DNA of 64,000 nt from Chitinophagaceae bacterium (GCA_023957575.1 JAMLGU010000004.1:186001-250000); one strand, 5' to 3'. Counted from the first letter of the stretch, positions 1-64,000 are shown. Numbers and translations are program-made. Notes: generated from the letters alone by a model not told the origin.

Positions 1-227
1 CCATGGAGGCAGTTAAGAAAGTACTCAGCTCTGTACGGGTATTTACGCTAGCTGAAAGTCTGGGAGGTGTAGAATCGTTAGCCAATCATCCTGCCACCAT
101 GACTCATGCTTCTGTACCGAGAGAAGAGCGGATTAAAAACGGATTGAGCGATTCACTTATCAGGCTGAGTGTGGGCATTGAAGATGCGGAAGACCTGATT
201 GAAGACTTGAAGCAGGCAATAGATTAG
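1..227 (+). CDS. Cystathionine gamma-synthase/lyase family PLP enzyme, C-terminal part
   Basis: This is the end of a gene that enters from outside the window; the frame is open to the first base and no start is visible. The residues SLGGVESLANHP, then TMTHAS and SLIRLSVGIED, form the conserved C-terminal stretch of Cys/Met-metabolism PLP enzymes (MetB, MetC, MegL). In this family the Arg of LIRLSVG binds the substrate carboxylate. The catalytic lysine lies upstream of the window, so synthase, beta-lyase and gamma-lyase cannot be told apart from this piece. The gene converges on ruvC across a gap that holds a dispersed repeat. Confidence 0.85.
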   Translation, partial: MEAVKKVLSSVRVFTLAESLGGVESLANHPATMTHASVPREERIKNGLSDSLIRLSVGIEDAEDLIEDLKQAID

Positions 228-319
228 TTTTAAATTCTGAAATATTAAATATTACAACCAATTCAGCTGCTACCTGAAGATGTCTTTGAAAAATTGTGTT
301 AGGACAGTTATTTTTTCCT

Positions 320-452
320 GTCATTTTTCGAGTGAAACGGAGTGAGAAATCTCCTCCTTTCCAAAACAATAAGACATCTACCTTCGGTCGATATGACCGT
401 GACAAAGAGTGAAATGACTGTGGGAAAGTACCGCAGGTTTAGGCAAGAAAAA
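320..452. repeat. Dispersed intergenic palindromic repeat, copy 1 (inverted relative to copy at 33.2 kb)
   Basis: The gap between two converging genes starts with GTCATTTTTCG...GAGAAATCT and ends in a stretch whose reverse complement (cttgcctaaacctgcg, then tcatttcactcttt, then catatcgaccgaaggtagat) matches 33246-33330 with only a handful of differences. The unit contains complementary GTCATTT/AAATGAC ends and is not coding. It is a mobile or spreading intergenic repeat by appearance; no transposase is linked to it. Confidence 0.75.
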
Positions 453-468
453 TTATTTCTCTTACCAT

Positions 469-1029
469 TTATTTGATGATTCTCGATGGGTTTTTTTTCA
501 AAAAATCATCCCATCCTTTAAGTGTGCCGCTTTTGTGTACTGGAGCATGTATTTGATAATGATGGCACATGGCTACAGCCAGCGCATCGGTGGCATCATA
601 GTAATCCGGCATTTCTTTCAGCGACAATATCTGCTGCAGCATCGCCCACACCTGTTCTTTAGCCGCATTACCATTTCCGGTAATGGCTTGCTTTACTTTT
701 CGGGGAGAGTATTCGGTAATGGGCAAGTGACTCTGCATGGCAGCAGCAATAGCAACTCCTTGTGCACGCCCTAATTTGAGCATACTTTGCACATTTTTAC
801 CAAAAAAAGGCGCTTCAATGGCAAATTCATGAGGTTTAAACTCTTTGATGATTTCCGTTACTTTCTGATAAATCAGGTGCAGTCTTTCATAACCTTCGAT
901 GCGGCTATTGAGTTTCAGAGAGCGCATTTCGTGTAAATGCACCTTATTTCCGGTACATTCAATAACGCTATAACCCATTATTAATGTGCCGGGATCAATA
1001 CCTAAAATTATTTTACCTGATCTTTGCAA
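469..1029 (-). CDS. ruvC: Crossover junction endodeoxyribonuclease RuvC
   Basis: RuvC cuts Holliday junctions after RuvAB branch migration in recombinational repair. The protein has 186 residues, close to the usual 160-190. The RNase H-like catalytic acids are visible: D12 in GIDPGT, E72 in AIEAPFFG, and D145/D148 in DATDALAVAMCH. The start must be a TTG (MQRSGKIILGIDPGT), because an in-frame TAA lies two codons upstream and no ATG precedes the first catalytic motif. It is transcribed away from the flippase-like gene at 1056, with only 26 bases between the two starts, so the promoters must overlap each other or the coding ends. ruvA and ruvB are not in the window. Confidence 0.95.
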   Translation of the reverse strand: MQRSGKIILGIDPGTLIMGYSVIECTGNKVHLHEMRSLKLNSRIEGYERLHLIYQKVTEIIKEFKPHEFAIEAPFFGKNVQSMLKLGRAQGVAIAAAMQSHLPITEYSPRKVKQAITGNGNAAKEQVWAMLQQILSLKEMPDYYDATDALAVAMCHHYQIHAPVHKSGTLKGWDDFLKKNPSRIIK

Positions 1030-1055
1030 GAATTATATATTTACCGTTTTAATTC

Positions 1056-2057
1056 ATGAAGGTTCCCAAAAATATAAAAATATTCATCAACTATTTTTTA
1101 GGGCCTGTTTTATTTGTTTGGTTAAGCTGGTCTATTTATAACCAAATAAAGTCACAAACAGGACTCAGAGAATCCTGGCAATATATAAAGGCGGCTTTCT
1201 CAAGCCCGTCGGTATTTTTATTGATTGGCACTTTTTTGTTAATGTTTGTGCATTGGGGTATAGAGGCTTTTAAGTGGCAGCTGGCTATTAAAGGAATACA
1301 AAAGGTCAATTTTTTAACAGCATATAAGGCCGTCTTATCGGGAGTTTCATTCTCAATGACCACACCCAACCGAATTGGAGAGTATTTTGGAAGGGTATTG
1401 TATGTAGAAGAAGGGAAACGTATTAAAGTAGCCTCCCTAACCATTGTTTGCAGCATGAGCCAGTTGATTACCACTATATTTATGGGTTTCATAGCGTTGT
1501 ATTTTTTGCGGGAGCCTATTGCGGAGGCAGGATTACTATCAATAGCATGGATAAGATCTGTTTTTTGGGGTATTTTTGCAGTTCTGATTGTATTTTTACT
1601 GTTTTATTTCAGAATTGCCTGGTTAGTAAAAATAATTAATACTTTGCCGGCTTTTCAGAAGTTTTCATGGGTAATTGAGGCGTTGGAGCAGTATAATGCA
1701 ACTAAATTGTTAAGATTTTTATCATTATCAGTAGGTAGATATTTTATATTTATATTGCAATACTATTTGTTATTGCAGTTTTTTGGAGTAGTAATGGGTT
1801 TTGGTGAGGTTTGGATTTCTGTGGGTGCAATGTTTTTATTGATGGCCATCATACCAACTATTGCGCTTTTTACGGACCTCACCTTGAAAAATGAAATTAA
1901 TTTAAAATTGCTGGGCTTATTTAATACTAACCATTTAGGTATAAGTTTGACAACACTCGGCGTATGGATAATAAACCTTGTGATACCGGCTATAATAGGC
2001 AGTTTGCTAATCTTAGGTATCAGGAGGATTTTAAAAAATAAATATGAAGACATTTAA
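1056..2057 (+). CDS. Lysylphosphatidylglycerol synthase-TM/flippase-like (UPF0104) membrane protein
   Basis: This is a 333-residue integral membrane protein with about eight hydrophobic segments. It has the family's central motif region (GVSFSMTTPNRIGEYFGR), in which TPNRIGE resembles the signature of the LPG synthase/flippase-like membrane domain (AglD/MprF N-domain superfamily). Members move or anchor lipid-linked compounds across the inner membrane; the substrate here is unknown. There is no C-terminal LPG-synthase catalytic domain, so it is not a full MprF. The stop overlaps the start of the DUF3108 gene by 14 bases, which indicates co-translation with that exported protein. Confidence 0.8.
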   Translation: MKVPKNIKIFINYFLGPVLFVWLSWSIYNQIKSQTGLRESWQYIKAAFSSPSVFLLIGTFLLMFVHWGIEAFKWQLAIKGIQKVNFLTAYKAVLSGVSFSMTTPNRIGEYFGRVLYVEEGKRIKVASLTIVCSMSQLITTIFMGFIALYFLREPIAEAGLLSIAWIRSVFWGIFAVLIVFLLFYFRIAWLVKIINTLPAFQKFSWVIEALEQYNATKLLRFLSLSVGRYFIFILQYYLLLQFFGVVMGFGEVWISVGAMFLLMAIIPTIALFTDLTLKNEINLKLLGLFNTNHLGISLTTLGVWIINLVIPAIIGSLLILGIRRILKNKYEDI

Positions 2058-2874
2058 GTTAGTGATTATTCCTTTTGTTTTCCTGATGATTTCGGGAAAA
2101 AAAGATATTTCTTTTAACAATAACCAATCAGCTTCTACTGCAAGTTGTTATATTGAAAACACGAGTTTTCAACCTGGAGAAAAGGTGGGTTTTTCAGTAT
2201 ATTATTCAGTTCCCGGAAATTTTTTAAACGTATCGGCCGGGGTGGGTTCTTTTACTACCACGCTTGAAAAGCTAAATGGCAGAAATGTTTACCATATCGT
2301 TGGTGAAGGGCGCACACTGCCTTCTTATGAATGGGCATATAAGGCAAAAGATGTTTATGAAACCTATATGGATGTAGAAACTATGCAGCCGTTAAAATTT
2401 GTAAGAAACGTGAACGAAGGCGGCTATAAAAAATATGAAAATGTCAATTTCAATAAATCGGCAAATACCGCCATCACTAATGAAGGCGTTTTTAAAGTTC
2501 CTACCTGTGTGCATGATGTAATGAGCGCCGTATTTTATGCCCGCAATATTGATTTCAATAAACTTCGCGTTAATGACAGAGTGCCAATTAATTTATTTTT
2601 GGATAACGAGATATTCCAAATGTATGTTCGCTATGTAGGAAAAGAAACCATCAGCACTAAATATGGGAAATTTAAAACGATTGTTTTTAAACCACTTACC
2701 ATCAAAGGAACCATTTTTGAAGGTGGCGAAAAAATGACTGTATGGGTAACAGACGACAGGAATCGTATGCCTGTGAGAATTGAAAGCCCCATCATTGTTG
2801 GTAAGGTCAGAATAGATATGACCAGTTTTCAGGGTTTGAAAAATCCAATGAGCGCCCTGATAAAGAAGTTTTAA
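2044..2874 (+). CDS. DUF3108 domain exported protein
   Basis: The protein has 276 residues with an N-terminal hydrophobic signal (about residues 4-18) and no lipobox cysteine, so it is probably periplasmic. Residues about 35-270 read as a beta-rich DUF3108 domain: FQPGEKVGFSVYYS near the N-terminus, and KTIVFKPLTIKGTIFEGGEKMTV followed by PVRIESPI near the C-terminus. The biochemical role of this family is not established. It overlaps the upstream flippase-like gene by 14 bases, which suggests a shared envelope task. Its stop overlaps the stop of the converging MBL gene by four bases. Confidence 0.8.
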   Translation: MKTFKLVIIPFVFLMISGKKDISFNNNQSASTASCYIENTSFQPGEKVGFSVYYSVPGNFLNVSAGVGSFTTTLEKLNGRNVYHIVGEGRTLPSYEWAYKAKDVYETYMDVETMQPLKFVRNVNEGGYKKYENVNFNKSANTAITNEGVFKVPTCVHDVMSAVFYARNIDFNKLRVNDRVPINLFLDNEIFQMYVRYVGKETISTKYGKFKTIVFKPLTIKGTIFEGGEKMTVWVTDDRNRMPVRIESPIIVGKVRIDMTSFQGLKNPMSALIKKF

Positions 2875-3731
2875 ATTTCGCTCAATTTAAAAAACTCCTT
2901 CGGTCTGATTCCTTTTTCGGTTTGTTGAAGCGTACAACATTCATGAGCAGCATCATGCTCAAAAAACAGAATATAATCGTTTTCCAGCGCTTCATTTAAA
3001 AATTGTTCTTTCTCGGTCATTGTTATCAGTGGCCGGGTATCATAACCCATCACATAGGGTAATGGAACATGAGCATAGGAAGGCAGCAGGTCAGCCATAT
3101 ACACAATTGTCTTTCCTTTGTATTTTATTTGTGGCAACATCATGGCATCCGTATGGCCATTTGCAAATCTAATATCAAAATCATTAAAGAATGGCGCCGA
3201 TTCCAATTTTCCAAATTCATGCGTTTTTTTCTCTACAAACCGTAACTGCCCGCTTTCCTGAATTGGCAAAATGTTTTCTTTCAGAAAACTGGCTTTTTCT
3301 CTGGCATTGGGTTCGGTAGCCCATTTCCAGTGTTCCCGATTACTCCAATAAACAGCATTTTTAAATGCCGGAACCAGTTTTTCGCCATCCCGCTCAATAG
3401 CGCCACCACAGTGGTCAAAATGCAGATGTGTTAAAAACACGTCGGTAATATCGTTCCGATGAAACCCATAAGCAGCGAGGCTTTTGTCCAAATTATCGTC
3501 GCCATGAAGATAATAATGGCCAAAAAATTTTTCACTCTGTTTGTTACCCATGCCACAATCCACAAGTATCAGTTTACCCGCATCTTCGATGAGCCAACTG
3601 CGAAGCGCCCAACTACACATATTGTTTTCATCGGCAGCGTTCAGTTTGTTCCAAATGCTTTTGGGTACCACGCCAAACATGGCGCCTCCATCTAATTTAA
3701 AATGCCCGCAATTAATACTATAAAGGTTCAT
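2871..3731 (-). CDS. MBL-fold metallo-hydrolase (AHL-lactonase-like subgroup)
   Basis: The metallo-beta-lactamase fold is shown by THLHFDH at residues 101-107 (H102, H104, D106, H107), H193 in NGHTDA, D214 in YMADLLP and H259 in FFEHDA. These are the full set of ligands for a two-metal hydrolase. The 286-residue single-domain layout and the WLIEDAGKLILVDCG lead-in fit the lactonase-like MBL group (AttM/AiiA-type relatives), but the substrate cannot be read from the sequence. There is no signal peptide, so it is cytoplasmic. It follows the MFS gene by five bases and is probably co-transcribed with it. Confidence 0.85.
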   Translation of the reverse strand: MNLYSINCGHFKLDGGAMFGVVPKSIWNKLNAADENNMCSWALRSWLIEDAGKLILVDCGMGNKQSEKFFGHYYLHGDDNLDKSLAAYGFHRNDITDVFLTHLHFDHCGGAIERDGEKLVPAFKNAVYWSNREHWKWATEPNAREKASFLKENILPIQESGQLRFVEKKTHEFGKLESAPFFNDFDIRFANGHTDAMMLPQIKYKGKTIVYMADLLPSYAHVPLPYVMGYDTRPLITMTEKEQFLNEALENDYILFFEHDAAHECCTLQQTEKGIRPKEFFKLSEI

Positions 3732-3736
3732 AATTT

Positions 3737-5062
3737 TTATGATTCAGTGACTAATTTCAATTTCCCTTGTTTTTGTAATGCTGTAAACAACCAGAAGAAA
3801 CCTATGGCAAAGAAAATGATCAAAGATAATATCGAGTTTTTCATATTGCCTGTAATTTCTTCAATGTAACCAAATATAAAAATTCCGATTACAATGGCCA
3901 CTTTTTCGGTAAAGTCATAATAACTGAAAAAAGATGCCGTATCTTTTGTTTCGGGCATCAACTTGGAGTAGGTAGATCGGCTTAATGATTGAATCCCCCC
4001 CATTACCAGGCCCACCAGCGCCGCTAATCCATAAAAATAGTACTCGGCGCTGTAGCCATTCTCTACAATGCCTGCTGTATAAAAAGCCAACAGGCAGATA
4101 CATATCCAAAATATAATAACACCTAACAAGACTTTTAAATTTCCAAATATAGCCGACAGCCGCGACATACCCCATGCGCCCAGTATGGCCACCAATTGAA
4201 TAATGACTACCGTAATTATCAATTTGGTATCGGGCAGTTTTAGCAGTTTGCTGCCAAAAATAGTAGCTGCCAGCATCACCGTTTGCACCCCCATACTATA
4301 AAAAAAGAAACCTCTTAAAAACCGCTTCAATACAGGCAAATGTGTTATCTGATTATAAACTTTTTTGATTTCGGCAAAGCCGTCTTTAAAAATATTGCCT
4401 TTTGCCTTTGCTTTTACTTTTGCATTGGGCAGCCGGGCAAAGGTTATTTGGGCAAAGCCAAACCACCAGATTCCAACCAATAGAAAGGTAATGCGGGTAG
4501 CCAGCCCCTGATCCGACATAAATACTACTAAAGCAAAGCCTACCATTTGCATAATGACACTGCCGATGTAACCAAACGAAAAACCTCGTGCACTTATTCG
4601 ATCCCTATCTTCAGGTGCGGCAATTTCGGGTAAAAAAGCATTATAAAAAACAAGGCTGCCTACAAAACCCATAGCGGCTAACATAAAACCAATAATACCA
4701 AAGCCTAATGTGTCCGATTTAAAAAAGAACAGTGAACTGCTCCCAAGAGCGCCTAAATAACAAAAAAAGCGCATGAAATTTTTCTTATTGCCCCGTGTAT
4801 CTGCTATTGAAGTAAGTATAGGATAAGACAACGCAATGATTAGATAGGCTACTGCCAAAATATAATCATATAATGAAGAGTTTACAAATTTGCGCCCCAG
4901 AAAACTTACCTCATGTGTGCCATTTCCATTGGTAACTGCCAAAAAGTATATTGGAAAAAAAGTAGTGGTAATAACGAGATTATAAACTGAGTTTGCCCAA
5001 TCGTACATTGCCCATCCATTAATCACCCTTTTGGATGCCGTTTGTGTGGTACCTTCAATCAT
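3737..5062 (-). CDS. MFS transporter, UMF1/Atg22-like family
   Basis: This 441-residue protein has about twelve membrane spans. It starts with the WAMYDWANSVYNLVITTTFFP block (positions about 17-38) that marks the UMF1 (Atg22-like) branch of the major facilitator superfamily. The second half carries GGIQSLSRSTYSKLMPE, also typical of that branch. Yeast Atg22 exports amino acids from the vacuole; bacterial members are predicted small-solute exporters of unknown substrate. It is the first gene of a two-gene unit with the MBL hydrolase and is divergent from the S9 peptidase gene. Confidence 0.85.
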   Translation of the reverse strand: MIEGTTQTASKRVINGWAMYDWANSVYNLVITTTFFPIYFLAVTNGNGTHEVSFLGRKFVNSSLYDYILAVAYLIIALSYPILTSIADTRGNKKNFMRFFCYLGALGSSSLFFFKSDTLGFGIIGFMLAAMGFVGSLVFYNAFLPEIAAPEDRDRISARGFSFGYIGSVIMQMVGFALVVFMSDQGLATRITFLLVGIWWFGFAQITFARLPNAKVKAKAKGNIFKDGFAEIKKVYNQITHLPVLKRFLRGFFFYSMGVQTVMLAATIFGSKLLKLPDTKLIITVVIIQLVAILGAWGMSRLSAIFGNLKVLLGVIIFWICICLLAFYTAGIVENGYSAEYYFYGLAALVGLVMGGIQSLSRSTYSKLMPETKDTASFFSYYDFTEKVAIVIGIFIFGYIEEITGNMKNSILSLIIFFAIGFFWLFTALQKQGKLKLVTES

Positions 5063-5190
5063 GGAATAAAATTAGGGAAACTGACTCGATTTAGTACAAT
5101 TTTTGGAGCGGCCAAATAAATTGATAAGAGACATTAAAAACGTTTTAAATAGTCATACCTTCACGACCGTTAAAATAAATTGTAATTTAT

Positions 5191-8100
5191 ATGAACAAGA
5201 GCTTGTTATTCGGAATGATTTTCCTTTTTTCAATAAACCTTCATGCGCAAAAGCCTGCCAAAGACACTACTGCAAAAATGATAAACTGGAAAGATGTCTC
5301 CAATTGGAAGTCAATGCAGCCCATGAACGTAAAAATTTCGGCTGACGGCAAATGGTTTGCCTATCCCATGCTTACTGTAGAAGGCGATGGAGAATTGATT
5401 GTTCAAAAAATAAAGGATACTGTTGTAAAAAAGTATTCAATTGGCGGCACTTCTATGCCATCGTTTCAATTTTCGGAAAATGGCCGATGGTTAGTGTATA
5501 AAGAAGGACCAAAGTATAAGGAAATGCAGGCAGCCATGAAAAACCCAATGGCTCCCAGGGGCAGTGATAAACTGTACGTGATAGATCTACTTAAAGATAA
5601 AAAAACCGAATTTGAAAAAGTGGGTGGTTTTAAACTGAATAATAAGCAGTCAACCTATCTGGCATTTACAATAACGCCAGACAGAGGAGGAGCTGCTCCG
5701 GCAATTGCCGGTCAGGCCGGCTCTATGGCAAGCAGAACAACTTCCTTTGACTTAGTGGTACTGGAATTGGAAAGCGGAAAAATAATTAATATTGGAAATG
5801 TGGGCGAATTTGATTTCAATACACAGGGAGACTTATTGGCCTACGCTGTAGATGCCGCCAATAAAATTGCAAACGGGCTGTATGTTTTTAATTTGAAAAA
5901 TCAACAAACAATTGTTTTGGATAATGATAAAACCACTTATAAATCGCTCAACTGGAAAAAGGACAAAGATGCGCTTACTGCCTTAAAAATGACTAAGGAC
6001 GAAAAATTTAAAAAGGATAAAGGAGCTGTGATTGCCGTTAAAAATATTTCTGCCAAACCAGAAATTTTCAGCTACGATCCTGTAAAAGACTCTGCACATT
6101 TTCCGGCTAAGATGACAATCAGTGGAGAAAGAACTCCTTTTTGGTCTGAAGATATGACCCGTGTTTTCTTTGGCATCAATACGCTTGAAGCCGTAAAGAA
6201 AGAACTGGCAGCAGATACCGCCATGAAGAAAAAATTAACAGCGCCTTCAAAGGATACTATGGCCTTAACGCTTGAAAAAATAAAAGCAGACACCAGTATT
6301 AAATCCATCGAAGACCTGAAAAAGGTTTTGGCCAGAACCGATACCTCAAAAATGAAAATGCCGCAACCTACACCCGAAAAGAAAAACGATGCCGCTAAAC
6401 CTGATATGACCATTTGGCACTGGAAAGACAAACGCTTACAAAGTGTGCAGCAGGTAATGGAGCAGCAGGATAAAAATTTTTCATATATCGCCATGTATGA
6501 CATCGGTACCAAAAACTTTACACAATTGAACGACAGCACCAAACGACTTTTGAATATTTTCCCCAATGAAAAATTTGCATTAGCCGAGGATGTGGATGCC
6601 TATCAGTTAGAGCAGGGCCTGAACGGTCAGTCATATTCAGATTTATACATTGTAAATCTTAAAAACGGCAACAGCAAATTGTTTAAGAAAAAATTTTATT
6701 CCCCTTCGTTTTCATCCAGACCCAAAGCTTCGATAGACGGTGAAAAATTTGTGTATGGCGAAGATGGCAATTATTACGTTTTTGATATCCCCTCACAAAA
6801 TTCTATCAATCTTACCGGGAAACTGCCGGTGAGCTTTGTTGATGTAGAAGATGATCATAATGTTACCAAACCTTTAACCGGATTTCTGGGCTGGAGCAAC
6901 GATAGTCGTTATGTACTGATAAGTGATGGCTGGGACATTTGGCAAATAGCTGCCAACGGAAAAAGCGCCTCTAACCTCACAAAAGACGGTCGAACCACAA
7001 AAACCCGATATCAAAACAGGTTTACGCTTGACCCGGAAGAAAAAGGATATGATTATTCAAAGCCCCAATATTTCAGAGTGTATGGCGAGCAGAATAAAAA
7101 AGCAGGAATTGCCCGAATAGAACCCGGTAAACAGGGCTTGAACTCGGGTTCCAAAAAACTAATTTGGGATGATGTAACCATCAACAGTTTATTAAAATCT
7201 AAAAATGCTGATGTTTTTGTTTTTTCCAAGGAAGATAATAATAAACCTACAGAGTATTTTGCAGCAAACAATCAGTTGTTAGATCCGGTGCAGATAACAA
7301 AAAATGCCCCCGATTACAATAAATATTTGTGGAGTGCGGGAATAAAGCTTGTGAATTATGTAACAGAAAAAGGAGACTCCCTTCAAGGCACTTTATTTTT
7401 ACCGGCCGGTTATCAGGAAGGGAAAAAGTACCCTACCCTGGTTTATTATTACGAAAAACTATCGCAAACAGCCCATAATTATTCAAATCCATCTTTTCCC
7501 GGCGGAGGCTGGCATCCTACCATGTACACCGGAAACGGATATGCAGTATTTATTCCCGATATTGTTTATAAACTCGATGACCCTGGAATGAGCGCCGTGT
7601 GGGCGGTAGTTCCTGCCGTTAAAGAAGCAATCAAAACCGGTGTGATTGATGCAGACAAAATTGGCATTACAGGACATAGCTGGGGTGGTTATCAAACTGC
7701 ATTTCTGATTACGCAAACTAATATGTTTAAAGCCGCAGCAGCAGGAGCGCCGCTTACAGATATGGTAAGTATGTACAACCTTATTTACTGGAACAGCGGC
7801 GGCGGCAATATGTCAATTTTTGAGGCTTCACAAGGCCGTTTCAGAGGGGCGCCCTGGGAAAACTGGGATTCTTATCTTAGAAACTCTCCTATTTATCATG
7901 TAAAGAATGTAAAAACCCCCTTATTATTATTGCACAATGATAAAGATGGCGCTGTAGATTTTACTCAGGGAGTTGAATATTACAATGCTTTGAGGCGGCT
8001 TCAAAAACCGGTGGTAATGTTACAGTATAAGGGAGAAAATCATGGTTTATCCAAGTTAGAAAACAGAAAAGATTATGCTGTCCGTATGATGGAGTTTTTT

Positions 8101-8196
8101 GATCATTACTTAAAAGGCAAGCCAATGCCCGAGTGGTTGAAGAACGGAGTGGACAAACTAAAACTTGCCGACCATCTGGAGGAAAGAGCATTCTAA
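5191..8196 (+). CDS. S9 family prolyl oligopeptidase-like serine peptidase
   Basis: The protein has 1001 residues with a signal peptide (MNKSLLFGMIFLFSINLHAQ), so it is exported. An N-terminal beta-propeller-like region (about 35-700) precedes an alpha/beta-hydrolase domain. The catalytic triad is visible as S830 in GHSWGGYQ, D919 in HNDKDGAV and H951 in GENHGLSK. Enzymes of this type cleave short peptides in the periplasm and gate access with the propeller. An insertion rich in Lys and Thr (about 325-410) is an unusual linker inside the propeller. It is transcribed alone, divergent from the MFS gene. Peptide transporters of the OPT and POT families lie 2-6 kb downstream and could import its products; that link is inference. 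Confidence 0.92.
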   Translation: MNKSLLFGMIFLFSINLHAQKPAKDTTAKMINWKDVSNWKSMQPMNVKISADGKWFAYPMLTVEGDGELIVQKIKDTVVKKYSIGGTSMPSFQFSENGRWLVYKEGPKYKEMQAAMKNPMAPRGSDKLYVIDLLKDKKTEFEKVGGFKLNNKQSTYLAFTITPDRGGAAPAIAGQAGSMASRTTSFDLVVLELESGKIINIGNVGEFDFNTQGDLLAYAVDAANKIANGLYVFNLKNQQTIVLDNDKTTYKSLNWKKDKDALTALKMTKDEKFKKDKGAVIAVKNISAKPEIFSYDPVKDSAHFPAKMTISGERTPFWSEDMTRVFFGINTLEAVKKELAADTAMKKKLTAPSKDTMALTLEKIKADTSIKSIEDLKKVLARTDTSKMKMPQPTPEKKNDAAKPDMTIWHWKDKRLQSVQQVMEQQDKNFSYIAMYDIGTKNFTQLNDSTKRLLNIFPNEKFALAEDVDAYQLEQGLNGQSYSDLYIVNLKNGNSKLFKKKFYSPSFSSRPKASIDGEKFVYGEDGNYYVFDIPSQNSINLTGKLPVSFVDVEDDHNVTKPLTGFLGWSNDSRYVLISDGWDIWQIAANGKSASNLTKDGRTTKTRYQNRFTLDPEEKGYDYSKPQYFRVYGEQNKKAGIARIEPGKQGLNSGSKKLIWDDVTINSLLKSKNADVFVFSKEDNNKPTEYFAANNQLLDPVQITKNAPDYNKYLWSAGIKLVNYVTEKGDSLQGTLFLPAGYQEGKKYPTLVYYYEKLSQTAHNYSNPSFPGGGWHPTMYTGNGYAVFIPDIVYKLDDPGMSAVWAVVPAVKEAIKTGVIDADKIGITGHSWGGYQTAFLITQTNMFKAAAAGAPLTDMVSMYNLIYWNSGGGNMSIFEASQGRFRGAPWENWDSYLRNSPIYHVKNVKTPLLLLHNDKDGAVDFTQGVEYYNALRRLQKPVVMLQYKGENHGLSKLENRKDYAVRMMEFFDHYLKGKPMPEWLKNGVDKLKLADHLEERAF

Positions 8197-8224
8197 AAAG
8201 CAATTGCAGTGTAAAAGCGGTATT

Positions 8225-8377
8225 TTATCTTTTGTCTTTATACGCTTCATCTCTTGTTCCTCCATGTCCTTTGGCAACCACATTCAGGATTCGGAAGTTG
8301 AGGAAAAAGAACTTAAAAAACTGGATAACAGGGTTTTGCATCTTAAATTTTTCAAATTTCGATATTCTTTCAGACAT
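8225..8377 (-). CDS. Small 50-residue protein behind the SQR-like gene
   Basis: Reading the minus strand in the gap after the S9 gene gives an intact 50-codon frame, ATG at 8377 to TAA at 8225. It starts MSERISKFEKFKMQNPVIQF, has a hydrophobic aromatic middle (QFFKFFFLNFRILNVV, about 19-34) and ends KGHGGTRDEAYKDKR. The balance of an amphipathic or membrane-associated segment with a charged tail, and the GHGGTR block, look like a real conserved small protein and not chance. It begins 27 bases after the stop of the SQR-like flavoprotein gene, so it is probably the last gene of that transcript. I do not recognise a function. A membrane-associated partner of the flavoprotein is one possibility. 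Confidence 0.7.
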   Translation of the reverse strand: MSERISKFEKFKMQNPVIQFFKFFFLNFRILNVVAKGHGGTRDEAYKDKR

Positions 8378-8404
8378 GATATTAGTTTTTGAAGGTTGGT
8401 AAAA

Positions 8405-9862
8405 TTATTCGGGTATCAGCCACCAAAAAGGTTTCATTTTTGCTTTCCAAAGGAAACCGATATGCAGTGCATATTTTACCCAATGACCGGCCAGCCCGAT
8501 TTCGCCAAAGGTTTTACGGATATCCCTGCCGCCTGTTTTTGAATATTTTTCATAATCCGGCACAATGGGAAAAGTGGTGATACTTACGGCAGAGCCTTTT
8601 GTCAATCCAAATCCGGCTGATGCAATACAGGCAGCGCCCATATTACCCATAGACCCTTTATGTATGCTTGATTTTATCCCTTTTATCTCATCAATAATAT
8701 TATCTGCCACTAACTTGGCGGTAATGCCCGATGGCATACCTGTTCGGGGAGGTGCCGGGAAAATCGGGTTACCATTTTTACTTGTTCTGGGTTTTGAAAT
8801 GGAATGTGGCGGTGCAAAAGCAATGCCCGGCGCATAAATATTTTGATAATGCGGGTTCTGGTAGGTTTCGGGCCAATCCTGCACTGTCCATTTTTCATAA
8901 GATTTTTCGCTGTAGTCGGCATCAACTACCATAAACCCACGAAATAATTTAGGCGTAATGTCTTCACCATTTTTATCATAAGCTTTAAACGGATGTCCTG
9001 CAAAAGCCGGTATCAACATTCCGAAATCATATTCTTCTACCTTGTATTCGCCATCAAGCGTTTCATAGTAAACCTTACCGGGCTCCACTTTGGTTACGCC
9101 TGCTTTCAGAATCCACCTGATACCTCTGTCTTCAAAAACCATTTCTACCATTTCGGAGGACTTCATTCTCAATCCCTTATAAGAAAGTAACATGCCATCC
9201 ATACCAAAATCACCCAAATCATATTCGTTTGAAATCCAGGTAATTTCAGCTTTATCGCGCAGCCCTTTTCTTCTCAGTTCGTTTTCTACATTTAAAATAT
9301 ACTCAAAAGCAGCACCCTGGCAGGTAGCTTTCGGGTGGCCGGTACCAATGAGTATTTTGAGTTTTTTATCCGAATTTTTTAGTTTTTCTTCCAATTCTTT
9401 TAGCCCTTGTGCTGCGTGTTCGGCATGTCCGTAGGTACATACCGAGTACATATTGTTTTCACCGGGATTTAGTCCTTCTGTTTGGTCAAAGGCAAGCCGG
9501 GGCCCTGTGGCATTAATCAGGTAGTCATAAGTAATCTTTTCCTGCTTCCCTTTATTTTCTCCAACCACATATTCTGCAATCACATAAGGAGCGTTTTCCT
9601 GCATATCTCCTTCGGGATGAAAACTAACTGCTTTGGCCTGTTTATACCCGATCCCTTTCTTTTTATAAAGTGGCGCCAAAGGAAAAATAACTTCTTTTGG
9701 CTTCATCCTTCCCACGCCCACCCAGATATTGGAGGGCACCCATTGATAATTACTGTTGGGCGAAACCACTAAAACTTCATGTTCTTTCCCCAATTTTCTT
9801 CTGAGATGTGAGGCAGCAGTATAACCGGCAATTCCGGCTCCGAGTATAACAATTTTAGACAT
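8405..9862 (-). CDS. Sulfide:quinone oxidoreductase-like FAD flavoprotein
   Basis: The 485-residue protein has an N-terminal FAD-binding Rossmann motif (VILGAGIAGYTAA) and a second dinucleotide region around residues 168-190. Three cysteines sit where sulfide:quinone oxidoreductases carry their redox cysteines: C142 (SVCTYGHAEH), C181 (PKATCQGAAFEY) and C412 (GAACIASAGFG). SQR transfers electrons from sulfide to the quinone pool at the cytoplasmic face of the membrane. The C-terminal HWVKYALHIGFLWKAKMKPFWW looks like the amphipathic membrane anchor. The related type II NADH dehydrogenases lack this cysteine set. A 50-codon gene follows, and a PqqD-like gene lies 74 bases upstream. Confidence 0.82.
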   Translation of the reverse strand: MSKIVILGAGIAGYTAASHLRRKLGKEHEVLVVSPNSNYQWVPSNIWVGVGRMKPKEVIFPLAPLYKKKGIGYKQAKAVSFHPEGDMQENAPYVIAEYVVGENKGKQEKITYDYLINATGPRLAFDQTEGLNPGENNMYSVCTYGHAEHAAQGLKELEEKLKNSDKKLKILIGTGHPKATCQGAAFEYILNVENELRRKGLRDKAEITWISNEYDLGDFGMDGMLLSYKGLRMKSSEMVEMVFEDRGIRWILKAGVTKVEPGKVYYETLDGEYKVEEYDFGMLIPAFAGHPFKAYDKNGEDITPKLFRGFMVVDADYSEKSYEKWTVQDWPETYQNPHYQNIYAPGIAFAPPHSISKPRTSKNGNPIFPAPPRTGMPSGITAKLVADNIIDEIKGIKSSIHKGSMGNMGAACIASAGFGLTKGSAVSITTFPIVPDYEKYSKTGGRDIRKTFGEIGLAGHWVKYALHIGFLWKAKMKPFWWLIPE

Positions 9863-9936
9863 GGCAATTTTTTCTAAAATTATCTACACTCAACCAGCGT
9901 ATTAGTAACCAAAGTTACAAATGATAAAAAATATTT

Positions 9937-10317
9937 TTAAACTTCATCCTGTTTAAAAGAAATCATATTGTTTCCAAACAACCGGGAAATAAACTTGGTA
10001 ACACGCTCTTCTGTCTGAATTATTTTTTCGCCAAAGGTGTTGTTCAAATGAGTGCATATTGCGCTAACATTGTTAGTGCCGTTGATTTGCAGCCACACAG
10101 CAGAACCCAATTCGTCCAGATGGATTTTAATATCCCTTTCGGTTAGTCTTGCCGGCAGCAATTTCTTCCAGAATTCTTTTCTGAAACGAGGAACCAATAC
10201 CGTTACTAACCCGGAAGGTTCAACAATGTGTTCACACAAAAGTATTGGAACCAGTTCAAAATAATTGACGGTTTTCTTTTCGGTAGAAGTCAAGATTTTT
10301 TTATTTAAAAATGTCAT
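9937..10317 (-). CDS. PqqD-like protein
   Basis: This is a 126-residue protein from the chosen start (MTFLNKKIL). The KIHLDELGSAVWLQINGTNNV segment (about 75-95) is the PqqD/peptide-chaperone winged-helix core, in which DELGSxVW is the most recognisable part. PqqD-type domains bind leader peptides of ribosomally made products, but no radical-SAM partner or precursor peptide is visible nearby, so this is likely one of the stand-alone family members common in Bacteroidota. An in-frame ATG at 10350 would add 11 residues. Both ATGs lie within opposite arms of a 12-bp inverted repeat, with AAGGAG in the loop. OPT transporter upstream, SQR-like gene downstream. Confidence 0.75.
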   Translation of the reverse strand: MTFLNKKILTSTEKKTVNYFELVPILLCEHIVEPSGLVTVLVPRFRKEFWKKLLPARLTERDIKIHLDELGSAVWLQINGTNNVSAICTHLNNTFGEKIIQTEERVTKFISRLFGNNMISFKQDEV

Positions 10318-10357
10318 CCATGTCCGGCAGCATATCTCCTTACCAGACATGGATGAC
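10313..10357 (-). promoter_or_regulatory. 12-bp perfect inverted repeat around the PqqD-like start
   Basis: GTCATCCATGTC at 10313-10324 is exactly complementary to GACATGGATGAC at 10346-10357, with 21 bases between. In the minus-strand RNA the loop carries AAGGAG and both candidate ATG starts are in the stem. It lies 16 bases after the OPT gene stop. It could act as an OPT terminator (no T-tract), or as a fold that controls translation of the downstream gene. Confidence 0.6.
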
Positions 10358-10373
10358 TGTTAAAGTTATTTAA

Positions 10374-12479
10374 TTAAAAATTAGCTGATGGAGGCGCCGG
10401 TTCATCTGCTCTTCCTGCATTTCTGATAGGGATAAAAATAAGCCCAAGTGCTACCAGAATAATAATTGTAAAGCCTATCACAATCGAAGGGTTGGAATAA
10501 AGGCTCTGCGTAATATTCATATTGGCTATTTTAAAAGGAGCAAAGGCAAGGCCGGTAAGCGCTTCTCCGGCTATAAGGCCGGCAGCAAGAAGTACGCCCA
10601 CATTGTCAACCCTAGCTCTTTGAGCTTCATTCAACTTCCTTTTTTTGGCTACCATATCCACAATTCCTTTGGTGATGCCGCCAATGAAAATAGCAAAAGT
10701 AGTTTCAAGAGGAAGATACATGCCCACACTCACCAGCATCGGGCTTTTTACGCCCATTAATATAAATGCCAGCCCCATCAACATTCCAAAAATAATCAGT
10801 GGCCAGGTCATTTGACCGCCCACAATTCCCTGGGAAAGCATTGCCATCAGACCTGCCTGAGGCGCTGCCAGATTTTTACTTCCGAATCCGCCAATATATC
10901 CGCCGCCCTGAGCCACAGGCATGTTACCCTGAGCAATATCGGCTTCGTTTAAGAAGTTTAGCACAAAGAACATCACCGCACCGGCCAGCACTACTCCAAT
11001 GATATCGCCTATCTGCATTTTCCAGGGAGTACCGCCTAAAATATGGCCCGCTTTGAGGTCCTGAAGCATTTCGCCTGCAACAGCCGCCGCCACACACACG
11101 ATTGCCGCCACACCCAAAACTGCAGCTACTCCCCCGGAATTGGCATCCACGCCCATAATCACCATAATGAGTGCAGTAACCACCAAAGCAGTGAGTGTTA
11201 AACCACTGATGGGATTATTGCTGGAACCCATAATGCCTACCAGATACCCCGAAATAGCTGCAAAGAAAAAAGCCAAAACGATTAATACCGTTGCCGCCAC
11301 AATAGCAGGAAGAAAAGACGTTTTAAATATAAAAAACGTAATCAGAAATGTTACCACGGCTACAGAAGCAATACCCAGCATAATGTAAGGAAAGCTGATA
11401 TCCTTTTCTGTCCTCAATGCTGTGTGTCCCCCTGAGGCTGCCTTTTTTACATCACTGATAGAGCGCGAAATACCCACTGAGAGGCTTTTGCGCATTTTGA
11501 ACAATGTAAATCCTGCACCCATCAACATACCGCCGATTGCAATCGGGCGAACAATTAAGCGCCAGATTTGGGAAATCTGAAACTCGTGGCTGCTCACTTT
11601 TTCCAATGCTTCGGCTGCTGTAAATTTTGGATATGCCTTTACAAATTCTGCAGCCCATAAGTTTAAAAAATTAGCGTCAAAATAAGGAGCCACAAAATAA
11701 TAGATGGCAGGGGTTAGCAGGCCCCAGGCTATCAATCCCCCGCTAAAGTTTAAAGCGCCCAATACCGGCCCAATGATGTAGCCTACACCCATGTAGGCCG
11801 GGCTTACTGCCGGAGCGCTCAACAAAGCGCCACCCTGTACTTTGATTGAAGTGCTTGGTATCAGCTGAGCTTTCAGTTCAATAAACTTATCATAACTGAT
11901 TCTGAAAAAATTCATTTGCCCCAGTGCCTGAATTAAAGCGCCAAGACCCATTGCACCAAATAAAAACAAGGAGCCGCCACTACCGGAGTTGCGGCCGGTT
12001 TTATGAATTTCAGCCGCAGCCACTGATTCAGGAAATGGCAACTCCACATCTTCCACCATCACTTTGCGCAAAAGAGCCACAAACATGATGCCCAAAATAC
12101 CGCCGGCTATTAATATGATGGCAGAGGTGATTAAATGTCCTTTTGTAAAAAACGGGTCCCAAAGACCGGCTACAAAGAAAGCCGGCAAGGTAAATATAGC
12201 TCCTGCGGCTACCGATTCACCAATGGAACCTACTGTACGGGCAAAATTTTCTTCCAGAATATTACCCTTCATAACCTTAATCAAAGCCATACCAATTACG
12301 GCAGCAGGATAGGTTGCAGCAATGGTCATACCGGCACGCAAACCCAGATAAGCATTGGCTGCGCCTAATATTACACACATCACCAGACCGATGATAAGCG
12401 CTTTAAGTGTAAACTCGGGCATTGAAGTTTCGGGAGCAATAAAAGGAATAAACTTTTTCGGCTCGTTAGAATTTTGCAT
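10374..12479 (-). CDS. OPT family oligopeptide transporter
   Basis: This is a 701-residue membrane protein with about 14-16 spans. It begins ETSMPEFTLKALIIGLVMCVILGAANAY (positions about 17-44), the OPT-family opening motif, followed by YLGLRAGMTIAATYPAAVIG. OPT carriers take up oligopeptides or metal chelates by proton coupling; the bacterial group is mostly uncharacterised for substrate. A good promoter candidate (TTTT, 19 bases, TAGCTTTG) lies just upstream. The next upstream gene on the same strand is a POT peptide transporter, so two unrelated peptide importer families stand side by side downstream of an exported S9 peptidase. Confidence 0.92.
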   Translation of the reverse strand: MQNSNEPKKFIPFIAPETSMPEFTLKALIIGLVMCVILGAANAYLGLRAGMTIAATYPAAVIGMALIKVMKGNILEENFARTVGSIGESVAAGAIFTLPAFFVAGLWDPFFTKGHLITSAIILIAGGILGIMFVALLRKVMVEDVELPFPESVAAAEIHKTGRNSGSGGSLFLFGAMGLGALIQALGQMNFFRISYDKFIELKAQLIPSTSIKVQGGALLSAPAVSPAYMGVGYIIGPVLGALNFSGGLIAWGLLTPAIYYFVAPYFDANFLNLWAAEFVKAYPKFTAAEALEKVSSHEFQISQIWRLIVRPIAIGGMLMGAGFTLFKMRKSLSVGISRSISDVKKAASGGHTALRTEKDISFPYIMLGIASVAVVTFLITFFIFKTSFLPAIVAATVLIVLAFFFAAISGYLVGIMGSSNNPISGLTLTALVVTALIMVIMGVDANSGGVAAVLGVAAIVCVAAAVAGEMLQDLKAGHILGGTPWKMQIGDIIGVVLAGAVMFFVLNFLNEADIAQGNMPVAQGGGYIGGFGSKNLAAPQAGLMAMLSQGIVGGQMTWPLIIFGMLMGLAFILMGVKSPMLVSVGMYLPLETTFAIFIGGITKGIVDMVAKKRKLNEAQRARVDNVGVLLAAGLIAGEALTGLAFAPFKIANMNITQSLYSNPSIVIGFTIIILVALGLIFIPIRNAGRADEPAPPSANF

Positions 12480-12501
12480 ATAGCTTGTTTTGTTTTAATA
12501 A

Positions 12502-12532
12502 CAAAGCTAAACAGTTGAAGTAATATTGAAAA
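12502..12532 (-). promoter_or_regulatory. Predicted promoter of the OPT gene
   Basis: On the minus strand TTTT (12532-12529), a 19-base spacer and TAGCTTTG (12509-12502) fit the Bacteroidota TTTG-N19-TANNTTTG pattern. It would give a leader of about 17 bases before the ATG at 12479. Confidence 0.5.
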
Positions 12533-12660
12533 AAAAATTAGTTGCCCCGTCGAAATCAGGTTTCAATTATTCACAAAAGAAGATCAGATTTGTCTTTAAT
12601 ACTATCTCGATAAAACAATAATAACCTTTATTATTACAAGAGGTAATCAATCTTAAATAT

Positions 12661-14373
12661 CTATCTGATCCCGTGCATCATTTTCTTCAGCCAACCGCTA
12701 AGTATCAACAAAATAATTGCAGCAGCGCCGCTCATTACTATAAATACAGTAAAGAAATCGTACAAATTAGTAATCTGAAAACCCAATAATGACCGGTAAT
12801 GGGCTATACCTGCCGCCACGTCCTCTGCAGAAGGAGGAATGTAAGAACTGAGTGTTCCGGCAAATTTGTTGGAAAAAGCGCTTGACAGATACCAGGTACC
12901 CATCAGCAAAGAACCAAACCGGACAGGTGCCAATTTTGAAACCATTGATAATCCGATAGGTGATAAACACAGCTCGCCAATGGTGTGCAATACATACAGG
13001 GCAACTAACCACCACATCGCAATTTTGGTTTGACTGTCCACTCCCTTCACACCATAAGCGATTAAAATATATCCTAAACACAAAATGGCAATGCCCCAAA
13101 CCATTTTTACAGGCGATGCAGGTTCCATCTTTCTCTTATCCAACCATCCCCACAAAAAAGTGAAAAAAGGCGCTAATACAATAATTGCCAAAGGATTAAC
13201 AGACTGAAACCAACTTGCCGTAAACTCGGTCAAATGAAGACCTGTGAGGGTTCCGTTAAATACTAACCAAAGCATAATAACCGCAGCCAATCCGGTAACA
13301 ATATAAATGATCATTTTCTTCCATTCAAACAGCCAGACAAGCGCTCGAGATGCAAAATACGCAATAGCAATACCCAAAATAACCAATACCTCCTTCGGGA
13401 TTTTTACATTGATGGCTCGGTCAATATTTCGGTCGGCAAACAAGGTAAGCGAAGCGCCTGCCTGTTCGAAGGCGCTCCAGAAAAAGATGACAAAAAACAC
13501 AATAATAAAAATCACCCAGATTCTTGAGCGCTCTTGTGCGGTAAGCGATTTATCGGTAATGATTAATGCCGGTACTGCAATCATGGCGGTTAATATCAGA
13601 TACCAGGCCACATCCCAGTCTAATTTGAAAAAAGATTTAAATGATAATAAAAAAAACAATAAAAGAGTAGCGCCGATGATCATTCCCAGTGTTTTTAAAT
13701 CTAATTTCTGAACCGGCATTCCGATTGGTTCGCCTTCTGCTGTAACCACATATTTGTTTTGATAAAAGTAAAATGCCAACACACTGATAATCATTCCAAT
13801 AAATGCTGCCAAAAAGCCCCATTTGAAGGTATGAATATCGCCCACAACCCATGCGCCACCACATATTAGCGGAGCAATGAAAGCGCCCACATTTACACCC
13901 ATATAAAAAATAGTAAATGCACTGTCAATCCGGTGATCGCCTTTGGGATATAATTTCCCTACCATTGTAGAAATATTCGGTTTAAAAAAACCATTCCCCA
14001 TAATCATAATCGTCAGCCCTATCCACATCAGGGTAATAGAAAGATCTCTGTTCTCAAGTACACTGGCACATAAAAACATAATAAACTGACCAATAGCCAT
14101 CAATATGCCACCGGTTATAATACTCTTTCTGTTGCCCAGATACCTGTCGCACAGGTAACCGCCCAACAAAGGCGTGAGATATACTAAACCCGTAAAACTA
14201 CCATAAATAGTAGAGCCATCCTGATCGCTGAACATCAGCGCTTTGGTAAGAAAAAGAATGAAAATGGCTCTCATTCCAAAATAATTTACCCGCTCCCACA
14301 TTTCGGTAAAAAACAAAAGATAAATTCCTTTGGGATGACTCATATTTGCCGCTTTCGTTACAGAATTACTCAT
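12661..14373 (-). CDS. POT/PTR family peptide MFS transporter
   Basis: The protein has 570 residues and about 14 spans. The N-terminal FFTEMWERVNYFGMRAIFILFL block has the ExxER-type proton-coupling motif (TEMWERVNYFGMR) of proton-dependent oligopeptide transporters, followed by GLVYLTPLLGGYLCDRYLGNR and the MGNGFFKPNISTMVG signature. These are DtpT-like di- and tripeptide symporters of the inner membrane. The long 570-residue form with extra mid-protein helices is usual for Bacteroidota. It stands alone with an AT-rich 180-base gap on its 3' side and is divergent from the toxin-antitoxin pair. Confidence 0.93.
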   Translation of the reverse strand: MSNSVTKAANMSHPKGIYLLFFTEMWERVNYFGMRAIFILFLTKALMFSDQDGSTIYGSFTGLVYLTPLLGGYLCDRYLGNRKSIITGGILMAIGQFIMFLCASVLENRDLSITLMWIGLTIMIMGNGFFKPNISTMVGKLYPKGDHRIDSAFTIFYMGVNVGAFIAPLICGGAWVVGDIHTFKWGFLAAFIGMIISVLAFYFYQNKYVVTAEGEPIGMPVQKLDLKTLGMIIGATLLLFFLLSFKSFFKLDWDVAWYLILTAMIAVPALIITDKSLTAQERSRIWVIFIIVFFVIFFWSAFEQAGASLTLFADRNIDRAINVKIPKEVLVILGIAIAYFASRALVWLFEWKKMIIYIVTGLAAVIMLWLVFNGTLTGLHLTEFTASWFQSVNPLAIIVLAPFFTFLWGWLDKRKMEPASPVKMVWGIAILCLGYILIAYGVKGVDSQTKIAMWWLVALYVLHTIGELCLSPIGLSMVSKLAPVRFGSLLMGTWYLSSAFSNKFAGTLSSYIPPSAEDVAAGIAHYRSLLGFQITNLYDFFTVFIVMSGAAAIILLILSGWLKKMMHGIR

Positions 14374-14495
14374 TATCGTTTATTTTGTTGATTAATTTAG
14401 ACCCGCTAAAGATAAATATTTTCGGCAATCTTTAGTTTTGAGCAAAAAAACAGTTTTTATATAGCATCAATCAAAATATTTAAAGAGAAATTTAA

Positions 14496-14503
14496 TAAAT
14501 TTG
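14496..14503 (+). promoter_or_regulatory. Predicted -7 box of the toxin-antitoxin operon
   Basis: TAAATTTG matches the Bacteroidota TANNTTTG box and lies 19 bases before the antitoxin ATG. No clear TTTG is seen at the expected upstream distance. Confidence 0.35.
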
Positions 14504-14522
14504 AAAAAAGAAAAAACCTGAA

Positions 14523-14753
14523 ATGAAAGCGGCATTACAAATTGATTTAACTTTTGAGCAAATTCTTTCGATAGTGCAACAATTATCGAAAGAAGAAAAA
14601 TTGCGCCTCAGCAAAGAATTGGAAAAAGAAGTAATAAACACCAAGCTGTCAAGAATACTTAAAGAATTTAAAACAGACAACCTTGATGAAAATACAATTA
14701 ACGAGGAAGTGGAATCTGTAAGGCAAATGCTGTATGACAAGCAAAAACATTAG
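14523..14753 (+). CDS. Putative antitoxin of a PIN-domain toxin-antitoxin pair
   Basis: This is a 76-residue charged helical protein (LTFEQILSIVQQLSKEEKLRLSKELEKE near the N-terminus, about 9-36) directly before a PIN-domain gene and overlapping it by 20 bases. Small helical proteins with an LSKEEK(L)xLxxEL element are the usual antitoxin partners of COG1569-type PIN toxins. They are expected to bind the toxin with the C-terminal half and DNA with the N-terminal part, although no clear ribbon-helix-helix or AbrB fold can be read here. Identification rests mainly on context. Confidence 0.7.
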   Translation: MKAALQIDLTFEQILSIVQQLSKEEKLRLSKELEKEVINTKLSRILKEFKTDNLDENTINEEVESVRQMLYDKQKH

Positions 14754-15159
14754 GGTTATTATTGATACCAATGTATGGATTAGTTTCCTGATAGGTAAAA
14801 AATTATCACAACTGGTAAATTATATTTTGGACGACAATATTACTATTATCACTACAGATCAGTTACTCGAAGAAATCAAAATTGTAACACAAAGAAAAAA
14901 ACTTAAAAAATATTTCTCTAAAAAAAGTGTAAAGGAATTTCTTGAACTATTGGAGGCTTTAGCAGAAAACGTTGATATCAAATCCACTCATTTTATCGAT
15001 AGGGATCCAAAGGACAATTTTCTGCTAGACCTGATCGAATATAGCAAAGCTGACTATTTAATAACCGGAGATAATGATTTATTGGAACACAACCCCTTTA
15101 AAACCGCGCAAATCCTGAGAGTCTCCAAATTTGAAAACTATTTGAAAGAAGAACGGTAG
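14734..15159 (+). CDS. PIN-domain toxin (COG1569 family)
   Basis: The 141-residue protein is a single PIN domain. The metal-binding acids are visible: D in VIIDTNVWIS (N-terminus), E in LLEEI, D in RDPKDNFLLD and D in TGDNDLLE. PIN toxins are magnesium-dependent RNases that cut tRNA, rRNA or mRNA when freed from the antitoxin. The start overlaps the antitoxin by 20 bases, which gives translational coupling. The locus stands between two housekeeping genes, purD and the POT transporter, like many acquired chromosomal modules. Confidence 0.85.
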   Translation: MTSKNIRVIIDTNVWISFLIGKKLSQLVNYILDDNITIITTDQLLEEIKIVTQRKKLKKYFSKKSVKEFLELLEALAENVDIKSTHFIDRDPKDNFLLDLIEYSKADYLITGDNDLLEHNPFKTAQILRVSKFENYLKEER

Positions 15160-15306
15160 TTGATAATTGATTATTTATCTCTATTGCCGTAGTTGAAAAA
15201 AATATTTTTACTTTTTTCCTAAAGAAAGGAAAATTAATAGGTTAGCACTGTTTCAAACCTTCTTTATTATTTATTTCTGACCGAAACCGGTGCTCAGTTT
15301 ATTACA

Positions 15307-15337
15307 TTTTCTAAGCTGATCAAATGTTTTAAATTTG
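15307..15337 (+). promoter_or_regulatory. Predicted promoter of purD
   Basis: TTTT at 15307-15310, a 19-base spacer and TAAATTTG at 15330-15337 fit the Bacteroidota promoter pattern; purD starts 53 bases further on. Confidence 0.5.
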
Positions 15338-15390
15338 CAGACTTTAAAAACGGAATCTATTGATTCACTTTATTTATCAAAAATCAAAAT

Positions 15391-16677
15391 ATGAAGATAT
15401 TAATTCTCGGATCGGGCGGGCGCGAACATGCTTTAGCCTGGAACATACAACAACACAGTAACGGCAGAGACGAAGTCTTTGTAGCGCCGGGCAATCCGGG
15501 TACTGCACAATGCGGCATCAATATCAGCCTGAGTATCACCGACTTTGAAGGAATTGGCAAATTCTGCCTTGAAAACCAAATTGAAATGGTAATAGCCGGA
15601 CCGGAAGAGCCATTAGTAAAAGGCGCTTGCGATTTTTTTAAAAAAAACGACTCTTTAAAGCATATTCATTTTATCGGCCCGTCTCAGTTTGGCGCTCAGT
15701 TAGAAGGAAGTAAGGCATTTGCTAAAGCCTTCATGCAAAGACACCATATTCCTACGGCTGCCTACAAAGAGTTTACAGAAGAAAGTTTTGAAGAAGGTAT
15801 TCAATATTTACAAAATCATTCATTGCCTATTGTGCTAAAAGCAGACGGACTGGCAGCAGGAAAGGGTGTTGTTATTTGCCAGAACCACGAGGAGGCGATT
15901 GAAGAATTTGGCGCCATGATACAACAGGCAAAATTTGGCGATGCGAGCAAAAGAGTGGTGGTGGAACAATTTCTGGACGGCATTGAACTCAGTGTGTTTG
16001 TATTAACCGATGGCAAGGAATACGTATTGCTGCCCGAAGCAAAAGACTATAAAAGAATAGGCGAAAAAGATACCGGCCTCAATACCGGTGGTATGGGCGC
16101 AGTGAGCCCGGTGCCTTTTGTCGATGATGCATTTATGCAAAAAATCACCAACCGAATTATAAAACCTACCGTTGAGGGACTTTATAAAGAAAATATTGAT
16201 TATACCGGATTCATCTTTTTCGGGTTGATAAAGGTAAATGAAGACCCATATATCATTGAGTACAACTGCCGTATGGGCGACCCCGAAACCGAGGTGGTAA
16301 TGCCAAGGCTACACACAAATATTGCTGACCTTTGTATGGCAGCAGCACAAAACAGATTGCATGAAATGAGTACCGAAACCGACAGCAGAACGGCCGTTAC
16401 CATGATGGCGGTGAGCGGCGGCTATCCTGGAAGTTTTGAAAAAGGTTTTAAAATCGTGTTCCCTCCGGCTTCTTCAATTCCCGAAGACAGTATTATTTTT
16501 CAGGCAGGCACCAAAATGCACGAGCAGCAAGTTGTAACGAATGGCGGGCGGGTGCTTTGTGTTACTTCTTTTGCAGAAAATGTAGCCGAAGCCGCTTCCA
16601 GATCAAAATCGGTTTTGCAACAAATTAAATTTGATGGCATGTATTACCGCAGCGATATCGGTTGGGAGTTTATGTAA
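15391..16677 (+). CDS. purD: Phosphoribosylamine--glycine ligase
   Basis: PurD joins glycine to 5-phosphoribosylamine with ATP, the second step of purine synthesis. The 428-residue length is normal. The N-terminal domain starts MKILILGSGGREHALAW, the PurD opening. The ATP-grasp region includes LKADGLAAGKGVV (about residues 149-161), and TGGMGAVSPVP and EYNCRMGDPETE carry the conserved substrate and metal residues. It is transcribed alone after a predicted Bacteroidota-type promoter. The other purine gene in the window, purH, is 37 kb away, so the pathway is scattered. Confidence 0.97.
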   Translation: MKILILGSGGREHALAWNIQQHSNGRDEVFVAPGNPGTAQCGINISLSITDFEGIGKFCLENQIEMVIAGPEEPLVKGACDFFKKNDSLKHIHFIGPSQFGAQLEGSKAFAKAFMQRHHIPTAAYKEFTEESFEEGIQYLQNHSLPIVLKADGLAAGKGVVICQNHEEAIEEFGAMIQQAKFGDASKRVVVEQFLDGIELSVFVLTDGKEYVLLPEAKDYKRIGEKDTGLNTGGMGAVSPVPFVDDAFMQKITNRIIKPTVEGLYKENIDYTGFIFFGLIKVNEDPYIIEYNCRMGDPETEVVMPRLHTNIADLCMAAAQNRLHEMSTETDSRTAVTMMAVSGGYPGSFEKGFKIVFPPASSIPEDSIIFQAGTKMHEQQVVTNGGRVLCVTSFAENVAEAASRSKSVLQQIKFDGMYYRSDIGWEFM

Positions 16678-16826
16678 CTTTTACCCAAATATGAAGCCTC
16701 CCAAAACAGTTTTATTTATTGGGGTGTTATGAAAAATTTGGTAAAAACAAATATAGTTGCTCTTTTTTTTCAACTATTTGAAAAAATATAAAATAGGGGT
16801 TAAATTGCAGTTTCTAAAAACATAAA

Positions 16827-17291
16827 ATGGCAACACATTTAACCGAAGGTCAAAAAGCGCCTGCATTTACAGGCAAAGACCAAAATGGCAAAAAAATTTC
16901 TCTGAAAGATTTTATCGGACAGAAGCTGGTACTCTATTTTTACCCCAAGGACGATACTCCGGGTTGTACGGCACAGGCTTGCAACCTGCGCGACAACGAA
17001 AATCTGTTGAAAGAAAATGGTTTTGCCATACTGGGTGTAAGCCCGGATGAGGTAAGTAGTCATAAAAAGTTTGAGGCAAAATATGATCTCCCATTTCCTT
17101 TGATTGCGGATCCCACTCATTCAATTCTTGAAAAATATGGAGTTTGGGGAGAAAAAAATTTATATGGTAAAATTATTACCGGAGTGCTGCGCACCACATT
17201 TGTGATTGACGAACAGGGAAGAATCATTAAAATTTTCAAAAGGCCTGACACCAAGGCTCATGCCGAACAAATATTAAAGGCATTGAAATAA
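16827..17291 (+). CDS. bcp: Thioredoxin-dependent thiol peroxidase (Bcp/PrxQ)
   Basis: Bcp reduces hydrogen peroxide and organic peroxides using thioredoxin. The 154-residue protein has the peroxidatic cysteine C47 in DTPGCTAQAC and a resolving cysteine C52 five residues later, which marks the PrxQ subfamily with its alpha-helix disulfide. FYPKDDTPGCT and LRTTFVIDEQGRI are family motifs. The HELKH-protein gene follows after three bases and is probably on the same transcript. Confidence 0.95.
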   Translation: MATHLTEGQKAPAFTGKDQNGKKISLKDFIGQKLVLYFYPKDDTPGCTAQACNLRDNENLLKENGFAILGVSPDEVSSHKKFEAKYDLPFPLIADPTHSILEKYGVWGEKNLYGKIITGVLRTTFVIDEQGRIIKIFKRPDTKAHAEQILKALK

Positions 17292-17294
17292 TAA

Positions 17295-17633
17295 ATGACT
17301 AAGGTTTCCATAAAAGAAAATTCATGGATTGCCAGGATTGCCTCAAAAAAATTAGGAGGTACCGGTGCCGCCATTGTAATCGGGAAGACCATTCACGTAT
17401 GGGGAGTGAGCCGTAAGAAATTTCTTGGAAACAAAAGATGGGTACGGCACGAATTGAAACACGTAGCGCAATTTGAACAACACGGATTGCTGCCTTTTAT
17501 TGCAAAATACCTTTGGCATAGCCTGTTTCACGGCTATCACAATTGCTGCTACGAAAAGGAAGCCAGAGAAGCCGAAAACGATGAAATGATTGCTGCAAAA
17601 TATGTTTTCACCGATGATGAAGCCTTAGTCTGA
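17295..17633 (+). CDS. Small HExxH-motif protein (DUF4157-like)
   Basis: The 112-residue protein contains RHELKHVAQFEQHG (about 54-67), an HExxH zinc-peptidase motif, and later HGYHNCCYEKEAREAEND, where the E of EKEAREAE could be the third ligand. This arrangement is that of DUF4157-like minimal metalloprotease domains in Bacteroidota. There is no signal peptide. Proteolysis is not proven for the family. It starts three bases after bcp, so the two are likely co-transcribed. It converges with the kinase gene. Confidence 0.65.
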   Translation: MTKVSIKENSWIARIASKKLGGTGAAIVIGKTIHVWGVSRKKFLGNKRWVRHELKHVAQFEQHGLLPFIAKYLWHSLFHGYHNCCYEKEAREAENDEMIAAKYVFTDDEALV

Positions 17634-17689
17634 AAAGGAACGAAATTTTAGTGGAAAATCCTTTTCATTCTCCCGTTTCAAAGCGATGT

Positions 17690-19378
17690 CTAAGGATACA
17701 TTGTACCTCTCAGACCGGTTTTGAAACTCTCCTTTGACAATACATTGCGAATGTTACCACTACTCTCTGACCGTTCCAAACGCATGCTACGCCCCCTTGC
17801 TGTAACTGAATTAAAAGTTAAATCCATTCTTATTTTGCCAATTTTTTTGATCCGACCATGAATGATAGCGCCGGACGGAATGATCACATCACCTCTCATT
17901 TCTACAGGCGCCACTACTTTGAAACTCACGGCCTGTCCATCTTCTGCAGTTTCAGGAGTGATGTTTTCTCGCAATAAAAGTATTGCTGATGCTCTCAATT
18001 TCACCGGTTCTGATATTAAAGGCGGCTCCGGTTTGGGTGCCGGTTTTGGCGGCGGTTCTTCATTTTCTGTTTTTCCGGGCTTTTTGGAATTTGTATTTTC
18101 CGCCGGTTTCTTATCAGAGATGCCTGACTGTTCGGACTGACCTTTATTTTCTTCCTTCTTCTTTTTATTCAAAATTAAATTAATGGAATCTTCATTTACT
18201 GTTGGTTGTTCGGGAAGGGGAACAAGCGATTCTTCTTTGTCATTTTTGGTCACATTATTATTTAGTGTAGCTACCGGGCTGTCTTTATTTTCGTCTGATG
18301 AAGCGTCTGATGAAGAAAATATTTTGACCAATGAAAAAACCACCAGAATCCCAACAAGAACCAGGTAAAAGAACTTATTTTGCAACAGGGCAGCAATGTC
18401 CATTTTTTTACCGGAAGATTTGTTGGCGTTCATATCTACCACGGTAGTTGCCGGCTTACTGCTATGAGCAGCAGCTAACGGTATCGCCTCTTGTTTTCCC
18501 ATTATCGGACCTTCTGTTGTTGCGGGCGCCTCGGGGTCAATGTATTTTGAATCAATTTCGTGTAATTCCGGATAAGCTGCCTTCAAAGCCTGCAGAAAAT
18601 TTTTAGCATTTAGGAATCTTTTTTCTTGTTTCTTTTCAAGAGCCTTCAGTACCAGATCGGACAAGGGTTTTGGTACTGCAACATTCAATTTTTGAGGATT
18701 TACCGGTTTTTCTTTTACAATATCCTGCATTAGCATATAATCACTTTTTCCGGTAAAAGGAAGTTTACCCGTCAGCATTTCATAAATTGTAACCCCAACG
18801 GCATATATATCAGAAGCCTCAGATGGGTCTTTACCTTCGATTAATTCAGGAGCTAAAAATTCAATAGTACCTATTACGCGGCTGGCCTGGGTCAGTTTAG
18901 CCGCATCGGACACCTTTGCAATTCCAAAATCCATCAGCTTTACATCATTATCTTTGGTAAGCATAATATTGGCCGGCTTTATGTCGCGATGCAAAATTCC
19001 TTTTGCGTGAGCATGGCTCAGGCCCTCCAATACTTTTAGCATTACAGGTACAACCAACTGGTAAGGCAAGCGGTTTTTCTTGCGAATCAACTGGTCAAGG
19101 TTTTGCCCCTCCACATACTCCATCACCATAAAATAATCATCGTCCTTTTGCAAATAGTTGTATAGCAATGCAATATTGGGATGCGAAAGACGTGCCAATG
19201 TTTTGGCTTCATTTTTAAAACGCTCTAAAAATTGTGGCTGGCTTGTAAGATTTACATTCAGGTTTTTTATGGCTACCGTTCGTCCTAAAAGTGTGTCGGT
19301 GGCCAAATACACTTTTCCCATACCCCCTTCACCCAATAATGAAGAAACCTGATAATTTTGTATGGTTGTTCCTATCAT
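17690..19378 (-). CDS. Hanks-type serine/threonine protein kinase with transmembrane segment
   Basis: The 562-residue protein has an N-terminal kinase domain (about 8-270): Gly-rich LLGEGGMGKVYLA, K38 in VAIKNL, catalytic HRDIKPAN with D132, and DFG with D150. A membrane span follows at about 336-354, after a linker rich in Pro and Lys. The outer part ends in a beta-rich domain (about 470-562) with VIIPSGAIIHGRI, which resembles the C-terminal domain of TraM/TrbI-type conjugation proteins. The kinase is therefore cytoplasmic with a periplasmic sensor or anchor. It is the last gene of a four-gene operon with an FHA protein and a PP2C phosphatase, the expected reader and eraser of its phosphorylation. 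Confidence 0.9.
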   Translation of the reverse strand: MIGTTIQNYQVSSLLGEGGMGKVYLATDTLLGRTVAIKNLNVNLTSQPQFLERFKNEAKTLARLSHPNIALLYNYLQKDDDYFMVMEYVEGQNLDQLIRKKNRLPYQLVVPVMLKVLEGLSHAHAKGILHRDIKPANIMLTKDNDVKLMDFGIAKVSDAAKLTQASRVIGTIEFLAPELIEGKDPSEASDIYAVGVTIYEMLTGKLPFTGKSDYMLMQDIVKEKPVNPQKLNVAVPKPLSDLVLKALEKKQEKRFLNAKNFLQALKAAYPELHEIDSKYIDPEAPATTEGPIMGKQEAIPLAAAHSSKPATTVVDMNANKSSGKKMDIAALLQNKFFYLVLVGILVVFSLVKIFSSSDASSDENKDSPVATLNNNVTKNDKEESLVPLPEQPTVNEDSINLILNKKKKEENKGQSEQSGISDKKPAENTNSKKPGKTENEEPPPKPAPKPEPPLISEPVKLRASAILLLRENITPETAEDGQAVSFKVVAPVEMRGDVIIPSGAIIHGRIKKIGKIRMDLTFNSVTARGRSMRLERSESSGNIRNVLSKESFKTGLRGTMYP

Positions 19379-19420
19379 AGCGCTTGATTATATAGAAGGT
19401 TAATTTTTAATTTTTCATTA

Positions 19421-20278
19421 TTACCCGGGTTCAGTATCTCTTGGCGGCCTTTTGTTGATACTGCCTTTTCTTGATGCGATTATTACCGTAATATTGTCAT
19501 GCCCGCCTCTGTTTTTTGCATTTTCTACCATTTCCATAGCTACCTTTTCGATGTTTATTTCGGCTTTTAATAGCTCGGCCATTTCTTTTTCTTTCACATA
19601 TTCATAAAGTCCATCAGAACAAAGCAATATAGATACATCATCATTCCAATCAAATTGCAACAGTTTTATCTCACCATCAATAAATGGTTTGGTGCCCAAG
19701 GCATTAGTAAGCACATTTCTTTCGGGATGGGTGCCAGCTTCTTCCGGTCTTATTTCGCCTCTATCTATTTTGTATTGCACCAGGGTTTGGTCTTTGCTTA
19801 ACTGAGATGGCACATCACCTTTAAACAAATAAGCCCTGCTGTCTCCCACTTGCGTAAGGTAAATTTCCTTATTTTTTATTACTATACCTGTAATGGTAGT
19901 ACCCATACCTCTTAAAGCCGCATCGGTCAAAGACGATTCATAAATAGCCTTATTTGCCTTTTCCAGCGCATGTTTCAGGGATTTAATAATATTTAGATCA
20001 TTGTTGTAATATTCCCTGCCAAACACCTCCACAGCTATTCTGCTGGCAACTTCGCCACTGTTGTGCCCTCCCATTCCATCGGCCAAAATCAACAAATACC
20101 CTCTTTTATGCAATACTGCCTCGTCATCGGGAACTAAAATTATGGCTGCATCTTCATTGTTGGTTCTAACCATGCCTACATCCGACAAAACCGCTACTAC
20201 CATATCTTTTAAGGCAATCGGCTCATTAAAAGCGCTGACAATTACTTCCTGCTTTTTTTTTGTAAACCACCCAAACAT
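19421..20278 (-). CDS. PP2C-family Ser/Thr protein phosphatase
   Basis: The 285-residue protein carries the PP2C metal motifs: LADGMGGHNSGEVAS (about 66-80), TQVGDSRAYLF, LLCSDGLYEYV and GGHDNITVIIA. PP2C enzymes remove phosphate from Ser/Thr with two Mg or Mn ions and here very probably oppose the kinase encoded 42 bases downstream. It is cytoplasmic with no membrane segment. The N-terminal 30 residues (WFTKKKQEVIVSAFNEPI) are extra compared with a minimal PP2C. The upstream gene ends nine bases before its start. Confidence 0.92.
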   Translation of the reverse strand: MFGWFTKKKQEVIVSAFNEPIALKDMVVAVLSDVGMVRTNNEDAAIILVPDDEAVLHKRGYLLILADGMGGHNSGEVASRIAVEVFGREYYNNDLNIIKSLKHALEKANKAIYESSLTDAALRGMGTTITGIVIKNKEIYLTQVGDSRAYLFKGDVPSQLSKDQTLVQYKIDRGEIRPEEAGTHPERNVLTNALGTKPFIDGEIKLLQFDWNDDVSILLCSDGLYEYVKEKEMAELLKAEINIEKVAMEMVENAKNRGGHDNITVIIASRKGSINKRPPRDTEPG

Positions 20279-20287
20279 AAGGAGGCT

Positions 20288-20932
20288 TTAAAGTTTTTTT
20301 CGTAGCGCTACCAATGCCAGCAATGCCAGAACCCCGGCGCCAAGAAGCGAATAGCCGGCTGTTTTTAAGTCTTTATCTCCCGACACCACTGCCGTTTCTG
20401 TGGGGCAATTGTATTTCACCGTTACATTTCCAAATTCATCTTTATCAAAATCCATATTCGTAGTCTCGGAGGGGAAAGTAAAAGTCATATTATTTTGCAA
20501 AATTGCGTTACCGTTTGCTTCGGATTGCACATAATTAACAGAATTGGGTGTAAGTTTTACCGGTTGAATATCTTTGGACCCAATGGTGGCTACCCATTTA
20601 TTTTTACCTAAATATTCTACTACCCCTTTTGCTTTATACTCAATGGTAAAAGTTCTGTCCATTTCATTGGGTGAATATTTAAAATCATAAACGTAGTATG
20701 GACTTGCCGCTCTTTCAATGGTTCTCTTCACCATTGATGCCTGACCTCCGCCATACATATAGTTCCATGCAATCCATTGTGAGGCAGTTAATTTACCCGA
20801 CATGGTAAATAATGCATTACCGATTGAATCTACTTTGGCATCCGTTTTAATTTGTAGTGTTTCAGGCTTAATTTGTGCATCGGTTATTTGCCAGATGAAA
20901 ATTGATAATATAAGAAGTTGTAAAGTTTTCAT
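20288..20932 (-). CDS. Exported protein with C-terminal membrane anchor in the kinase operon
   Basis: The 214-residue protein has a signal peptide (MKTLQLLILSIFIWQITDAQ), a region of mainly beta character, and a C-terminal hydrophobic segment (GYSLLGAGVLALLALVALRKK, about 193-212) with positive end residues. This is a type I membrane arrangement with the body in the periplasm. I do not recognise a domain. It sits nine bases before the phosphatase gene and 61 bases after the FHA gene, so it belongs to the signalling operon. It could be the ligand-binding or substrate component. Confidence 0.7.
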   Translation of the reverse strand: MKTLQLLILSIFIWQITDAQIKPETLQIKTDAKVDSIGNALFTMSGKLTASQWIAWNYMYGGGQASMVKRTIERAASPYYVYDFKYSPNEMDRTFTIEYKAKGVVEYLGKNKWVATIGSKDIQPVKLTPNSVNYVQSEANGNAILQNNMTFTFPSETTNMDFDKDEFGNVTVKYNCPTETAVVSGDKDLKTAGYSLLGAGVLALLALVALRKKL

Positions 20933-20993
20933 TTTTCAAAATTTAAATGTTCAGTCTGATGACTTTTTAATGTTTTTACAAAACGTAACCACC

Positions 20994-22637
20994 TTAATTT
21001 TTACTAAAAACGAATGGGCCACCCACTGCAAATCTTTCTGCCATTTCATCTACTTTAGTACGAAGGAAAGCATCATCCGTCAGTTCAATTTGATGCACGC
21101 CTTTAGCAATCAGGTCATTCACATCAATTAAAGTATAACGGGGATCGCCGGCCTGAACATTTTTAATAAAATCATCTACTTCTTTCATTCCTATTTGAAA
21201 TGCCTCAAACGGACTGGCAATATGGCCTAATCCTTCGCCACCTACAGCAGTGGGTTCAATAGCAAATAATTGACCATTATATTTTATTCCCGGAAAAGCA
21301 TGGCCGGGGATGAAAAATATTACAGGGTCCAATCCTTCGGCAGCAAAAACACTGGCATATAAAAAAGACATTTCAATACAAAGGCCGGTATTTCCGGTAA
21401 TAACCTCGCGTGGCAGCCTTATTTTTTGCATGGTGCCTTGAATATCTCCTTTTTGTACAAAAGCGCCGCCTGTTCCACTATACACCATGTGTGTACGCCG
21501 GGTGGCTTCATAAACGCCCATCATAAAACGAATGGCTTCATCCGACTTATTGCCTACAGAAGCTGTTTCGCCGGCTAAAAGTTTTTCCTGTATTTGTTGG
21601 GTGTAGTACTTTACGATAGGATCCTGTGGTGTGATGAAAACCGGAGCCAAATCATTATTATCCTCCAGATCTTTAACACCCGTTACCTCACTTGCAGGCA
21701 TATTAGTGTATAAAAAGTCATTGCGGCTCAACATAGAGAATGGGTAGGTTTTTTCATATTTTTCCTGTTTACCTGCCGATGTATAGGTAATACGTATCTG
21801 AGCCCGTTCTGCCGATTCTGTGGTTTTTTGAGTAACAGATTGCGGGAATTGCGGGTAAATGGTTGTAACAGCCGATCCGCCGGGCAAAATAAATTTGGAA
21901 TCAGAAGCGGTGGTCCAGTTTATGATGCCGGGAATAGAATACTCTACCTTAACATCATTTAAAATGCCGGTACCCTTGTTATCAATTACTATTTTGGCAA
22001 AATAATACCTTCCATCTAATGCAGCGGGATTGGCATATACCTTGTAAGCGGCCGGCATTATTGCCGGCAATGGAAAGATTTGTACTACCAAATCGCCCTC
22101 ACCGCTCGTTTTTGCTACCACCGTTTTTTGGTTTCCTTTCCACAGCACACCGGCACCGCCTATCAGCAATAACACCGGCAATAACAACCAATAGGCAAAT
22201 TTGGCCGATTTTGCAGTAGGCGTAGTAGTTTTTGCATCTATATCAATAGTGGTAGTGGCGGGGCTGATGTTCACCAACTGTGTAGGCAAGGGCCCGCCCG
22301 GCCTGGGGGTGAGGTCGAAGATGAAGGAAGGGCCATTGGCGCCTAACTTTACCTCATCTCCCGGATTAAGTAATACAGAGCCTTCTACTTTTTTACCATT
22401 GACGAAGGTTCCGTTTCGGGAGCCATTATCTTCAATAATAAAAACATCCTCTGCTTTTTTAATGATTTTTCCGTGGTTGCGGCTAACCACTAATTCGGTT
22501 TCCGGATCGAACTGAATGTCGCTGGCGGTATCCCGACCGATGGTCAGTTCGGATTTTGAGAAATCAAATTCTTCTTGTTGACTTGCCTTTTGTCCGTTTA
22601 TAAAACGGATAAGGTATCTTTTTGGTGAGGTGGACAT
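20994..22637 (-). CDS. FHA domain - transmembrane - transglutaminase-like protein
   Basis: The 547-residue protein has three parts. Residues about 28-108 are an FHA domain: LTIGRDTASDIQF with R35, VSRNHGKI with S52, and NGSRNGTFVNG, the phosphothreonine-binding set. Residues about 147-166 are one membrane span. The large outer part ends in a papain/transglutaminase-like core with C420 in GNTGLCIEMS, H446 in IPGHAFPG and E461 in FAIEPT. The FHA domain is thus in the cytoplasm and the enzyme-like part in the periplasm. It is the first gene of the operon with phosphatase and kinase, so the FHA part probably reads phosphorylation by that kinase. Transpeptidation, deamidation or peptidase activity cannot be chosen between from sequence. 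Confidence 0.85.
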   Translation of the reverse strand: MSTSPKRYLIRFINGQKASQQEEFDFSKSELTIGRDTASDIQFDPETELVVSRNHGKIIKKAEDVFIIEDNGSRNGTFVNGKKVEGSVLLNPGDEVKLGANGPSFIFDLTPRPGGPLPTQLVNISPATTTIDIDAKTTTPTAKSAKFAYWLLLPVLLLIGGAGVLWKGNQKTVVAKTSGEGDLVVQIFPLPAIMPAAYKVYANPAALDGRYYFAKIVIDNKGTGILNDVKVEYSIPGIINWTTASDSKFILPGGSAVTTIYPQFPQSVTQKTTESAERAQIRITYTSAGKQEKYEKTYPFSMLSRNDFLYTNMPASEVTGVKDLEDNNDLAPVFITPQDPIVKYYTQQIQEKLLAGETASVGNKSDEAIRFMMGVYEATRRTHMVYSGTGGAFVQKGDIQGTMQKIRLPREVITGNTGLCIEMSFLYASVFAAEGLDPVIFFIPGHAFPGIKYNGQLFAIEPTAVGGEGLGHIASPFEAFQIGMKEVDDFIKNVQAGDPRYTLIDVNDLIAKGVHQIELTDDAFLRTKVDEMAERFAVGGPFVFSKN

Positions 22638-22678
22638 GCGAAATCGTTTTTAGTGTTGACTAATTTGTTTGAGTGAAA

Positions 22679-22727
22679 CAAATATAATCATTTTTAATGA
22701 TTAATTCTTTTTTGATTAATCAAAAAA
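22679..22727 (-). promoter_or_regulatory. Predicted promoter of the FHA/kinase operon with 20-bp palindrome
   Basis: On the minus strand TATATTTG (22686-22679) is a perfect TANNTTTG box, about 40 bases before the FHA start. The palindrome TTTTTTGATTAATCAAAAAA (22708-22727) is perfect and covers the place where the -33 element would lie. A half-site copy TGATTAAT occurs at 22698-22705. This looks like an operator in a divergent control region. Confidence 0.5.
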
Positions 22728-22843
22728 AATTTTTATCTTCATTGGGTGTAAATAAAAATAAATTCCGAAACCGGATTTTATTAAAAAAGAGTTGGAGGAA
22801 GCGCTTGCAAGATTGATTTTTTCACCACCAAAAATAAATCGTT

Positions 22844-23476
22844 ATGAAAGGTCCTCATTTTAGTTTTCAGAAACGAACTGGTTTCATACCCACTTTTGTA
22901 TCTCAATTACCAAAGGTTTTCTTAATTCTTTTTTCGGTTCTATTATTCTTTTCCTGTAAAAATGCAGAGAAGGAATTAGCAGGTGAAGAGTTGCAAAAAG
23001 AAAAAGATGCAATTCTTGCTGTAATTCAAAAGGAAACAACTTCATTTTTTGCACGGGATTATCAAAGTTGGCAATCTACCTTTGCTCAAACTGATTATGC
23101 GTTTCAGGGTTGGAGCAATAAGGACGGCACTTTTGATGCCAGTGTAGGATGGGATAATATTGATAAGGTGGTTGGGTCTTATATTCACGAAAATCCTGTA
23201 CCCGACTCCAGCCAGCGCAGGGTGGAACGCAAAAATATAATGTACAAATTTTATGGACACAATGTAGCTTTCCTTACCTGGGATCAGTTCAACAGCGACA
23301 AGGGAGAAAATATGTATCTGCACAGTAAAGAAACCAGAGTGATGGAAAAAATTAACGGGCAATGGAAGATTGTTCAGGTTGCGGCATTTTGGGATTATGT
23401 GCATCCTATTTCTGGGGATAAACTAAAGGATATTCAGCGCATGGATGATGAATCAAGAGGTAAAGGCAAGTTATAA
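22844..23476 (+). CDS. Lipoprotein with SnoaL/DUF4440-like (NTF2 fold) domain
   Basis: The 210-residue protein has a lipobox-type signal (LFSVLLFFSC, cysteine at about residue 38) that predicts a membrane-anchored lipoprotein. The mature part resembles the NTF2-like DUF4440/SnoaL fold: an N-terminal helix with EKDAILAVIQKETTSFFARDYQSW, then a curved sheet ending KINGQWKIVQVAAFWDY. Proteins of this fold bind small ligands or act as enzymes; nothing in the sequence fixes the role. The start ATG at 22844 leaves a rather long n-region of about 25 residues. A strong hairpin terminator follows. Confidence 0.72.
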   Translation: MKGPHFSFQKRTGFIPTFVSQLPKVFLILFSVLLFFSCKNAEKELAGEELQKEKDAILAVIQKETTSFFARDYQSWQSTFAQTDYAFQGWSNKDGTFDASVGWDNIDKVVGSYIHENPVPDSSQRRVERKNIMYKFYGHNVAFLTWDQFNSDKGENMYLHSKETRVMEKINGQWKIVQVAAFWDYVHPISGDKLKDIQRMDDESRGKGKL

Positions 23477-23535
23477 GTCTATAATTTTAAATATATTGGC
23501 AGTTTTGAGGTTTTAAAACCAGCAGTAATAGCCTC

Positions 23536-23597
23536 TCCGCATGCAATGCCCATCATATCAGAAAGCTATTATGGGTATTGTTTGCGGATTTTTTTTT
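23536..23597 (+). terminator. Rho-independent terminator after the NTF2-like lipoprotein gene
   Basis: TCCGCA (23536-23541), CAAT and CCCAT pair with ATGGG, ATTG and TGCGGA (23583-23588) in a nested stem with small internal loops, and nine T residues follow at once. Confidence 0.85.
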
Positions 23598-23647
23598 GAC
23601 TAAATAGCTTTTGCATATATCCATAACATTTTCCTTTCCTTTGCAAA

Positions 23648-24532
23648 ATGAATGTCGGGAAAGGGATAAGCGTTTTTACCAATCAAATACTAAAAGGACT
23701 GAGCCAGATAATGCTGCAGGAAAACCGCCGGACAGGTTTATTATTTGCGCTTGGTTTGTTTGTAGAAAAATGGCAATATGGTCTGGCTGCCATTGTAGCG
23801 GCAATTGCAGGAACCATTACTGCACATGCTTTTAATTTTGGTAAAAAAGAAACAGATGCCGGATTGTACGGCTTCAGTGCTGCATTGGTGGGTGTAGTTC
23901 TGGTATTTCTGTTCAAAGAGTCATGGACAATCTGGTTACTGGTTATTTTTGGTGGTAGTTTAGCATCGGTACTGCAGTTTTTGTTTATTCGAAAAAATAT
24001 ACCAGCCTACACATTTCCGTTTATTCTGGTATCGTGGATTATTATTTATTTTCTACAAAATTACACTGGAATTCCTGCAACAGACCTGATTCAATCAAAA
24101 CTTGATCTTGGTATTTACAATGCCCTATTTATACCTACCAATGGCTTTGGGGAGGTCATTTTTCAATCAGGGAAAATTTCAGGCGTATTGTTTTTTATTG
24201 GCGTACTCATCAGTAATCGTCCGGCTGCCATGTATGGTTTGGCTGCTTCTTTTCTGGGCGCTTTAATTTCATTGACTTTGAAGCAAAATGTCGAGTCGGT
24301 ACAGTTGGGGCTTTTTGGCTTCAACGCTGTGTTGACGGCCATTGCATTTTCGGGGGCAAAAAAAATCAATCTGTTGCTGATAGCTATTGGTACTTTGATT
24401 ACCATTTTTATACATATTGCACTGGTTGAATATCATATTCTGGATGCGGTGGGTGGCGTGCTCACTTTTCCTTTTGTTGCCGGCACCTGGATTACGCTGA
24501 TTGTACAGCGGATGTTTAAGATTAAAATTTGA
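23648..24532 (+). CDS. Urea transporter family protein
   Basis: The 294-residue membrane protein has about ten spans in two similar halves. The first half contains GLYGFSAALVGVVL (about 76-89) and the second GLFGFNAVLTAIAFSG (about 222-237); this repeated L-GFN/S-A-L element is the selectivity-filter motif of urea channels (UT/dvUT family). It would allow facilitated passage of urea across the inner membrane. No urease genes are in the window, so substrate and purpose are inferred from family only. It is transcribed alone, after the terminator of the previous gene. Confidence 0.85.
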   Translation: MNVGKGISVFTNQILKGLSQIMLQENRRTGLLFALGLFVEKWQYGLAAIVAAIAGTITAHAFNFGKKETDAGLYGFSAALVGVVLVFLFKESWTIWLLVIFGGSLASVLQFLFIRKNIPAYTFPFILVSWIIIYFLQNYTGIPATDLIQSKLDLGIYNALFIPTNGFGEVIFQSGKISGVLFFIGVLISNRPAAMYGLAASFLGALISLTLKQNVESVQLGLFGFNAVLTAIAFSGAKKINLLLIAIGTLITIFIHIALVEYHILDAVGGVLTFPFVAGTWITLIVQRMFKIKI

Positions 24533-24587
24533 GATACTCAGAATAGGAAAGTATTTCCTCCGAAAATATGAATATCATTTGTTTTTA

Positions 24588-24595
24588 TATCTTTG
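24588..24595 (+). promoter_or_regulatory. Predicted -7 box before the beta-barrel gene
   Basis: TATCTTTG is a perfect TANNTTTG box, 24 bases before the ATG at 24620; the upstream -33 element is weak. Confidence 0.4.
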
Positions 24596-24619
24596 ACCCC
24601 AATATAAAAATCCGTTCCG

Positions 24620-25309
24620 ATGAAAAAAAATTATTGTATAGCTTGTTTGTTCTCCATTTTATTATTGATGATGGCTTCATCTGCCTTTGCGCAGGATAAT
24701 GGACCAAAAGTGAGAAATGCCAACGAGGATGGAGAAGAGAGGATAGATGAAAAGGGGTTTAAAAAACACAATTTGTTTACAGGTGGTACCGCAACACTTG
24801 CCTTTTACAGTGGGGGATCGGTACTGGGCGCCAATCCGATGCTGGGGTATAAGCTAAATGACTATTTTGATGCCGGTGTGGTTTTAAATTTTGCCTATAC
24901 AGGCCAGAGGGATTATATGGTTGTGAATGATAAGTTGAAACAGTTTGTATATGGCCCGGGCGTATTTTTAAGAGCTTATCCGGTTCCCTTCTTGTTTGCG
25001 CAGGCACAGGTTGAGCATAATTTTACCACACAAAGTTACAGGGCCTTGGGAGGGAATGTAACGTCTTCAACAAAGGATGCTTCTTCATTGCTATTGGGAG
25101 CTGGGTTTGCCTCAGGCCGGGTGAAGGGGGGTACTACCTTCTTTTATATGTCCTTATTGTTTGATGTTTTAAAGAACAGAAACAGCCCTTATGTAAATGT
25201 TAAACATTATGGCACCTCGAGCGAAAGAGTTGATCTTGTGCCTGTTATACGTGCAGGAGTTAATATCGGCCTCTTTCAGGGAAGATATGGACGCTATCAG
25301 GAATTCTAA
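24620..25309 (+). CDS. Outer membrane beta-barrel-like protein of unknown function
   Basis: The 229-residue protein has a signal peptide (about 1-25, cut after SSAFAQ). The rest alternates hydrophobic and polar residues with aromatic girdles (FDAGVVLNFAYTGQRDY, FLFAQAQVEHNFT, GTTFFYMSLLFDVL) and would form about eight strands. An acidic or Lys-rich linker (KVRNANEDGEERIDEKG) precedes the barrel. It resembles small outer membrane beta-barrel proteins (OmpW/porin-type DUFs) of Bacteroidota, but I do not recognise the exact family. It is transcribed separately from trpB. Confidence 0.72.
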   Translation: MKKNYCIACLFSILLLMMASSAFAQDNGPKVRNANEDGEERIDEKGFKKHNLFTGGTATLAFYSGGSVLGANPMLGYKLNDYFDAGVVLNFAYTGQRDYMVVNDKLKQFVYGPGVFLRAYPVPFLFAQAQVEHNFTTQSYRALGGNVTSSTKDASSLLLGAGFASGRVKGGTTFFYMSLLFDVLKNRNSPYVNVKHYGTSSERVDLVPVIRAGVNIGLFQGRYGRYQEF

Positions 25310-25334
25310 ATAAATGCAGCAGCTAACGTTTTTT

Positions 25335-25367
25335 CTTGCCTGAGAAATGAAGGTTTTATTATCTTTA
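25335..25367 (+). promoter_or_regulatory. Predicted promoter of trpBA
   Basis: CTTG (25335-25338), 21 bases, and TATCTTTA (25360-25367) are close to the Bacteroidota pattern and lie 28 bases before the trpB ATG. No leader peptide or attenuator is seen. Confidence 0.35.
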
Positions 25368-25395
25368 TCCACTTTCAAAATAATTATTTTCAACC

Positions 25396-26592
25396 ATGCA
25401 GGCAAGTTTCAAGCAGCCCGATGAATTGGGTTATTACGGTGAGTTTGGCGGAGCATATATCCCTGAAATGTTGTATCCCAATGTAGAAGAGCTTCGAGAG
25501 AACTATCTGAAAATCATTAACAGTGAATCTTTTCAGAAAGAATATAAATCCCTTTTGACCGATTATGCAGGGCGTCCAACTCCATTATATTTTGCTTCGC
25601 AATTAAGCGAAAAGTATAATACCAATGTCTATTTGAAGCGCGAAGACCTTTGCCATACCGGCGCACATAAAATTAATAATACCATCGGTCAGATTTTGGT
25701 GGCAGAACGATTAGGCAAAAGGCGAATCATTGCCGAAACCGGCGCCGGCCAGCATGGCGTAGCAACTGCTACGGTTTGCGCACTCAAAGGATTGGAATGT
25801 ATTGTATATATGGGTGAAAAGGACATTGAACGGCAGGCGCCCAACGTAGCGCGAATGAAGATGCTGGGAGCCGAAGTGAGGCCGGCAACCAGTGGCAGCA
25901 AAACCCTCAAAGATGCCACCAACGAGGCCATCCGCGACTGGATCAACCATCCAGAAAATACGTTTTACATCATCGGCTCGGTGGTGGGTCCGCATCCTTA
26001 TCCGGATATGGTAGCCCGGTTTCAGAGTGTTATCAGTGAGGAAATAAAATGGCAGTTGAAAGAGAAAACAGGCAAAGAATTGCCCGAAGCAGTAATCGCC
26101 TGTGTGGGTGGGGGCAGCAATGCGGCAGGTACTTTTTATCATTTTGTGGATGAGCCTTCGGTAGCAATTATAGCCGTTGAAGCGGGAGGCTGCGGAGTAA
26201 ATAGTGGAAAAAGCGCTGCTACCACACAATTAGGTACACCCGGCATCCTGCATGGTAGTAAAAGCTATGTAATGCAAACTGCTGATGGCCAGGTGGTAGA
26301 GCCGCATAGTATTTCGGCAGGATTAGATTATCCCGGCATAGGCCCGATGCATGCCAATCTGTTTGCCACAGGCAGGGGAAAATTTCTGAATGCCACCGAT
26401 GCTCAGGCTTTGGAGGCAGCATTTCTATTGGCAGAATTGGAAGGCATCATCCCTGCATTGGAAAGCGCCCATGCGTTGGCAGCTCTAAATCAAATCAAAT
26501 TTGGTGAAAATGACAATATCGTAATTTGCCTGAGCGGCAGAGGCGATAAAGATATGGAAACCTATATGCGCGAAATGGCAAGACCAAAATAA
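25396..26592 (+). CDS. trpB: Tryptophan synthase beta chain
   Basis: TrpB makes L-tryptophan from indole and serine with PLP. The 398-residue length is usual. The PLP lysine is K92 in HTGAHKINN; the phosphate-binding glycines are in [10 protein letters not shown], and the [12 protein letters not shown] loop carries the catalytic glutamate. The starting [13 protein letters not shown] is the TrpB1-type N-terminus that docks TrpA. trpA follows 57 bases downstream, but trpC, trpD, trpE and trpF are absent from the window. Confidence 0.98.
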
Positions 26593-26649
26593 GGTTGAAA
26601 AAATCCGGAAATGAATGTCGTAACTATTTCCGACAAATGAATATAAAAG

Positions 26650-27420
26650 ATGAACCGTTTAGATAAATTATTTCAGCAAAAGCAAAAAAACATTCTCAAT
26701 ATTTACTGTACGGCAGGATATCCCCACCTTGACTCCACTTTGCACATTATGAAGGCGCTACAGGAAAGTGGCGCTGCCATTATTGAACTGGGAATACCCT
26801 ACAGCGATCCTTTGGCCGATGGCGAAACCATCCAGAACAGTAGCAGCATTGCGCTGAAAAACGGCATGACCATCAAAAAACTTTTTGAACAACTGAATGA
26901 TTTCAGAAACGAGGTTTCGATTCCTGTGGTGCTGATGGGCTATCTGAACCCGATTCTTCAATATGGATTTGAGAATTTTTGCGCCGATGCTGCCAAAATT
27001 GGTATTGATGGTTTAATTCTGCCCGACCTTCCGGCACATGAATTTGAAAATGAATACCGAAGTATCCTGGAAAAGTATCATCTCAGTTTTATTTTCTTAG
27101 TTACACCCGAAACCTCAGAAGAAAGAGTGCGTAAATTAGATACGCTGAGTTCGGGTTTCCTGTATGCTGTATCATCTTCTTCTACCACAGGTAACGAAAA
27201 GGACTTTGGCGCAGTGGTTAAATATTTGCAAAAACTGCAAAGCTACCACCTGAAAAATCCGGTGCTGGTAGGTTTTGGCATAAAAGATAAACAAACTTTT
27301 TCGGATGCCTGCTGTTATGCCAATGGCGCAATTATTGGTTCGGCTTTTATAAAAGCGATTGGGAAAACCGAATTTGTTGCAGAGGCAGCCCAATTATTTG
27401 TAGAAAGTATTATTAATTGA
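26650..27420 (+). CDS. trpA: Tryptophan synthase alpha chain
   Basis: TrpA splits indole-3-glycerol phosphate into indole and glyceraldehyde 3-phosphate and channels indole to TrpB. The 256-residue TIM barrel shows both catalytic acids: E46 in IIELGIPYSDPLADG and D57 in the same motif. The phosphate-binding VGFGIKDK occurs near the C-terminus. It ends with TGA, which confirms that TGA is a stop codon in this genome. It follows trpB in one transcript by spacing; a TlpA gene lies 57 bases downstream and may or may not be included. Confidence 0.98.
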   Translation: MNRLDKLFQQKQKNILNIYCTAGYPHLDSTLHIMKALQESGAAIIELGIPYSDPLADGETIQNSSSIALKNGMTIKKLFEQLNDFRNEVSIPVVLMGYLNPILQYGFENFCADAAKIGIDGLILPDLPAHEFENEYRSILEKYHLSFIFLVTPETSEERVRKLDTLSSGFLYAVSSSSTTGNEKDFGAVVKYLQKLQSYHLKNPVLVGFGIKDKQTFSDACCYANGAIIGSAFIKAIGKTEFVAEAAQLFVESIIN

Positions 27421-27477
27421 TAAAACAAAAATTTTTAAAAACAACCTGATTCATCACCGGTATTTAATTATAATATT

Positions 27478-28545
27478 ATGAAACGTGTGCTATTTATTTT
27501 TGCAATCTTGCTTCCTTTATTTACACTTGCTCAAAAACTGAATATTGATGCTTCAATATCAGGTTTGGCCGATGATACAAAAATAGTGTTGAATGACCTC
27601 GAAAATCCCGGATCGCCGGTGGCAGAGGCTGTGTCGAAAAATGGCAGCTTTCATTTAGCTGGAAAATTGGAAGGCCCTTCTCTGCTTGGATTGATGATAG
27701 GCAAAGACTTAAAAACCGCAGTTTTTTTGGGTAATGAAAATGTAAAAATAACGGGATCGGTGAATGATGATCCTGACAACTGGCAATATACCGGCTCAAA
27801 AACCCAAGCTGATTTTATGAATTTTCAGAATGATTTTGTGCCGAAGTTTCAGGCCTTGAATTTACTGGCACAAAGGATTCAGATGGGTGATGAAAAAGCA
27901 AAACCGGCATTGGACTCTTCTATTGACAAGCTACAAAATGATATTGATGATTATATTAAAACCAGGCCTTCTTCTCCGGTAAGCACATTGGTTATTTTAT
28001 CCACCATCGGGCTAACAGAGGATGTGGCACTGCTCGAAAAGCGCGTTAATATGTTAACATCGGAGGCTACTGCCAATGTTTTTGGCGGGCATTTGAAAAA
28101 GGCGGTAATTGATGCTAAATTTAATACTGTGGGTAGTGTGGCGCTCGATTTTTCGCAGGCTGATGTAAATGACAAACAGGTTTCATTATCGCAGTTCAGA
28201 GGAAAGTATGTGTTGATTGATTTCTGGGCAAGCTGGTGTGGGCCCTGCCGTCGTGAAAACCATAATTTAGTAAAAACCTATAACAAGTATAAGGATAAAA
28301 ATTTCACCGTGCTGGGTGTTTCTCTGGATGAGGATAAGGGTAAATGGCTGGCAGCGATAAAGAAAGATGAACTAACCTGGACGCATGTCAGCGACCTCAA
28401 AGGTTGGGAAAATGAAGTGGCTCAAAAATACCGTATCACCGCTATACCTCGCAACCTGCTACTCAATCCTGAAGGAAAAATTGTAGCAAAGGATTTGCGT
28501 GGCGACGACTTGGATGATAAGTTAGAAGAAATATTGGGCAGGTAA
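27478..28545 (+). CDS. TlpA-family disulfide reductase with DUF4369-type N-terminus
   Basis: The 355-residue exported protein has a signal peptide (about 1-18). Residues about 20-110 are a DUF4369-type beta domain, and about 225-355 form a thioredoxin fold with WASWCGPCRREN (C254 and C257). Such proteins reduce periplasmic disulfides, for example in cytochrome c maturation, or act in outer-membrane stress. The combination with DUF4369 is a Bacteroidota hallmark. No lipobox is present, so it should be soluble in the periplasm. Confidence 0.92.
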   Translation: MKRVLFIFAILLPLFTLAQKLNIDASISGLADDTKIVLNDLENPGSPVAEAVSKNGSFHLAGKLEGPSLLGLMIGKDLKTAVFLGNENVKITGSVNDDPDNWQYTGSKTQADFMNFQNDFVPKFQALNLLAQRIQMGDEKAKPALDSSIDKLQNDIDDYIKTRPSSPVSTLVILSTIGLTEDVALLEKRVNMLTSEATANVFGGHLKKAVIDAKFNTVGSVALDFSQADVNDKQVSLSQFRGKYVLIDFWASWCGPCRRENHNLVKTYNKYKDKNFTVLGVSLDEDKGKWLAAIKKDELTWTHVSDLKGWENEVAQKYRITAIPRNLLLNPEGKIVAKDLRGDDLDDKLEEILGR

Positions 28546-28638
28546 AGACTTTCCCAAAATTGGCAGCTGAAATTATTTATTGCTATTATTGCAAAAAGCA
28601 TTAATTTTCAGTAGTAATAAAATCAATTCAAATACAAA

Positions 28639-28881
28639 ATGAACCATTCGGCGAGAGATATTATATTTTTGATCAGGGAAACCGAACTTGATTCAATTGT
28701 GTTTGAAAAAGAAATGGGAAATCTGCATCAGATTTTTGCCAGAACTGAAACCATCAGCCAGTTTTGCAGGGTACATGAGTTGGTAAACAGAAATACAATT
28801 ACTTCCAAAAGAACCAGACTGATGAAATTTCTACATGAAGATCAACATAAGCCGTTCAGGTTTTTAATCAATAAAAATTAG
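28639..28881 (+). CDS. Hypothetical 80-residue protein
   Basis: This is an intact frame of 80 codons with normal composition, starting MNHSARDIIFLIRETELDSIVF and ending KPFRFLINKN. It is charged, with no signal or membrane segment. I do not recognise it. Its placement 93 bases after the TlpA gene and convergent with the S41 protease, without any competing frame, supports a real small gene. Confidence 0.5.
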   Translation: MNHSARDIIFLIRETELDSIVFEKEMGNLHQIFARTETISQFCRVHELVNRNTITSKRTRLMKFLHEDQHKPFRFLINKN

Positions 28882-28926
28882 CACATTTTTCAAGGACTAA
28901 TCTTCTCCGGTAATAGCTTTTCCGGT

Positions 28927-30513
28927 TTATTTGGCTTCCAATATTTTTATTGCTTTTTGTACCGCCGAATCTTTGGTGTTTAAAACTTCGTAATACCCGT
29001 TATCGCGCCATCTGAACCTTGCTAAATAAGCTTTCATTCTGTCTTCCACTTTTCCTTTTTCCAGCGCCGGAATAACAGATAAATTGACAGAGTCCTTTTG
29101 GCTCCAGGTTACAAACTTTTGCCACATTTCCTTTGACGGCTCAAAATTTCGGGCATACTCACTCACTGATTTGTAAGGACTTAGTAATGATTTGTTGTCT
29201 AAATAATAATGAAATACAAAGTCATTGAAAGAGCCATTAAAGTAAAGCTTGTTAATGTCGCGCGAGGCTCTGGTGGTATCCATGCCTACAAAAATATCAG
29301 GCATGATGCCGCCATTTCCATAAAGCTCTCTGCCGGAATGAGTTATGTATTTTTTCCCTACATTTATTTTATTGCTATCCGCAAAAAATGCTTGTCCGTT
29401 GGCATAGCGCTCCCATACTTCATCCATATACACTTTTTTGCCGGCGGCATAAGATTTTTGAATACTTCTGCCTAATGGTGTGTAATATCTCGAAACCGTA
29501 AGTTTGAGGGCTGCGCCATCACTTAATTCAAAAATCTCCTGCACTAAACCTTTTCCAAAAGTACGTCGTCCGATAATGGTAGCCCTGTCCCAGTCCTGCA
29601 GTGCGCCTGCCACAATTTCGCTGGCGCTTGCCGAGAGGCCGTCAACCAGAATTGCCAATTTACCTTGTTCAAAAATTCCCGGTCGTTTGCACCTGTATTC
29701 CCTTTTGGCGCTGTTGGTTCCTTCAGTATAAACAATCAGCTTATCGCCGTCCAAAAATTCATCTGCAATTTCCACTGCCTGCTCCATATATCCACCGCCA
29801 TTTCCTCGCAGGTCAAATATCAAATCCTTCATTCCTAACTTTTTAAGGCTGTCCATATTCTCCATAAACTCGCGGTAGCTGGTAGAGGAAAATTTGTCAA
29901 GTTTCAGGTAAGCGGTTACTTTGTCAATCATATATGCAGCCACTACACTTGGTGTAGGTATATTTCCTCTTACCACAGTTATAGTTTGAAGACTATTGTT
30001 TCTCAAAATCTGCAACAAGGCCTTAGAACCTCTTTCGCCACGTATGGCATTCTTTATTTTAGCAGAATTCATTCCGGTAAGGGCAATATCATTTACCTTT
30101 AAAATCTGATCGCCTATATGTATTCCGGCCACATCACTCGGACCGCCTTTTATTACGTAGGTAACATTTACGGTGTCTCTGGTAAGATTAAACTCTACGC
30201 CAATTCCTTGAAAATTACCCGAAAGGTCTTCATTGGTTTCTTTCAGGTCAATTGGAGGAAGGTACACCGAATGAGGGTCCAGTTCGTTCATCATTTCCCT
30301 GATGGCATTGCTTTGAAGCGTGTCTATTCTTACGGAGTCAACATATTTCAGTTTTATGATATCCAGCGCTTCTTGTAGTGATGAGCCTTCGGTTTGCTCA
30401 AAAAAACCGGTTTCAGGCTGCGATTTGCTAAATCTGTAGCCGATGTACATGCCTGCGATTAATACCAGAGAATATAATAATGGTTGCCAAACCTCAAGTT
30501 TCCTTTTCATCAA
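28927..30513 (-). CDS. S41 family C-terminal processing peptidase
   Basis: The 528-residue protein has an N-terminal membrane anchor or signal (about 10-25), a PDZ domain (about 100-185, with GIGVEFNL and GGPSDVAGIHIGDQILKVN) and the S41 protease core. The nucleophile lies in DGLSASASEIVAGAL (S296 or S298) and the catalytic lysine is K321 in RTFGKGLVQE. CtpA/Prc-type proteases cut the C-terminal ends of envelope proteins in the periplasm. The C-terminal 130 residues (about 400-528) are an extra region found in Bacteroidota members. It is divergent from the MurK-like gene. Confidence 0.94.
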   Translation of the reverse strand: MMKRKLEVWQPLLYSLVLIAGMYIGYRFSKSQPETGFFEQTEGSSLQEALDIIKLKYVDSVRIDTLQSNAIREMMNELDPHSVYLPPIDLKETNEDLSGNFQGIGVEFNLTRDTVNVTYVIKGGPSDVAGIHIGDQILKVNDIALTGMNSAKIKNAIRGERGSKALLQILRNNSLQTITVVRGNIPTPSVVAAYMIDKVTAYLKLDKFSSTSYREFMENMDSLKKLGMKDLIFDLRGNGGGYMEQAVEIADEFLDGDKLIVYTEGTNSAKREYRCKRPGIFEQGKLAILVDGLSASASEIVAGALQDWDRATIIGRRTFGKGLVQEIFELSDGAALKLTVSRYYTPLGRSIQKSYAAGKKVYMDEVWERYANGQAFFADSNKINVGKKYITHSGRELYGNGGIMPDIFVGMDTTRASRDINKLYFNGSFNDFVFHYYLDNKSLLSPYKSVSEYARNFEPSKEMWQKFVTWSQKDSVNLSVIPALEKGKVEDRMKAYLARFRWRDNGYYEVLNTKDSAVQKAIKILEAK

Positions 30514-30544
30514 AATTCAAAAAAAATAATAAGGGGTGCAAATT

Positions 30545-30560
30545 ACCCAAACTTTTGGGT
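30545..30560. promoter_or_regulatory. Operator-like inverted repeat between S41 and MurK-like genes
   Basis: ACCCAAA and TTTGGGT are perfect 7-base inverted arms separated by two bases, in the divergent control region. The size and symmetry fit a dimeric repressor site; no regulator gene is adjacent. Confidence 0.4.
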
Positions 30561-30694
30561 TATTTGAAAGAAAAAGGGTTATGTTTTTGAAGATTTAACG
30601 GTTGTTATCTCTCAAATCTTCAAAATATGATATAATATTGGATTTTTCTTCAGATTTTAAACTTAAATTAGCAGTAATTTACTTCAATAAAAAT

Positions 30695-31540
30695 ATGTCA
30701 TTAACACAACTGATAGCAGATGCAGGCGCCACCAAAACCGAATGGTGTGTTTTACAAAACGGCAAAACAAAAACTATCCTTACGGCGGGCATTAGTCCTT
30801 ATTTTTTAAATACCGGTCAGATAACCGAACTTTTGCAAAAGGAATTAATTCCTAAATTAAAAAAATTCGATATTGACGTGATTCATTATTATGGTACCGG
30901 CTGCTTTAATCCTGAAAATAAAAAAATAGTAAAAAAGAGTCTGCAAACCCTGTTTAAGGGGAAAAAAATAAATGTAACCCATGATGTAGAGGGGGCTGCA
31001 AAGGGCGCTTGCGTACACAATAAAGGAATTGCCTGTATATTAGGAACAGGGTCCAGTTCTTGCTATTATGATGGCAAAAAGATAACAAATAATCGTCCCG
31101 GATTGGGCTATGTGCTGGGCGATGAAGGCAGTGGCGCCTATCTGGGACGAAAAGTAATTCAATATTATTTATACAACACTTTTGATGAAGATTTGCGTGC
31201 CAGATTTGATGCGGCTTATGTTACCAACAAGACCGAAATTTTGGAAAACGTATATAAAAAGCCATTGGCCAATCGGTATCTTGCCACTTTTGCCAAGTTT
31301 TTGGCAGAAAACAGAGGCCATTATATGATCGAAAACATAATTGAAGATGGGTTAAATGATTTCTTTTTTACTCACCTTTGCAAGTTTAATGAAGCCTGGA
31401 AATATCCCATAAATTTTGTCGGGGGTGTTTCTTTTGGTTTCAGGGATATTTTAAAAGAACTTTGTGGCGTATATAATTTTGAGTTGGGTAGGGTATTGCA
31501 AAAGCCAATGATCGGATTAGTTGAATATCATTCAGTTTAA
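30695..31540 (+). CDS. BadF/BadG-type amino-sugar kinase, probably MurNAc kinase (MurK-like)
   Basis: The 281-residue protein belongs to the N-acetylglucosamine kinase-like BadF/BadG ATPase group: LIADAGATKTEWCVL phosphate-1 motif at the start, GIACILGTGSSSCYYDG phosphate-2 motif and LGYVLGDEGSGAYLGRK. Family members phosphorylate amino sugars. In Tannerella, MurK of this group makes MurNAc 6-phosphate for MurQ, and here murQ follows after 18 bases, so MurNAc is the more likely substrate than GlcNAc. The ATG at 30695 is preferred because the phosphate-1 motif follows directly; an upstream in-frame ATG at 30602 would add 31 residues without family character. Confidence 0.8.
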   Translation: MSLTQLIADAGATKTEWCVLQNGKTKTILTAGISPYFLNTGQITELLQKELIPKLKKFDIDVIHYYGTGCFNPENKKIVKKSLQTLFKGKKINVTHDVEGAAKGACVHNKGIACILGTGSSSCYYDGKKITNNRPGLGYVLGDEGSGAYLGRKVIQYYLYNTFDEDLRARFDAAYVTNKTEILENVYKKPLANRYLATFAKFLAENRGHYMIENIIEDGLNDFFFTHLCKFNEAWKYPINFVGGVSFGFRDILKELCGVYNFELGRVLQKPMIGLVEYHSV

Positions 31541-31558
31541 CAAAAAGGAAGTAAATAT

Positions 31559-32386
31559 ATGTCGGGAGAAAAAATAACTGAGCAACCCAGTCGCTATGAC
31601 CATTTGGAGAAAATGACGGTGCTGGAGCTATTAACTGCTATGAATCAGGAGGATAAAACAGTTCCTCTGGCTATAGAAAAAGTGATTCCACAGATAGAAA
31701 AATTAGTAGAAAGTATTGCCGACAAAATGCTGGTTGGCGGCAGATTATTTTATATTGGCGCCGGTACCAGTGGCAGATTGGGCATACTGGATGCCAGTGA
31801 AATACCACCCACCTACGGGATGCCTCCCGGTGTAGTGATTGGAATTATTGCAGGTGGCGATATTGCCATCAGAAACCCTGTAGAAAATGCAGAAGATAAT
31901 GCCATGCAGGGTTGGCAGGATTTGGAAAAGCATGAAATAAATGAGCACGATACAGTGGTAGGCGTAGCCGCAAGCGGCACTACGCCCTACGTAATAGGCG
32001 CCCTGAAAGAATGTCAGAAAAGAGGCATTACCACCGGAAGCATATCCTGCAATCCTGATGCTCCGGTGAGTCAGTACTCCGATTATCCGATAGAAGTAAT
32101 TGTAGGTCCCGAATTTGTAACCGGCAGTACCCGCATGAAGAGCGGCACAGCCCAAAAATTAGTGCTGAATATGATTTCTACCTCAGCCATGATTCAATTA
32201 GGCAGGGTAGAGGGAAACCGAATGGTAAATATGCAGCTTACTAATGAAAAATTAGTGGAGAGAGGTACCAAAATGGTGATGGAGAAAACGGGAATTGATA
32301 ATTACGAACAGGCAAAAAAACTTCTTATTGAAAAGGGTAGCGTAAAAAAAGCTATTGATTTTTATCAAAATAATCAGAACGGTTAG
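31559..32386 (+). CDS. murQ: N-acetylmuramic acid 6-phosphate etherase
   Basis: MurQ removes D-lactate from MurNAc 6-phosphate to give GlcNAc 6-phosphate in peptidoglycan recycling. The SIS domain shows IGAGTSGRLGILDASEIPPTYG (about 62-83), with the catalytic glutamate in ASEIPPT, and VAASGTTPYV and GSTRMKSGTAQKL. The length of 275 residues is a little under the E. coli protein, with a short C-terminus. It is in one transcript with the MurK-like kinase, giving a compact two-step MurNAc salvage route. No MurP or MurT transporter is seen beside it. Confidence 0.95.
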   Translation: MSGEKITEQPSRYDHLEKMTVLELLTAMNQEDKTVPLAIEKVIPQIEKLVESIADKMLVGGRLFYIGAGTSGRLGILDASEIPPTYGMPPGVVIGIIAGGDIAIRNPVENAEDNAMQGWQDLEKHEINEHDTVVGVAASGTTPYVIGALKECQKRGITTGSISCNPDAPVSQYSDYPIEVIVGPEFVTGSTRMKSGTAQKLVLNMISTSAMIQLGRVEGNRMVNMQLTNEKLVERGTKMVMEKTGIDNYEQAKKLLIEKGSVKKAIDFYQNNQNG

Positions 32387-32391
32387 TTTCT

Positions 32392-33180
32392 TCAATAAAA
32401 TTTTTCTACCACTCCCAGTCCAAACAGGGCATAATCATATTTTACCGGATCATCGGGATCAAATTGTTTTAGTTGCGCCGTAAGTTCCAGCGCTGCCTTC
32501 CAATCGTTTTGAGGGCGGTTTAACAGCTTTAGATGCCTTGCCACTCTTGAAACATGAATGTCCAGAGGGCAGACCAACTGTGATGGCTTTATCTTTTTCC
32601 AAAGTCCGAAATCTACTCCTTTTTCATTACTCCTGACCATCCATCGCAGATACATATTCAGCCGTTTGCAGGCTGATTTTTTTTCGGGTGTAGCAATGTG
32701 TTTTCGGGTTCTATCGGCAAAGTCGCCGAAATATTTTTCATCAAAAAATGAATTATAGAATCCAATCAGTGCATTTTCGATATTTTCATCTTCGGGGTTC
32801 AGATGTTTCGAAAAAGCAGTTTCAAGCGAAATCTCTTCTAAAAACCAATAGTGAAACTTGAGAAAGTCAAAAAAATGAAACAGGTCGGCAGCATTGAATG
32901 TGCGATGTACAAAATTCATAAAATCGATCTCGTCTTCCTCATCAGCATTCATAATAAAATCATAAGGCGCATTATCCATCAGGTGGAGCAGATGGAGGCA
33001 TGAGTTGATGATGGATTTACGGTTCCCCCAGGCTAGAATTGCCGCAAAGAAACCGGCTATTTCTATGTCCTGCAATCTGGTAAACCGGTGCGGAATGGAA
33101 ATCGGATCATCTTTGATAAAGCCGGGCTGCTCATATATCGCTGCTCGTTCGTCCAGAAAGTCCTTTATATTTTGATTCAT
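32392..33180 (-). CDS. TIGR02757 family protein (DNA-glycosylase-like HhH fold)
   Basis: The 262-residue protein is helical. Its C-terminal half has YLRWMVRSNEKGVDFGLWK and PLDIHVSRVARHLKLL, characteristic of TIGR02757/DUF2400, a family widespread in Bacteroidota with a possible helix-hairpin-helix glycosylase relationship (LDxHVxRV). No biochemical role is known to me. It converges with murQ with five bases between the stops. Confidence 0.85.
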   Translation of the reverse strand: MNQNIKDFLDERAAIYEQPGFIKDDPISIPHRFTRLQDIEIAGFFAAILAWGNRKSIINSCLHLLHLMDNAPYDFIMNADEEDEIDFMNFVHRTFNAADLFHFFDFLKFHYWFLEEISLETAFSKHLNPEDENIENALIGFYNSFFDEKYFGDFADRTRKHIATPEKKSACKRLNMYLRWMVRSNEKGVDFGLWKKIKPSQLVCPLDIHVSRVARHLKLLNRPQNDWKAALELTAQLKQFDPDDPVKYDYALFGLGVVEKFY

Positions 33181-33196
33181 AAAAATACTTGAATAA

Positions 33197-33204
33197 CAAA
33201 TTTA
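33197..33204 (-). promoter_or_regulatory. Predicted -7 box of the TIGR02757 gene
   Basis: TAAATTTG on the minus strand (CAAATTTA on plus), 16 bases before the start at 33180. No clear -33 element is present. Confidence 0.35.
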
Positions 33205-33241
33205 TGCAGCTTTTTTGCAGGAGGAAATGTTTTCCACCCCT

Positions 33242-33387
33242 TTTTCTTGCCTAAACCTGCGATACTTTCCCACAGTCATTTCACTCTTCGTCACGGTCAT
33301 ATCGACCGAAGGTAGATATCTTATCGTTCAGAAACCAAAAGATTTCTCACTCCACTGCGTTCCGTTCGAAAAGACGATGCTATTGAG
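33242..33387. repeat. Dispersed intergenic repeat, copy 2 (matches 320-452 inverted)
   Basis: Bases 33246-33330 match the reverse complement of the repeat at 360-447 with a handful of differences over about 85 bases. Bases 33341-33387 (GATTTCTCACTCC ... GACGATGCTATTGA) recur at 33843-33890. The stretch is not coding. Confidence 0.75.
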
Positions 33388-33390
33388 GAG

Positions 33391-33445
33391 TCATTTCGCA
33401 GCGAAGCGGATAAATCTTATCCTTTTGGAAACGAGGAGATTTCTT
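33391..33445. repeat. Palindromic repeat unit, GTCATTTCGCAGCGAAGCGG type, copy a
   Basis: GTCATTTCGCAGCGAAGCGG then AAATCTTATCCTTTTGGAAA; the same arrangement returns at 33917-33973 and its first half at 33799. Confidence 0.75.
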
Positions 33446-33488
33446 ATTGCACTTCGCCTCATTCTATTCTTCATTTCTTTTCATTCCT

Positions 33489-33534
33489 CTCAACCTTAAT
33501 CTCAACCTCAACCTTAAACTTAATCTCAACCTTG
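33489..33534. repeat. Degenerate tandem repeat (CTCAACCTTAAT-like)
   Basis: CTCAACCT or CTTAAT units recur about four times (CTCAACCTTAAT, CTCAACCT, CAACCTTAAA, CTTAATCTCAACCTTG). Strand-asymmetric and non-coding. Confidence 0.6.
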
Positions 33535-33798
33535 ATACAAAAAAGTAACAAAAAAAATCAAGGCTGTAAAAAAAATTGCTAAAAATGATTTTGGTAGTCT
33601 AAACCCTCGCGCAGTAGTTGTATTTATTTCGAAGTCCATGCGGCGCTCAAACAACGACGGCTTTTTAACGACTACCTTCAATCATTTTTTTAACGCATTT
33701 TTTTCAAGGCCATTGTCGCAATGCGCAGCAATGCCTAACCTAAACAGTCCATCATAGAACTATAAAACCACGGTCATTCTCGCAGCCTTTTTTGATCG

Positions 33799-33891
33799 TC
33801 ATTTCGCAGCGAAGCGGAGAAATCTCACCGTTCTGGAAGCAAAAGATTTCTCACTCCGTTACACTCCATTCCAAATGACGATGCTATTGAA
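33799..33891. repeat. Palindromic repeat unit, hairpin-forming copy b
   Basis: GTCATTTCGCAGCGAAGCGG with AGAAATCT on the left is complementary in parts to AGATTTCTCACTCCG and AAATGAC on the right, so the unit can fold on itself. It ends GACGATGCTATTGA, as does the copy at 33374-33387. Confidence 0.75.
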
Positions 33892-33916
33892 TCGTCGTTT
33901 CGCAGTCTCTCCTACC

Positions 33917-33973
33917 GTCATTTCGCAGCGCAGCGAAGAAATCTTATCCTTTTGGAAACGAGGCGATTCTTCG
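33917..33973. repeat. Palindromic repeat unit, copy c
   Basis: GTCATTTCGCAGCGCAGCG then AAATCTTATCCTTTTGGAAA and CGAGGCGATT; differs from copy a at a few bases. Confidence 0.75.
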
Positions 33974-34082
33974 ATTCGTTCAGAATGAGGCAAAAAGGTA
34001 ATTTTTTAACGCAATTTATTCAACCCCAGCCCAACGAGACGATTGAAAAGCAATTATTTTTTATTATCCTTTTAATTTTTTT

Positions 34083-34469
34083 CTAAAGGCTTTCTATCGC
34101 CCGTTGCAGCTTACTCCTTACTTCTGATGCTACACCTGTAAGTTGTTCATTCTCTATTGCCATCATGGATGCCACAGGGTCAATGGCTGATATTTCGATA
34201 TTTCCTTCCCCTGTTTCCTGCATAATCACATTGCAGGGCAGCATCGTGCCTATGTACGGCTCTGCCTTGAGCGCCTCATACGCAAAGTTGGGATTGCAAG
34301 CGCCGAGTATTACATAAGGGCGGAGGTCAACACCCAGTTTGTTTTTCAAAGTTGCCTGCATATTGATTTCGGTAAGAATACCAAAACCTTCTTTCTTTAA
34401 TGCTTCGGTTACTCGCTCTCTGGCTTCATCCCAACTGCCGGTAACTGTTTTTGAAAAATGATAAGACAT
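34083..34469 (-). CDS. DUF302 domain protein
   Basis: The 128-residue protein is one DUF302 domain: HFSKTVTGSWDEARERVTEALKKEGFGILTEI near the start, then VILGACNPNFAYEALKAEP and LPCNVIMQETGEG. The CNP and LPCNV elements are typical. The domain has a TATA-box-binding-like two-layer fold, and its role is unknown, although it is often found with thiol or sulfur metabolism. It stands alone between gene-free stretches. Confidence 0.88.
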   Translation of the reverse strand: MSYHFSKTVTGSWDEARERVTEALKKEGFGILTEINMQATLKNKLGVDLRPYVILGACNPNFAYEALKAEPYIGTMLPCNVIMQETGEGNIEISAIDPVASMMAIENEQLTGVASEVRSKLQRAIESL

Positions 34470-34791
34470 AATTTTATTTTTTATTTATTGCAAAAAATGG
34501 TAAAATTTTTAAGGTAACGGGTGATTTATGTTACAATGATTGAATATGGGGTTTTAGGTCGATTACTGTTTTTTATTTAATCTGTGTTGCGGCGTAAAAC
34601 CACAACTCTTATCCGAGCGGTTTTTACATAAAACCAATCTTTTTCAACCTAACCCGTTATATTTTAACCCGTTTAGCGGTCAATATTGTTCTTAATTTTT
34701 GAATATCAATTAATAATAATAGCTTTACAGGGCGAAAAATTTGAAAAAAGACAATAAACCCGCTTATATTTAATTTTTAAAACATACAATA
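34470..34791. other. Gene-free AT-rich gap before the transaldolase-like gene
   Basis: No coding frame or RNA gene is seen. TAACCCGTT occurs twice 19 bases apart (around 34650-34680) and its complement AACGGGT once near 34517. The 3' end holds the predicted promoter of the next gene. Confidence 0.5.
34740..34772 (+). promoter_or_regulatory. Predicted promoter of the fructose-6-phosphate aldolase/transaldolase gene
   Basis: TTTG (34740-34743), a 21-base spacer and TATATTTA (34765-34772) fit the Bacteroidota pattern, 19 bases before the ATG. Confidence 0.5.
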
Positions 34792-35445
34792 ATGAAATTT
34801 TTTCTTGACACAGCTAATTTAGACCAGATAAAAGAGGCGCACGATTTAGGCGTTTTGGACGGCATTACTACCAATCCGTCACTGATGGCAAAAGAGGGTA
34901 TTAAAGGTCATGATGCCGTAATGGGACATTACAAAACGATTTGCGAAATTGTAGATGGTGATGTGAGCGCCGAGGTTACTACAGTGGACCTTGCTTCGAT
35001 GATTGAAGAAGGAAAAATACTGTCAGCCATTCACCCGCATATTGTGGTAAAAGTGCCAATGACCCGCGATGGTGTGAAGGCAATGAAATGGTTTACCGAC
35101 AATGGTATCAGAACCAACTGTACGCTTGTTTTTAGCGCCGGGCAGGCCATTCTGGCTGCAAAAGCAGGCGCTGCCTATGTATCACCTTTCATCGGGCGCA
35201 TTGACGATACGGGATGGAACGGAGTGCAGCTGATTGAGCAAATTGCACATATTTATGCTGTACAAGGATTTGAAACTCAAATACTTGCAGCTTCTATCAG
35301 AAACTCAAACCACATTGTTCAGTGCGCCGAAGCAGGTGCAAATGTGTGTACTACTCCTTTGGCTCCTTTATTGGGATTGCTTAACCACCCATTAACCGAT
35401 ATCGGGCTGGCCAAATTTATAGAAGATGCTAAAAAATTTAAATAA
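34792..35445 (+). CDS. fsa: Fructose-6-phosphate aldolase / small transaldolase
   Basis: This is a 217-residue TIM barrel of the short transaldolase family (TalC/FSA). MKFFLDTANLDQIKEA and GVLDGITTNPSLMAKEG form the N-terminal part, and the Schiff-base lysine is in HIVVKVPMTRDG. NCTLVFSAGQAILAAKAGA and SPFIGRIDD are family motifs. FSA makes fructose 6-phosphate from dihydroxyacetone and glyceraldehyde 3-phosphate, while TalC transfers dihydroxyacetone units in the pentose phosphate pathway; the two cannot be separated with certainty by sequence reading. It is transcribed alone. Confidence 0.93.
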   Translation: MKFFLDTANLDQIKEAHDLGVLDGITTNPSLMAKEGIKGHDAVMGHYKTICEIVDGDVSAEVTTVDLASMIEEGKILSAIHPHIVVKVPMTRDGVKAMKWFTDNGIRTNCTLVFSAGQAILAAKAGAAYVSPFIGRIDDTGWNGVQLIEQIAHIYAVQGFETQILAASIRNSNHIVQCAEAGANVCTTPLAPLLGLLNHPLTDIGLAKFIEDAKKFK

Positions 35446-35518
35446 TTAGTTTAGGGCCTTCGGGTTTCAAAGGACATGATTAACTTTATGTCCTTTGAAT
35501 TTCCTTAGCCTGTAAATA

Positions 35519-36754
35519 ATGAATATCTCCTCCTTTATTGCAAATAGAATCGCTTTCAACCGACAGCGTTCTTTCTCCCGATTCATCATCAGGCTATCCA
35601 TTATTGCCACTATCATAAGTGTAGCAGTAATGATTATCACACTGGCATTTGCAAACGGTTTTCAGCAAAAGGTGAGCGAAAAGGTATTCAGCTTCTGGGG
35701 GCATATTCGCCTGCAGGAAATTCAGCCTTACCAGTCCGTCATAACCGAAGAATTGCCCATTACGGCTAATGATTCATTAATAACTGCCATAAAAAACATT
35801 CCTGAGGTAGAAACGATTCATCCCTTTGCCACCCGCTATGCCATACTGAAAACCAAAGATGACCTGGAAGGCGTTCTGGTAAAGGGTCTCGACAGCACTT
35901 ACAACTTCAATCATATCAAAGATTTTATCATCGAAGGGCATCCGCCGGTATTTAACGACAGCAGCTACAGCCGGCAGATAATGATTTCGAAACATACAGC
36001 TGACCAGATGAAACTGAAAACCGGCGACAGGGTGTTGATTTATTTTATTCGCCCGGATGGCAGCCAGCGGCCTGACCGACTGACTATTACCGGCATCTTC
36101 AAAACCGGTATTGAAGAATATGACAAAACCTTTGCCATCGGCGATATCAAGCTGATACGCCGCCTGAACGACTGGTTGCCCAATCAGGTGGGAGGATATG
36201 AGATTTTTTTGAAAGAATATAAAAAAATTGACAGCATCTCCAACCAAATCCTTAACCTGCCCGAAATGCCGCTTAGTTGGAGCGCTCAGGGCATTCAAAA
36301 AATTACGCCCAATATTTTTGACTGGCTGAATATGCAGGATGTTACACGCAACGTGTTGATTGCCATCATGGTAGTGGTAGCAGTTATCAATCTGATTACC
36401 TGCCTGATTATTCTGGTATTGGAGCGGATGAGGATGATAGGAATATTAAAGGCTATTGGCGCCGGCGATTGGGCAGTACAGCGAATATTTTTACGATACA
36501 GCCTCATAATCACACTTTCGGGTATTGTGGCAGGCGTGATATTGGCTTTGGGAATTTTGTATCTGCAGGTAAAAACCGGTTTTATAAAGCTGCAGGAAGA
36601 TGCCTATTACCTTGACAAAGCTGCCGTAAAAATTTCTGCGCCAGAAGTGCTTGCAATATGTGCAGGAACTTTTCTGGTATGTATGCTGGTATTGATGATT
36701 CCTACCTATATTGTAAGAAAAGTGCAACCGGTAAAGGCCATTCATTTCAGATAA
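35519..36754 (+). CDS. LolE/FtsX-type ABC transporter permease
   Basis: The 411-residue protein has one N-terminal span (about 24-48), a large MacB-PCD-like periplasmic domain (about 50-265) and three C-terminal spans of the FtsX fold (about 280-400), with LERMRMIGILKAIGAGDWAVQRIFL as the cytoplasmic coupling region. This is the layout of LolC/LolE lipoprotein-release permeases and of the MacB-related permeases. The ATPase partner is not adjacent, which is common in Bacteroidota. The stop overlaps the converging methyltransferase gene by 13 bases. Confidence 0.9.
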   Translation: MNISSFIANRIAFNRQRSFSRFIIRLSIIATIISVAVMIITLAFANGFQQKVSEKVFSFWGHIRLQEIQPYQSVITEELPITANDSLITAIKNIPEVETIHPFATRYAILKTKDDLEGVLVKGLDSTYNFNHIKDFIIEGHPPVFNDSSYSRQIMISKHTADQMKLKTGDRVLIYFIRPDGSQRPDRLTITGIFKTGIEEYDKTFAIGDIKLIRRLNDWLPNQVGGYEIFLKEYKKIDSISNQILNLPEMPLSWSAQGIQKITPNIFDWLNMQDVTRNVLIAIMVVVAVINLITCLIILVLERMRMIGILKAIGAGDWAVQRIFLRYSLIITLSGIVAGVILALGILYLQVKTGFIKLQEDAYYLDKAAVKISAPEVLAICAGTFLVCMLVLMIPTYIVRKVQPVKAIHFR

Positions 36755-37476
36755 GACAAAATAATACCGGTGGCTACCGCCGCATTTAAGGATTCGGCAT
36801 GTCCCGTTTTTTCGATGGTAACTTTTTGATTTACATAAGGCAGCACTTCCTGCCGAATACCTTTTGACTCATTGCCAATCACCAGCAGCCCGTTTGTTAC
36901 CTTGCCAAAAGAATTTAAGGACATTCCATCAAGCATTGCGCCAATTACAGGAACATCGTTCTGCGCCGATAGCCATTCGGGCAAATTGGTATAAAACACT
37001 TCTACTCTAAAGATACTGCCCATTGTAGCCTGCACCACTTTATTGTTATACACATCGGCACAGTCGGCGCTACAGATAATTTGCGCTACACCAAACCAAT
37101 CGGCAATACGGATGATGGTGCCCACGTTGCCCGGGTCCTGAATACCATCAAGAACCAATGTCAGATTATTTTTTTTCAACAAAAAGCCCTCACTCCAGGG
37201 AATTTCCATCAACGCAAGCGCTTTATTGGGTGTTTTGAGCAATGAAATTCTTTCGAGATCGCCTTCTGTTATTTTTTTTACTTCAATATCGGATACCTTA
37301 TTTTTATTTGTTTCTATCCATTGCGGCAGGGCGTAAATGATTTTTAAGTGTTGAGGAACCACCGTAAGGGCTTCATCAATTATTTTAGGGCCTTCAATAA
37401 TATATAGATTTTCTTCGCCCCTGAATTTTTTTTGGGATAAACTTTGAATATATTTGACCTCTGATTTACTTAGCAT
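36742..37476 (-). CDS. SpoU/TrmH-family RNA 2'-O-methyltransferase
   Basis: The 244-residue protein has a short N-terminal substrate-binding domain (about 1-95) and the SPOUT knot domain with LVLDGIQDPGNVGTIIRIADWFG, LLVIGNESKGIR and KVTIEKTGHAESLNAAVATGI. It methylates a ribose in rRNA or tRNA with S-adenosylmethionine; the target site is not determined. The start is 26 bases from that of the BamA/TamA-like gene on the other strand, so they share a control region. Confidence 0.93.
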   Translation of the reverse strand: MLSKSEVKYIQSLSQKKFRGEENLYIIEGPKIIDEALTVVPQHLKIIYALPQWIETNKNKVSDIEVKKITEGDLERISLLKTPNKALALMEIPWSEGFLLKKNNLTLVLDGIQDPGNVGTIIRIADWFGVAQIICSADCADVYNNKVVQATMGSIFRVEVFYTNLPEWLSAQNDVPVIGAMLDGMSLNSFGKVTNGLLVIGNESKGIRQEVLPYVNQKVTIEKTGHAESLNAAVATGIILSYLK

Positions 37477-37501
37477 TGCAGGGAATTAATTTTTATATAA
37501 T

Positions 37502-39877
37502 TTGAACAATTTATCCATACCTTTTAAAAATCTGTCTTTTGTCATTACCGGCTTAATGATAGCATTTTTATTACATTCCTGCAAAATTGCAACAATTGTA
37601 AAGAAATATCCAGTAAATGAACCTTTTGTTTTTAAAACATCGATTTCTGTAAAAGACACTAACATGTCCAAAAACAACAAGGTAGAATTAGAAGACAACC
37701 TTTATGCCCAACTCGAAGACAGCCTGAAGTCGCGTGAAGTAGATAAAGTGTTTTGGGGGGTAATGAAAAAACCTGCCAGACTTGACAGTATGGCTATAAG
37801 TAACTCATTGGAGTTCATGCACAATTACCTTCACTCTCAGGGTTATTTTTCAGATTCAATGCACTTTACAACAGAGGTAAAACCTGTGGAAAACCAACTT
37901 CGCACTCATATTAAGTTTTTTATTTGGCCTGGCAAGCTTACAAGGATCGACTCATTGGCTTACTCCATGCGTTATGACAGTCTTCAGGCAATAGCCGATC
38001 GTTTTGCACAACGGTCTCTCATTAAAAAAGGAAGTCCTTTTGCAGTTTCTGCCATATCAGCCGAAATGGACAGATTGGTGGACAGATACAAAAACAACGG
38101 TTATCTTAGGTTCTCGAGAGACCTGATTTATGCACTTTGGGATACACTTGATATTTCGCTGCTGACGCCATCGCTTGACCCTTTTGAACAAATTGAACAA
38201 TTGGAAAGAATTAAACAAAGAAGACTCAATCCTAAAGCCAATGTAGATATCAGGCTCAGTCCAATAACTGACTCTTCTAAAATCAAGAAGTATTATGTGG
38301 GAAACATTTGGGTATATCCTGATGTAAACGCCGACTCGACAGGAAGAAAAAGGAAGGAAGATGTTTTTGGAGATATAACAGTGGTGCAGCATTACAAAAA
38401 GTTTAAACCCCAAATTTTTACCCCAAATATTTATTTCAAACGAGGAGAACTTTATGATCAACGAAAATATATAAAAACACTCAACCGCCTCAACACATTG
38501 GGTAGCTGGCGATTAGTGGATATTCAGCAAAATCCAAGAGAAAAAGAAGGCCAGGATACGGTTGATTTTTTGGTAAAACTCACTCCTGCAAAAAAATATA
38601 ATTTTACTACAAACTTTGAAACCGGTTATAACCAAAGCGCTTTGGCCGGAAATTTTTTGGGATGGGGTGTAAATTTTGGAGTACAAAACCGTAATTTTTT
38701 AAGAGGCGCCAATCTGGCTTCCTCTAATTTAAGATATGGCGTCGAATTTAATCTGGGGCAGGGAAGTTTTGTACAAACTCAACAGATAAGTTTGAGAAAT
38801 TCAGTCAGTTACCCCCGATTTATTTTCCCGGGGCATCGAAATTTTGAAACAAAATTTCCCGGTACCATACAATCGGTACTGACGCTGAATGGAGCCAAAA
38901 CAGATAGAAACTTTCTTTTTAACCTCACTACCATTAATTCTTCCTGGGGGTACGAATTTTCATGGGTGCCCGAAAATAATTTCAGAAACCAAAAGAGTTA
39001 TTATTTAGGTGTGCGAATCCCAAATATTGAATATTCTAATCTTATTAAAAAGGACAGTTTAGATAAATTAATTAATAACAACCCTTCTATCAAAAATATA
39101 TTTACTGATGGTTTTATTTCATCAGGAATTATCAACTTTTCAATGCCCTGGTCGAGCCGGTCTAGGCGGGTGGTAAACGTAGTAAGGGCTAATCTGGAAG
39201 AATCCGGGCTATTGACAGGTTTGATTTCCAATGAATTTTTGGACAGACAGCTTTATCGTTTTTTAAAAGTTGATGCAGAGTACGGCCGATTATTTAAAAT
39301 GGCAAACGGTTCTTCTTTTGTAATGCGTGGATTTGCCGGTATCGGCTATGAATTTGACTTTACAAAAAACCCTGATAAACGGTCGCAGCTACCGTTTTTT
39401 AAACAATACTATAGCGGCGGCCCCAATAGTATGCGCGCCTGGCAACTTCGCAGATTGGGTCCCGGCTCCATCGTTCATTCCTTCATTCGCGACAGCGCCA
39501 GCATACCCGACAGATTTGGCGATTTACAATTGGAGCTCAATTTAGAATATCGAACCGAATTATTCAAATTGGCGGGCTTCCCTATCAACGGCGCCGTGTT
39601 TACTGATATGGGTAATGTATGGCTGCTGAAAAAAGCTGCCGGAACAGAAGAAGAAATATTTGGGTTTTCAAAATTGGGAAAAGACATTGCAATTGGCGCC
39701 GGCGCCGGTGTGCGGATCGATTTTGGATTTTTTGTCATCCGGTTCGATTACGGCTACAAGGTCAAAGACCCAAGCCCTTCGCCTGAAAATGCTGCCTATC
39801 AAAATAAGTTTTTTGCTTATCCGCTTTTCAAAGGAAGTCAGTTGCAAATTGGTATCGGCTATCCGTTTATATTTTAG
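37502..39877 (+). CDS. BamA/TamA-family outer membrane protein
   Basis: The 791-residue protein has a signal with lipobox-like LLHSCK (cysteine at about residue 28), POTRA-type repeats (about 60-360) and a C-terminal 16-strand barrel of the Omp85 type, with GPNSMRAWQLRRLGPGS as the conserved loop-6 motif (the usual form is RG(Y/F) and here MRAW). The protein ends QIGIGYPFIF with a terminal aromatic. It is a TamA-like assembly factor for outer membrane proteins. A lipid-modified N-terminus is a Bacteroidota feature. The stop overlaps the converging truB by 11 bases. Confidence 0.9.
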   Translation: MNNLSIPFKNLSFVITGLMIAFLLHSCKIATIVKKYPVNEPFVFKTSISVKDTNMSKNNKVELEDNLYAQLEDSLKSREVDKVFWGVMKKPARLDSMAISNSLEFMHNYLHSQGYFSDSMHFTTEVKPVENQLRTHIKFFIWPGKLTRIDSLAYSMRYDSLQAIADRFAQRSLIKKGSPFAVSAISAEMDRLVDRYKNNGYLRFSRDLIYALWDTLDISLLTPSLDPFEQIEQLERIKQRRLNPKANVDIRLSPITDSSKIKKYYVGNIWVYPDVNADSTGRKRKEDVFGDITVVQHYKKFKPQIFTPNIYFKRGELYDQRKYIKTLNRLNTLGSWRLVDIQQNPREKEGQDTVDFLVKLTPAKKYNFTTNFETGYNQSALAGNFLGWGVNFGVQNRNFLRGANLASSNLRYGVEFNLGQGSFVQTQQISLRNSVSYPRFIFPGHRNFETKFPGTIQSVLTLNGAKTDRNFLFNLTTINSSWGYEFSWVPENNFRNQKSYYLGVRIPNIEYSNLIKKDSLDKLINNNPSIKNIFTDGFISSGIINFSMPWSSRSRRVVNVVRANLEESGLLTGLISNEFLDRQLYRFLKVDAEYGRLFKMANGSSFVMRGFAGIGYEFDFTKNPDKRSQLPFFKQYYSGGPNSMRAWQLRRLGPGSIVHSFIRDSASIPDRFGDLQLELNLEYRTELFKLAGFPINGAVFTDMGNVWLLKKAAGTEEEIFGFSKLGKDIAIGAGAGVRIDFGFFVIRFDYGYKVKDPSPSPENAAYQNKFFAYPLFKGSQLQIGIGYPFIF

Positions 39878-40577
39878 GCTCTTTACGCTTCTTTTCCTTT
39901 ATCGCATTTTCAAAATCGCCAATACTGACAGCATCCTTCAGGTGAAACTCGCCAATACGGGTACGGCACAGGCTGCTGAGATAAGCGCCACAACCCAATG
40001 CCTCTCCAAAATCGTGTGCCAGGCTTCTGATATAGGTTCCGGTGGTACATACCACCCTGAACTGCACTTCAGGTAGCTGTGCCGGGTTGACTTCAAATTC
40101 GGAAATCGTAATTTTTCGTGGCTCCAATTTCACGTCTATCCCCTTGCGGGCAAGCTCATATACCCGTTTACCGTCCTTTTTAATAGCAGAATGGATGGGT
40201 GGCACCTGGTCAATTTCACCAATGAATTTTTTGGTAGCTGCTTCAATATCTGCAGGACTTAAGTGCTCAAAAGGCTTAAAATTTTCAGGTTCGCTTTCGA
40301 GGTCATAAGTAGGCGTAACCGCACCAAGGGTAAAGGTTCCGGTATATTCCTTTTCCTTAGCCATGTATTCATTTATCTTTTTGGTAAATTTTCCGGTGCA
40401 GATGATCAACAGACCTGAAGCCAGAGGGTCGAGGGTGCCGGCATGTCCCACTTTTTTTATTTTAATCAGATTTCTGACTTTTCTTACAGCATCAAAAGAT
40501 GTCCAGTCAAGAGGTTTATCAATAAGCAAAGCGGCGCCTTCCTCAAACTGAATCTGCTGTATTTCTTCTGTTGTCAT
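39867..40577 (-). CDS. truB: tRNA pseudouridine(55) synthase TruB
   Basis: TruB makes pseudouridine 55 in the T-loop of tRNAs. The 236-residue protein is the short form without the C-terminal PUA domain, usual in Bacteroidota. The catalytic aspartate is D50 in KVGHAGTLDPLASG, with DKPLDWTSFDAVRKV before it and VVCTTGTYIRSLAHDFG later. A TATTTTTG box sits only four bases before the ATG, so the mRNA would be leaderless or start within the gene. Confidence 0.96.
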   Translation of the reverse strand: MTTEEIQQIQFEEGAALLIDKPLDWTSFDAVRKVRNLIKIKKVGHAGTLDPLASGLLIICTGKFTKKINEYMAKEKEYTGTFTLGAVTPTYDLESEPENFKPFEHLSPADIEAATKKFIGEIDQVPPIHSAIKKDGKRVYELARKGIDVKLEPRKITISEFEVNPAQLPEVQFRVVCTTGTYIRSLAHDFGEALGCGAYLSSLCRTRIGEFHLKDAVSIGDFENAIKEKKRKEPKI

Positions 40578-40581
40578 GCCG

Positions 40582-40589
40582 CAAAAATA
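40582..40589 (-). promoter_or_regulatory. TANNTTTG box immediately before the truB start
   Basis: TATTTTTG on the minus strand, four bases upstream of the ATG at 40577. If it is a -7 box, the message would have almost no leader. No -33 element is visible. Confidence 0.3.
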
Positions 40590-40723
40590 TAATCTCTGTG
40601 TCAGGAATCGGGAAAATAATTGCCCGGATAATCAGAAACCTACTGATTTTGACCATATTTCATTATGACCATTACTAAAAATCCTGATTAGAATAAAAAA
40701 TTTTCGTTGTTTGAGGCAAGTGA

Positions 40724-41221
40724 TTAACTGCCTTTTATTTCTTCAAAAAAACCTGTTTGTCGGTTTTTCAGTACGTTTTCGGCATTAAAAAACCGCCCGT
40801 TCATAGCTACATACACTCCATGAGGTAATGACTGCACAAAAGCCAGAGCGCTACCCAGATTGAAAAGACCATCCGAGCTACCAAACTTTATGGGAATCAT
40901 GGCTCCGGTAAGTACAATCGTTTTGTTTTTTATTTTTTTTGCCAGTAATTGGGCTGTTTTTGCAATCGTGTCGGTTCCATGGGTAATTACGATGCGTTCT
41001 TCATCGGCCTGATTACACTGATGAGCAATCAGCTCTCTATCTTCGTCACTCATTTCAAGACTGTCCACCATCATCAGTGTTCTTATTTCTACAGGTACGG
41101 TGTTTCGACCCATTTCGAGGAGGTCGTGCAGATGCGTGTCCTTAAAATACAGTTCGCCATTGAGCATATTATACTCCTTATCGAAAGTACCGCCGGTAAT
41201 AAAAATCCTGATTGTTTTCAT
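40724..41221 (-). CDS. Short asparaginase-domain protein
   Basis: The 165-residue protein covers only the N-terminal domain of L-asparaginases. It shows ITGGTFDKEY with the first catalytic threonine, and RIVITHGTDTIAKTAQLLA with the second threonine and the aspartate, then VLTGAMIPIKFGSSDG. The C-terminal domain that completes the active site in tetrameric asparaginases is absent. Such one-domain proteins are frequent in Bacteroidota and Proteobacteria, so this is a family form and not a truncation by a frameshift. Activity is uncertain. Confidence 0.85.
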   Translation of the reverse strand: MKTIRIFITGGTFDKEYNMLNGELYFKDTHLHDLLEMGRNTVPVEIRTLMMVDSLEMSDEDRELIAHQCNQADEERIVITHGTDTIAKTAQLLAKKIKNKTIVLTGAMIPIKFGSSDGLFNLGSALAFVQSLPHGVYVAMNGRFFNAENVLKNRQTGFFEEIKGS

Positions 41222-41490
41222 ACTCTTAAAAATTCAGCAGGCTAAGTTAGAGCTAATTAGTGAAAGCTAGTTTTTGGGAAAGTTGAAAAAATTTAAAAAA
41301 CACTAATTCCCGTTAAATATTTTTTGGTTAAACCTGCTGAAATAATTAGGCTTACACAGAAAAAAACATATTTAAGGGAAATTATAGATTTTTTGATAAA
41401 TCAAATCAGAGCAGAACAATTCACTATACTGCCCTTTTGAAAACTAAATATCAGAAAACTATTGCAGGATGACAAGCAAAGTCAAATATG

Positions 41491-43038
41491 TTACATTTTT
41501 ATTTCTTCTTCATTTTTATCAAAAAAGTGGTATTCAGTAAACTGATAGGTTGAGTTTTGTGCGATTTTAAATTTGTCGCCAAGTCTCTTTCTCCATTTAG
41601 CCGCTTTGCTGTTCCAAAACATTCCTTTTGTGAGATAGGCATAAATGATTGGGTGTACTACTAATTTAATCCCTTTATGTTTGTGGGTAATCAGATATTT
41701 CAGATTCTTTTCAATTTCGTCTTCGAGAATTAAAGGAGAGGCAATTTTGCCCGTGCCATGACAGCTGGGGCAAATCTCCTGGGTATTGATATGCACTTCG
41801 GGCCTCATTCGCTGCCTGGTTATCTGCATCAGTCCAAATTTGGAAATGGGCAGCACCGAATGTTTGGCTCTGTCGGTTTTCATAAACTCTTCCATCTTGT
41901 CCAACAGTTGCTTTTTGTTATCAGACTGCTTCATATCAATAAAGTCAACCACAATGATTCCGCCAATATCTCTGAGCCTCAACTGGCGGGCAATTTCCTG
42001 TGCCGCTTCCAGATTGGTTTCCATAGCGTTCTGCTCCTGATTATTTCCCACACTCTTGTATCCGCTGTTCACGTCTATTACATGCAAGGCTTCTGTATGC
42101 TCAATAATAAGGTATGCGCCACTATTGAGGTTAACGGTTTTTCCGAACGAGCCTTTTACCTGTTTGGTAATCCCAAAGGAGTCAAAAACATTTCCGGGGC
42201 TCTGATAGTGGTTTACAATATCTGCCTTTTCAGGCGCAATGCGCTGCAGGTAACTCTTGGTTTCGCCATAAATGCTTTTGTCGTTTACAACGATTTTGTT
42301 GAAATCGTCATTCAATAAATCTCTGAGGATACTGTTGGTTTTGTTTTGTTCACTCAGTATTTTGGCAGGCGCTGTAGCGCCTTTCAGATTCTCCTGCAGC
42401 AGGTTCCAGGTGTTTACCAGATTGGTAAGGTCTTCGTGCAGCTCGGCGGTATTTTTACTTTCGGCGGCTGTTCTTACAATTACTCCAAAGTTTTTGGGTT
42501 TTACTGCCTCCACAATTTTTTGCAGCCTTTTCCTTTCTTCCGATGAATGAATCTTTTTTGATACCGCTACTATATTGTTAAAAGGCGTAATCACCACATA
42601 GCGACCGGGGATTGAGATTTCGCAACTCAGCCTCGGACCCTTGGCGGCAATGGGTTCTTTTAATATCTGAACGAGCACATTGGGTTTTCCGCCCAGCACT
42701 TCATTTATTTTTCCGGTTTTTATAATTTCCGGTTCCACTTCAAATTTTGAAAAATCAAGCGGCCCTGTGGCATTTATCGCCAGGTTGGTAAATTTAAGTA
42801 AGGATTTTGCATAAGGGCTTAAATCTGTGTAATGCAAAAAAGCATCTTTTTCGTGCCCCACATCTATAAATGCGGCATTTAACCCCGGAATAAGTTTTTT
42901 CACTTTTCCCAAATAAATATCACCCACGGCAAAACGTGCATCATTTTTTTCGCTATGCAGTTCCACCAGCTTCTTATCTTCCAATAATGCAATTTCTACT
43001 CCTACGGGAGAAGCATTAATAATAACTTCCTTGTTCAT
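41491..43038 (-). CDS. rng: Ribonuclease E/G family protein
   Basis: The 515-residue enzyme has an N-terminal S1 domain (about 36-125, with YLGKVKKLIPGLNAAFIDVG), the RNase H-like middle and DNase I-like catalytic part. The metal-binding aspartates are D322 in HVIDVNSG and D365 in VVDFIDMK. The Zn-link CPSCHGTG near residue 425 joins two monomers. It processes rRNA precursors and decays mRNA. There is no long disordered scaffold tail, as in RNase G. A 67-nt nested palindrome lies 150 bases upstream on the same strand, between this gene and the tiny COX24-like gene. Confidence 0.95.
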   Translation of the reverse strand: MNKEVIINASPVGVEIALLEDKKLVELHSEKNDARFAVGDIYLGKVKKLIPGLNAAFIDVGHEKDAFLHYTDLSPYAKSLLKFTNLAINATGPLDFSKFEVEPEIIKTGKINEVLGGKPNVLVQILKEPIAAKGPRLSCEISIPGRYVVITPFNNIVAVSKKIHSSEERKRLQKIVEAVKPKNFGVIVRTAAESKNTAELHEDLTNLVNTWNLLQENLKGATAPAKILSEQNKTNSILRDLLNDDFNKIVVNDKSIYGETKSYLQRIAPEKADIVNHYQSPGNVFDSFGITKQVKGSFGKTVNLNSGAYLIIEHTEALHVIDVNSGYKSVGNNQEQNAMETNLEAAQEIARQLRLRDIGGIIVVDFIDMKQSDNKKQLLDKMEEFMKTDRAKHSVLPISKFGLMQITRQRMRPEVHINTQEICPSCHGTGKIASPLILEDEIEKNLKYLITHKHKGIKLVVHPIIYAYLTKGMFWNSKAAKWRKRLGDKFKIAQNSTYQFTEYHFFDKNEEEIKM

Positions 43039-43186
43039 TTAATGATTATCATAAATGAGAATACATGCCCCGGTAAAAAATATTAAGGTATCAGCTATTA
43101 TGTGCAAAAGAGAAGGAATATGGCTAAGGTTGATGGTGTAAATACCGCACACAACCGGCTTATTACCAAATGAAGCAAAATCATAG

Positions 43187-43253
43187 TTAGTATGAAACTA
43201 TCCAAATCAGGCTTACAAACAAGCCTTTACGCTCAGGATATGTTTCATACTAA
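43187..43253 (-). ncRNA. 67-nt nested palindrome upstream of the RNase E/G gene
   Basis: The outer arms TTAGTATGAAAC (43187-43198) and GTTTCATACTAA (43242-43253) are perfect complements. Next come TATCC/GGATA with one bulged base, and an apical stem AGGCTT/AAGCCT with a six-base loop. On the minus strand it lies 34 bases behind the COX24-like stop and 148 bases before the RNase E/G start. It could be a terminator (only a weak T-run) or a structured leader; a bona fide RNA gene is not shown. Confidence 0.55.
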
Positions 43254-43287
43254 TTTTAAAAACAGGACCCTTTTAAAGATGAATTAA

Positions 43288-43380
43288 TTATTTCTTCTTC
43301 TTATGACGGTTCTTTCTTAATCTTTTTTTACGTTTGTGCGTTGCAATTTTATGACGCTTTCTTTTTTTACCACAAGGCAT
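43288..43380 (-). CDS. Tiny AURKAIP1/COX24-domain ribosomal protein (bS22/mS38-like)
   Basis: ATG at 43380 to TAA at 43288 encodes 30 residues of almost only Lys, Arg and His, beginning MPCGKKRKRHKIATHKRKK. Proteins of this sequence type in Bacteroidota carry the AURKAIP1/COX24 domain, whose mitochondrial member is the small-subunit protein mS38 and whose mycobacterial counterpart is bS22. It therefore probably binds 16S rRNA near the decoding centre. It lies 32 bases after the TPR gene and ahead of the RNase E/G gene on the same strand. Confidence 0.85.
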   Translation of the reverse strand: MPCGKKRKRHKIATHKRKKRLRKNRHKKKK

Positions 43381-43412
43381 ATTCTATTGATTTTAAATAT
43401 TGTTAAATAAAT

Positions 43413-44288
43413 TTATTTCTTTAGTTCCTTTATTCTTTTTTCCAATTCGGCTTTTATGTCATCCCGGGTAATCAAAGGCAATGATTGGCTATACCATTTT
43501 ATTGCCTCCTCTTTATTGCCTTGTCTTTCGGCTACATCGCCCAGCATTAACAATGCCTGAAGGTTCTTGGGTTGCACAACTAATACGGTATGAAGCCTTG
43601 TTGCTGCTTTATCAATCTGGCCGCTCATCATGGAAGCGGTTGCCAGTGTAATTTGGGCATATACATTTGTACTGTCCTTATCGGTCACCTCCTTCACCTT
43701 GGCTATTCCCTCCATTGGTGCCTCAGAAATACCTCCAAAAATATATGCGGCACCCATGCTCACCTTTGCCGAATCATTGTTAGGATTGATTTTTAAAGCC
43801 CTTTCAAACAAATCTTTTGACTGCAAAGCCATCCATCTCTTTATAATTGCATCCTGCTCCTGCCGAACAGCATCCAAAAACAAATGGCCTGCAAAGGTGA
43901 GATTTTTTTCTGAATTTTCCAATCTTGCCCCTTCTGCAGTGTACCAGGCATACGGAATATAAGCCCTTCCATCATCTTTCCAAAAATGCGCCAATTGATG
44001 TATTGCCTCTATCTTATTGATATTGTTTGACTTATTGTTAGTATCTTTTTCTAATGTGTTTAATTTATTAAGCAGGTCGGGAGTTAAAGATTGTTTGGAA
44101 ATTGCCAGCAAAGTATCGAAAGAAATTTCGGATATCATACTTTGTCCATTATTTGGCTGCGTACTATGATCATGACCATCATCATCAGAGTGAACAGGTT
44201 TATGGGCAGTGCGCCCAAACAAAGTCAATAAAAGCACTAATACAATAGCTGTAAACACAACTATTAACTGGGGTCTCTTCACTATCAA
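43413..44288 (-). CDS. Membrane-anchored tetratricopeptide repeat protein
   Basis: The 291-residue protein has one N-terminal span (about 8-25) and then a His/Asp-rich linker (HSDDDGHDHS). Four or more TPR helices follow, such as LFERALKINPNNDSAKVSMGAAY and LHTVLVVQPKNLQALLMLGDVA. The body is outside the cytoplasm by topology. TPRs mediate protein contacts; the partner is unknown. It stands between HU and the COX24-like gene on one strand. Confidence 0.88.
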   Translation of the reverse strand: MIVKRPQLIVVFTAIVLVLLLTLFGRTAHKPVHSDDDGHDHSTQPNNGQSMISEISFDTLLAISKQSLTPDLLNKLNTLEKDTNNKSNNINKIEAIHQLAHFWKDDGRAYIPYAWYTAEGARLENSEKNLTFAGHLFLDAVRQEQDAIIKRWMALQSKDLFERALKINPNNDSAKVSMGAAYIFGGISEAPMEGIAKVKEVTDKDSTNVYAQITLATASMMSGQIDKAATRLHTVLVVQPKNLQALLMLGDVAERQGNKEEAIKWYSQSLPLITRDDIKAELEKRIKELKK

Positions 44289-44353
44289 AAAATTTTAGTA
44301 TGCAAATGTAACCCCAAAGGATAAAAAATGTTTAGATTTTTATAATTAAAAAC

Positions 44354-44671
44354 CTATATATCTTCTCCCGGGCCGTCATCGGGCTTTACTTCTTTCAGTT
44401 TTTTCACCTCGGTTGTAAACTCTTTGGCAGGCTTAAAAGCAGGAATATAATGCTCAGGAATATGCACAGCCACATTTTTCTTGATGTTTCTGCCAATTTT
44501 AGAGGCTCTTTTTTTGGTAATAAAACTGCCGAAACCACGGATATAAATATTTTCTCCGGACGAAAGTGTGTCTTTCACTTCCTTAAACATTGTTTCAAGG
44601 GTTATCAACACATCTACCTTTGAAATACCCGTTTTATCAGAAATTTTGTTTACTAAATCGGCTTTTCGCAT
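44354..44671 (-). CDS. HU/IHF-family DNA-binding protein
   Basis: The 105-residue protein has the HU fold: an N-terminal helical part (MRKADLVNKISDKTGISKVDV), then IYIRGFGSFITKKRASKIGRN, which contains the GFGxF element, and the DNA-contacting arm with a conserved Pro in HIPEHYIPAFKP. A C-terminal tail (VKKLKEVKPDDGPGEDI) is acidic and extra. It compacts and bends DNA in the nucleoid. It is the first gene of the series that continues to RNase E/G and is divergent from mutY. Confidence 0.93.
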   Translation of the reverse strand: MRKADLVNKISDKTGISKVDVLITLETMFKEVKDTLSSGENIYIRGFGSFITKKRASKIGRNIKKNVAVHIPEHYIPAFKPAKEFTTEVKKLKEVKPDDGPGEDI

Positions 44672-44763
44672 AACTTAAAGATTAATTGTTATTTATAATG
44701 GTGATGTAGGACAACAAGTTACAACATCTTTTTTGAATTTCCGTCAAAAAAATATAATTACTT

Positions 44764-44793
44764 ATTGCAAATATTATGTTTAAGATAAATTTG
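44764..44793 (+). promoter_or_regulatory. Predicted promoter of mutY
   Basis: ATTG (44764-44767), 18 bases, and TAAATTTG (44786-44793). The distance of 35 bases to the TTG at 44829 supports that TTG as start. Confidence 0.45.
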
Positions 44794-44828
44794 CTATTTA
44801 TTTTTCAACGAAGTTAATCCATAATTGT

Positions 44829-45890
44829 TTGAAATACAAGGGTTTTTCAAAAAAATTACAAATTTGGGATCTGAAATTCAATGATAGGGCAATGCCCTGG
44901 AAAAAAGAGAAGGATCCTTATAAAATATGGCTGAGCGAAATTATTCTTCAGCAAACTAGGGTAGAACAGGGTTTGGCTTACTATGAAAAATTCATAAAAC
45001 ACTTTCCCACTATTAAGGATCTGGCTGCTGCCAATGGAAAAAAAGTATTTAAATTATGGGAAGGGTTGGGTTATTACACCCGTTGCAAAAACCTGATATT
45101 CACGGCAAAAGAAATTGTTGAACAATACAATGGCGTATTCCCTAATGATTATCATGAAATCTTAAAATTGAAGGGAATTGGGCCTTACACTGCGGCAGCA
45201 ATAGCATCCTTTGCATTTAACCAACCATATCCGGTGGTGGATGGAAATGTTTTCAGGGTTCTCTCCAGATATTTTGGGATCGACACACCGATTGATACTA
45301 CAGAAGGTAAAAATCTGTTTACCGACCTGGCCAATATGGTTCTGGATAAAAAAAATCCGGCCGGTCATAATCAGGCCATGATGGACTTTGGCGCTACTGT
45401 GTGCAAACCGGTGAACCCGATTTGCGAACCCTGTGTTTTCAAAAAATCCTGTAAGGCATTTTTGCAAAACAGGGTGGAAATGTTGCCTGTGAAAAACAAA
45501 AAGACAATCGTTAAAAAGAGACAATTCTACTTTTTTGTAATTGAGTCAAAAGGCAAAATTGCACTGCGCGAAAGACTTGAAAAAGACATTTGGCTACATC
45601 TTCACGAATTTCCTGTGGTAGAAACTCAAAAGCAGGAAGACATCAATGCTTTAATTAAGAATGTGCAAAAGGCAGGGTGGATAAATAAAGATGCCGTATT
45701 GTTGAGAATATCGAAACCATTTATTCAAAAGCTCACCCATCAGGTAATTCATGCTATTTTTATCGAACTAAAAGTAACAAAAACACCGGCTGCATTATCA
45801 AAATATATTTGGATGGACAGGAGTTTGCTCCAAAATATTTCTTTCCCTAAAATCATCAGAGAGTATTTGAAATCTTCGGGTCAGCAATAA
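44829..45890 (+). CDS. mutY: A/G-specific adenine glycosylase MutY
   Basis: MutY removes adenine mispaired with 8-oxoguanine. The 353-residue protein has the HhH-GPD domain: KIWLSEIILQQTRVEQG with the catalytic glutamate, LKGIGPYTAAAIASFAF as hairpin, and VVDGNVFRVLSRYFG with the catalytic aspartate. The iron-sulfur cysteines are in CKPVNPICEPCVFKKSC, and a C-terminal NUDIX-like 8-oxoG recognition domain follows. A TTG start is chosen because the first ATG, at codon 22, would remove the conserved FSKKLQIWD helix. The order mutY - ssb - gldE is conserved in Bacteroidota. Confidence 0.96.
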   Translation: MKYKGFSKKLQIWDLKFNDRAMPWKKEKDPYKIWLSEIILQQTRVEQGLAYYEKFIKHFPTIKDLAAANGKKVFKLWEGLGYYTRCKNLIFTAKEIVEQYNGVFPNDYHEILKLKGIGPYTAAAIASFAFNQPYPVVDGNVFRVLSRYFGIDTPIDTTEGKNLFTDLANMVLDKKNPAGHNQAMMDFGATVCKPVNPICEPCVFKKSCKAFLQNRVEMLPVKNKKTIVKKRQFYFFVIESKGKIALRERLEKDIWLHLHEFPVVETQKQEDINALIKNVQKAGWINKDAVLLRISKPFIQKLTHQVIHAIFIELKVTKTPAALSKYIWMDRSLLQNISFPKIIREYLKSSGQQ

Positions 45891-45967
45891 ATTTTTTTTA
45901 ATTAAGTAAAAAAATTAATTTTATTAGTTATTAGGAGCCAATAAGATTAAAAAGAAAAAAATATATT

Positions 45968-46384
45968 ATGAGAGGCGTTAACAAAGTTATGTTGATTGGA
46001 AATTTGGGCAGAGATCCTGAAATACAGATTTTGGATGGCAATATTGCAGTAGCAAAATTTCCTTTGGCTACCACCGAAACATTTAAAGACAGAACCGGCA
46101 AATTGGTTTCGCAAACTGAGTGGCATACTGTTGTGCTGTGGCGCGGCCTTGCCGAACTGGCACAAAAATTTCTTCACAAATCAAGCCTGGTATATATTGA
46201 AGGGAGATTGCGTACCCGAAATTGGGATGACAAAGACGGCGTAAAGAAATTTGTAACCGAAATAGTAGGAGAAAATTTAATTATGTTGGATAAAAAAGCG
46301 GAAGGAACTGCTTCTTCGGATCATTTTGATATGAATCACAATCAGGGAGGCGAAAATGACAACATTGAGCCGAATCCTTTTTAG
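45968..46384 (+). CDS. ssb: Single-stranded DNA-binding protein
   Basis: The 138-residue protein has the OB fold opening RGVNKVMLIGNLGRDPEIQ, with WHTVVLWRGLAELAQKFLHK and SLVYIEGRLRTRNWDDKDG, all typical of bacterial SSB. The C-terminus ends NDNIEPNPF, close to the acidic DDDIPF-type tip that recruits replication and repair proteins. It follows mutY by 77 bases and leads to gldE. Confidence 0.96.
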   Translation: MRGVNKVMLIGNLGRDPEIQILDGNIAVAKFPLATTETFKDRTGKLVSQTEWHTVVLWRGLAELAQKFLHKSSLVYIEGRLRTRNWDDKDGVKKFVTEIVGENLIMLDKKAEGTASSDHFDMNHNQGGENDNIEPNPF

Positions 46385-46407
46385 ATAAAATAAATCATAT
46401 ATTTTTG
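46378..46407 (+). promoter_or_regulatory. Predicted promoter of gldE
   Basis: TTTT at 46378-46381, 18 bases, and TATTTTTG (46400-46407), 55 bases before the TTG start at 46462. Confidence 0.35.
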
Positions 46408-46461
46408 CTACACTTTTAAGAAAGTATAACAATAATAATAGTTTCACAAAAATAAACCAAT

Positions 46462-47814
46462 TTGGACCCGCAGGACTCCATTTTAAACATTACAGATAAG
46501 TTAGCCTTATTAGAATTGCCGGCAAATGTGCAAAGTACTACACTGCTGGTGATTTTACTGTGCGTGTTAATCGTCATTTCATTTTCTATTGCCGGAACTC
46601 AGGCGGCCATTTTTTCTTTGGACGATAAAGATGTGGATGTGTTGAAAACAAAGCAGCAGGTATCATCAAAGCGAATTCTGGCTTTGCTCGAAGAGCCAAA
46701 ATCAGTGTATGTATCCATGCTGATAGCAAAGACCTTTTGCAATATCTGCATCATTGTTTTGGCCAATTATTTAATCAATCAATATATTCCGCCGGAGTAT
46801 CTTAGCAGTGAGTGGGCAATTGCATTAAAATTTTTGGCAATAGCTTTTGTATTGTTATTTCTGGTAGAAATTTTTCCAAGAGTGTGGGCATCTCAAAACA
46901 ATTTACGCTTTGCCCTTGAGTGGTCAATTCTTATATTGTTTGTAGAAGGAATCCACCTGTTTTTAAGGCGCATCAGCAAATGGATTGTGTCTATTGCCGA
47001 CAGTATCGGGCGAGGCGTAGGCGCCAATAAGGCGGATGAAACCTCATATCATCAATTAGATGAAGCAATTGATATACAAACAAATGACGACACTTCGCCT
47101 GTAGAAAAAGATATCATCAAGGGGATTGTAAAGTTTGGGAAAATATCAGTCAAAAAGGCGATGCGCAGCCGGTTGTATGTGAGTGGTATTGAGTATAAAA
47201 CCACCTACAACGAACTGATTGAAATTATCAAAGAACTGCAATACTCAAGGCTGCCGGTTTACAAAGAAAACCTTGACAATATTGTGGGTATTTTGAACAC
47301 AAAAGAACTGGTTCCGTTTCTATATGAAAATAACGTTTCAGAATATGAATGGCATTCAAAAATCAGACCCCCTTATTTTGTACCGGAGTCGAAACTGATT
47401 GAAGATCTTTTGGTTGACTTTCAAAAAAAGAGAATTCATTTTGCTGTGGTGGTAGATGAGTTTGGCGGTACCAGCGGCATTGTTACAATGGAAGACATCA
47501 TGGAAGAAGTGGTAGGTGATATTAAGGATGAGTTTGATCAGGAAGAAAGCAGTATCCGAAAAATAGACGACAATACCTTTGTTTTTGAAGGCCGCACCAT
47601 GCTGAATGATGTGTGCAAAGCCATGAAAATTCCTTTTGACACCTTTGACAAAGTGAGAGGAGAAAATGAATCTATCGGCGGATTGGTTGTGGAACTTTCG
47701 GGTGAACTGCCCGAAAATAATGCCGTAGTACGATCGGGAGATTTTGAGTTTACTGTGTTGGAAACAGAAAAAAACAGGGTAAAGTCTGTTAAGGTGAGCA
47801 TCAATCGGGAATAA
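46462..47814 (+). CDS. gldE: Gliding motility-associated protein GldE (CNNM/CBS-domain)
   Basis: The 450-residue membrane protein has an N-terminal CNNM (DUF21) domain with four spans (about 22-170), two CBS modules (about 225-350) and a C-terminal CorC/HlyC-like domain (about 365-450). VVVDEFGGTSGIVTMEDIMEEVVGDI is the family hallmark. GldE of Flavobacterium is linked to gliding and the type 9 secretion system; relatives handle magnesium or cobalt. The start codon is TTG. The usual partner gldD does not follow here; a DUF3109 gene does. Confidence 0.93.
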   Translation: MDPQDSILNITDKLALLELPANVQSTTLLVILLCVLIVISFSIAGTQAAIFSLDDKDVDVLKTKQQVSSKRILALLEEPKSVYVSMLIAKTFCNICIIVLANYLINQYIPPEYLSSEWAIALKFLAIAFVLLFLVEIFPRVWASQNNLRFALEWSILILFVEGIHLFLRRISKWIVSIADSIGRGVGANKADETSYHQLDEAIDIQTNDDTSPVEKDIIKGIVKFGKISVKKAMRSRLYVSGIEYKTTYNELIEIIKELQYSRLPVYKENLDNIVGILNTKELVPFLYENNVSEYEWHSKIRPPYFVPESKLIEDLLVDFQKKRIHFAVVVDEFGGTSGIVTMEDIMEEVVGDIKDEFDQEESSIRKIDDNTFVFEGRTMLNDVCKAMKIPFDTFDKVRGENESIGGLVVELSGELPENNAVVRSGDFEFTVLETEKNRVKSVKVSINRE

Positions 47815-47895
47815 TATTTTCCCTTTTCAGGAAAACATTTTTACTTTTTACCGGTTCTAAAAAAGGAACAGAATTATCATTTAAATTTTGAAAAA

Positions 47896-48489
47896 GTGAT
47901 TGTTATAGATAATAAAATCATCAGTGATGATATAATAGAAAAACATTTTGTATGCGATCTTCCCAAATGTAACGGAGGTTGTTGTGAGGATGGAGATGCA
48001 GGCGCTCCATTAAGCGATGAAGAATTAGATTTGGTAGTAGAACATTACGAAACCATCAAAAAATACCTGACCAAAGATGCCATTGAGCAAATAGAAAAAC
48101 ATGGAAAATACGTTTACGATAAAGAATTCGGATGGGTAACACCTACTCTCCCCAGCGACAATGAAATTTGCGTGTATGCCTATCGGGAGAAAAGCGGCTT
48201 AATCAAATGTGCTTTTGAGCAGGCGTATAATAAAGGTGAAATCAACTGGAAAAAACCGATCAGTTGCCATTTATACCCAATAATTGCTTACAAAGGAAAA
48301 CACGGAGATTATGAAAGACTCAATTATGAGCCTCGCGAAGTAATGTGCCATCCTGCCACCATTCTGGGTAAAAAATTAGGAGTGCCCGTTTACAAGTTTC
48401 TTAAAGAACCTCTTATCCGAAAATATGGAGAAGCGTTTTATGAAGCGCTTGAACAGGTGGCAGCATATAAAAAAGAAGCTGCCGAATAA
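47896..48489 (+). CDS. DUF3109 cysteine-rich protein
   Basis: The 197-residue protein begins at a GTG and carries FVCDLPKCNGGCCEDGDAGAPLS (about 18-40), then CVYAYREKSGLIKCAFEQAY and CHLYPI. The spacing of cysteines looks like a metal or Fe-S binding YkgJ-type motif, the YkgJ/DUF3109 family of possible zinc or iron chelation. No enzymatic role is established. It follows gldE by 81 bases on the same strand and may be co-transcribed. Confidence 0.85.
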   Translation: MIVIDNKIISDDIIEKHFVCDLPKCNGGCCEDGDAGAPLSDEELDLVVEHYETIKKYLTKDAIEQIEKHGKYVYDKEFGWVTPTLPSDNEICVYAYREKSGLIKCAFEQAYNKGEINWKKPISCHLYPIIAYKGKHGDYERLNYEPREVMCHPATILGKKLGVPVYKFLKEPLIRKYGEAFYEALEQVAAYKKEAAE

Positions 48490-48555
48490 GTGTTTTGAAA
48501 TCATGAAATATTTTGACCATGACTGAAATCAATACTGCTTCTGATTTTTTTTATG

Positions 48556-48563
48556 TAGGTTTG
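48556..48563 (+). promoter_or_regulatory. Predicted -7 box before the LutB-like gene
   Basis: TAGGTTTG is a perfect TANNTTTG box, 33 bases before the ATG at 48596. The -33 element is weak. Confidence 0.4.
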
Positions 48564-48595
48564 CTTAGAAGGTATAAATACTTCATCAGTTAATT

Positions 48596-49972
48596 ATGTC
48601 ACACGAATCTTCTATATTTCAAAAGAAAAGCGCTGCCAAAGCAGCCGACCGTGAGCACAGAAAGGTAATCAACTTCAACATCAATAAATATAATGCTGCC
48701 GTTCCGGGAGGGAAAAAGCAGTTTGCAGATTTAGAATTAACCAAAGAAAGGGCTAAAAATATTAAATGGAAAGCGATTGAAACTTTGGACTTGCAATTAG
48801 AAAATTTTGAAACCGCCATCACCGCCAGAGGCGCTAAGGTAATCTGGTGCGAAAATGCCGCCCAGGCTAATGAAGCAGTACTCAAAATTTGCAAGGAAAA
48901 AAACTGCAAAACGCTTGTGAAGAGCAAAAGCATGGTAACAGAAGAAATTCACCTGAATGATAACCTTGAAAAAAACGGAATAGAAAGCATAGAAACCGAT
49001 CTGGGAGAATATATTCAACAACTTGCAGGCGAACCGCCTTATCACATTGTAACACCGGCAATGCACAAGAGTGCAGGCCAGATAGCTGAACTGTTTGCCG
49101 AAAAATTAGATACTGATCCGTCTTTTAATGCAAGCCAGTTAACGCTGGTAGCCAGAGAAAAGCTGAGGAAAAAATATGCAGAAGCTGAGGTGGGAGTAAC
49201 CGGTGCCAATTTTATAATTGCTGACATCGGAGGTATTGCATTGACCGAAAATGAAGGGAATGCCAGGCTGAGTTGTTCAATGCCTAAAACGCATATTGTG
49301 ATTGTGGGAATTGAAAAGGTGATCCCATCAATCAATGATCTTGCACTATTTTGGCCATTACTTTCTACCTACGGTACCGGACAGCAAATTACTTCATACA
49401 GCACCATCGTAACCGGACCAAGACAACCGAATGAAAAAGACGGACCCGATGAAATGTATGTAATACTGCTTGATAATGGCCGTACCAAAATGCTGGCCAA
49501 CGAAAAAGTAAGAGAAGCGTTGCATTGCATACGCTGTGGCGCTTGCCTGAACGTGTGCCCGGTGTATAAAAACATTGGCGGCCACACTTACGCTACTACT
49601 TACAGTGGTCCCATTGGTTCGGTTATCACCCCGCAAATGAAAGACCTGAAAGAGTGGAAACATTTGAGCCATGCTTCTTCATTGTGCGGCGCCTGCACCG
49701 AGGTATGTCCCATGAAGATAAACATTCACGGCCTACTGCTTGAAAATCGTCATGAAGCGTCTTTGAAAGGTTTTGCACCTATGGCCGAAAAAGTAATCTG
49801 GAAAGGCTGGAGGACAGCAATGCTGAGAAGGAGCTGGATGAATATGGTGAATGGTAATGTGAAAACAAAATTCATAAACATGGTGGCATCACCTTGGACA
49901 AAAGGCAGAAGCAAGTTGGACTTTCCAAAAAAATCTTTTAACGAGCAATGGGTGGAGAAGTATGGAAAATAA
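48596..49972 (+). CDS. lutB: LutB-like lactate utilisation iron-sulfur protein (LUD domain)
   Basis: The 458-residue protein has an N-terminal LUD domain (about 60-300, with KSMVTEEIHLN and GVTGANFIIADIGGIALTENEGNARL) and a C-terminal ferredoxin-type region with CIRCGACLNVCPVYKNIGG and CGACTEVCPMKI, two [4Fe-4S] motifs. LutB works with LutA and LutC to oxidise L-lactate to pyruvate. Neither lutA nor lutC is next to it here: a DUF3109 gene lies upstream and a deacetylase gene downstream. They may be encoded elsewhere, or this protein serves another electron-transfer route. Confidence 0.92.
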   Translation: MSHESSIFQKKSAAKAADREHRKVINFNINKYNAAVPGGKKQFADLELTKERAKNIKWKAIETLDLQLENFETAITARGAKVIWCENAAQANEAVLKICKEKNCKTLVKSKSMVTEEIHLNDNLEKNGIESIETDLGEYIQQLAGEPPYHIVTPAMHKSAGQIAELFAEKLDTDPSFNASQLTLVAREKLRKKYAEAEVGVTGANFIIADIGGIALTENEGNARLSCSMPKTHIVIVGIEKVIPSINDLALFWPLLSTYGTGQQITSYSTIVTGPRQPNEKDGPDEMYVILLDNGRTKMLANEKVREALHCIRCGACLNVCPVYKNIGGHTYATTYSGPIGSVITPQMKDLKEWKHLSHASSLCGACTEVCPMKINIHGLLLENRHEASLKGFAPMAEKVIWKGWRTAMLRRSWMNMVNGNVKTKFINMVASPWTKGRSKLDFPKKSFNEQWVEKYGK

Positions 49973-50016
49973 CTGAATTGGCAGTTGTTTAAACAAAAAA
50001 TTTTTTCTTTGCCACT

Positions 50017-51348
50017 ATGCTTGTTTTCTCTGAAAATATTACTCCAAGACTTCGATATATTATTCATTTTTTTTCGCACGAAATCAGTAATGAAGAATGG
50101 AGGATTAGTTCCGATGCAGAGGAGTTTATCGCTTCGCACCAGCCTAAAATCAATTACAGTAATCAAAGAGTGAATGGAAATTACCTGCATATTTTCCCAC
50201 ACACCATCTTATTTGAAAATATAATTGTTGAGCAGGATATTCAGTGTACAAAAAATAACGAATTATCGATATTTTTTCAAAACGAAAGTGAAACAGGCTT
50301 TGATATTTTTGCAGCCGCTTTTTTTCTGTTGAGTCGTTTTGAGGAATACCTGCCTTTTATCCCCGATAAACACGGTCGTTTTCCCTATCAGAGTTCATTA
50401 GCCTATCGGGGAGGTTTTCTGAAAAGACCACTCATTAACTATTGGTTACAACAATTAAAAGGCCAAATTCTTTTAAAATATCCTGATTATACATTTAAAG
50501 AAAGTAGGTTTCAATTTTTGCCCACTTATGATATTGACATGGCCTGGAGTTACCGCCACAAGGGCTTTTGGCGTAATTCGGCAAATGTGGTACTGGATTT
50601 ATTAACTATAAGATTTAGGGAAGTTGCCCATCGTCTGAAAGTTTTAACCGGTATGCAAAAAGATCCTTTTGATGTATTTGAATGGTTAGACGAACTTCAT
50701 GAAATTGGCGAATTAAATCCACTTTACTTTTTCCTGGTGGCAGAAACTGTGTCAAAATTTGATAAAAATATTTCTCCCAAAAATCCGGCAATGAGGAGTG
50801 TTATTGAGCGACATTCAAAGAAATATTCGATTGGGTTGCATCCTTCCTATCGAAGCAATGAGGATGAAAAAGTGTTGATTAGCGAGAAAAATATTTTATC
50901 GGAAATTGCAAGAGAAGACATTCAATCTTCGCGCCAGCATTATTTAAAAATGAATTTACCTGAAACTTACCTGCGATTATTGAGCGCAGGCATAAGAAGA
51001 GATTTCACAATGGGATATGCCGGCAGCAACGGTTTCAGAGCATCTGTTGCTTCATCTTTTTTCTGGTACGACCTAAAAAATGAAAAGGAAACCGACCTGC
51101 TCATTACACCATTTTGTTTTATGGAAGCTACTTCGATATTTTATAAAGGGGATAATCCCGAGCAGGCATTAGCCGAGATGAAACAACTTTATAACGAAGT
51201 GAAAACTGTCAACGGTATGTTCTGCATGATTTGGCACAACAATTCTCTTGCTGATGAAGGCATTTTCAAAGGTTGGAAGGATGCTTATGACAGCTTTATA
51301 GTTTATCACACTTCATACTCTAATGGAAGTATCAGGAGCAATATCTAA
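50017..51348 (+). CDS. Polysaccharide deacetylase family protein
   Basis: The 443-residue protein has an N-terminal domain of unknown type (about 1-160), then FQFLPTYDIDMAWSYRHKG. This carries the DxD-like motif of carbohydrate esterase 4 deacetylases (TYDID), and YSIGLHPSYRS holds the metal histidine. The later FTMGYAGSNGFRAS segment is typical of Bacteroidota versions. It may act on cell-surface polysaccharide or xylan-like substrates. There is no signal peptide, which is unusual for an esterase of this class. Confidence 0.85.
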   Translation: MLVFSENITPRLRYIIHFFSHEISNEEWRISSDAEEFIASHQPKINYSNQRVNGNYLHIFPHTILFENIIVEQDIQCTKNNELSIFFQNESETGFDIFAAAFFLLSRFEEYLPFIPDKHGRFPYQSSLAYRGGFLKRPLINYWLQQLKGQILLKYPDYTFKESRFQFLPTYDIDMAWSYRHKGFWRNSANVVLDLLTIRFREVAHRLKVLTGMQKDPFDVFEWLDELHEIGELNPLYFFLVAETVSKFDKNISPKNPAMRSVIERHSKKYSIGLHPSYRSNEDEKVLISEKNILSEIAREDIQSSRQHYLKMNLPETYLRLLSAGIRRDFTMGYAGSNGFRASVASSFFWYDLKNEKETDLLITPFCFMEATSIFYKGDNPEQALAEMKQLYNEVKTVNGMFCMIWHNNSLADEGIFKGWKDAYDSFIVYHTSYSNGSIRSNI

Positions 51349-51366
51349 CTCATTAGAAAGCCATAA

Positions 51367-51681
51367 TTATCTGTTATGGAGCTTTCCGATGCGACTGTCT
51401 AATAAATGTTTCATTTTGTCGATAGCTCCAATAAAAGCGAGGCTGATGGTATCGGCATTATGAGAAACCGCTTCGGGTGGTTTGTTTTTAATCTTTATTT
51501 CAATTGTGCATTTTTTGTCGTTAATACTTGCTTTTGCTTTGTTTTCATCTACAAAATAAATATCTGCCCCCGTAAGATATTCGGTAAAACGATGCAGTTT
51601 TTTATTTAGCTCTTCCGAGTATTTTTCTGAAAAATGTTCACTGCCTGTAATATGATTGTCGGTATGCACTCTGATTTCCAT
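51367..51681 (-). CDS. HPF/RaiA-family ribosome-associated inhibitor
   Basis: The 104-residue protein matches the HPF fold: VHTDNHITGSEHFSEKYSEELNKKL, KCTIEIKIKNKPPEAVSHNADTI and a C-terminal helix IDKMKHLLDSRIGKL. Short HPF promotes 100S ribosome dimers and binds the decoding site in stationary phase; RaiA blocks the A site. The subtype is not clear. It converges with the deacetylase gene. Confidence 0.85.
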   Translation of the reverse strand: MEIRVHTDNHITGSEHFSEKYSEELNKKLHRFTEYLTGADIYFVDENKAKASINDKKCTIEIKIKNKPPEAVSHNADTISLAFIGAIDKMKHLLDSRIGKLHNR

Positions 51682-51795
51682 GAAAATATATTTTAATTCA
51701 ACAAGCTACAAATCTGTAAAAATATGCTCTGTAAATGTAAGTAATTTTTAATTCAATATAAACTTAAAGCAAAGCTATTTTTTTTCACTACAATA

Positions 51796-52425
51796 TTATT
51801 CAAGTGAAATTAATTTGTGCAAAAAGGCCAGCCTGACCAGGTCTGCTGTATTTTTGGCCCCTAACTTTGACAACAAGCTTTTCCGGTAGGTATCCACAGT
51901 ATTGGTGCTGATATTTAAGGTTGCACTAATTTCCGAATTAGTAAATCCGTCCTTAATCAGATTCAGTACCTCGCTCTCTCTTCTTCCTAATATTATTTTA
52001 TCTGAAGATTGATTGTTAGCGGCATGCAATGTTTTCGCTACTTCAAAAGCCATATAGGTCTTACCTATTGATGCCAAGTGTATGGCTTCAGAGAGTTCTT
52101 TCTGAGTAGCATTTTTCAGTATATATCCCGAAGCGCCATTGTTCATCATTTCCTTGATATAACTGACCTGATTAAATGTACTGACACCCAATATAAACAT
52201 GGATGGATATTGCGCTCTCAGTTCTTTGCAAAAATCTATACCGTTTCCATCCGGTAAATTAATATCCAATAGCAAAACATCCGGCTGTTGGTTTTTCAAA
52301 AAGCTTTTGCAGGAAGCAATATTAGACGCAGAACCAATGAGCTTGATATCCTTATCATTGGCAAGCAATGCGTTTATTCCCTCTACAACCATGTAATGAT
52401 CATCTGTGATAAATACCGTAATCAT
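51796..52425 (-). CDS. NarL/FixJ-type response regulator
   Basis: The 209-residue regulator has a receiver domain with the phospho-acceptor D54 in DVLLLDINLPDG, the acidic pair DD at 8-9 (FITDDHY), and a LuxR-type helix-turn-helix at about 140-205 (ESEVLNLIKDGFTNSEI, ISTNTVDTYRKSLLSKLG). No sensor kinase gene is adjacent, so it is an orphan in this locus. A cluster of hairpins lies between it and purH. Confidence 0.93.
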   Translation of the reverse strand: MITVFITDDHYMVVEGINALLANDKDIKLIGSASNIASCKSFLKNQQPDVLLLDINLPDGNGIDFCKELRAQYPSMFILGVSTFNQVSYIKEMMNNGASGYILKNATQKELSEAIHLASIGKTYMAFEVAKTLHAANNQSSDKIILGRRESEVLNLIKDGFTNSEISATLNISTNTVDTYRKSLLSKLGAKNTADLVRLAFLHKLISLE

Positions 52426-52507
52426 TCTGTTTAAATTATTTTAGAACCATCGATAAAAGTTCTCAATTCAATTTACAAATAAAAAGTAAATTATATTGTT
52501 TATCTAT

Positions 52508-52560
52508 CCCCTAAAAAGGGGAATGGCCGGTAAAAATTATATTTATTTATAAAACCGGCC
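52508..52560. promoter_or_regulatory. Two hairpins between response regulator and purH
   Basis: CCCC-TAAAAA-GGGG (52508-52521) and GGCCGGT (52525-52531) paired with ACCGGCC (52554-52560) around an AT-rich 22-base loop. They would lie in the 5' leader of the response-regulator message; function unknown. Confidence 0.45.
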
Positions 52561-52580
52561 CCCTATCCGGCATATTCGGT

Positions 52581-52632
52581 AATAAAAAACCACGAAATGA
52601 GTCTGTGATTAATGACGTCTTTTTCGTGGTTT
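52581..52632 (-). terminator. Rho-independent terminator of purH
   Basis: On the minus strand AAACCACGAAA (52632-52622) pairs with TTTCGTGGTTT (52597-52587), an 11-bp stem, followed by a T-run. It lies 32 bases past the purH stop. Confidence 0.8.
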
Positions 52633-52663
52633 CGAAGATATTTCGACTTAATTTATCTTCTAT

Positions 52664-54202
52664 TTAATGTTTAAAATGCCTCATACCGGTTAGTACCATC
52701 GACAGGTTATTTTCTTTGGCATACTCGATAGAGTCTTTATCTCTTATTGAACCGCCTGGCTGAATATAGGCTTCGATACCGGCAGCATGACCCAGTTTTA
52801 TACAATCATCAAACGGGAAAAAGGCATCGCTTGCCATCACTGCGCCCTTTAAATCAAAGTTAAACTGATTTGCTTTTTCAATAGCATGTCTTAGTGCGTC
52901 AATCCGGCTGGTTTGACCACAACCTTTACCAATCAATTGATTATTTTTTACTAAACAAATTGCGTTGGATTTTAAATGTTTGCAGATAATATTTGCAAAA
53001 ATCAGGTTCTTTTTTTCTTCTTCTGTTGTTTGTCTGCCGCCGGCCTCAGTCCATTCATTATAGTTTCCGTCATCATTGGATTGTTGCAGTACACCATTCA
53101 GCATGGAGCGAAATTGATTTGTTCTGATTGGTAAATTTTTTAATTGCAATAAAATTCTGTTCTTTTTTGATTTCAGAATTTGTAAGGCAGCTTCTTCAAA
53201 ACCGGGCGCTATCAGCACTTCAAAGAAAAGCTCATTGATGGCATTGGCTGTTTGTGCATCCACAGTTCCATTTGTTATCAATATTCCGCCAAAAGCGCTT
53301 TCAGGATCTCCGGCAAGCGCATCTTTCCAGGCTTCATGAACGGAGGCTCTCTGCGCCACACCACACACATTGGTATGCTTGATGATGGCAAATACTACTT
53401 CCTGCTCAGATGATTTTGCAGCATCAACATTAAATTCTTTAATCAACTGAATCGCTGCATCCACATCCACCAAATTGTTGTACGAAAGGTCTTTGCCATT
53501 TAGTTTTTTAAACAACTCATTCAGGTTGCCATAGAAAACGCCCTGCTGATGAGGGTTTTCACCGTATCGCATAATTTGTGGTTGTGGAGATGACTCCAGA
53601 AAATATTCGCCGCCATCAGGCAGAAAATAATGTGCAATAGCCACATCATAGTGAGCTACTATTTCAAACGCTTTTGCAGCATATCTTTTTCTTTGCTCAA
53701 TAGTGGTTTCTCCGTTTTGGGTTTTCAGCAGTTCCTCTATCGCAGCATAATCCTTTTTGGCAGCCACCACCAATACGTCTTTAAAGTTTTTGGCAGCAGC
53801 CCTGATCATCGAAGGGCCGCCAATGTCAATTTTTTCGATGATTGCCTTTTCATCATCTGTATTGGCCAGGGTTTCTTCAAAAGGGTATAAATCCACAATC
53901 ACCAAATCAATTTCCGGAATTTTATATTCAAGCATTTCATTACGATCACTCTCCAGATCTCTTCTTCCCAAAATGCCTCCAAATACTGATGGATGAAGGG
54001 TTTTCACTCTGCCGCCCAATATCGAAGGGTAGCTCGTAAGGTTTTCTACCGGTACCACATTGATGCCTAAGTCTTCAATAAACTTTTGGGTGCCTCCGGT
54101 GGAATAAATGGTAATCCCTAACCTTGAAAGTTCGTTAACAATCGGCTCGAGGCCATCCTTATAAAAAACTGAAATTAATGCTGATTGAATTTTCTTGTTC
54201 AT
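52664..54202 (-). CDS. purH: Bifunctional AICAR transformylase / IMP cyclohydrolase
   Basis: PurH carries out the last two steps of IMP synthesis. The 512-residue protein has the MGS-like cyclohydrolase domain first (KIQSALISVFYKDGLEPIV, GGRVKTLHPSVFGGILGRRD) and the transformylase domain after (about 200-512), with YGENPHQQ, VFAIIKHTNVCGVA (catalytic lysine-histidine) and KGAVMASDAFFPFDDCI. A textbook Bacteroidota promoter (TTTG-N19-TACTTTTG) overlaps the end of the upstream comEC gene, and a hairpin terminator follows. Confidence 0.97.
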   Translation of the reverse strand: MNKKIQSALISVFYKDGLEPIVNELSRLGITIYSTGGTQKFIEDLGINVVPVENLTSYPSILGGRVKTLHPSVFGGILGRRDLESDRNEMLEYKIPEIDLVIVDLYPFEETLANTDDEKAIIEKIDIGGPSMIRAAAKNFKDVLVVAAKKDYAAIEELLKTQNGETTIEQRKRYAAKAFEIVAHYDVAIAHYFLPDGGEYFLESSPQPQIMRYGENPHQQGVFYGNLNELFKKLNGKDLSYNNLVDVDAAIQLIKEFNVDAAKSSEQEVVFAIIKHTNVCGVAQRASVHEAWKDALAGDPESAFGGILITNGTVDAQTANAINELFFEVLIAPGFEEAALQILKSKKNRILLQLKNLPIRTNQFRSMLNGVLQQSNDDGNYNEWTEAGGRQTTEEEKKNLIFANIICKHLKSNAICLVKNNQLIGKGCGQTSRIDALRHAIEKANQFNFDLKGAVMASDAFFPFDDCIKLGHAAGIEAYIQPGGSIRDKDSIEYAKENNLSMVLTGMRHFKH

Positions 54203-54229
54203 CCCTTAGGTTTTTAAAAAATTGAGCCG

Positions 54230-54260
54230 CAAAAGTACGTTATCAGAAATTCATAACAAA
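54230..54260 (-). promoter_or_regulatory. Predicted promoter of purH
   Basis: On the minus strand TTTG (54260-54257), exactly 19 bases, and TACTTTTG (54237-54230) match the Bacteroidota consensus at all fixed positions. The -33 element lies inside the last codons of comEC, and the leader to the ATG at 54202 is about 20 bases. Confidence 0.7.
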
Positions 54261-56333
54261 AGCGCCTTTTTCACTCACATCGAAATAGGGAATTTGAAGT
54301 GAGTCGCAATCCTTTTTCCAATAACTCGCTTTCCATGCTGGCACCGAACTGTCAATAATTATTTGAGCAGGAGTGATTTGTTTTATCAAATCTGAAATAT
54401 ATAGTTTAGGATTACCTGAAAGTATCGCCACATCCACATTTGCAGAAACGCTTTTATCTGTATTGACCAAGGGCGCATCTACTATTATTATCCTTTTATT
54501 ATTGAAGATAAACTGATTTTCATAAATCTTTAACCCGGGGAGTTGATAATCCGGAGTAATCCTTTGTTCAATTCTTGAAGGCCTCAGATAGAAGTTAGTA
54601 AGTGCGGGGTCTTCAATAATTTCAAGGTCGCCTATAAAAAAACATTTCCTGCCATTTATGAAATCAATCGCCTGGTATTTAGGCACATTGTAAACAATCA
54701 GTTTTTTCCGGCTCGCTGCTTCATAAAACGAGTAAGACCTGATTCCGAAAAACAGAATCAGCGCTACAATGCCTATCCAGAATCCTGCTTTCATTTTTTG
54801 AAACAACCAGAAGCCAACACCGGCAATTAAGATAAAAAGTAAAATCGTTTGAATAGTATTGATTTGTAATCCGCTCCAGAGCGCAAATGGAAATTGTTCT
54901 AACCGTTCTATAAATGTGTTCAACCACCAGATCAAGCCATCAAGGATTTTGCCGAGAATAACAGCCAGAAATTTTATTGGAGAAAGAAGTACCAGAATTA
55001 ATTCCCCGATCAATACCACACTCGAAACAGGCACTGCAAACAAATTGGTCAGTAGAAAATAAACCGGAAACTGATGAAAATGATAAACACTTAGCGGTGT
55101 AGTAAGTATTTGAGCGGCAATACTCACTGCCAGCAGGCTCCACAGCCAGGCAAGAGATTTATTTTTGAAATAAACCAGATTATTAAGCGGCTTGTAAAAA
55201 ACAACAATGCTCAGAACTGCAGTATATGAAAGCTGAAAGCCTACATCCCATAGCCAGAAAGGATTGTAGAGCAACAAACAAAAAGCAGATGCAGCCAGAA
55301 TATTATGAATAGAAGCTTCTCTCTTTAGTGTTTTGCCAATCATCACAAAGGTGAACATTACGGCAGCACGAACAATTGATGCCGCGCCTCCTGTTATAAA
55401 GGTAAATATCCAGAGAATTGAAATAACTAATACAGGATGAAGCCATTTTGTCTTACGGTGCCGAAGCAGTGGTTTAAATACAAAATCAAGTACCAGAAAT
55501 ATTAGCGCCAGATGCATTCCGGATACCGCAATGATGTGTACCACACCGGTATTTGTATAAGATTGCAACAGGTTTTTATCAAGATCGTCTCTATATCCAA
55601 TAAGAAGCGCTTCAGCAAGGCCACGCTCTTTCTTTCCAGGAATAAATCGTTTGAATACATTCAACACATAAGTTTTTGCCGAATAAAGAAACGATTCAAA
55701 CCAGGAAATATCTTTTTCATTCAACAAACGAAAATCATCAGAAGTGAGGTAAGCCTGATGCGTTACTTTGTTGAAAAGCATATATCTTTTATAATCAAAG
55801 GCACCCGGATTGCCTGTATTCCTGATTTCCTGCAGCACTTTGTTGAAAATGATTTGTGTTCCGGGTTTCAACCGTTGGTTAAAACTATCTTTTTTGAAAT
55901 AGATAATTATTTTCCCGTCAACATTAAAACTGCTGTCTTTGGTAATCAATTGCGTGATTTTTGCCTCAGTTTTAAAAGATTTGGGTTTTTCAACCGGTTG
56001 TTCATCAAGGATGGCTTTAATGGTCATATCGGGCAGATATTTTTTACCAAACCAGTTATTTTCGTGTCTGATATCTTTGGTAAACACCAGCAGCATCCCC
56101 AGAAAAAACATTACCAAATGGATTACCAATCCGTAAATCATTGATAATCTGTATTTCTGAGACAAAGAAAAGAGGTTATAAATAATCAAAAACAAAAGTC
56201 CGATAACCAACGAAGAAATACTAATAAAAAATGGAATTTGCAGATACCATTGAAATACAATTCCTAAAGAAAGCGGTATGATTAACCTGACAAAAGGATT
56301 TTTTCTAAAGAATATGTACAGGTCGGTTTTCAA
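54243..56333 (-). CDS. comEC: ComEC/Rec2-family DNA uptake channel protein
   Basis: The 696-residue membrane protein has an N-terminal DUF4131-like part (about 10-195) with an OB-like beta region, and a competence domain (about 225-505) with VHIIAVSGMHLALIF and GGAASIVRAAVMFTFVMIGK, the ComEC signatures. The C-terminal 140 residues (about 555-696) are a reduced region without HxHxDH metal motif. Thus the metallo-beta-lactamase nuclease part of long ComEC proteins is absent or degenerate. It imports single-stranded DNA in transformable bacteria. Confidence 0.9.
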   Translation of the reverse strand: MKTDLYIFFRKNPFVRLIIPLSLGIVFQWYLQIPFFISISSLVIGLLFLIIYNLFSLSQKYRLSMIYGLVIHLVMFFLGMLLVFTKDIRHENNWFGKKYLPDMTIKAILDEQPVEKPKSFKTEAKITQLITKDSSFNVDGKIIIYFKKDSFNQRLKPGTQIIFNKVLQEIRNTGNPGAFDYKRYMLFNKVTHQAYLTSDDFRLLNEKDISWFESFLYSAKTYVLNVFKRFIPGKKERGLAEALLIGYRDDLDKNLLQSYTNTGVVHIIAVSGMHLALIFLVLDFVFKPLLRHRKTKWLHPVLVISILWIFTFITGGAASIVRAAVMFTFVMIGKTLKREASIHNILAASAFCLLLYNPFWLWDVGFQLSYTAVLSIVVFYKPLNNLVYFKNKSLAWLWSLLAVSIAAQILTTPLSVYHFHQFPVYFLLTNLFAVPVSSVVLIGELILVLLSPIKFLAVILGKILDGLIWWLNTFIERLEQFPFALWSGLQINTIQTILLFILIAGVGFWLFQKMKAGFWIGIVALILFFGIRSYSFYEAASRKKLIVYNVPKYQAIDFINGRKCFFIGDLEIIEDPALTNFYLRPSRIEQRITPDYQLPGLKIYENQFIFNNKRIIIVDAPLVNTDKSVSANVDVAILSGNPKLYISDLIKQITPAQIIIDSSVPAWKASYWKKDCDSLQIPYFDVSEKGAFVMNF

Positions 56334-56417
56334 AAAAGCAGAATTTTTCGGATTAAATATATTAATTTCTGTTAACCTAATGCACTTAATTCTTTAATAT
56401 TTAGAAATTCTTTCTAT

Positions 56418-56425
56418 TATTTTTG
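56418..56425 (+). promoter_or_regulatory. Predicted -7 box of the SemiSWEET gene
   Basis: TATTTTTG, with TTTA 21 bases upstream (56393-56396). It is 38 bases before the ATG at 56464. Confidence 0.45.
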
Positions 56426-56463
56426 CCATCAAATTTCGAATTAAACCATAAAAACTATTCAAA

Positions 56464-56733
56464 ATGAATGGAGTAGATATTTTAGGATATAGCGCCGGTT
56501 TCATTACCACACTTACTTTTTTGCCTCAGGTGATAAAAACCTACCGAGAAAAATCTGCCCGGGATATTTCTTTAAACATGTTTTTGATAGCGGCCATCAA
56601 TGAGGTAATGTGGATTGTATATGGTTTTTTGAAAAGCGATATGGTAATTGTTCTGACCAATGTGGTGGTTTTGGGAATGTCGTTAACCATGATATTCTTT
56701 AAACTGAACTATTCAAAAAATGTAAAACATTGA
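56464..56733 (+). CDS. SemiSWEET-type sugar transporter (PQ-loop)
   Basis: The 89-residue protein is one triple-helix bundle with three membrane spans. GFITTLTFLPQVIKTYREKSARDIS contains the PQ-loop motif LPQVIKT, and ISLNMFLIAAINEVMWIVYG holds the substrate-lining Asn. SemiSWEETs dimerise to form a sugar uniporter. It is encoded alone between comEC and the sigma-factor gene. Confidence 0.93.
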   Translation: MNGVDILGYSAGFITTLTFLPQVIKTYREKSARDISLNMFLIAAINEVMWIVYGFLKSDMVIVLTNVVVLGMSLTMIFFKLNYSKNVKH

Positions 56734-56798
56734 CTATCATCTGATTAGGACATTTCACATAAGAATTATTTTCTTTTAACAATTCTTTATCATTTGCA

Positions 56799-56806
56799 TA
56801 CCTTTG
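56799..56806 (+). promoter_or_regulatory. TANNTTTG box just before the sigma-factor start
   Basis: TACCTTTG lies six bases before the ATG at 56813, so a message from it would be leaderless. The TTTT at 56774-56777 is a possible -33 element (21-base spacer). Confidence 0.35.
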
Positions 56807-56812
56807 CAGTCA

Positions 56813-57400
56813 ATGGATGATAAGGAATTGAAATATCTGATACATTCTATTGTTGAAAAAGACGATAAGTCTGCTTTTGAAAAATTGTTCAGGCATTATT
56901 TCATCCAACTTGTCAATTATACTCACTCCATTATCGGGCAAAAAGAAACTTCTGAAGATATCGTGTGCGATTTGTTTGTCAATTTATGGCACAACCGAAA
57001 AACCTTGCATACCATCAATAAACTGTCATATTACCTGTACGCAGCCGCCAAAAACAGAGCCATTAACCATCTCAGCTGAAATAAAACCATAAACTATGCG
57101 AACTTCGACCATATTGGCGAAGAAGAACTTATCAGCCCGCAAAACCCAGAAAATCAGTATTCCGATAAGCAGGAATTGAAAATTATAATGGATGCCATTC
57201 ATCAGTTGCCCGCAAGGTGTAAACTTATTTTCAGGCTTATAAAGGAAGAAGGCCTGAGTTATCGGGAAGCGGCTGATACGATGGGGTTATCTGTAAAAAC
57301 TATTGAAAACCAGATGAATATTGCTTTCAGACGATTATTTGAAATTGCCCAAAAGAATGGCCTGCTATTCCGGAATAAGGCAAAAAAAAGATTCCCATAA
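56813..57400 (+). pseudogene. ECF RNA polymerase sigma factor with in-frame TGA stop
   Basis: Two frames in the same phase are separated by one TGA at 57077-57079. The first part (88 codons) holds region 2, with LVNYTHSIIGQKETSEDIVCD and LSYYLYAAAKNRAINHLS. The second holds region 4, with MDAIHQLPARCKLIF, EGLSYREAADTMGLSVKTIE and NQMNIAFRRL. Joined, they make a 195-residue ECF sigma factor of the type that works with FecR and SusC. TGA ends trpA and several other genes here, so it is a true stop. A C-to-T change of CGA (Arg) is one way it could have arisen. The region-4 piece has its own ATG at 57188. Confidence 0.85.
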
Positions 57401-57469
57401 ATTTTTCCAATTTTCTTTGGGGGTAAAACATTTGTTATGTGTCTTTTCATTACAGGAAGCCCATAATAA

Positions 57470-58540
57470 ATGCAGGAAAACAGGTTCATAGAATTGCTTG
57501 CCAAAAAGAAATCCAAAGAGATGTCTTTATTGGAACTGAGGGAACTATCACAAATGATTGATAGCAATCCCGAGTTCGCTGCATTTGCCCAATCAATAGA
57601 AGAACTTTATAAAACAAATTTGTTTGACCACAACCAACAATTTGAACAAAAGTATATTGACAGTCACTGGCAAAAATTCCAAGAAAGAATCGGAGATTCC
57701 GCAACCGGCAATTCTCCTCAAAACAAGTCTAAGAAAATTTATTCCATTCTAAAAATTGCGGCAGTAGCTGCTTCCATTATACTGATAATAGGCACTGCTT
57801 TTTTCTATAATTATTCAGATACTAAAATAAATAAGTTTTCCAAACAGCTTGTTTCCACCACTACCAATAAAGGCTCCAAAACCAAAATTGTACTGCCCGA
57901 CAGTAGTATTGTAGTGTTAAATGCAGACAGTAAATTGAGCTATGGGCCTGATTTTAATGTAAAAACCAGAAATGTTCAACTTACGGGTGAGGCCTTCTTC
58001 GAAGTGTCGCACAATGCCGCTATGCCCTTTGTGATTCATACCGATAAGGCGGACGTGAAAGTATTGGGAACCGTTTTCAATGTTCGCTACTATCCCGAAG
58101 AAAGTATATTTGAAACTACCCTGATAAAGGGAAAGGTAGAGGTGATACCGGCAGAAAAATCGGCTAAGAAAGTGATTTTGAAGCCCATGGAAAAATACAC
58201 CATTGCCAAGCCAGAAGACATTAATACAAAAATATTCAGAGAAGAAATAAAGATACCGGAGGCGGATCTGACACAGGTGACAACTATACACGATAGCATC
58301 ATTTCCGAAACTGCCTGGACTCAAAACCATCTGAGTTTCGTCAATAAACCTTTGGTAGAAATAGCTGCCGAGCTTGAAAGACAATTTAATATTCAGGTTG
58401 TTTTTAAAACAAATCAATCAAAGAGTTTTCATTACACTGTGTATTTAGATAATTACAGCTTAGAAGAGGCATTAAAAGCCCTGAAAAGTCTTAAAAAATT
58501 TGACTATTCCTTAAACAATAACATTTTAATAATTGACTAA
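57470..58540 (+). CDS. FecR-family anti-sigma factor
   Basis: The 356-residue protein has a cytoplasmic N-terminal part (about 1-85), one span (about 86-106) and a periplasmic FecR domain (about 125-230) with TNKGSKTKIVLPDSSIVVLNADSKL and ARNVQLTGEAFFEV-type sequence. The C-terminal DUF4974-like domain (about 275-356, NHLSFVNKPLVEIAAELERQF) is the Bacteroidota FecR ending. It would hold the sigma factor until the SusC-like receptor signals ligand. The sigma gene upstream is broken, so its partner may be gone. Confidence 0.95.
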   Translation: MQENRFIELLAKKKSKEMSLLELRELSQMIDSNPEFAAFAQSIEELYKTNLFDHNQQFEQKYIDSHWQKFQERIGDSATGNSPQNKSKKIYSILKIAAVAASIILIIGTAFFYNYSDTKINKFSKQLVSTTTNKGSKTKIVLPDSSIVVLNADSKLSYGPDFNVKTRNVQLTGEAFFEVSHNAAMPFVIHTDKADVKVLGTVFNVRYYPEESIFETTLIKGKVEVIPAEKSAKKVILKPMEKYTIAKPEDINTKIFREEIKIPEADLTQVTTIHDSIISETAWTQNHLSFVNKPLVEIAAELERQFNIQVVFKTNQSKSFHYTVYLDNYSLEEALKALKSLKKFDYSLNNNILIID

Positions 58541-58701
58541 TATTTTTTCATCATCTTAAACCATTAATTATCAAATGATTACATAAAATACTCAATAAAA
58601 AAGGGAGAATGCGGCAACATCCTCCCAACGGACCAAAAACAACATCAGTGAAAAATTAAGCAATTGCTGATGTTCATTTATTAATCGCTTAAAACAAAAA
58701 T

Positions 58702-58998
58702 ATGAAAAAGAAAGGTTATGGAGGCGTATCGGCAAATACGTTGTCCATCAAAAAAACGATTCTATTTATGAAAATTTCGGCTATTTTCTTATTGCTTGCC
58801 ATGCAGGTGTCGGCTACAAATTTTGCGCAGGGAAAAATCAACCTGAATGCAAAAGACATTTCACTGTCCGAAGTGTTTAAATCCATTGAAAAGCAAACTT
58901 CTTACCGTTTTAACTACAGTAACGATGTTTTGCCCGGCAATAAATTGATTTCGGTAAATGTTGTAAATGCAGATATTATTAATCGTTACCCAATTTAG
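58702..58998 (+). pseudogene. SusC-family TonB-dependent receptor, 5' fragment
   Basis: The fragment encodes 98 residues: a signal sequence (about 1-45, ending VSATNFAQ) and the first part of the STN domain (KDISLSEVFKSIEKQTSYRFNYSND). The last seven codons after VVNADI come from the insertion element and end in its TAG. Without the insertion the reading goes on as VVNADIKTVLNRILEG, the normal STN course. The fragment alone could be exported, but carries no plug or barrel. Confidence 0.9.
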
Positions 58999-60089
58999 TT
59001 CGTATTAATTTTCTATGCTGCATATTTGACGTGGTCTGCATGGAAATATTTTTGCACCTGCTTTTTATTGCTTTTTCTTTCATTCATAAAACTTTCAACG
59101 TTGGCGCGCATTTCAGCTTTATTGATAGGGCGCTTTTTGCCGATAACATTTGTCTTTACATCCTGATTCAAATATTCTTGCGCATTCAACTCAGGGCTAT
59201 AGGGCGGAATGAAAAACACCTCTATTCGATGTTTGCTTTCCTCCAGCCACGCCTGCAATTTTTTTGTTTTGTGTGCAGGATGACCATCCGTTACATAGAA
59301 TATCTTTTGCTTACTATAACGAATCATTCGTTGCAAAAAATCAATAAATACATCACCGTTAAACTTATCTATCAGCATAAACTGTAAATGACCTTTATTG
59401 CTGATAGCTGAAATCATATTGAGCGAAAACCGTTGTCCTGTTGATTTCACCACGGGGGTTTTGCCTTTAGGCGCATAGCTTCTGCCTGCCTGATGGTCGC
59501 TTCGCATACCGGTTTCATCTCCAAAATAAATCGTTCCTTTCTCCTTAGTTGCCCGCTTCTTTATGGCAGGGTATTCCTTCTCCAACCATTGCTTTACCTG
59601 CTCGGGTTTCTGTTCAAATGCTTTGCGGATGGGCTTTTGCGGTGTATAGCCCCAGCTTTTTAAATATCGCCCCACCTGCTTCACGCTTAATACAACGCCA
59701 TATTTCTGTTCGATAAGCTGTTGTACGGCGGCTCGTGTCCATAAACCAAAGGCCAGTTTTAACTGGTCGGGCATCTTATCCTTTATCAACCGTCGAAGTT
59801 CGGCAGCCTGCTGGCCGGTTATCTTCTTGCCTCCTTTTACGCCACGCTTCTTATTCAACAGTGAACGCTTGCCTTCTTTTTTGTATTTATTCCATGTCTT
59901 ATTTACACTCCTTTCTGATACAGAAAATATCTCGGCAGCCTGCTTTTGAGTGCCCCGTTTGTTTTTTAAGTAGTCCACTATCCGAAAGCGAGTCTCTTCC
60001 TGAGCATCTTTGTTCTTACGTTTTGTATTAGCCATGTGCAAATATACAAAATATATTTTGAAATAAGAACTAAATTATGTCCTTATTAA
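58979..60089 (-). mobile_element. IS630-family insertion sequence, 1111 bp, in susC
   Basis: The element is bounded by TA at 58977-58978 and 60090-60091, the target duplication of IS630/Tc1-type transposons. The ends are imperfect inverted repeats: 58979-59006 and 60062-60089 match at 21 of 28 positions, with TTAAT, AATTTAGTTC and TATT identical. It carries a single transposase gene on the minus strand. Removing the element and one TA (1113 bases) restores the susC frame exactly. Confidence 0.9.
59013..60041 (-). CDS. IS630-family transposase
   Basis: The 342-residue protein has an N-terminal double helix-turn-helix (about 15-60 and 80-140) and a DDE catalytic core. The acids are D in YFGDETGMRSD, D in FYVTDGHPAHKTKK and E in YSPELNAQEYLNQDVK, the IS630/Tc1 pattern; the third acid follows the PPYSPELN block. 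The frame is intact and the terminal repeats are present, so the element may still move. A lysine-rich N-terminus (MHMANTKRKNKD) precedes the DNA-binding part. Confidence 0.95.
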   Translation of the reverse strand: MHMANTKRKNKDAQEETRFRIVDYLKNKRGTQKQAAEIFSVSERSVNKTWNKYKKEGKRSLLNKKRGVKGGKKITGQQAAELRRLIKDKMPDQLKLAFGLWTRAAVQQLIEQKYGVVLSVKQVGRYLKSWGYTPQKPIRKAFEQKPEQVKQWLEKEYPAIKKRATKEKGTIYFGDETGMRSDHQAGRSYAPKGKTPVVKSTGQRFSLNMISAISNKGHLQFMLIDKFNGDVFIDFLQRMIRYSKQKIFYVTDGHPAHKTKKLQAWLEESKHRIEVFFIPPYSPELNAQEYLNQDVKTNVIGKKRPINKAEMRANVESFMNERKSNKKQVQKYFHADHVKYAA

Positions 60090-60099
60090 TAAGACTGTA

Positions 60100-63000
60100 T
60101 TGAACAGGATTCTGGAAGGGCTGCCGGTAAAATGGTCAATTGAGAAATCAAATAATATTTTTCTCAATTATTCTACTGAAATTATTGCGGCAAAAGCCAT
60201 TACCGGTACTGTAATGAACGATAAAGGCGAGCCTCTGGCACACGCCTCAGTAATTGTAAAGGGAACATCTGTAGGTACGGTAACCAAAGAAGATGGAAGT
60301 TTCACTATAAATGCCAATGTGGGAGATGTATTAGTTTTTTCGGCAGTGGGTTATAATGCACAAGAGTTAAAAGTTGGTGATCAGAATGAAATAATAGTAG
60401 CCTTAACAGCTATTGCCAGCAGTATGGATGAAGTGGTGGTAGTGGGCTATGGTGTACAGAAGAGAGTGAATTTGACGGGGTCTGTAACCTCTGTTGGCGC
60501 CGATAAGATTGCCAACAGACCGGTGATGAACCTTGCGGCTACTTTGGGTGGCGCTGCACCGGGCGTGAGAGTAACCCAAAGTGCAGGCAACCCCGGTGCA
60601 GAAGGAATTTCAATTCGTGTACGCGGAACAGGTTCTTTCAATAACAGTGATCCTTTGGTTTTGGTGGACGGGGTGGTTGCCGATATGGTTCCTGTAAATA
60701 CTGATGATGTAGAAAGTATTTCAATCCTGAAAGATGCTTCTTCGGCAGCTATTTATGGTTCCCGTGCCGCAAATGGTGTTATTTTGGTAACTACCAAAAA
60801 AGGTAAGAAAAATGAAGCGCCGAAGGTTTCCATCAATACGCTATATGCACGTGAGAAAGCAGTAACAGATTTAAAATTTATGGCAAATACTGCCGATTGG
60901 ATGGAGTTGCATAATATAGCAAAATTGAATGCAAACCCCACATCCACTTCTCCTGACTATGCTTATTCTACTATAGATGAATGGAGAGCTGCAGATGCCA
61001 ATCCCAATGGAACTTATACCAATCCTGTTACCGGACAAACTATTCCAAACTGGCTGGCATTCCCCAATACCGACTGGGCACAAATACTTTTCCAACCTGA
61101 GTACTACCAGCGATATGGCGCTTCCGTTACAGGAGGCGGAAAAGCTTCTTCCTATTTACTGTCATTAGGGTATCAAAACAATCCCGGCACTCTAAAAAAT
61201 ACGGGAATGCAGCGCTTCAATATTCGCGCGAATTTGGAAACAAAAATAGCAGACAGGATTACTTTTGGAACCCAAACCTATGCCACCAAAGAGTATAAAG
61301 AACCGGGTAGCACCTCTATGACCTTCTTGCTTCAGGCATTCCCAGCTATAACACCCATTTATCAGGGAAAATATGGAGCCAGTGAGGACCCGAACACTAC
61401 CCAAAAAGACAATATTCTTCAACAGGTTGCAGCCAATGGCGGTATGAACAATTTTACAAGAATTAATACCAGTTGGTACACTAATGTTGATATTTGGAAA
61501 GGGTTGGTAGCCGAAGCCAGGTTTAATTATAGCGAATATATTCGGGCAGACGAAAACTACTCTCAAAATCAGCCAAGATATAGTTTTCGTGAGAGTTTTG
61601 AAACTCCAAAGGAGGGTCTTGGAAACTTAGACCAGGCAACCTCCTATCGTTATTCTTATAATTCAAATAGTTATACCGCTAATCTTCTGTTACGTTATAT
61701 GCGTTCTTTTGGTAAACATGATGTAGGCGGATTAGCCGGTTATGAACAATACCGATATGAAAGCAGTGGTTTCAGTGCTACAAAAAAGGGGTTATTGGAT
61801 TGGAGTATTACAGACATTACATCTGCTGCTACTATGGAAGCAATCGGAGGTAATGCAAAAGGAGGTTACGCTATGTTGTCTTATTTTGGGCGTGCCAATT
61901 ACGCTTATGACAACAAATACTTGTTTGAAGCCAACTTCCGTTCGGATGCCTCTTCAAAATTTGCACCCGGCAAACGCACAGGAATGTTCCCTTCATTTTC
62001 AGCAGGATGGGTTATTAGTAGAGAATCTTTCTTTGCTTCTGCAAGAGATTATATCAATTACCTGAAATTAAGAGCCTCCTATGGCACACTGGGTAATACA
62101 GTAAGTGGTAACTATGACTGGCAGACACTGTACCAAAAAGTGAATAATGTGTTTAACGAGCAGGTGGCAAATGGAGTGATTCAGCAAACAATTCAGAATC
62201 TGACATTATCATGGGAAAAATTAACCACCTATAATCTGGGCTTGGAAGCAAGGCTCCTCAACAACCGTTTAAATACTGAGTTGGATTTTTATGTGCGCAA
62301 TACATCTGATATTCTCACTGCATCCATCATTTATCTGACAATGGGAAATATCAGCGCACCGATGGCCAATACAGCTTCTATGACAAATAAAGGTGTTGAG
62401 TTGACCTTGGGATGGAATGACAGAGCAGGAAAAGATTTCAGATATGGCATCAATGCTAATATTAGCTACAATGCAAACCATGTAACTAATTTTAAAGGCT
62501 CCTTGAGATACGAGCAGGACCCTAACACTTTGGATATATGGGGCAATCCCACCTGGCGTTATACTAATCTGGCCGATGTGTCAACCGGCGGAGATACGCG
62601 CCGTGTAGAAGGGCACATGATTGACGAATGGTTCCTGCGCCGTCCTTATTCGGGGAATGGCAGTTATACAAATGCTGATGGAACCGTTAATCCTGCCGGT
62701 GGGCCTAAAGATGGTATGATTAGATCCAAAGCCGATTTGGAATGGGTGAAAGCAATGATAGCCGCCGGTTATTCATTTAATAATAATAAAGTTGGTTCTG
62801 GCGCTGCAAATATCTGGTATGGTCAGATGATTATGGCAGACGTTAATGGTGATGGTAAGTATGGTAATGATGATGACAGAGAATTTACGGGTAAATCCTC
62901 TGTTCCAAAATTTGTATTTGGCTTAAATATGACTGCTGCCTGGAAGGGAGTTGATCTGAATATGCTTTGGGCAGGCCGACTGGGCTCCTACCATTACATT

Positions 63001-63441
63001 AATGATAGAGGAGCTAACGGTTCTATTCTGTCAAACACCGGCGATGTGGTTCCTGCGGACTCCTGGACCAAATATTATTTTTATGACGCCGTAAAAGCAA
63101 ATTCTGATTATGATAATTATGATCCGGCAACAGACCCGAATGCAAAAATCAATAATAAATTTCCAAGATTATTGTCTGCCAGTTCGATCATGACATCCAA
63201 TACCTTTTACCTGTATAACTCTTCATATTTTAAATTGAAGTCTTTGCAGGTAGGTTACACATTGCCTAAAAACTGGTTAAATTCTGCCAGAATTAGTAAT
63301 CTTCGTGTTTTTGTATCAGGCGAAAATCTGCTGACAATCCAAAACAAAGATTTTCAGGGTGTAGATCCGGAATTGGGTAGCTCACTTATCGTTTATCCAA
63401 TTGCAAAATTGATTTCCGGCGGTTTGACACTTACTTTTTAA
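60100..63441 (+). pseudogene. SusC/RagA-family TonB-dependent receptor, 3' part (interrupted gene)
   Basis: This long frame of 1113 residues starts at a TTG just after the IS and contains the end of the STN domain. The carboxypeptidase-like regulatory domain follows (about 38-115, with ITGTVMNDKGEPLAHASVIVKG), then the SusC signature VVVVGYGVQKRVNLTGS, the plug (about 125-230) and the 22-strand barrel, ending GGLTLTF. Intact, with the 5' fragment, it would be about 1208 residues. The signal peptide is lost to this piece, so even if translated from the TTG it should not reach the outer membrane. SusD follows 20 bases later. Confidence 0.9.
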
Positions 63442-63461
63442 TTAATCTAATAAAACAAGAT

Positions 63462-64000
63462 ATGAAAAAGATATTATTATTAATAACGGTAATTTATACA
63501 TTGGGGGCTTTGCCCGGGTGCAAGAAATTATTGGAAACATCACCTAATGATAAAATTTCTTCGGGAACCATGTGGTCCACTGAAGGTTTAGTGGATCAAG
63601 GTGTGATTGGGGTGTATTATTCATTACAACGTCCGGTAAGGAGTAATGGGCTAATAGGAACAGCTCAAAACATTGGGTACTATGGCTATGAAGCATTTGG
63701 TATGACCGGTCAGGGTGAATACAATTTGGACAATTTATTTTCGAGTACAGTAAAGCCAAGCGCCGGTTATTTTACTCATCATTGGAAATGGTGCTACGAT
63801 GGTATTCACCGTGCCAATGATGCCATTGCGCATATACCCGATGCGCAAATGAAGGAGGAAAAGAAAAAAAGACTTGTAGCTGAATGTAAAGTGTTGCGTG
63901 CATTCTTCTATATGAGGTTGAACGAGCTTTATGGTCGTGACGGTTTGGGAGTACCAATTTACACAGAACCTATAAGCCCAACTGATGCCAATAAAGGCCA
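63462..64000 (+). CDS. RagB/SusD-family outer membrane lipoprotein, N-terminal part
   Basis: The gene runs off the window after about 179 codons. It starts MKKILLLITVIYTLGALPGC, a lipobox signal with the cysteine at residue 20, then CKKLLETSPNDKISSG. TPR-like helices follow, with HRANDAIAHIP and RLVAECKVLRAFFYMRLNELYG (the SusD core motif) before GVPIYTEPI. SusD proteins cap the SusC channel and bind the substrate. It starts 20 bases after the susC stop and would normally be co-transcribed. Confidence 0.95.
   Translation, partial: MKKILLLITVIYTLGALPGCKKLLETSPNDKISSGTMWSTEGLVDQGVIGVYYSLQRPVRSNGLIGTAQNIGYYGYEAFGMTGQGEYNLDNLFSSTVKPSAGYFTHHWKWCYDGIHRANDAIAHIPDAQMKEEKKKRLVAECKVLRAFFYMRLNELYGRDGLGVPIYTEPISPTDANKG

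Follow-up and report, generated by a model that had tools for sequence, protein, structure and literature searches.

The operon at positions 17690-22637 of the window, i.e. the 64,000-nt stretch of DNA from a Chitinophagaceae bacterium that was analysed, is a hybrid of two gene modules. One is a pair of genes for a transglutaminase-like (TG) domain and an anchored exported protein (ANCH); the other is a control cassette comprising an FHA-TM-effector protein, a PP2C phosphatase, and a Hanks-type kinase. By a small measure of preference, we read the operon as an inside-out phospho-switch, in which kinase, PP2C, and FHA domain would control a periplasmic Cys-His-Glu hydrolase that would cut or join proteins.

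Organization and conservation of the operon

The original prediction of a four-gene operon held, and all four ORFs were found where it had placed them, on the minus strand. They encode FHA-TG, an FHA-TM-Ig-like-transglutaminase-like protein (20994-22637, 547 aa), ANCH, which consists of a signal peptide, a beta domain in the periplasm, and a membrane anchor at the C-terminus (20288-20932, 214 aa), a PP2C Ser/Thr phosphatase of the Stp1 family (19421-20278, 285 aa), and a Hanks-type membrane Ser/Thr kinase (17690-19378, 562 aa). The intergenic gaps are 61 bp between FHA-TG and ANCH, 9 bp between ANCH and PP2C, and 42 bp between PP2C and the kinase. A weak consensus match to the Bacteroidota -7 box, TATATTTG (22679-22686, minus strand), is located 42 bp upstream of FHA-TG, the first gene, and no good -33 box was seen upstream of that gene. 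The spacing and the conserved gene order suggest that the four genes form a single transcript.

For the survey of TG loci, one genome per GTDB species was scanned, which yielded 80 loci. An FHA domain is fused to TG in five of them, i.e. in a Niabella MAG (L056), a Leadbetterella MAG (L057), Parapedobacter defluvii (L058), a Cytophagales MAG (L059), and Parapedobacter soli (L060). Together with the window genome, the six genomes cover at least three families, and all six have the order FHA-TG, ANCH, PP2C, kinase on one strand, which far exceeds chance. Kinase, phosphatase, and FHA reader are a conserved unit. Rare adjacency of the homologues had been named beforehand as an outcome that would speak against the original prediction, and it was not observed. 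The genes that flank the operon in the window have housekeeping or transport functions (purD, peroxiredoxin, urea transporter, trpB/trpA), and a synteny check for an empty site found them scattered across members of the genus. No substrate gene was found to be linked to the operon. A T6SS-type Fha/PpkA/PppA system was considered and set aside, because no gene family of a T6SS is present in the scanned flanks.

The PP2C protein reaches 237 bits with the Stp1 equivalog model NF033484 (cut-off 230 bits), placing it in the Stp1/IreP family, and its metal-binding motifs NNED, DGMGGH, SDGL, and DNIT are intact. The kinase is of the Hanks type (PknB-like), as indicated by its match to PF00069 (E 2e-60), the motifs HRDIKPAN and DFG, and the activation-loop residues T163 and T171. 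It was rejected as a PASTA kinase: the score with NF033483 (PknB_PASTA) is 337 versus 450 bits, the match ends at residue 374, and the Pfam scan of this kinase detected no PASTA repeats. A TM segment is present at about residues 337-353, and a beta-type domain at about residues 455-562 forms the C-terminus. The single TM segment would place this domain in the periplasm, and a sensing role appears likely for it. A second kinase/PP2C cluster of the window genome (contig C4 of G000, L162:7292-17163) is arranged differently from the operon and contains two kinase genes and one that encodes a protein of 1328 aa.

Domains of FHA-TG and its partner ANCH

The cytoplasmic FHA domain (residues 1-112; 22302-22637, minus strand) matches PF00498 with an E-value of 2e-17 and scores 63.8 bits in the Pfam scan, compared to a gathering score of 20.7 bits. 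The phosphothreonine-binding residues G34-R35, S52/H55, and N75-G76 are all present. An AF2 model of FHA-TG has a pLDDT of 86, with blocks over residues 411-460 at 91-98. The FHA part of the model matches the FHA domains of GarA/OdhI (VIA Z 16), which are among the best fold matches; with the whole model, the match lists of Foldseek/VIA were filled by FHA domains alone. A single TM helix is predicted from the sequence at about residues 147-168 (22134-22199, minus strand; helix 152-167 in the model), and it is followed by an Ig-like beta domain at about residues 183-310 (21708-22091, minus strand), which has beta strands in the model; of 60 relatives, 15 match NPCBM_assoc/NEW3 weakly.

The TG domain extends over about residues 325-540 (21018-21665, minus strand) and contains C420, H446, and E461. 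Its assignment is weak by Pfam but supported by profile comparison. The window protein matches DUF553 (PF04473) with an E-value of 0.16 and 11.9 bits, below the gathering score of 20.5 bits; among 60 relatives, 33 have weak PF04473 matches (best E 0.004), and the best E-value for PF01841 is 0.005, the gathering score not being reached. For the profile comparison, the TG profile was aligned with hhalign to a profile of Transglut_core proteins from relatives, resulting in a probability of 64% and an E-value of 6e-5 for this pair comparison, while four unrelated control profiles gave probabilities of 0.1-0.4%. In this register, C420 falls on the catalytic Cys, H446 on the His, and E461 on the Asp of the D-P-T motif. 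Modelling of the protein had been called for in the original prediction; in the AF2 model, C420 opens the helix 420-433, H446 opens the strand 446-453, and E461 lies just past the strand 456-459. A Cys at a helix N-terminus with His and an acidic residue on later strands is the usual order of the transglutaminase fold. Sequence register and model secondary structure together predict the catalytic geometry. The three residues are invariant among the 60 aligned relatives. The FHA reader of the original prediction was recovered, with one TM helix linking it to an enzyme-like domain outside the cytoplasm and with C, H, and E at the positions given.

FHA-TG also matches NF058533, the model of the anti-phage protein ProA (DUF4011 helicase-nuclease), at profile positions 14-240 of 1903 and with 67 bits versus a cut-off of 1500 bits. 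Only the N-terminal part of the profile is covered, and FHA-TG was therefore rejected as a full-length ProA. The block of Ig-like and TG domains (residues 215-456 of FHA-TG) is homologous to the ProA N-terminus (compare L055:7630-11031), and Cys, His, and Glu are retained in the TG-like domain of ProA, a cytoplasmic defence protein; this domain is enzyme-like and uncharacterised.

ANCH follows TG on the same strand in all 74 testable TG loci, i.e. those with enough downstream sequence, and the two genes are mostly within 35 bp of each other. The 75 loci with a non-fused TG lack homologues of the FHA, PP2C, and kinase genes within the sequence covered, which is up to 7 kb on each side and less on some contigs; related FHA, PP2C, and kinase genes adjoin TG only where FHA is fused. 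Because ANCH accompanies TG even without a kinase nearby, it belongs to the TG module and not to the signalling part. The free TG proteins have a membrane anchor at the start, and they possess an extra C-terminal domain that is missing from the hybrids. TG-ANCH is a two-gene family without a Pfam family of its own. Besides Bacteroidota, MAGs from at least two further phyla contain it; these include a Hydrogenothermaceae MAG (L130) and an Acidobacteria MAG (L132), for which binning errors are possible.

The model of ANCH (pLDDT 90) consists of a signal helix, a beta domain (residues 24-175), and a C-terminal TM helix. No Pfam family matched ANCH, and a fold search with its model yielded no more than middling matches (ribophorin I/Ost1, LppM; Z below 7), which were not used as evidence. 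Profile searches of the PDB with ANCH, with the TG domain, and with the C-terminal domain of the kinase yielded nothing significant.

Exchange of the periplasmic effector

In most relatives that share this FHA domain, the TM segment is followed by a trypsin/HtrA-like serine protease (PF13365, E 6e-20), and its triad of H311, D403, and S507 (numbering of L044) is invariant in nine sequences. The FHA-protease genes adjoin PP2C and kinase genes, are spread over several families of Bacteroidota, and occur also in one species of the genus of the window organism (G011, L053). Because the relatives carry the serine protease at the same fusion point, phospho-control is the constant part of these operons and the periplasmic hydrolase the replaceable one. 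The last ~110 residues of the kinase are homologous across both kinds of operon, and the mean column identity of the C-terminal domain in the corresponding alignment is 33%. Two of 18 homologous C-terminal domains have a weak match to the conjugative TraM family (PF12508, best E 6e-5).

Several variations of the cassette were observed. In FHA-protease cassettes, an extra soluble kinase is often encoded between the FHA protein and PP2C, i.e. in the slot that ANCH occupies in the window, as at L044:9290-10486 and in L045, L046, L051, and L159. The PP2C of the FHA-protease operon of G011 reads as a fragment of 153 aa (L053:6871-7332), which may reflect gene breakage or an error of assembly, and the FHA-protease protein of G291 appears to be split into ORFs of 337 aa and 204 aa (L050:7735-9377), perhaps by a frameshift. 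Another FHA cassette, at L164:6152-10870, encodes three FHA-TM proteins in tandem, each of about 505-515 aa and with other periplasmic parts, beside one PP2C and one kinase gene.

A tree of the control cassette (FHA, PP2C, and kinase) was calculated for 18 operons. In it, the hybrids belong to a well-supported group (98/97) that also contains three protease cassettes of the family of the window organism. Five of the hybrids are united at 100/99. L059, the remaining one, is placed next to proteases with a support of 92/90, and the topology test does not reject one common clade of hybrids (p-AU 0.14). The control tree alone does not establish that the hybrids arose only once. In the tree of TG domains, the six hybrids are all part of one clade (SH-aLRT 100). 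The simplest reading would be one replacement of the protease by TG-ANCH, followed by spread or loss, in which an existing TG-ANCH pair would have displaced the serine protease of an FHA-TM-protease/PP2C/kinase cassette; the direction of the exchange is a part of this reading.

A candidate phospho-switch, its alternatives, and known systems

The linker between FHA domain and TM helix is variable except for a Thr motif, T-[QRKE]-[VLI], five or six residues past a conserved FDxxPRP. Its Thr is identical in 19 of 19 FHA proteins with either effector type, while the Thr frequency across linker residues is only 12.5%. In the window it is T119 (codon 22281-22283, minus strand) within TQLVNI, a predicted phospho-acceptor. 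A similar Thr is found in the activation loops of the kinases of this group, with T-[QRK]-V or T-Q-A (T163). A Thr motif after the FHA domain also occurs in L054 and L164, whose FHA proteins belong to an unrelated family, and the motif may thus represent a wider design.

GarA and OdhI are soluble FHA proteins that switch state when a Thr outside the FHA core is phosphorylated; their targets are metabolic enzymes, on which they act by binding. They resemble FHA-TG in the FHA fold, the PknB-like kinase, and the Thr motif beside the FHA domain; however, their Thr is N-terminal to the FHA domain, whereas the Thr of the window protein is C-terminal and juxtamembrane, with a predicted output across the membrane. 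By this likeness, T119 would be phosphorylated and read by the FHA domain, but the invariant residue could also be structural. In the switch model, the periplasmic domain of the kinase would probably sense the state of the envelope, leading to autophosphorylation, and the kinase would then phosphorylate T119. As in GarA/OdhI, the FHA domain would bind the phospho-Thr, either in cis or in an adjacent copy of the protein. This would alter the conformation or the oligomeric state across the single TM helix, thereby turning the periplasmic hydrolase on or off, and PP2C would reset the switch. ANCH would be a periplasmic partner of the TG domain, i.e. a substrate, an inhibitor, or a substrate adaptor. 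Phosphorylation, direction of control, enzymatic activity, and substrate are all features that we infer in this model. The phospho-control mechanism of the original prediction is plausible, being strengthened by the effector swap: its control unit and fused reader stand, and the effector has proved to be swappable, while ANCH had to be removed from the signalling half.

The reverse direction of signalling seems unlikely. The TG-like domain would then be a non-catalytic binding or sensing module, the kinase would be presented with T119 when a ligand or ANCH binds to the periplasmic domain, and the FHA protein would serve as a scaffold for other cytoplasmic targets. Compatible with this are the Glu in place of the usual Asp in the triad, the fact that both the kinase and the FHA protein cross the membrane, and the occurrence of the Ig-like and TG block in ProA, where an envelope function is improbable. 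However, the invariance of C, H, and E, which extends to the ProA-like domain, speaks against it, and the intact H/D/S protease in the sister cassettes argues for a hydrolase output.

We regard it as quite improbable that the four genes merely share a transcript, with PP2C and kinase as general regulators of envelope stress, FHA-TG as one of many clients, and no dedicated switch. PknB/PstP-type pairs, as in the case of the mycobacterial kinases, have many substrates, and the window genome contains three further kinase domains besides that of the operon. Against this, the FHA domain and the effector are parts of one physically fused protein, which is followed by PP2C and kinase in both effector versions, and the Thr after the FHA domain is invariant.

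An anti-phage or stress-abortive system with kinase-phosphatase control of a defence-related effector is very unlikely, in spite of the match of the TG domain to the ProA model, good scores of the kinase with PD-T4-6 models, and the existence of kinase-phosphatase defence modules such as KKP, as mentioned in PMC11341870, because the PD-T4-6 models match Hanks kinases broadly, FHA-TG and ANCH have no PADLOC hit, and a defence island was set aside in view of the housekeeping or transport flanks.

Besides GarA/OdhI, the inside-out phospho-switch that we favour has its closest parallels in four described systems or proteins. In LapD/LapG, c-di-GMP exerts inside-out control over a periplasmic transglutaminase-like cysteine protease via an inner-membrane protein (PMC4359373, PMC3032545). 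The proposed operon function is alike in its layout: the signal is cytoplasmic, the transglutaminase-like thiol enzyme that it governs is periplasmic, and control passes via a protein of the inner membrane. It differs in the signal, which would be phospho-Thr/FHA, in the fusion of the enzyme to its receptor instead of sequestration by it, and in the partner, which is ANCH and not an adhesin. FHA-TG also had no match to the BTLCP Pfam family at E-values of up to 1, and this family was absent from the 25 commonest families in the 60 relatives.

In the bifidobacterial PFNA cluster (pkb2, fn3, aaa-atp, duf58, tgm), one operon likewise encodes a Ser/Thr kinase and a transglutaminase-like protein, both located in the membrane (PMC6803598). 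However, the Tgm of this cluster is polytopic, genes for a MoxR ATPase, DUF58, and FN3 are included, and FHA is absent from the text of the paper describing it; in the window, neither the operon nor ten flanking genes encode MoxR AAA, DUF58, or FN3 domains, and the operon is thus not a PFNA cluster. HvyA, a Caulobacter BTLCP, is likewise a periplasmic transglutaminase-like enzyme, which is under cell-cycle control and needs its C/H/D triad for function (PMC4241560), but it is controlled by expression and lacks an FHA or kinase fusion. For the protease version, the Bacteroides thetaiotaomicron protein NP_811686.1 has been listed as a single FHA-FHA-trypsin architecture in a survey of 2008 (PMC2605481). 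It shares the fusion of FHA and a trypsin-like protease; the survey's entry for it notes one protein and does not describe an operon, a kinase, or an exchange of effectors. Searches of the open-access literature for ProA and for Bacteroidota FHA kinases gave no description of the system found in the window, and operons of the FHA-TM-protease or FHA-TM-TG type were not found in it either.

Periplasmic proteolysis is known to be controlled from the cytoplasm by c-di-GMP, and inside-out control of periplasmic hydrolases is an established kind of regulation (compare LapD/LapG). To our knowledge, there is no case of a Ser/Thr kinase that controls periplasmic proteolysis through a fused FHA reader. 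As a tentative generalization, in which we have somewhat less than even confidence, Bacteroidota would have a portable phosphothreonine cassette of kinase, PP2C, and FHA-TM that drives interchangeable periplasmic proteases of the serine or cysteine type via the phosphorylation of one juxtamembrane Thr. It would be a phospho-counterpart of the Lap system, and TG-ANCH an undescribed enzyme-partner pair that is also used without the cassette. The effector swap represents a natural experiment, in which the constant part should carry the control and the variable part the output, and the switch model singles out one residue to mutate, T119.
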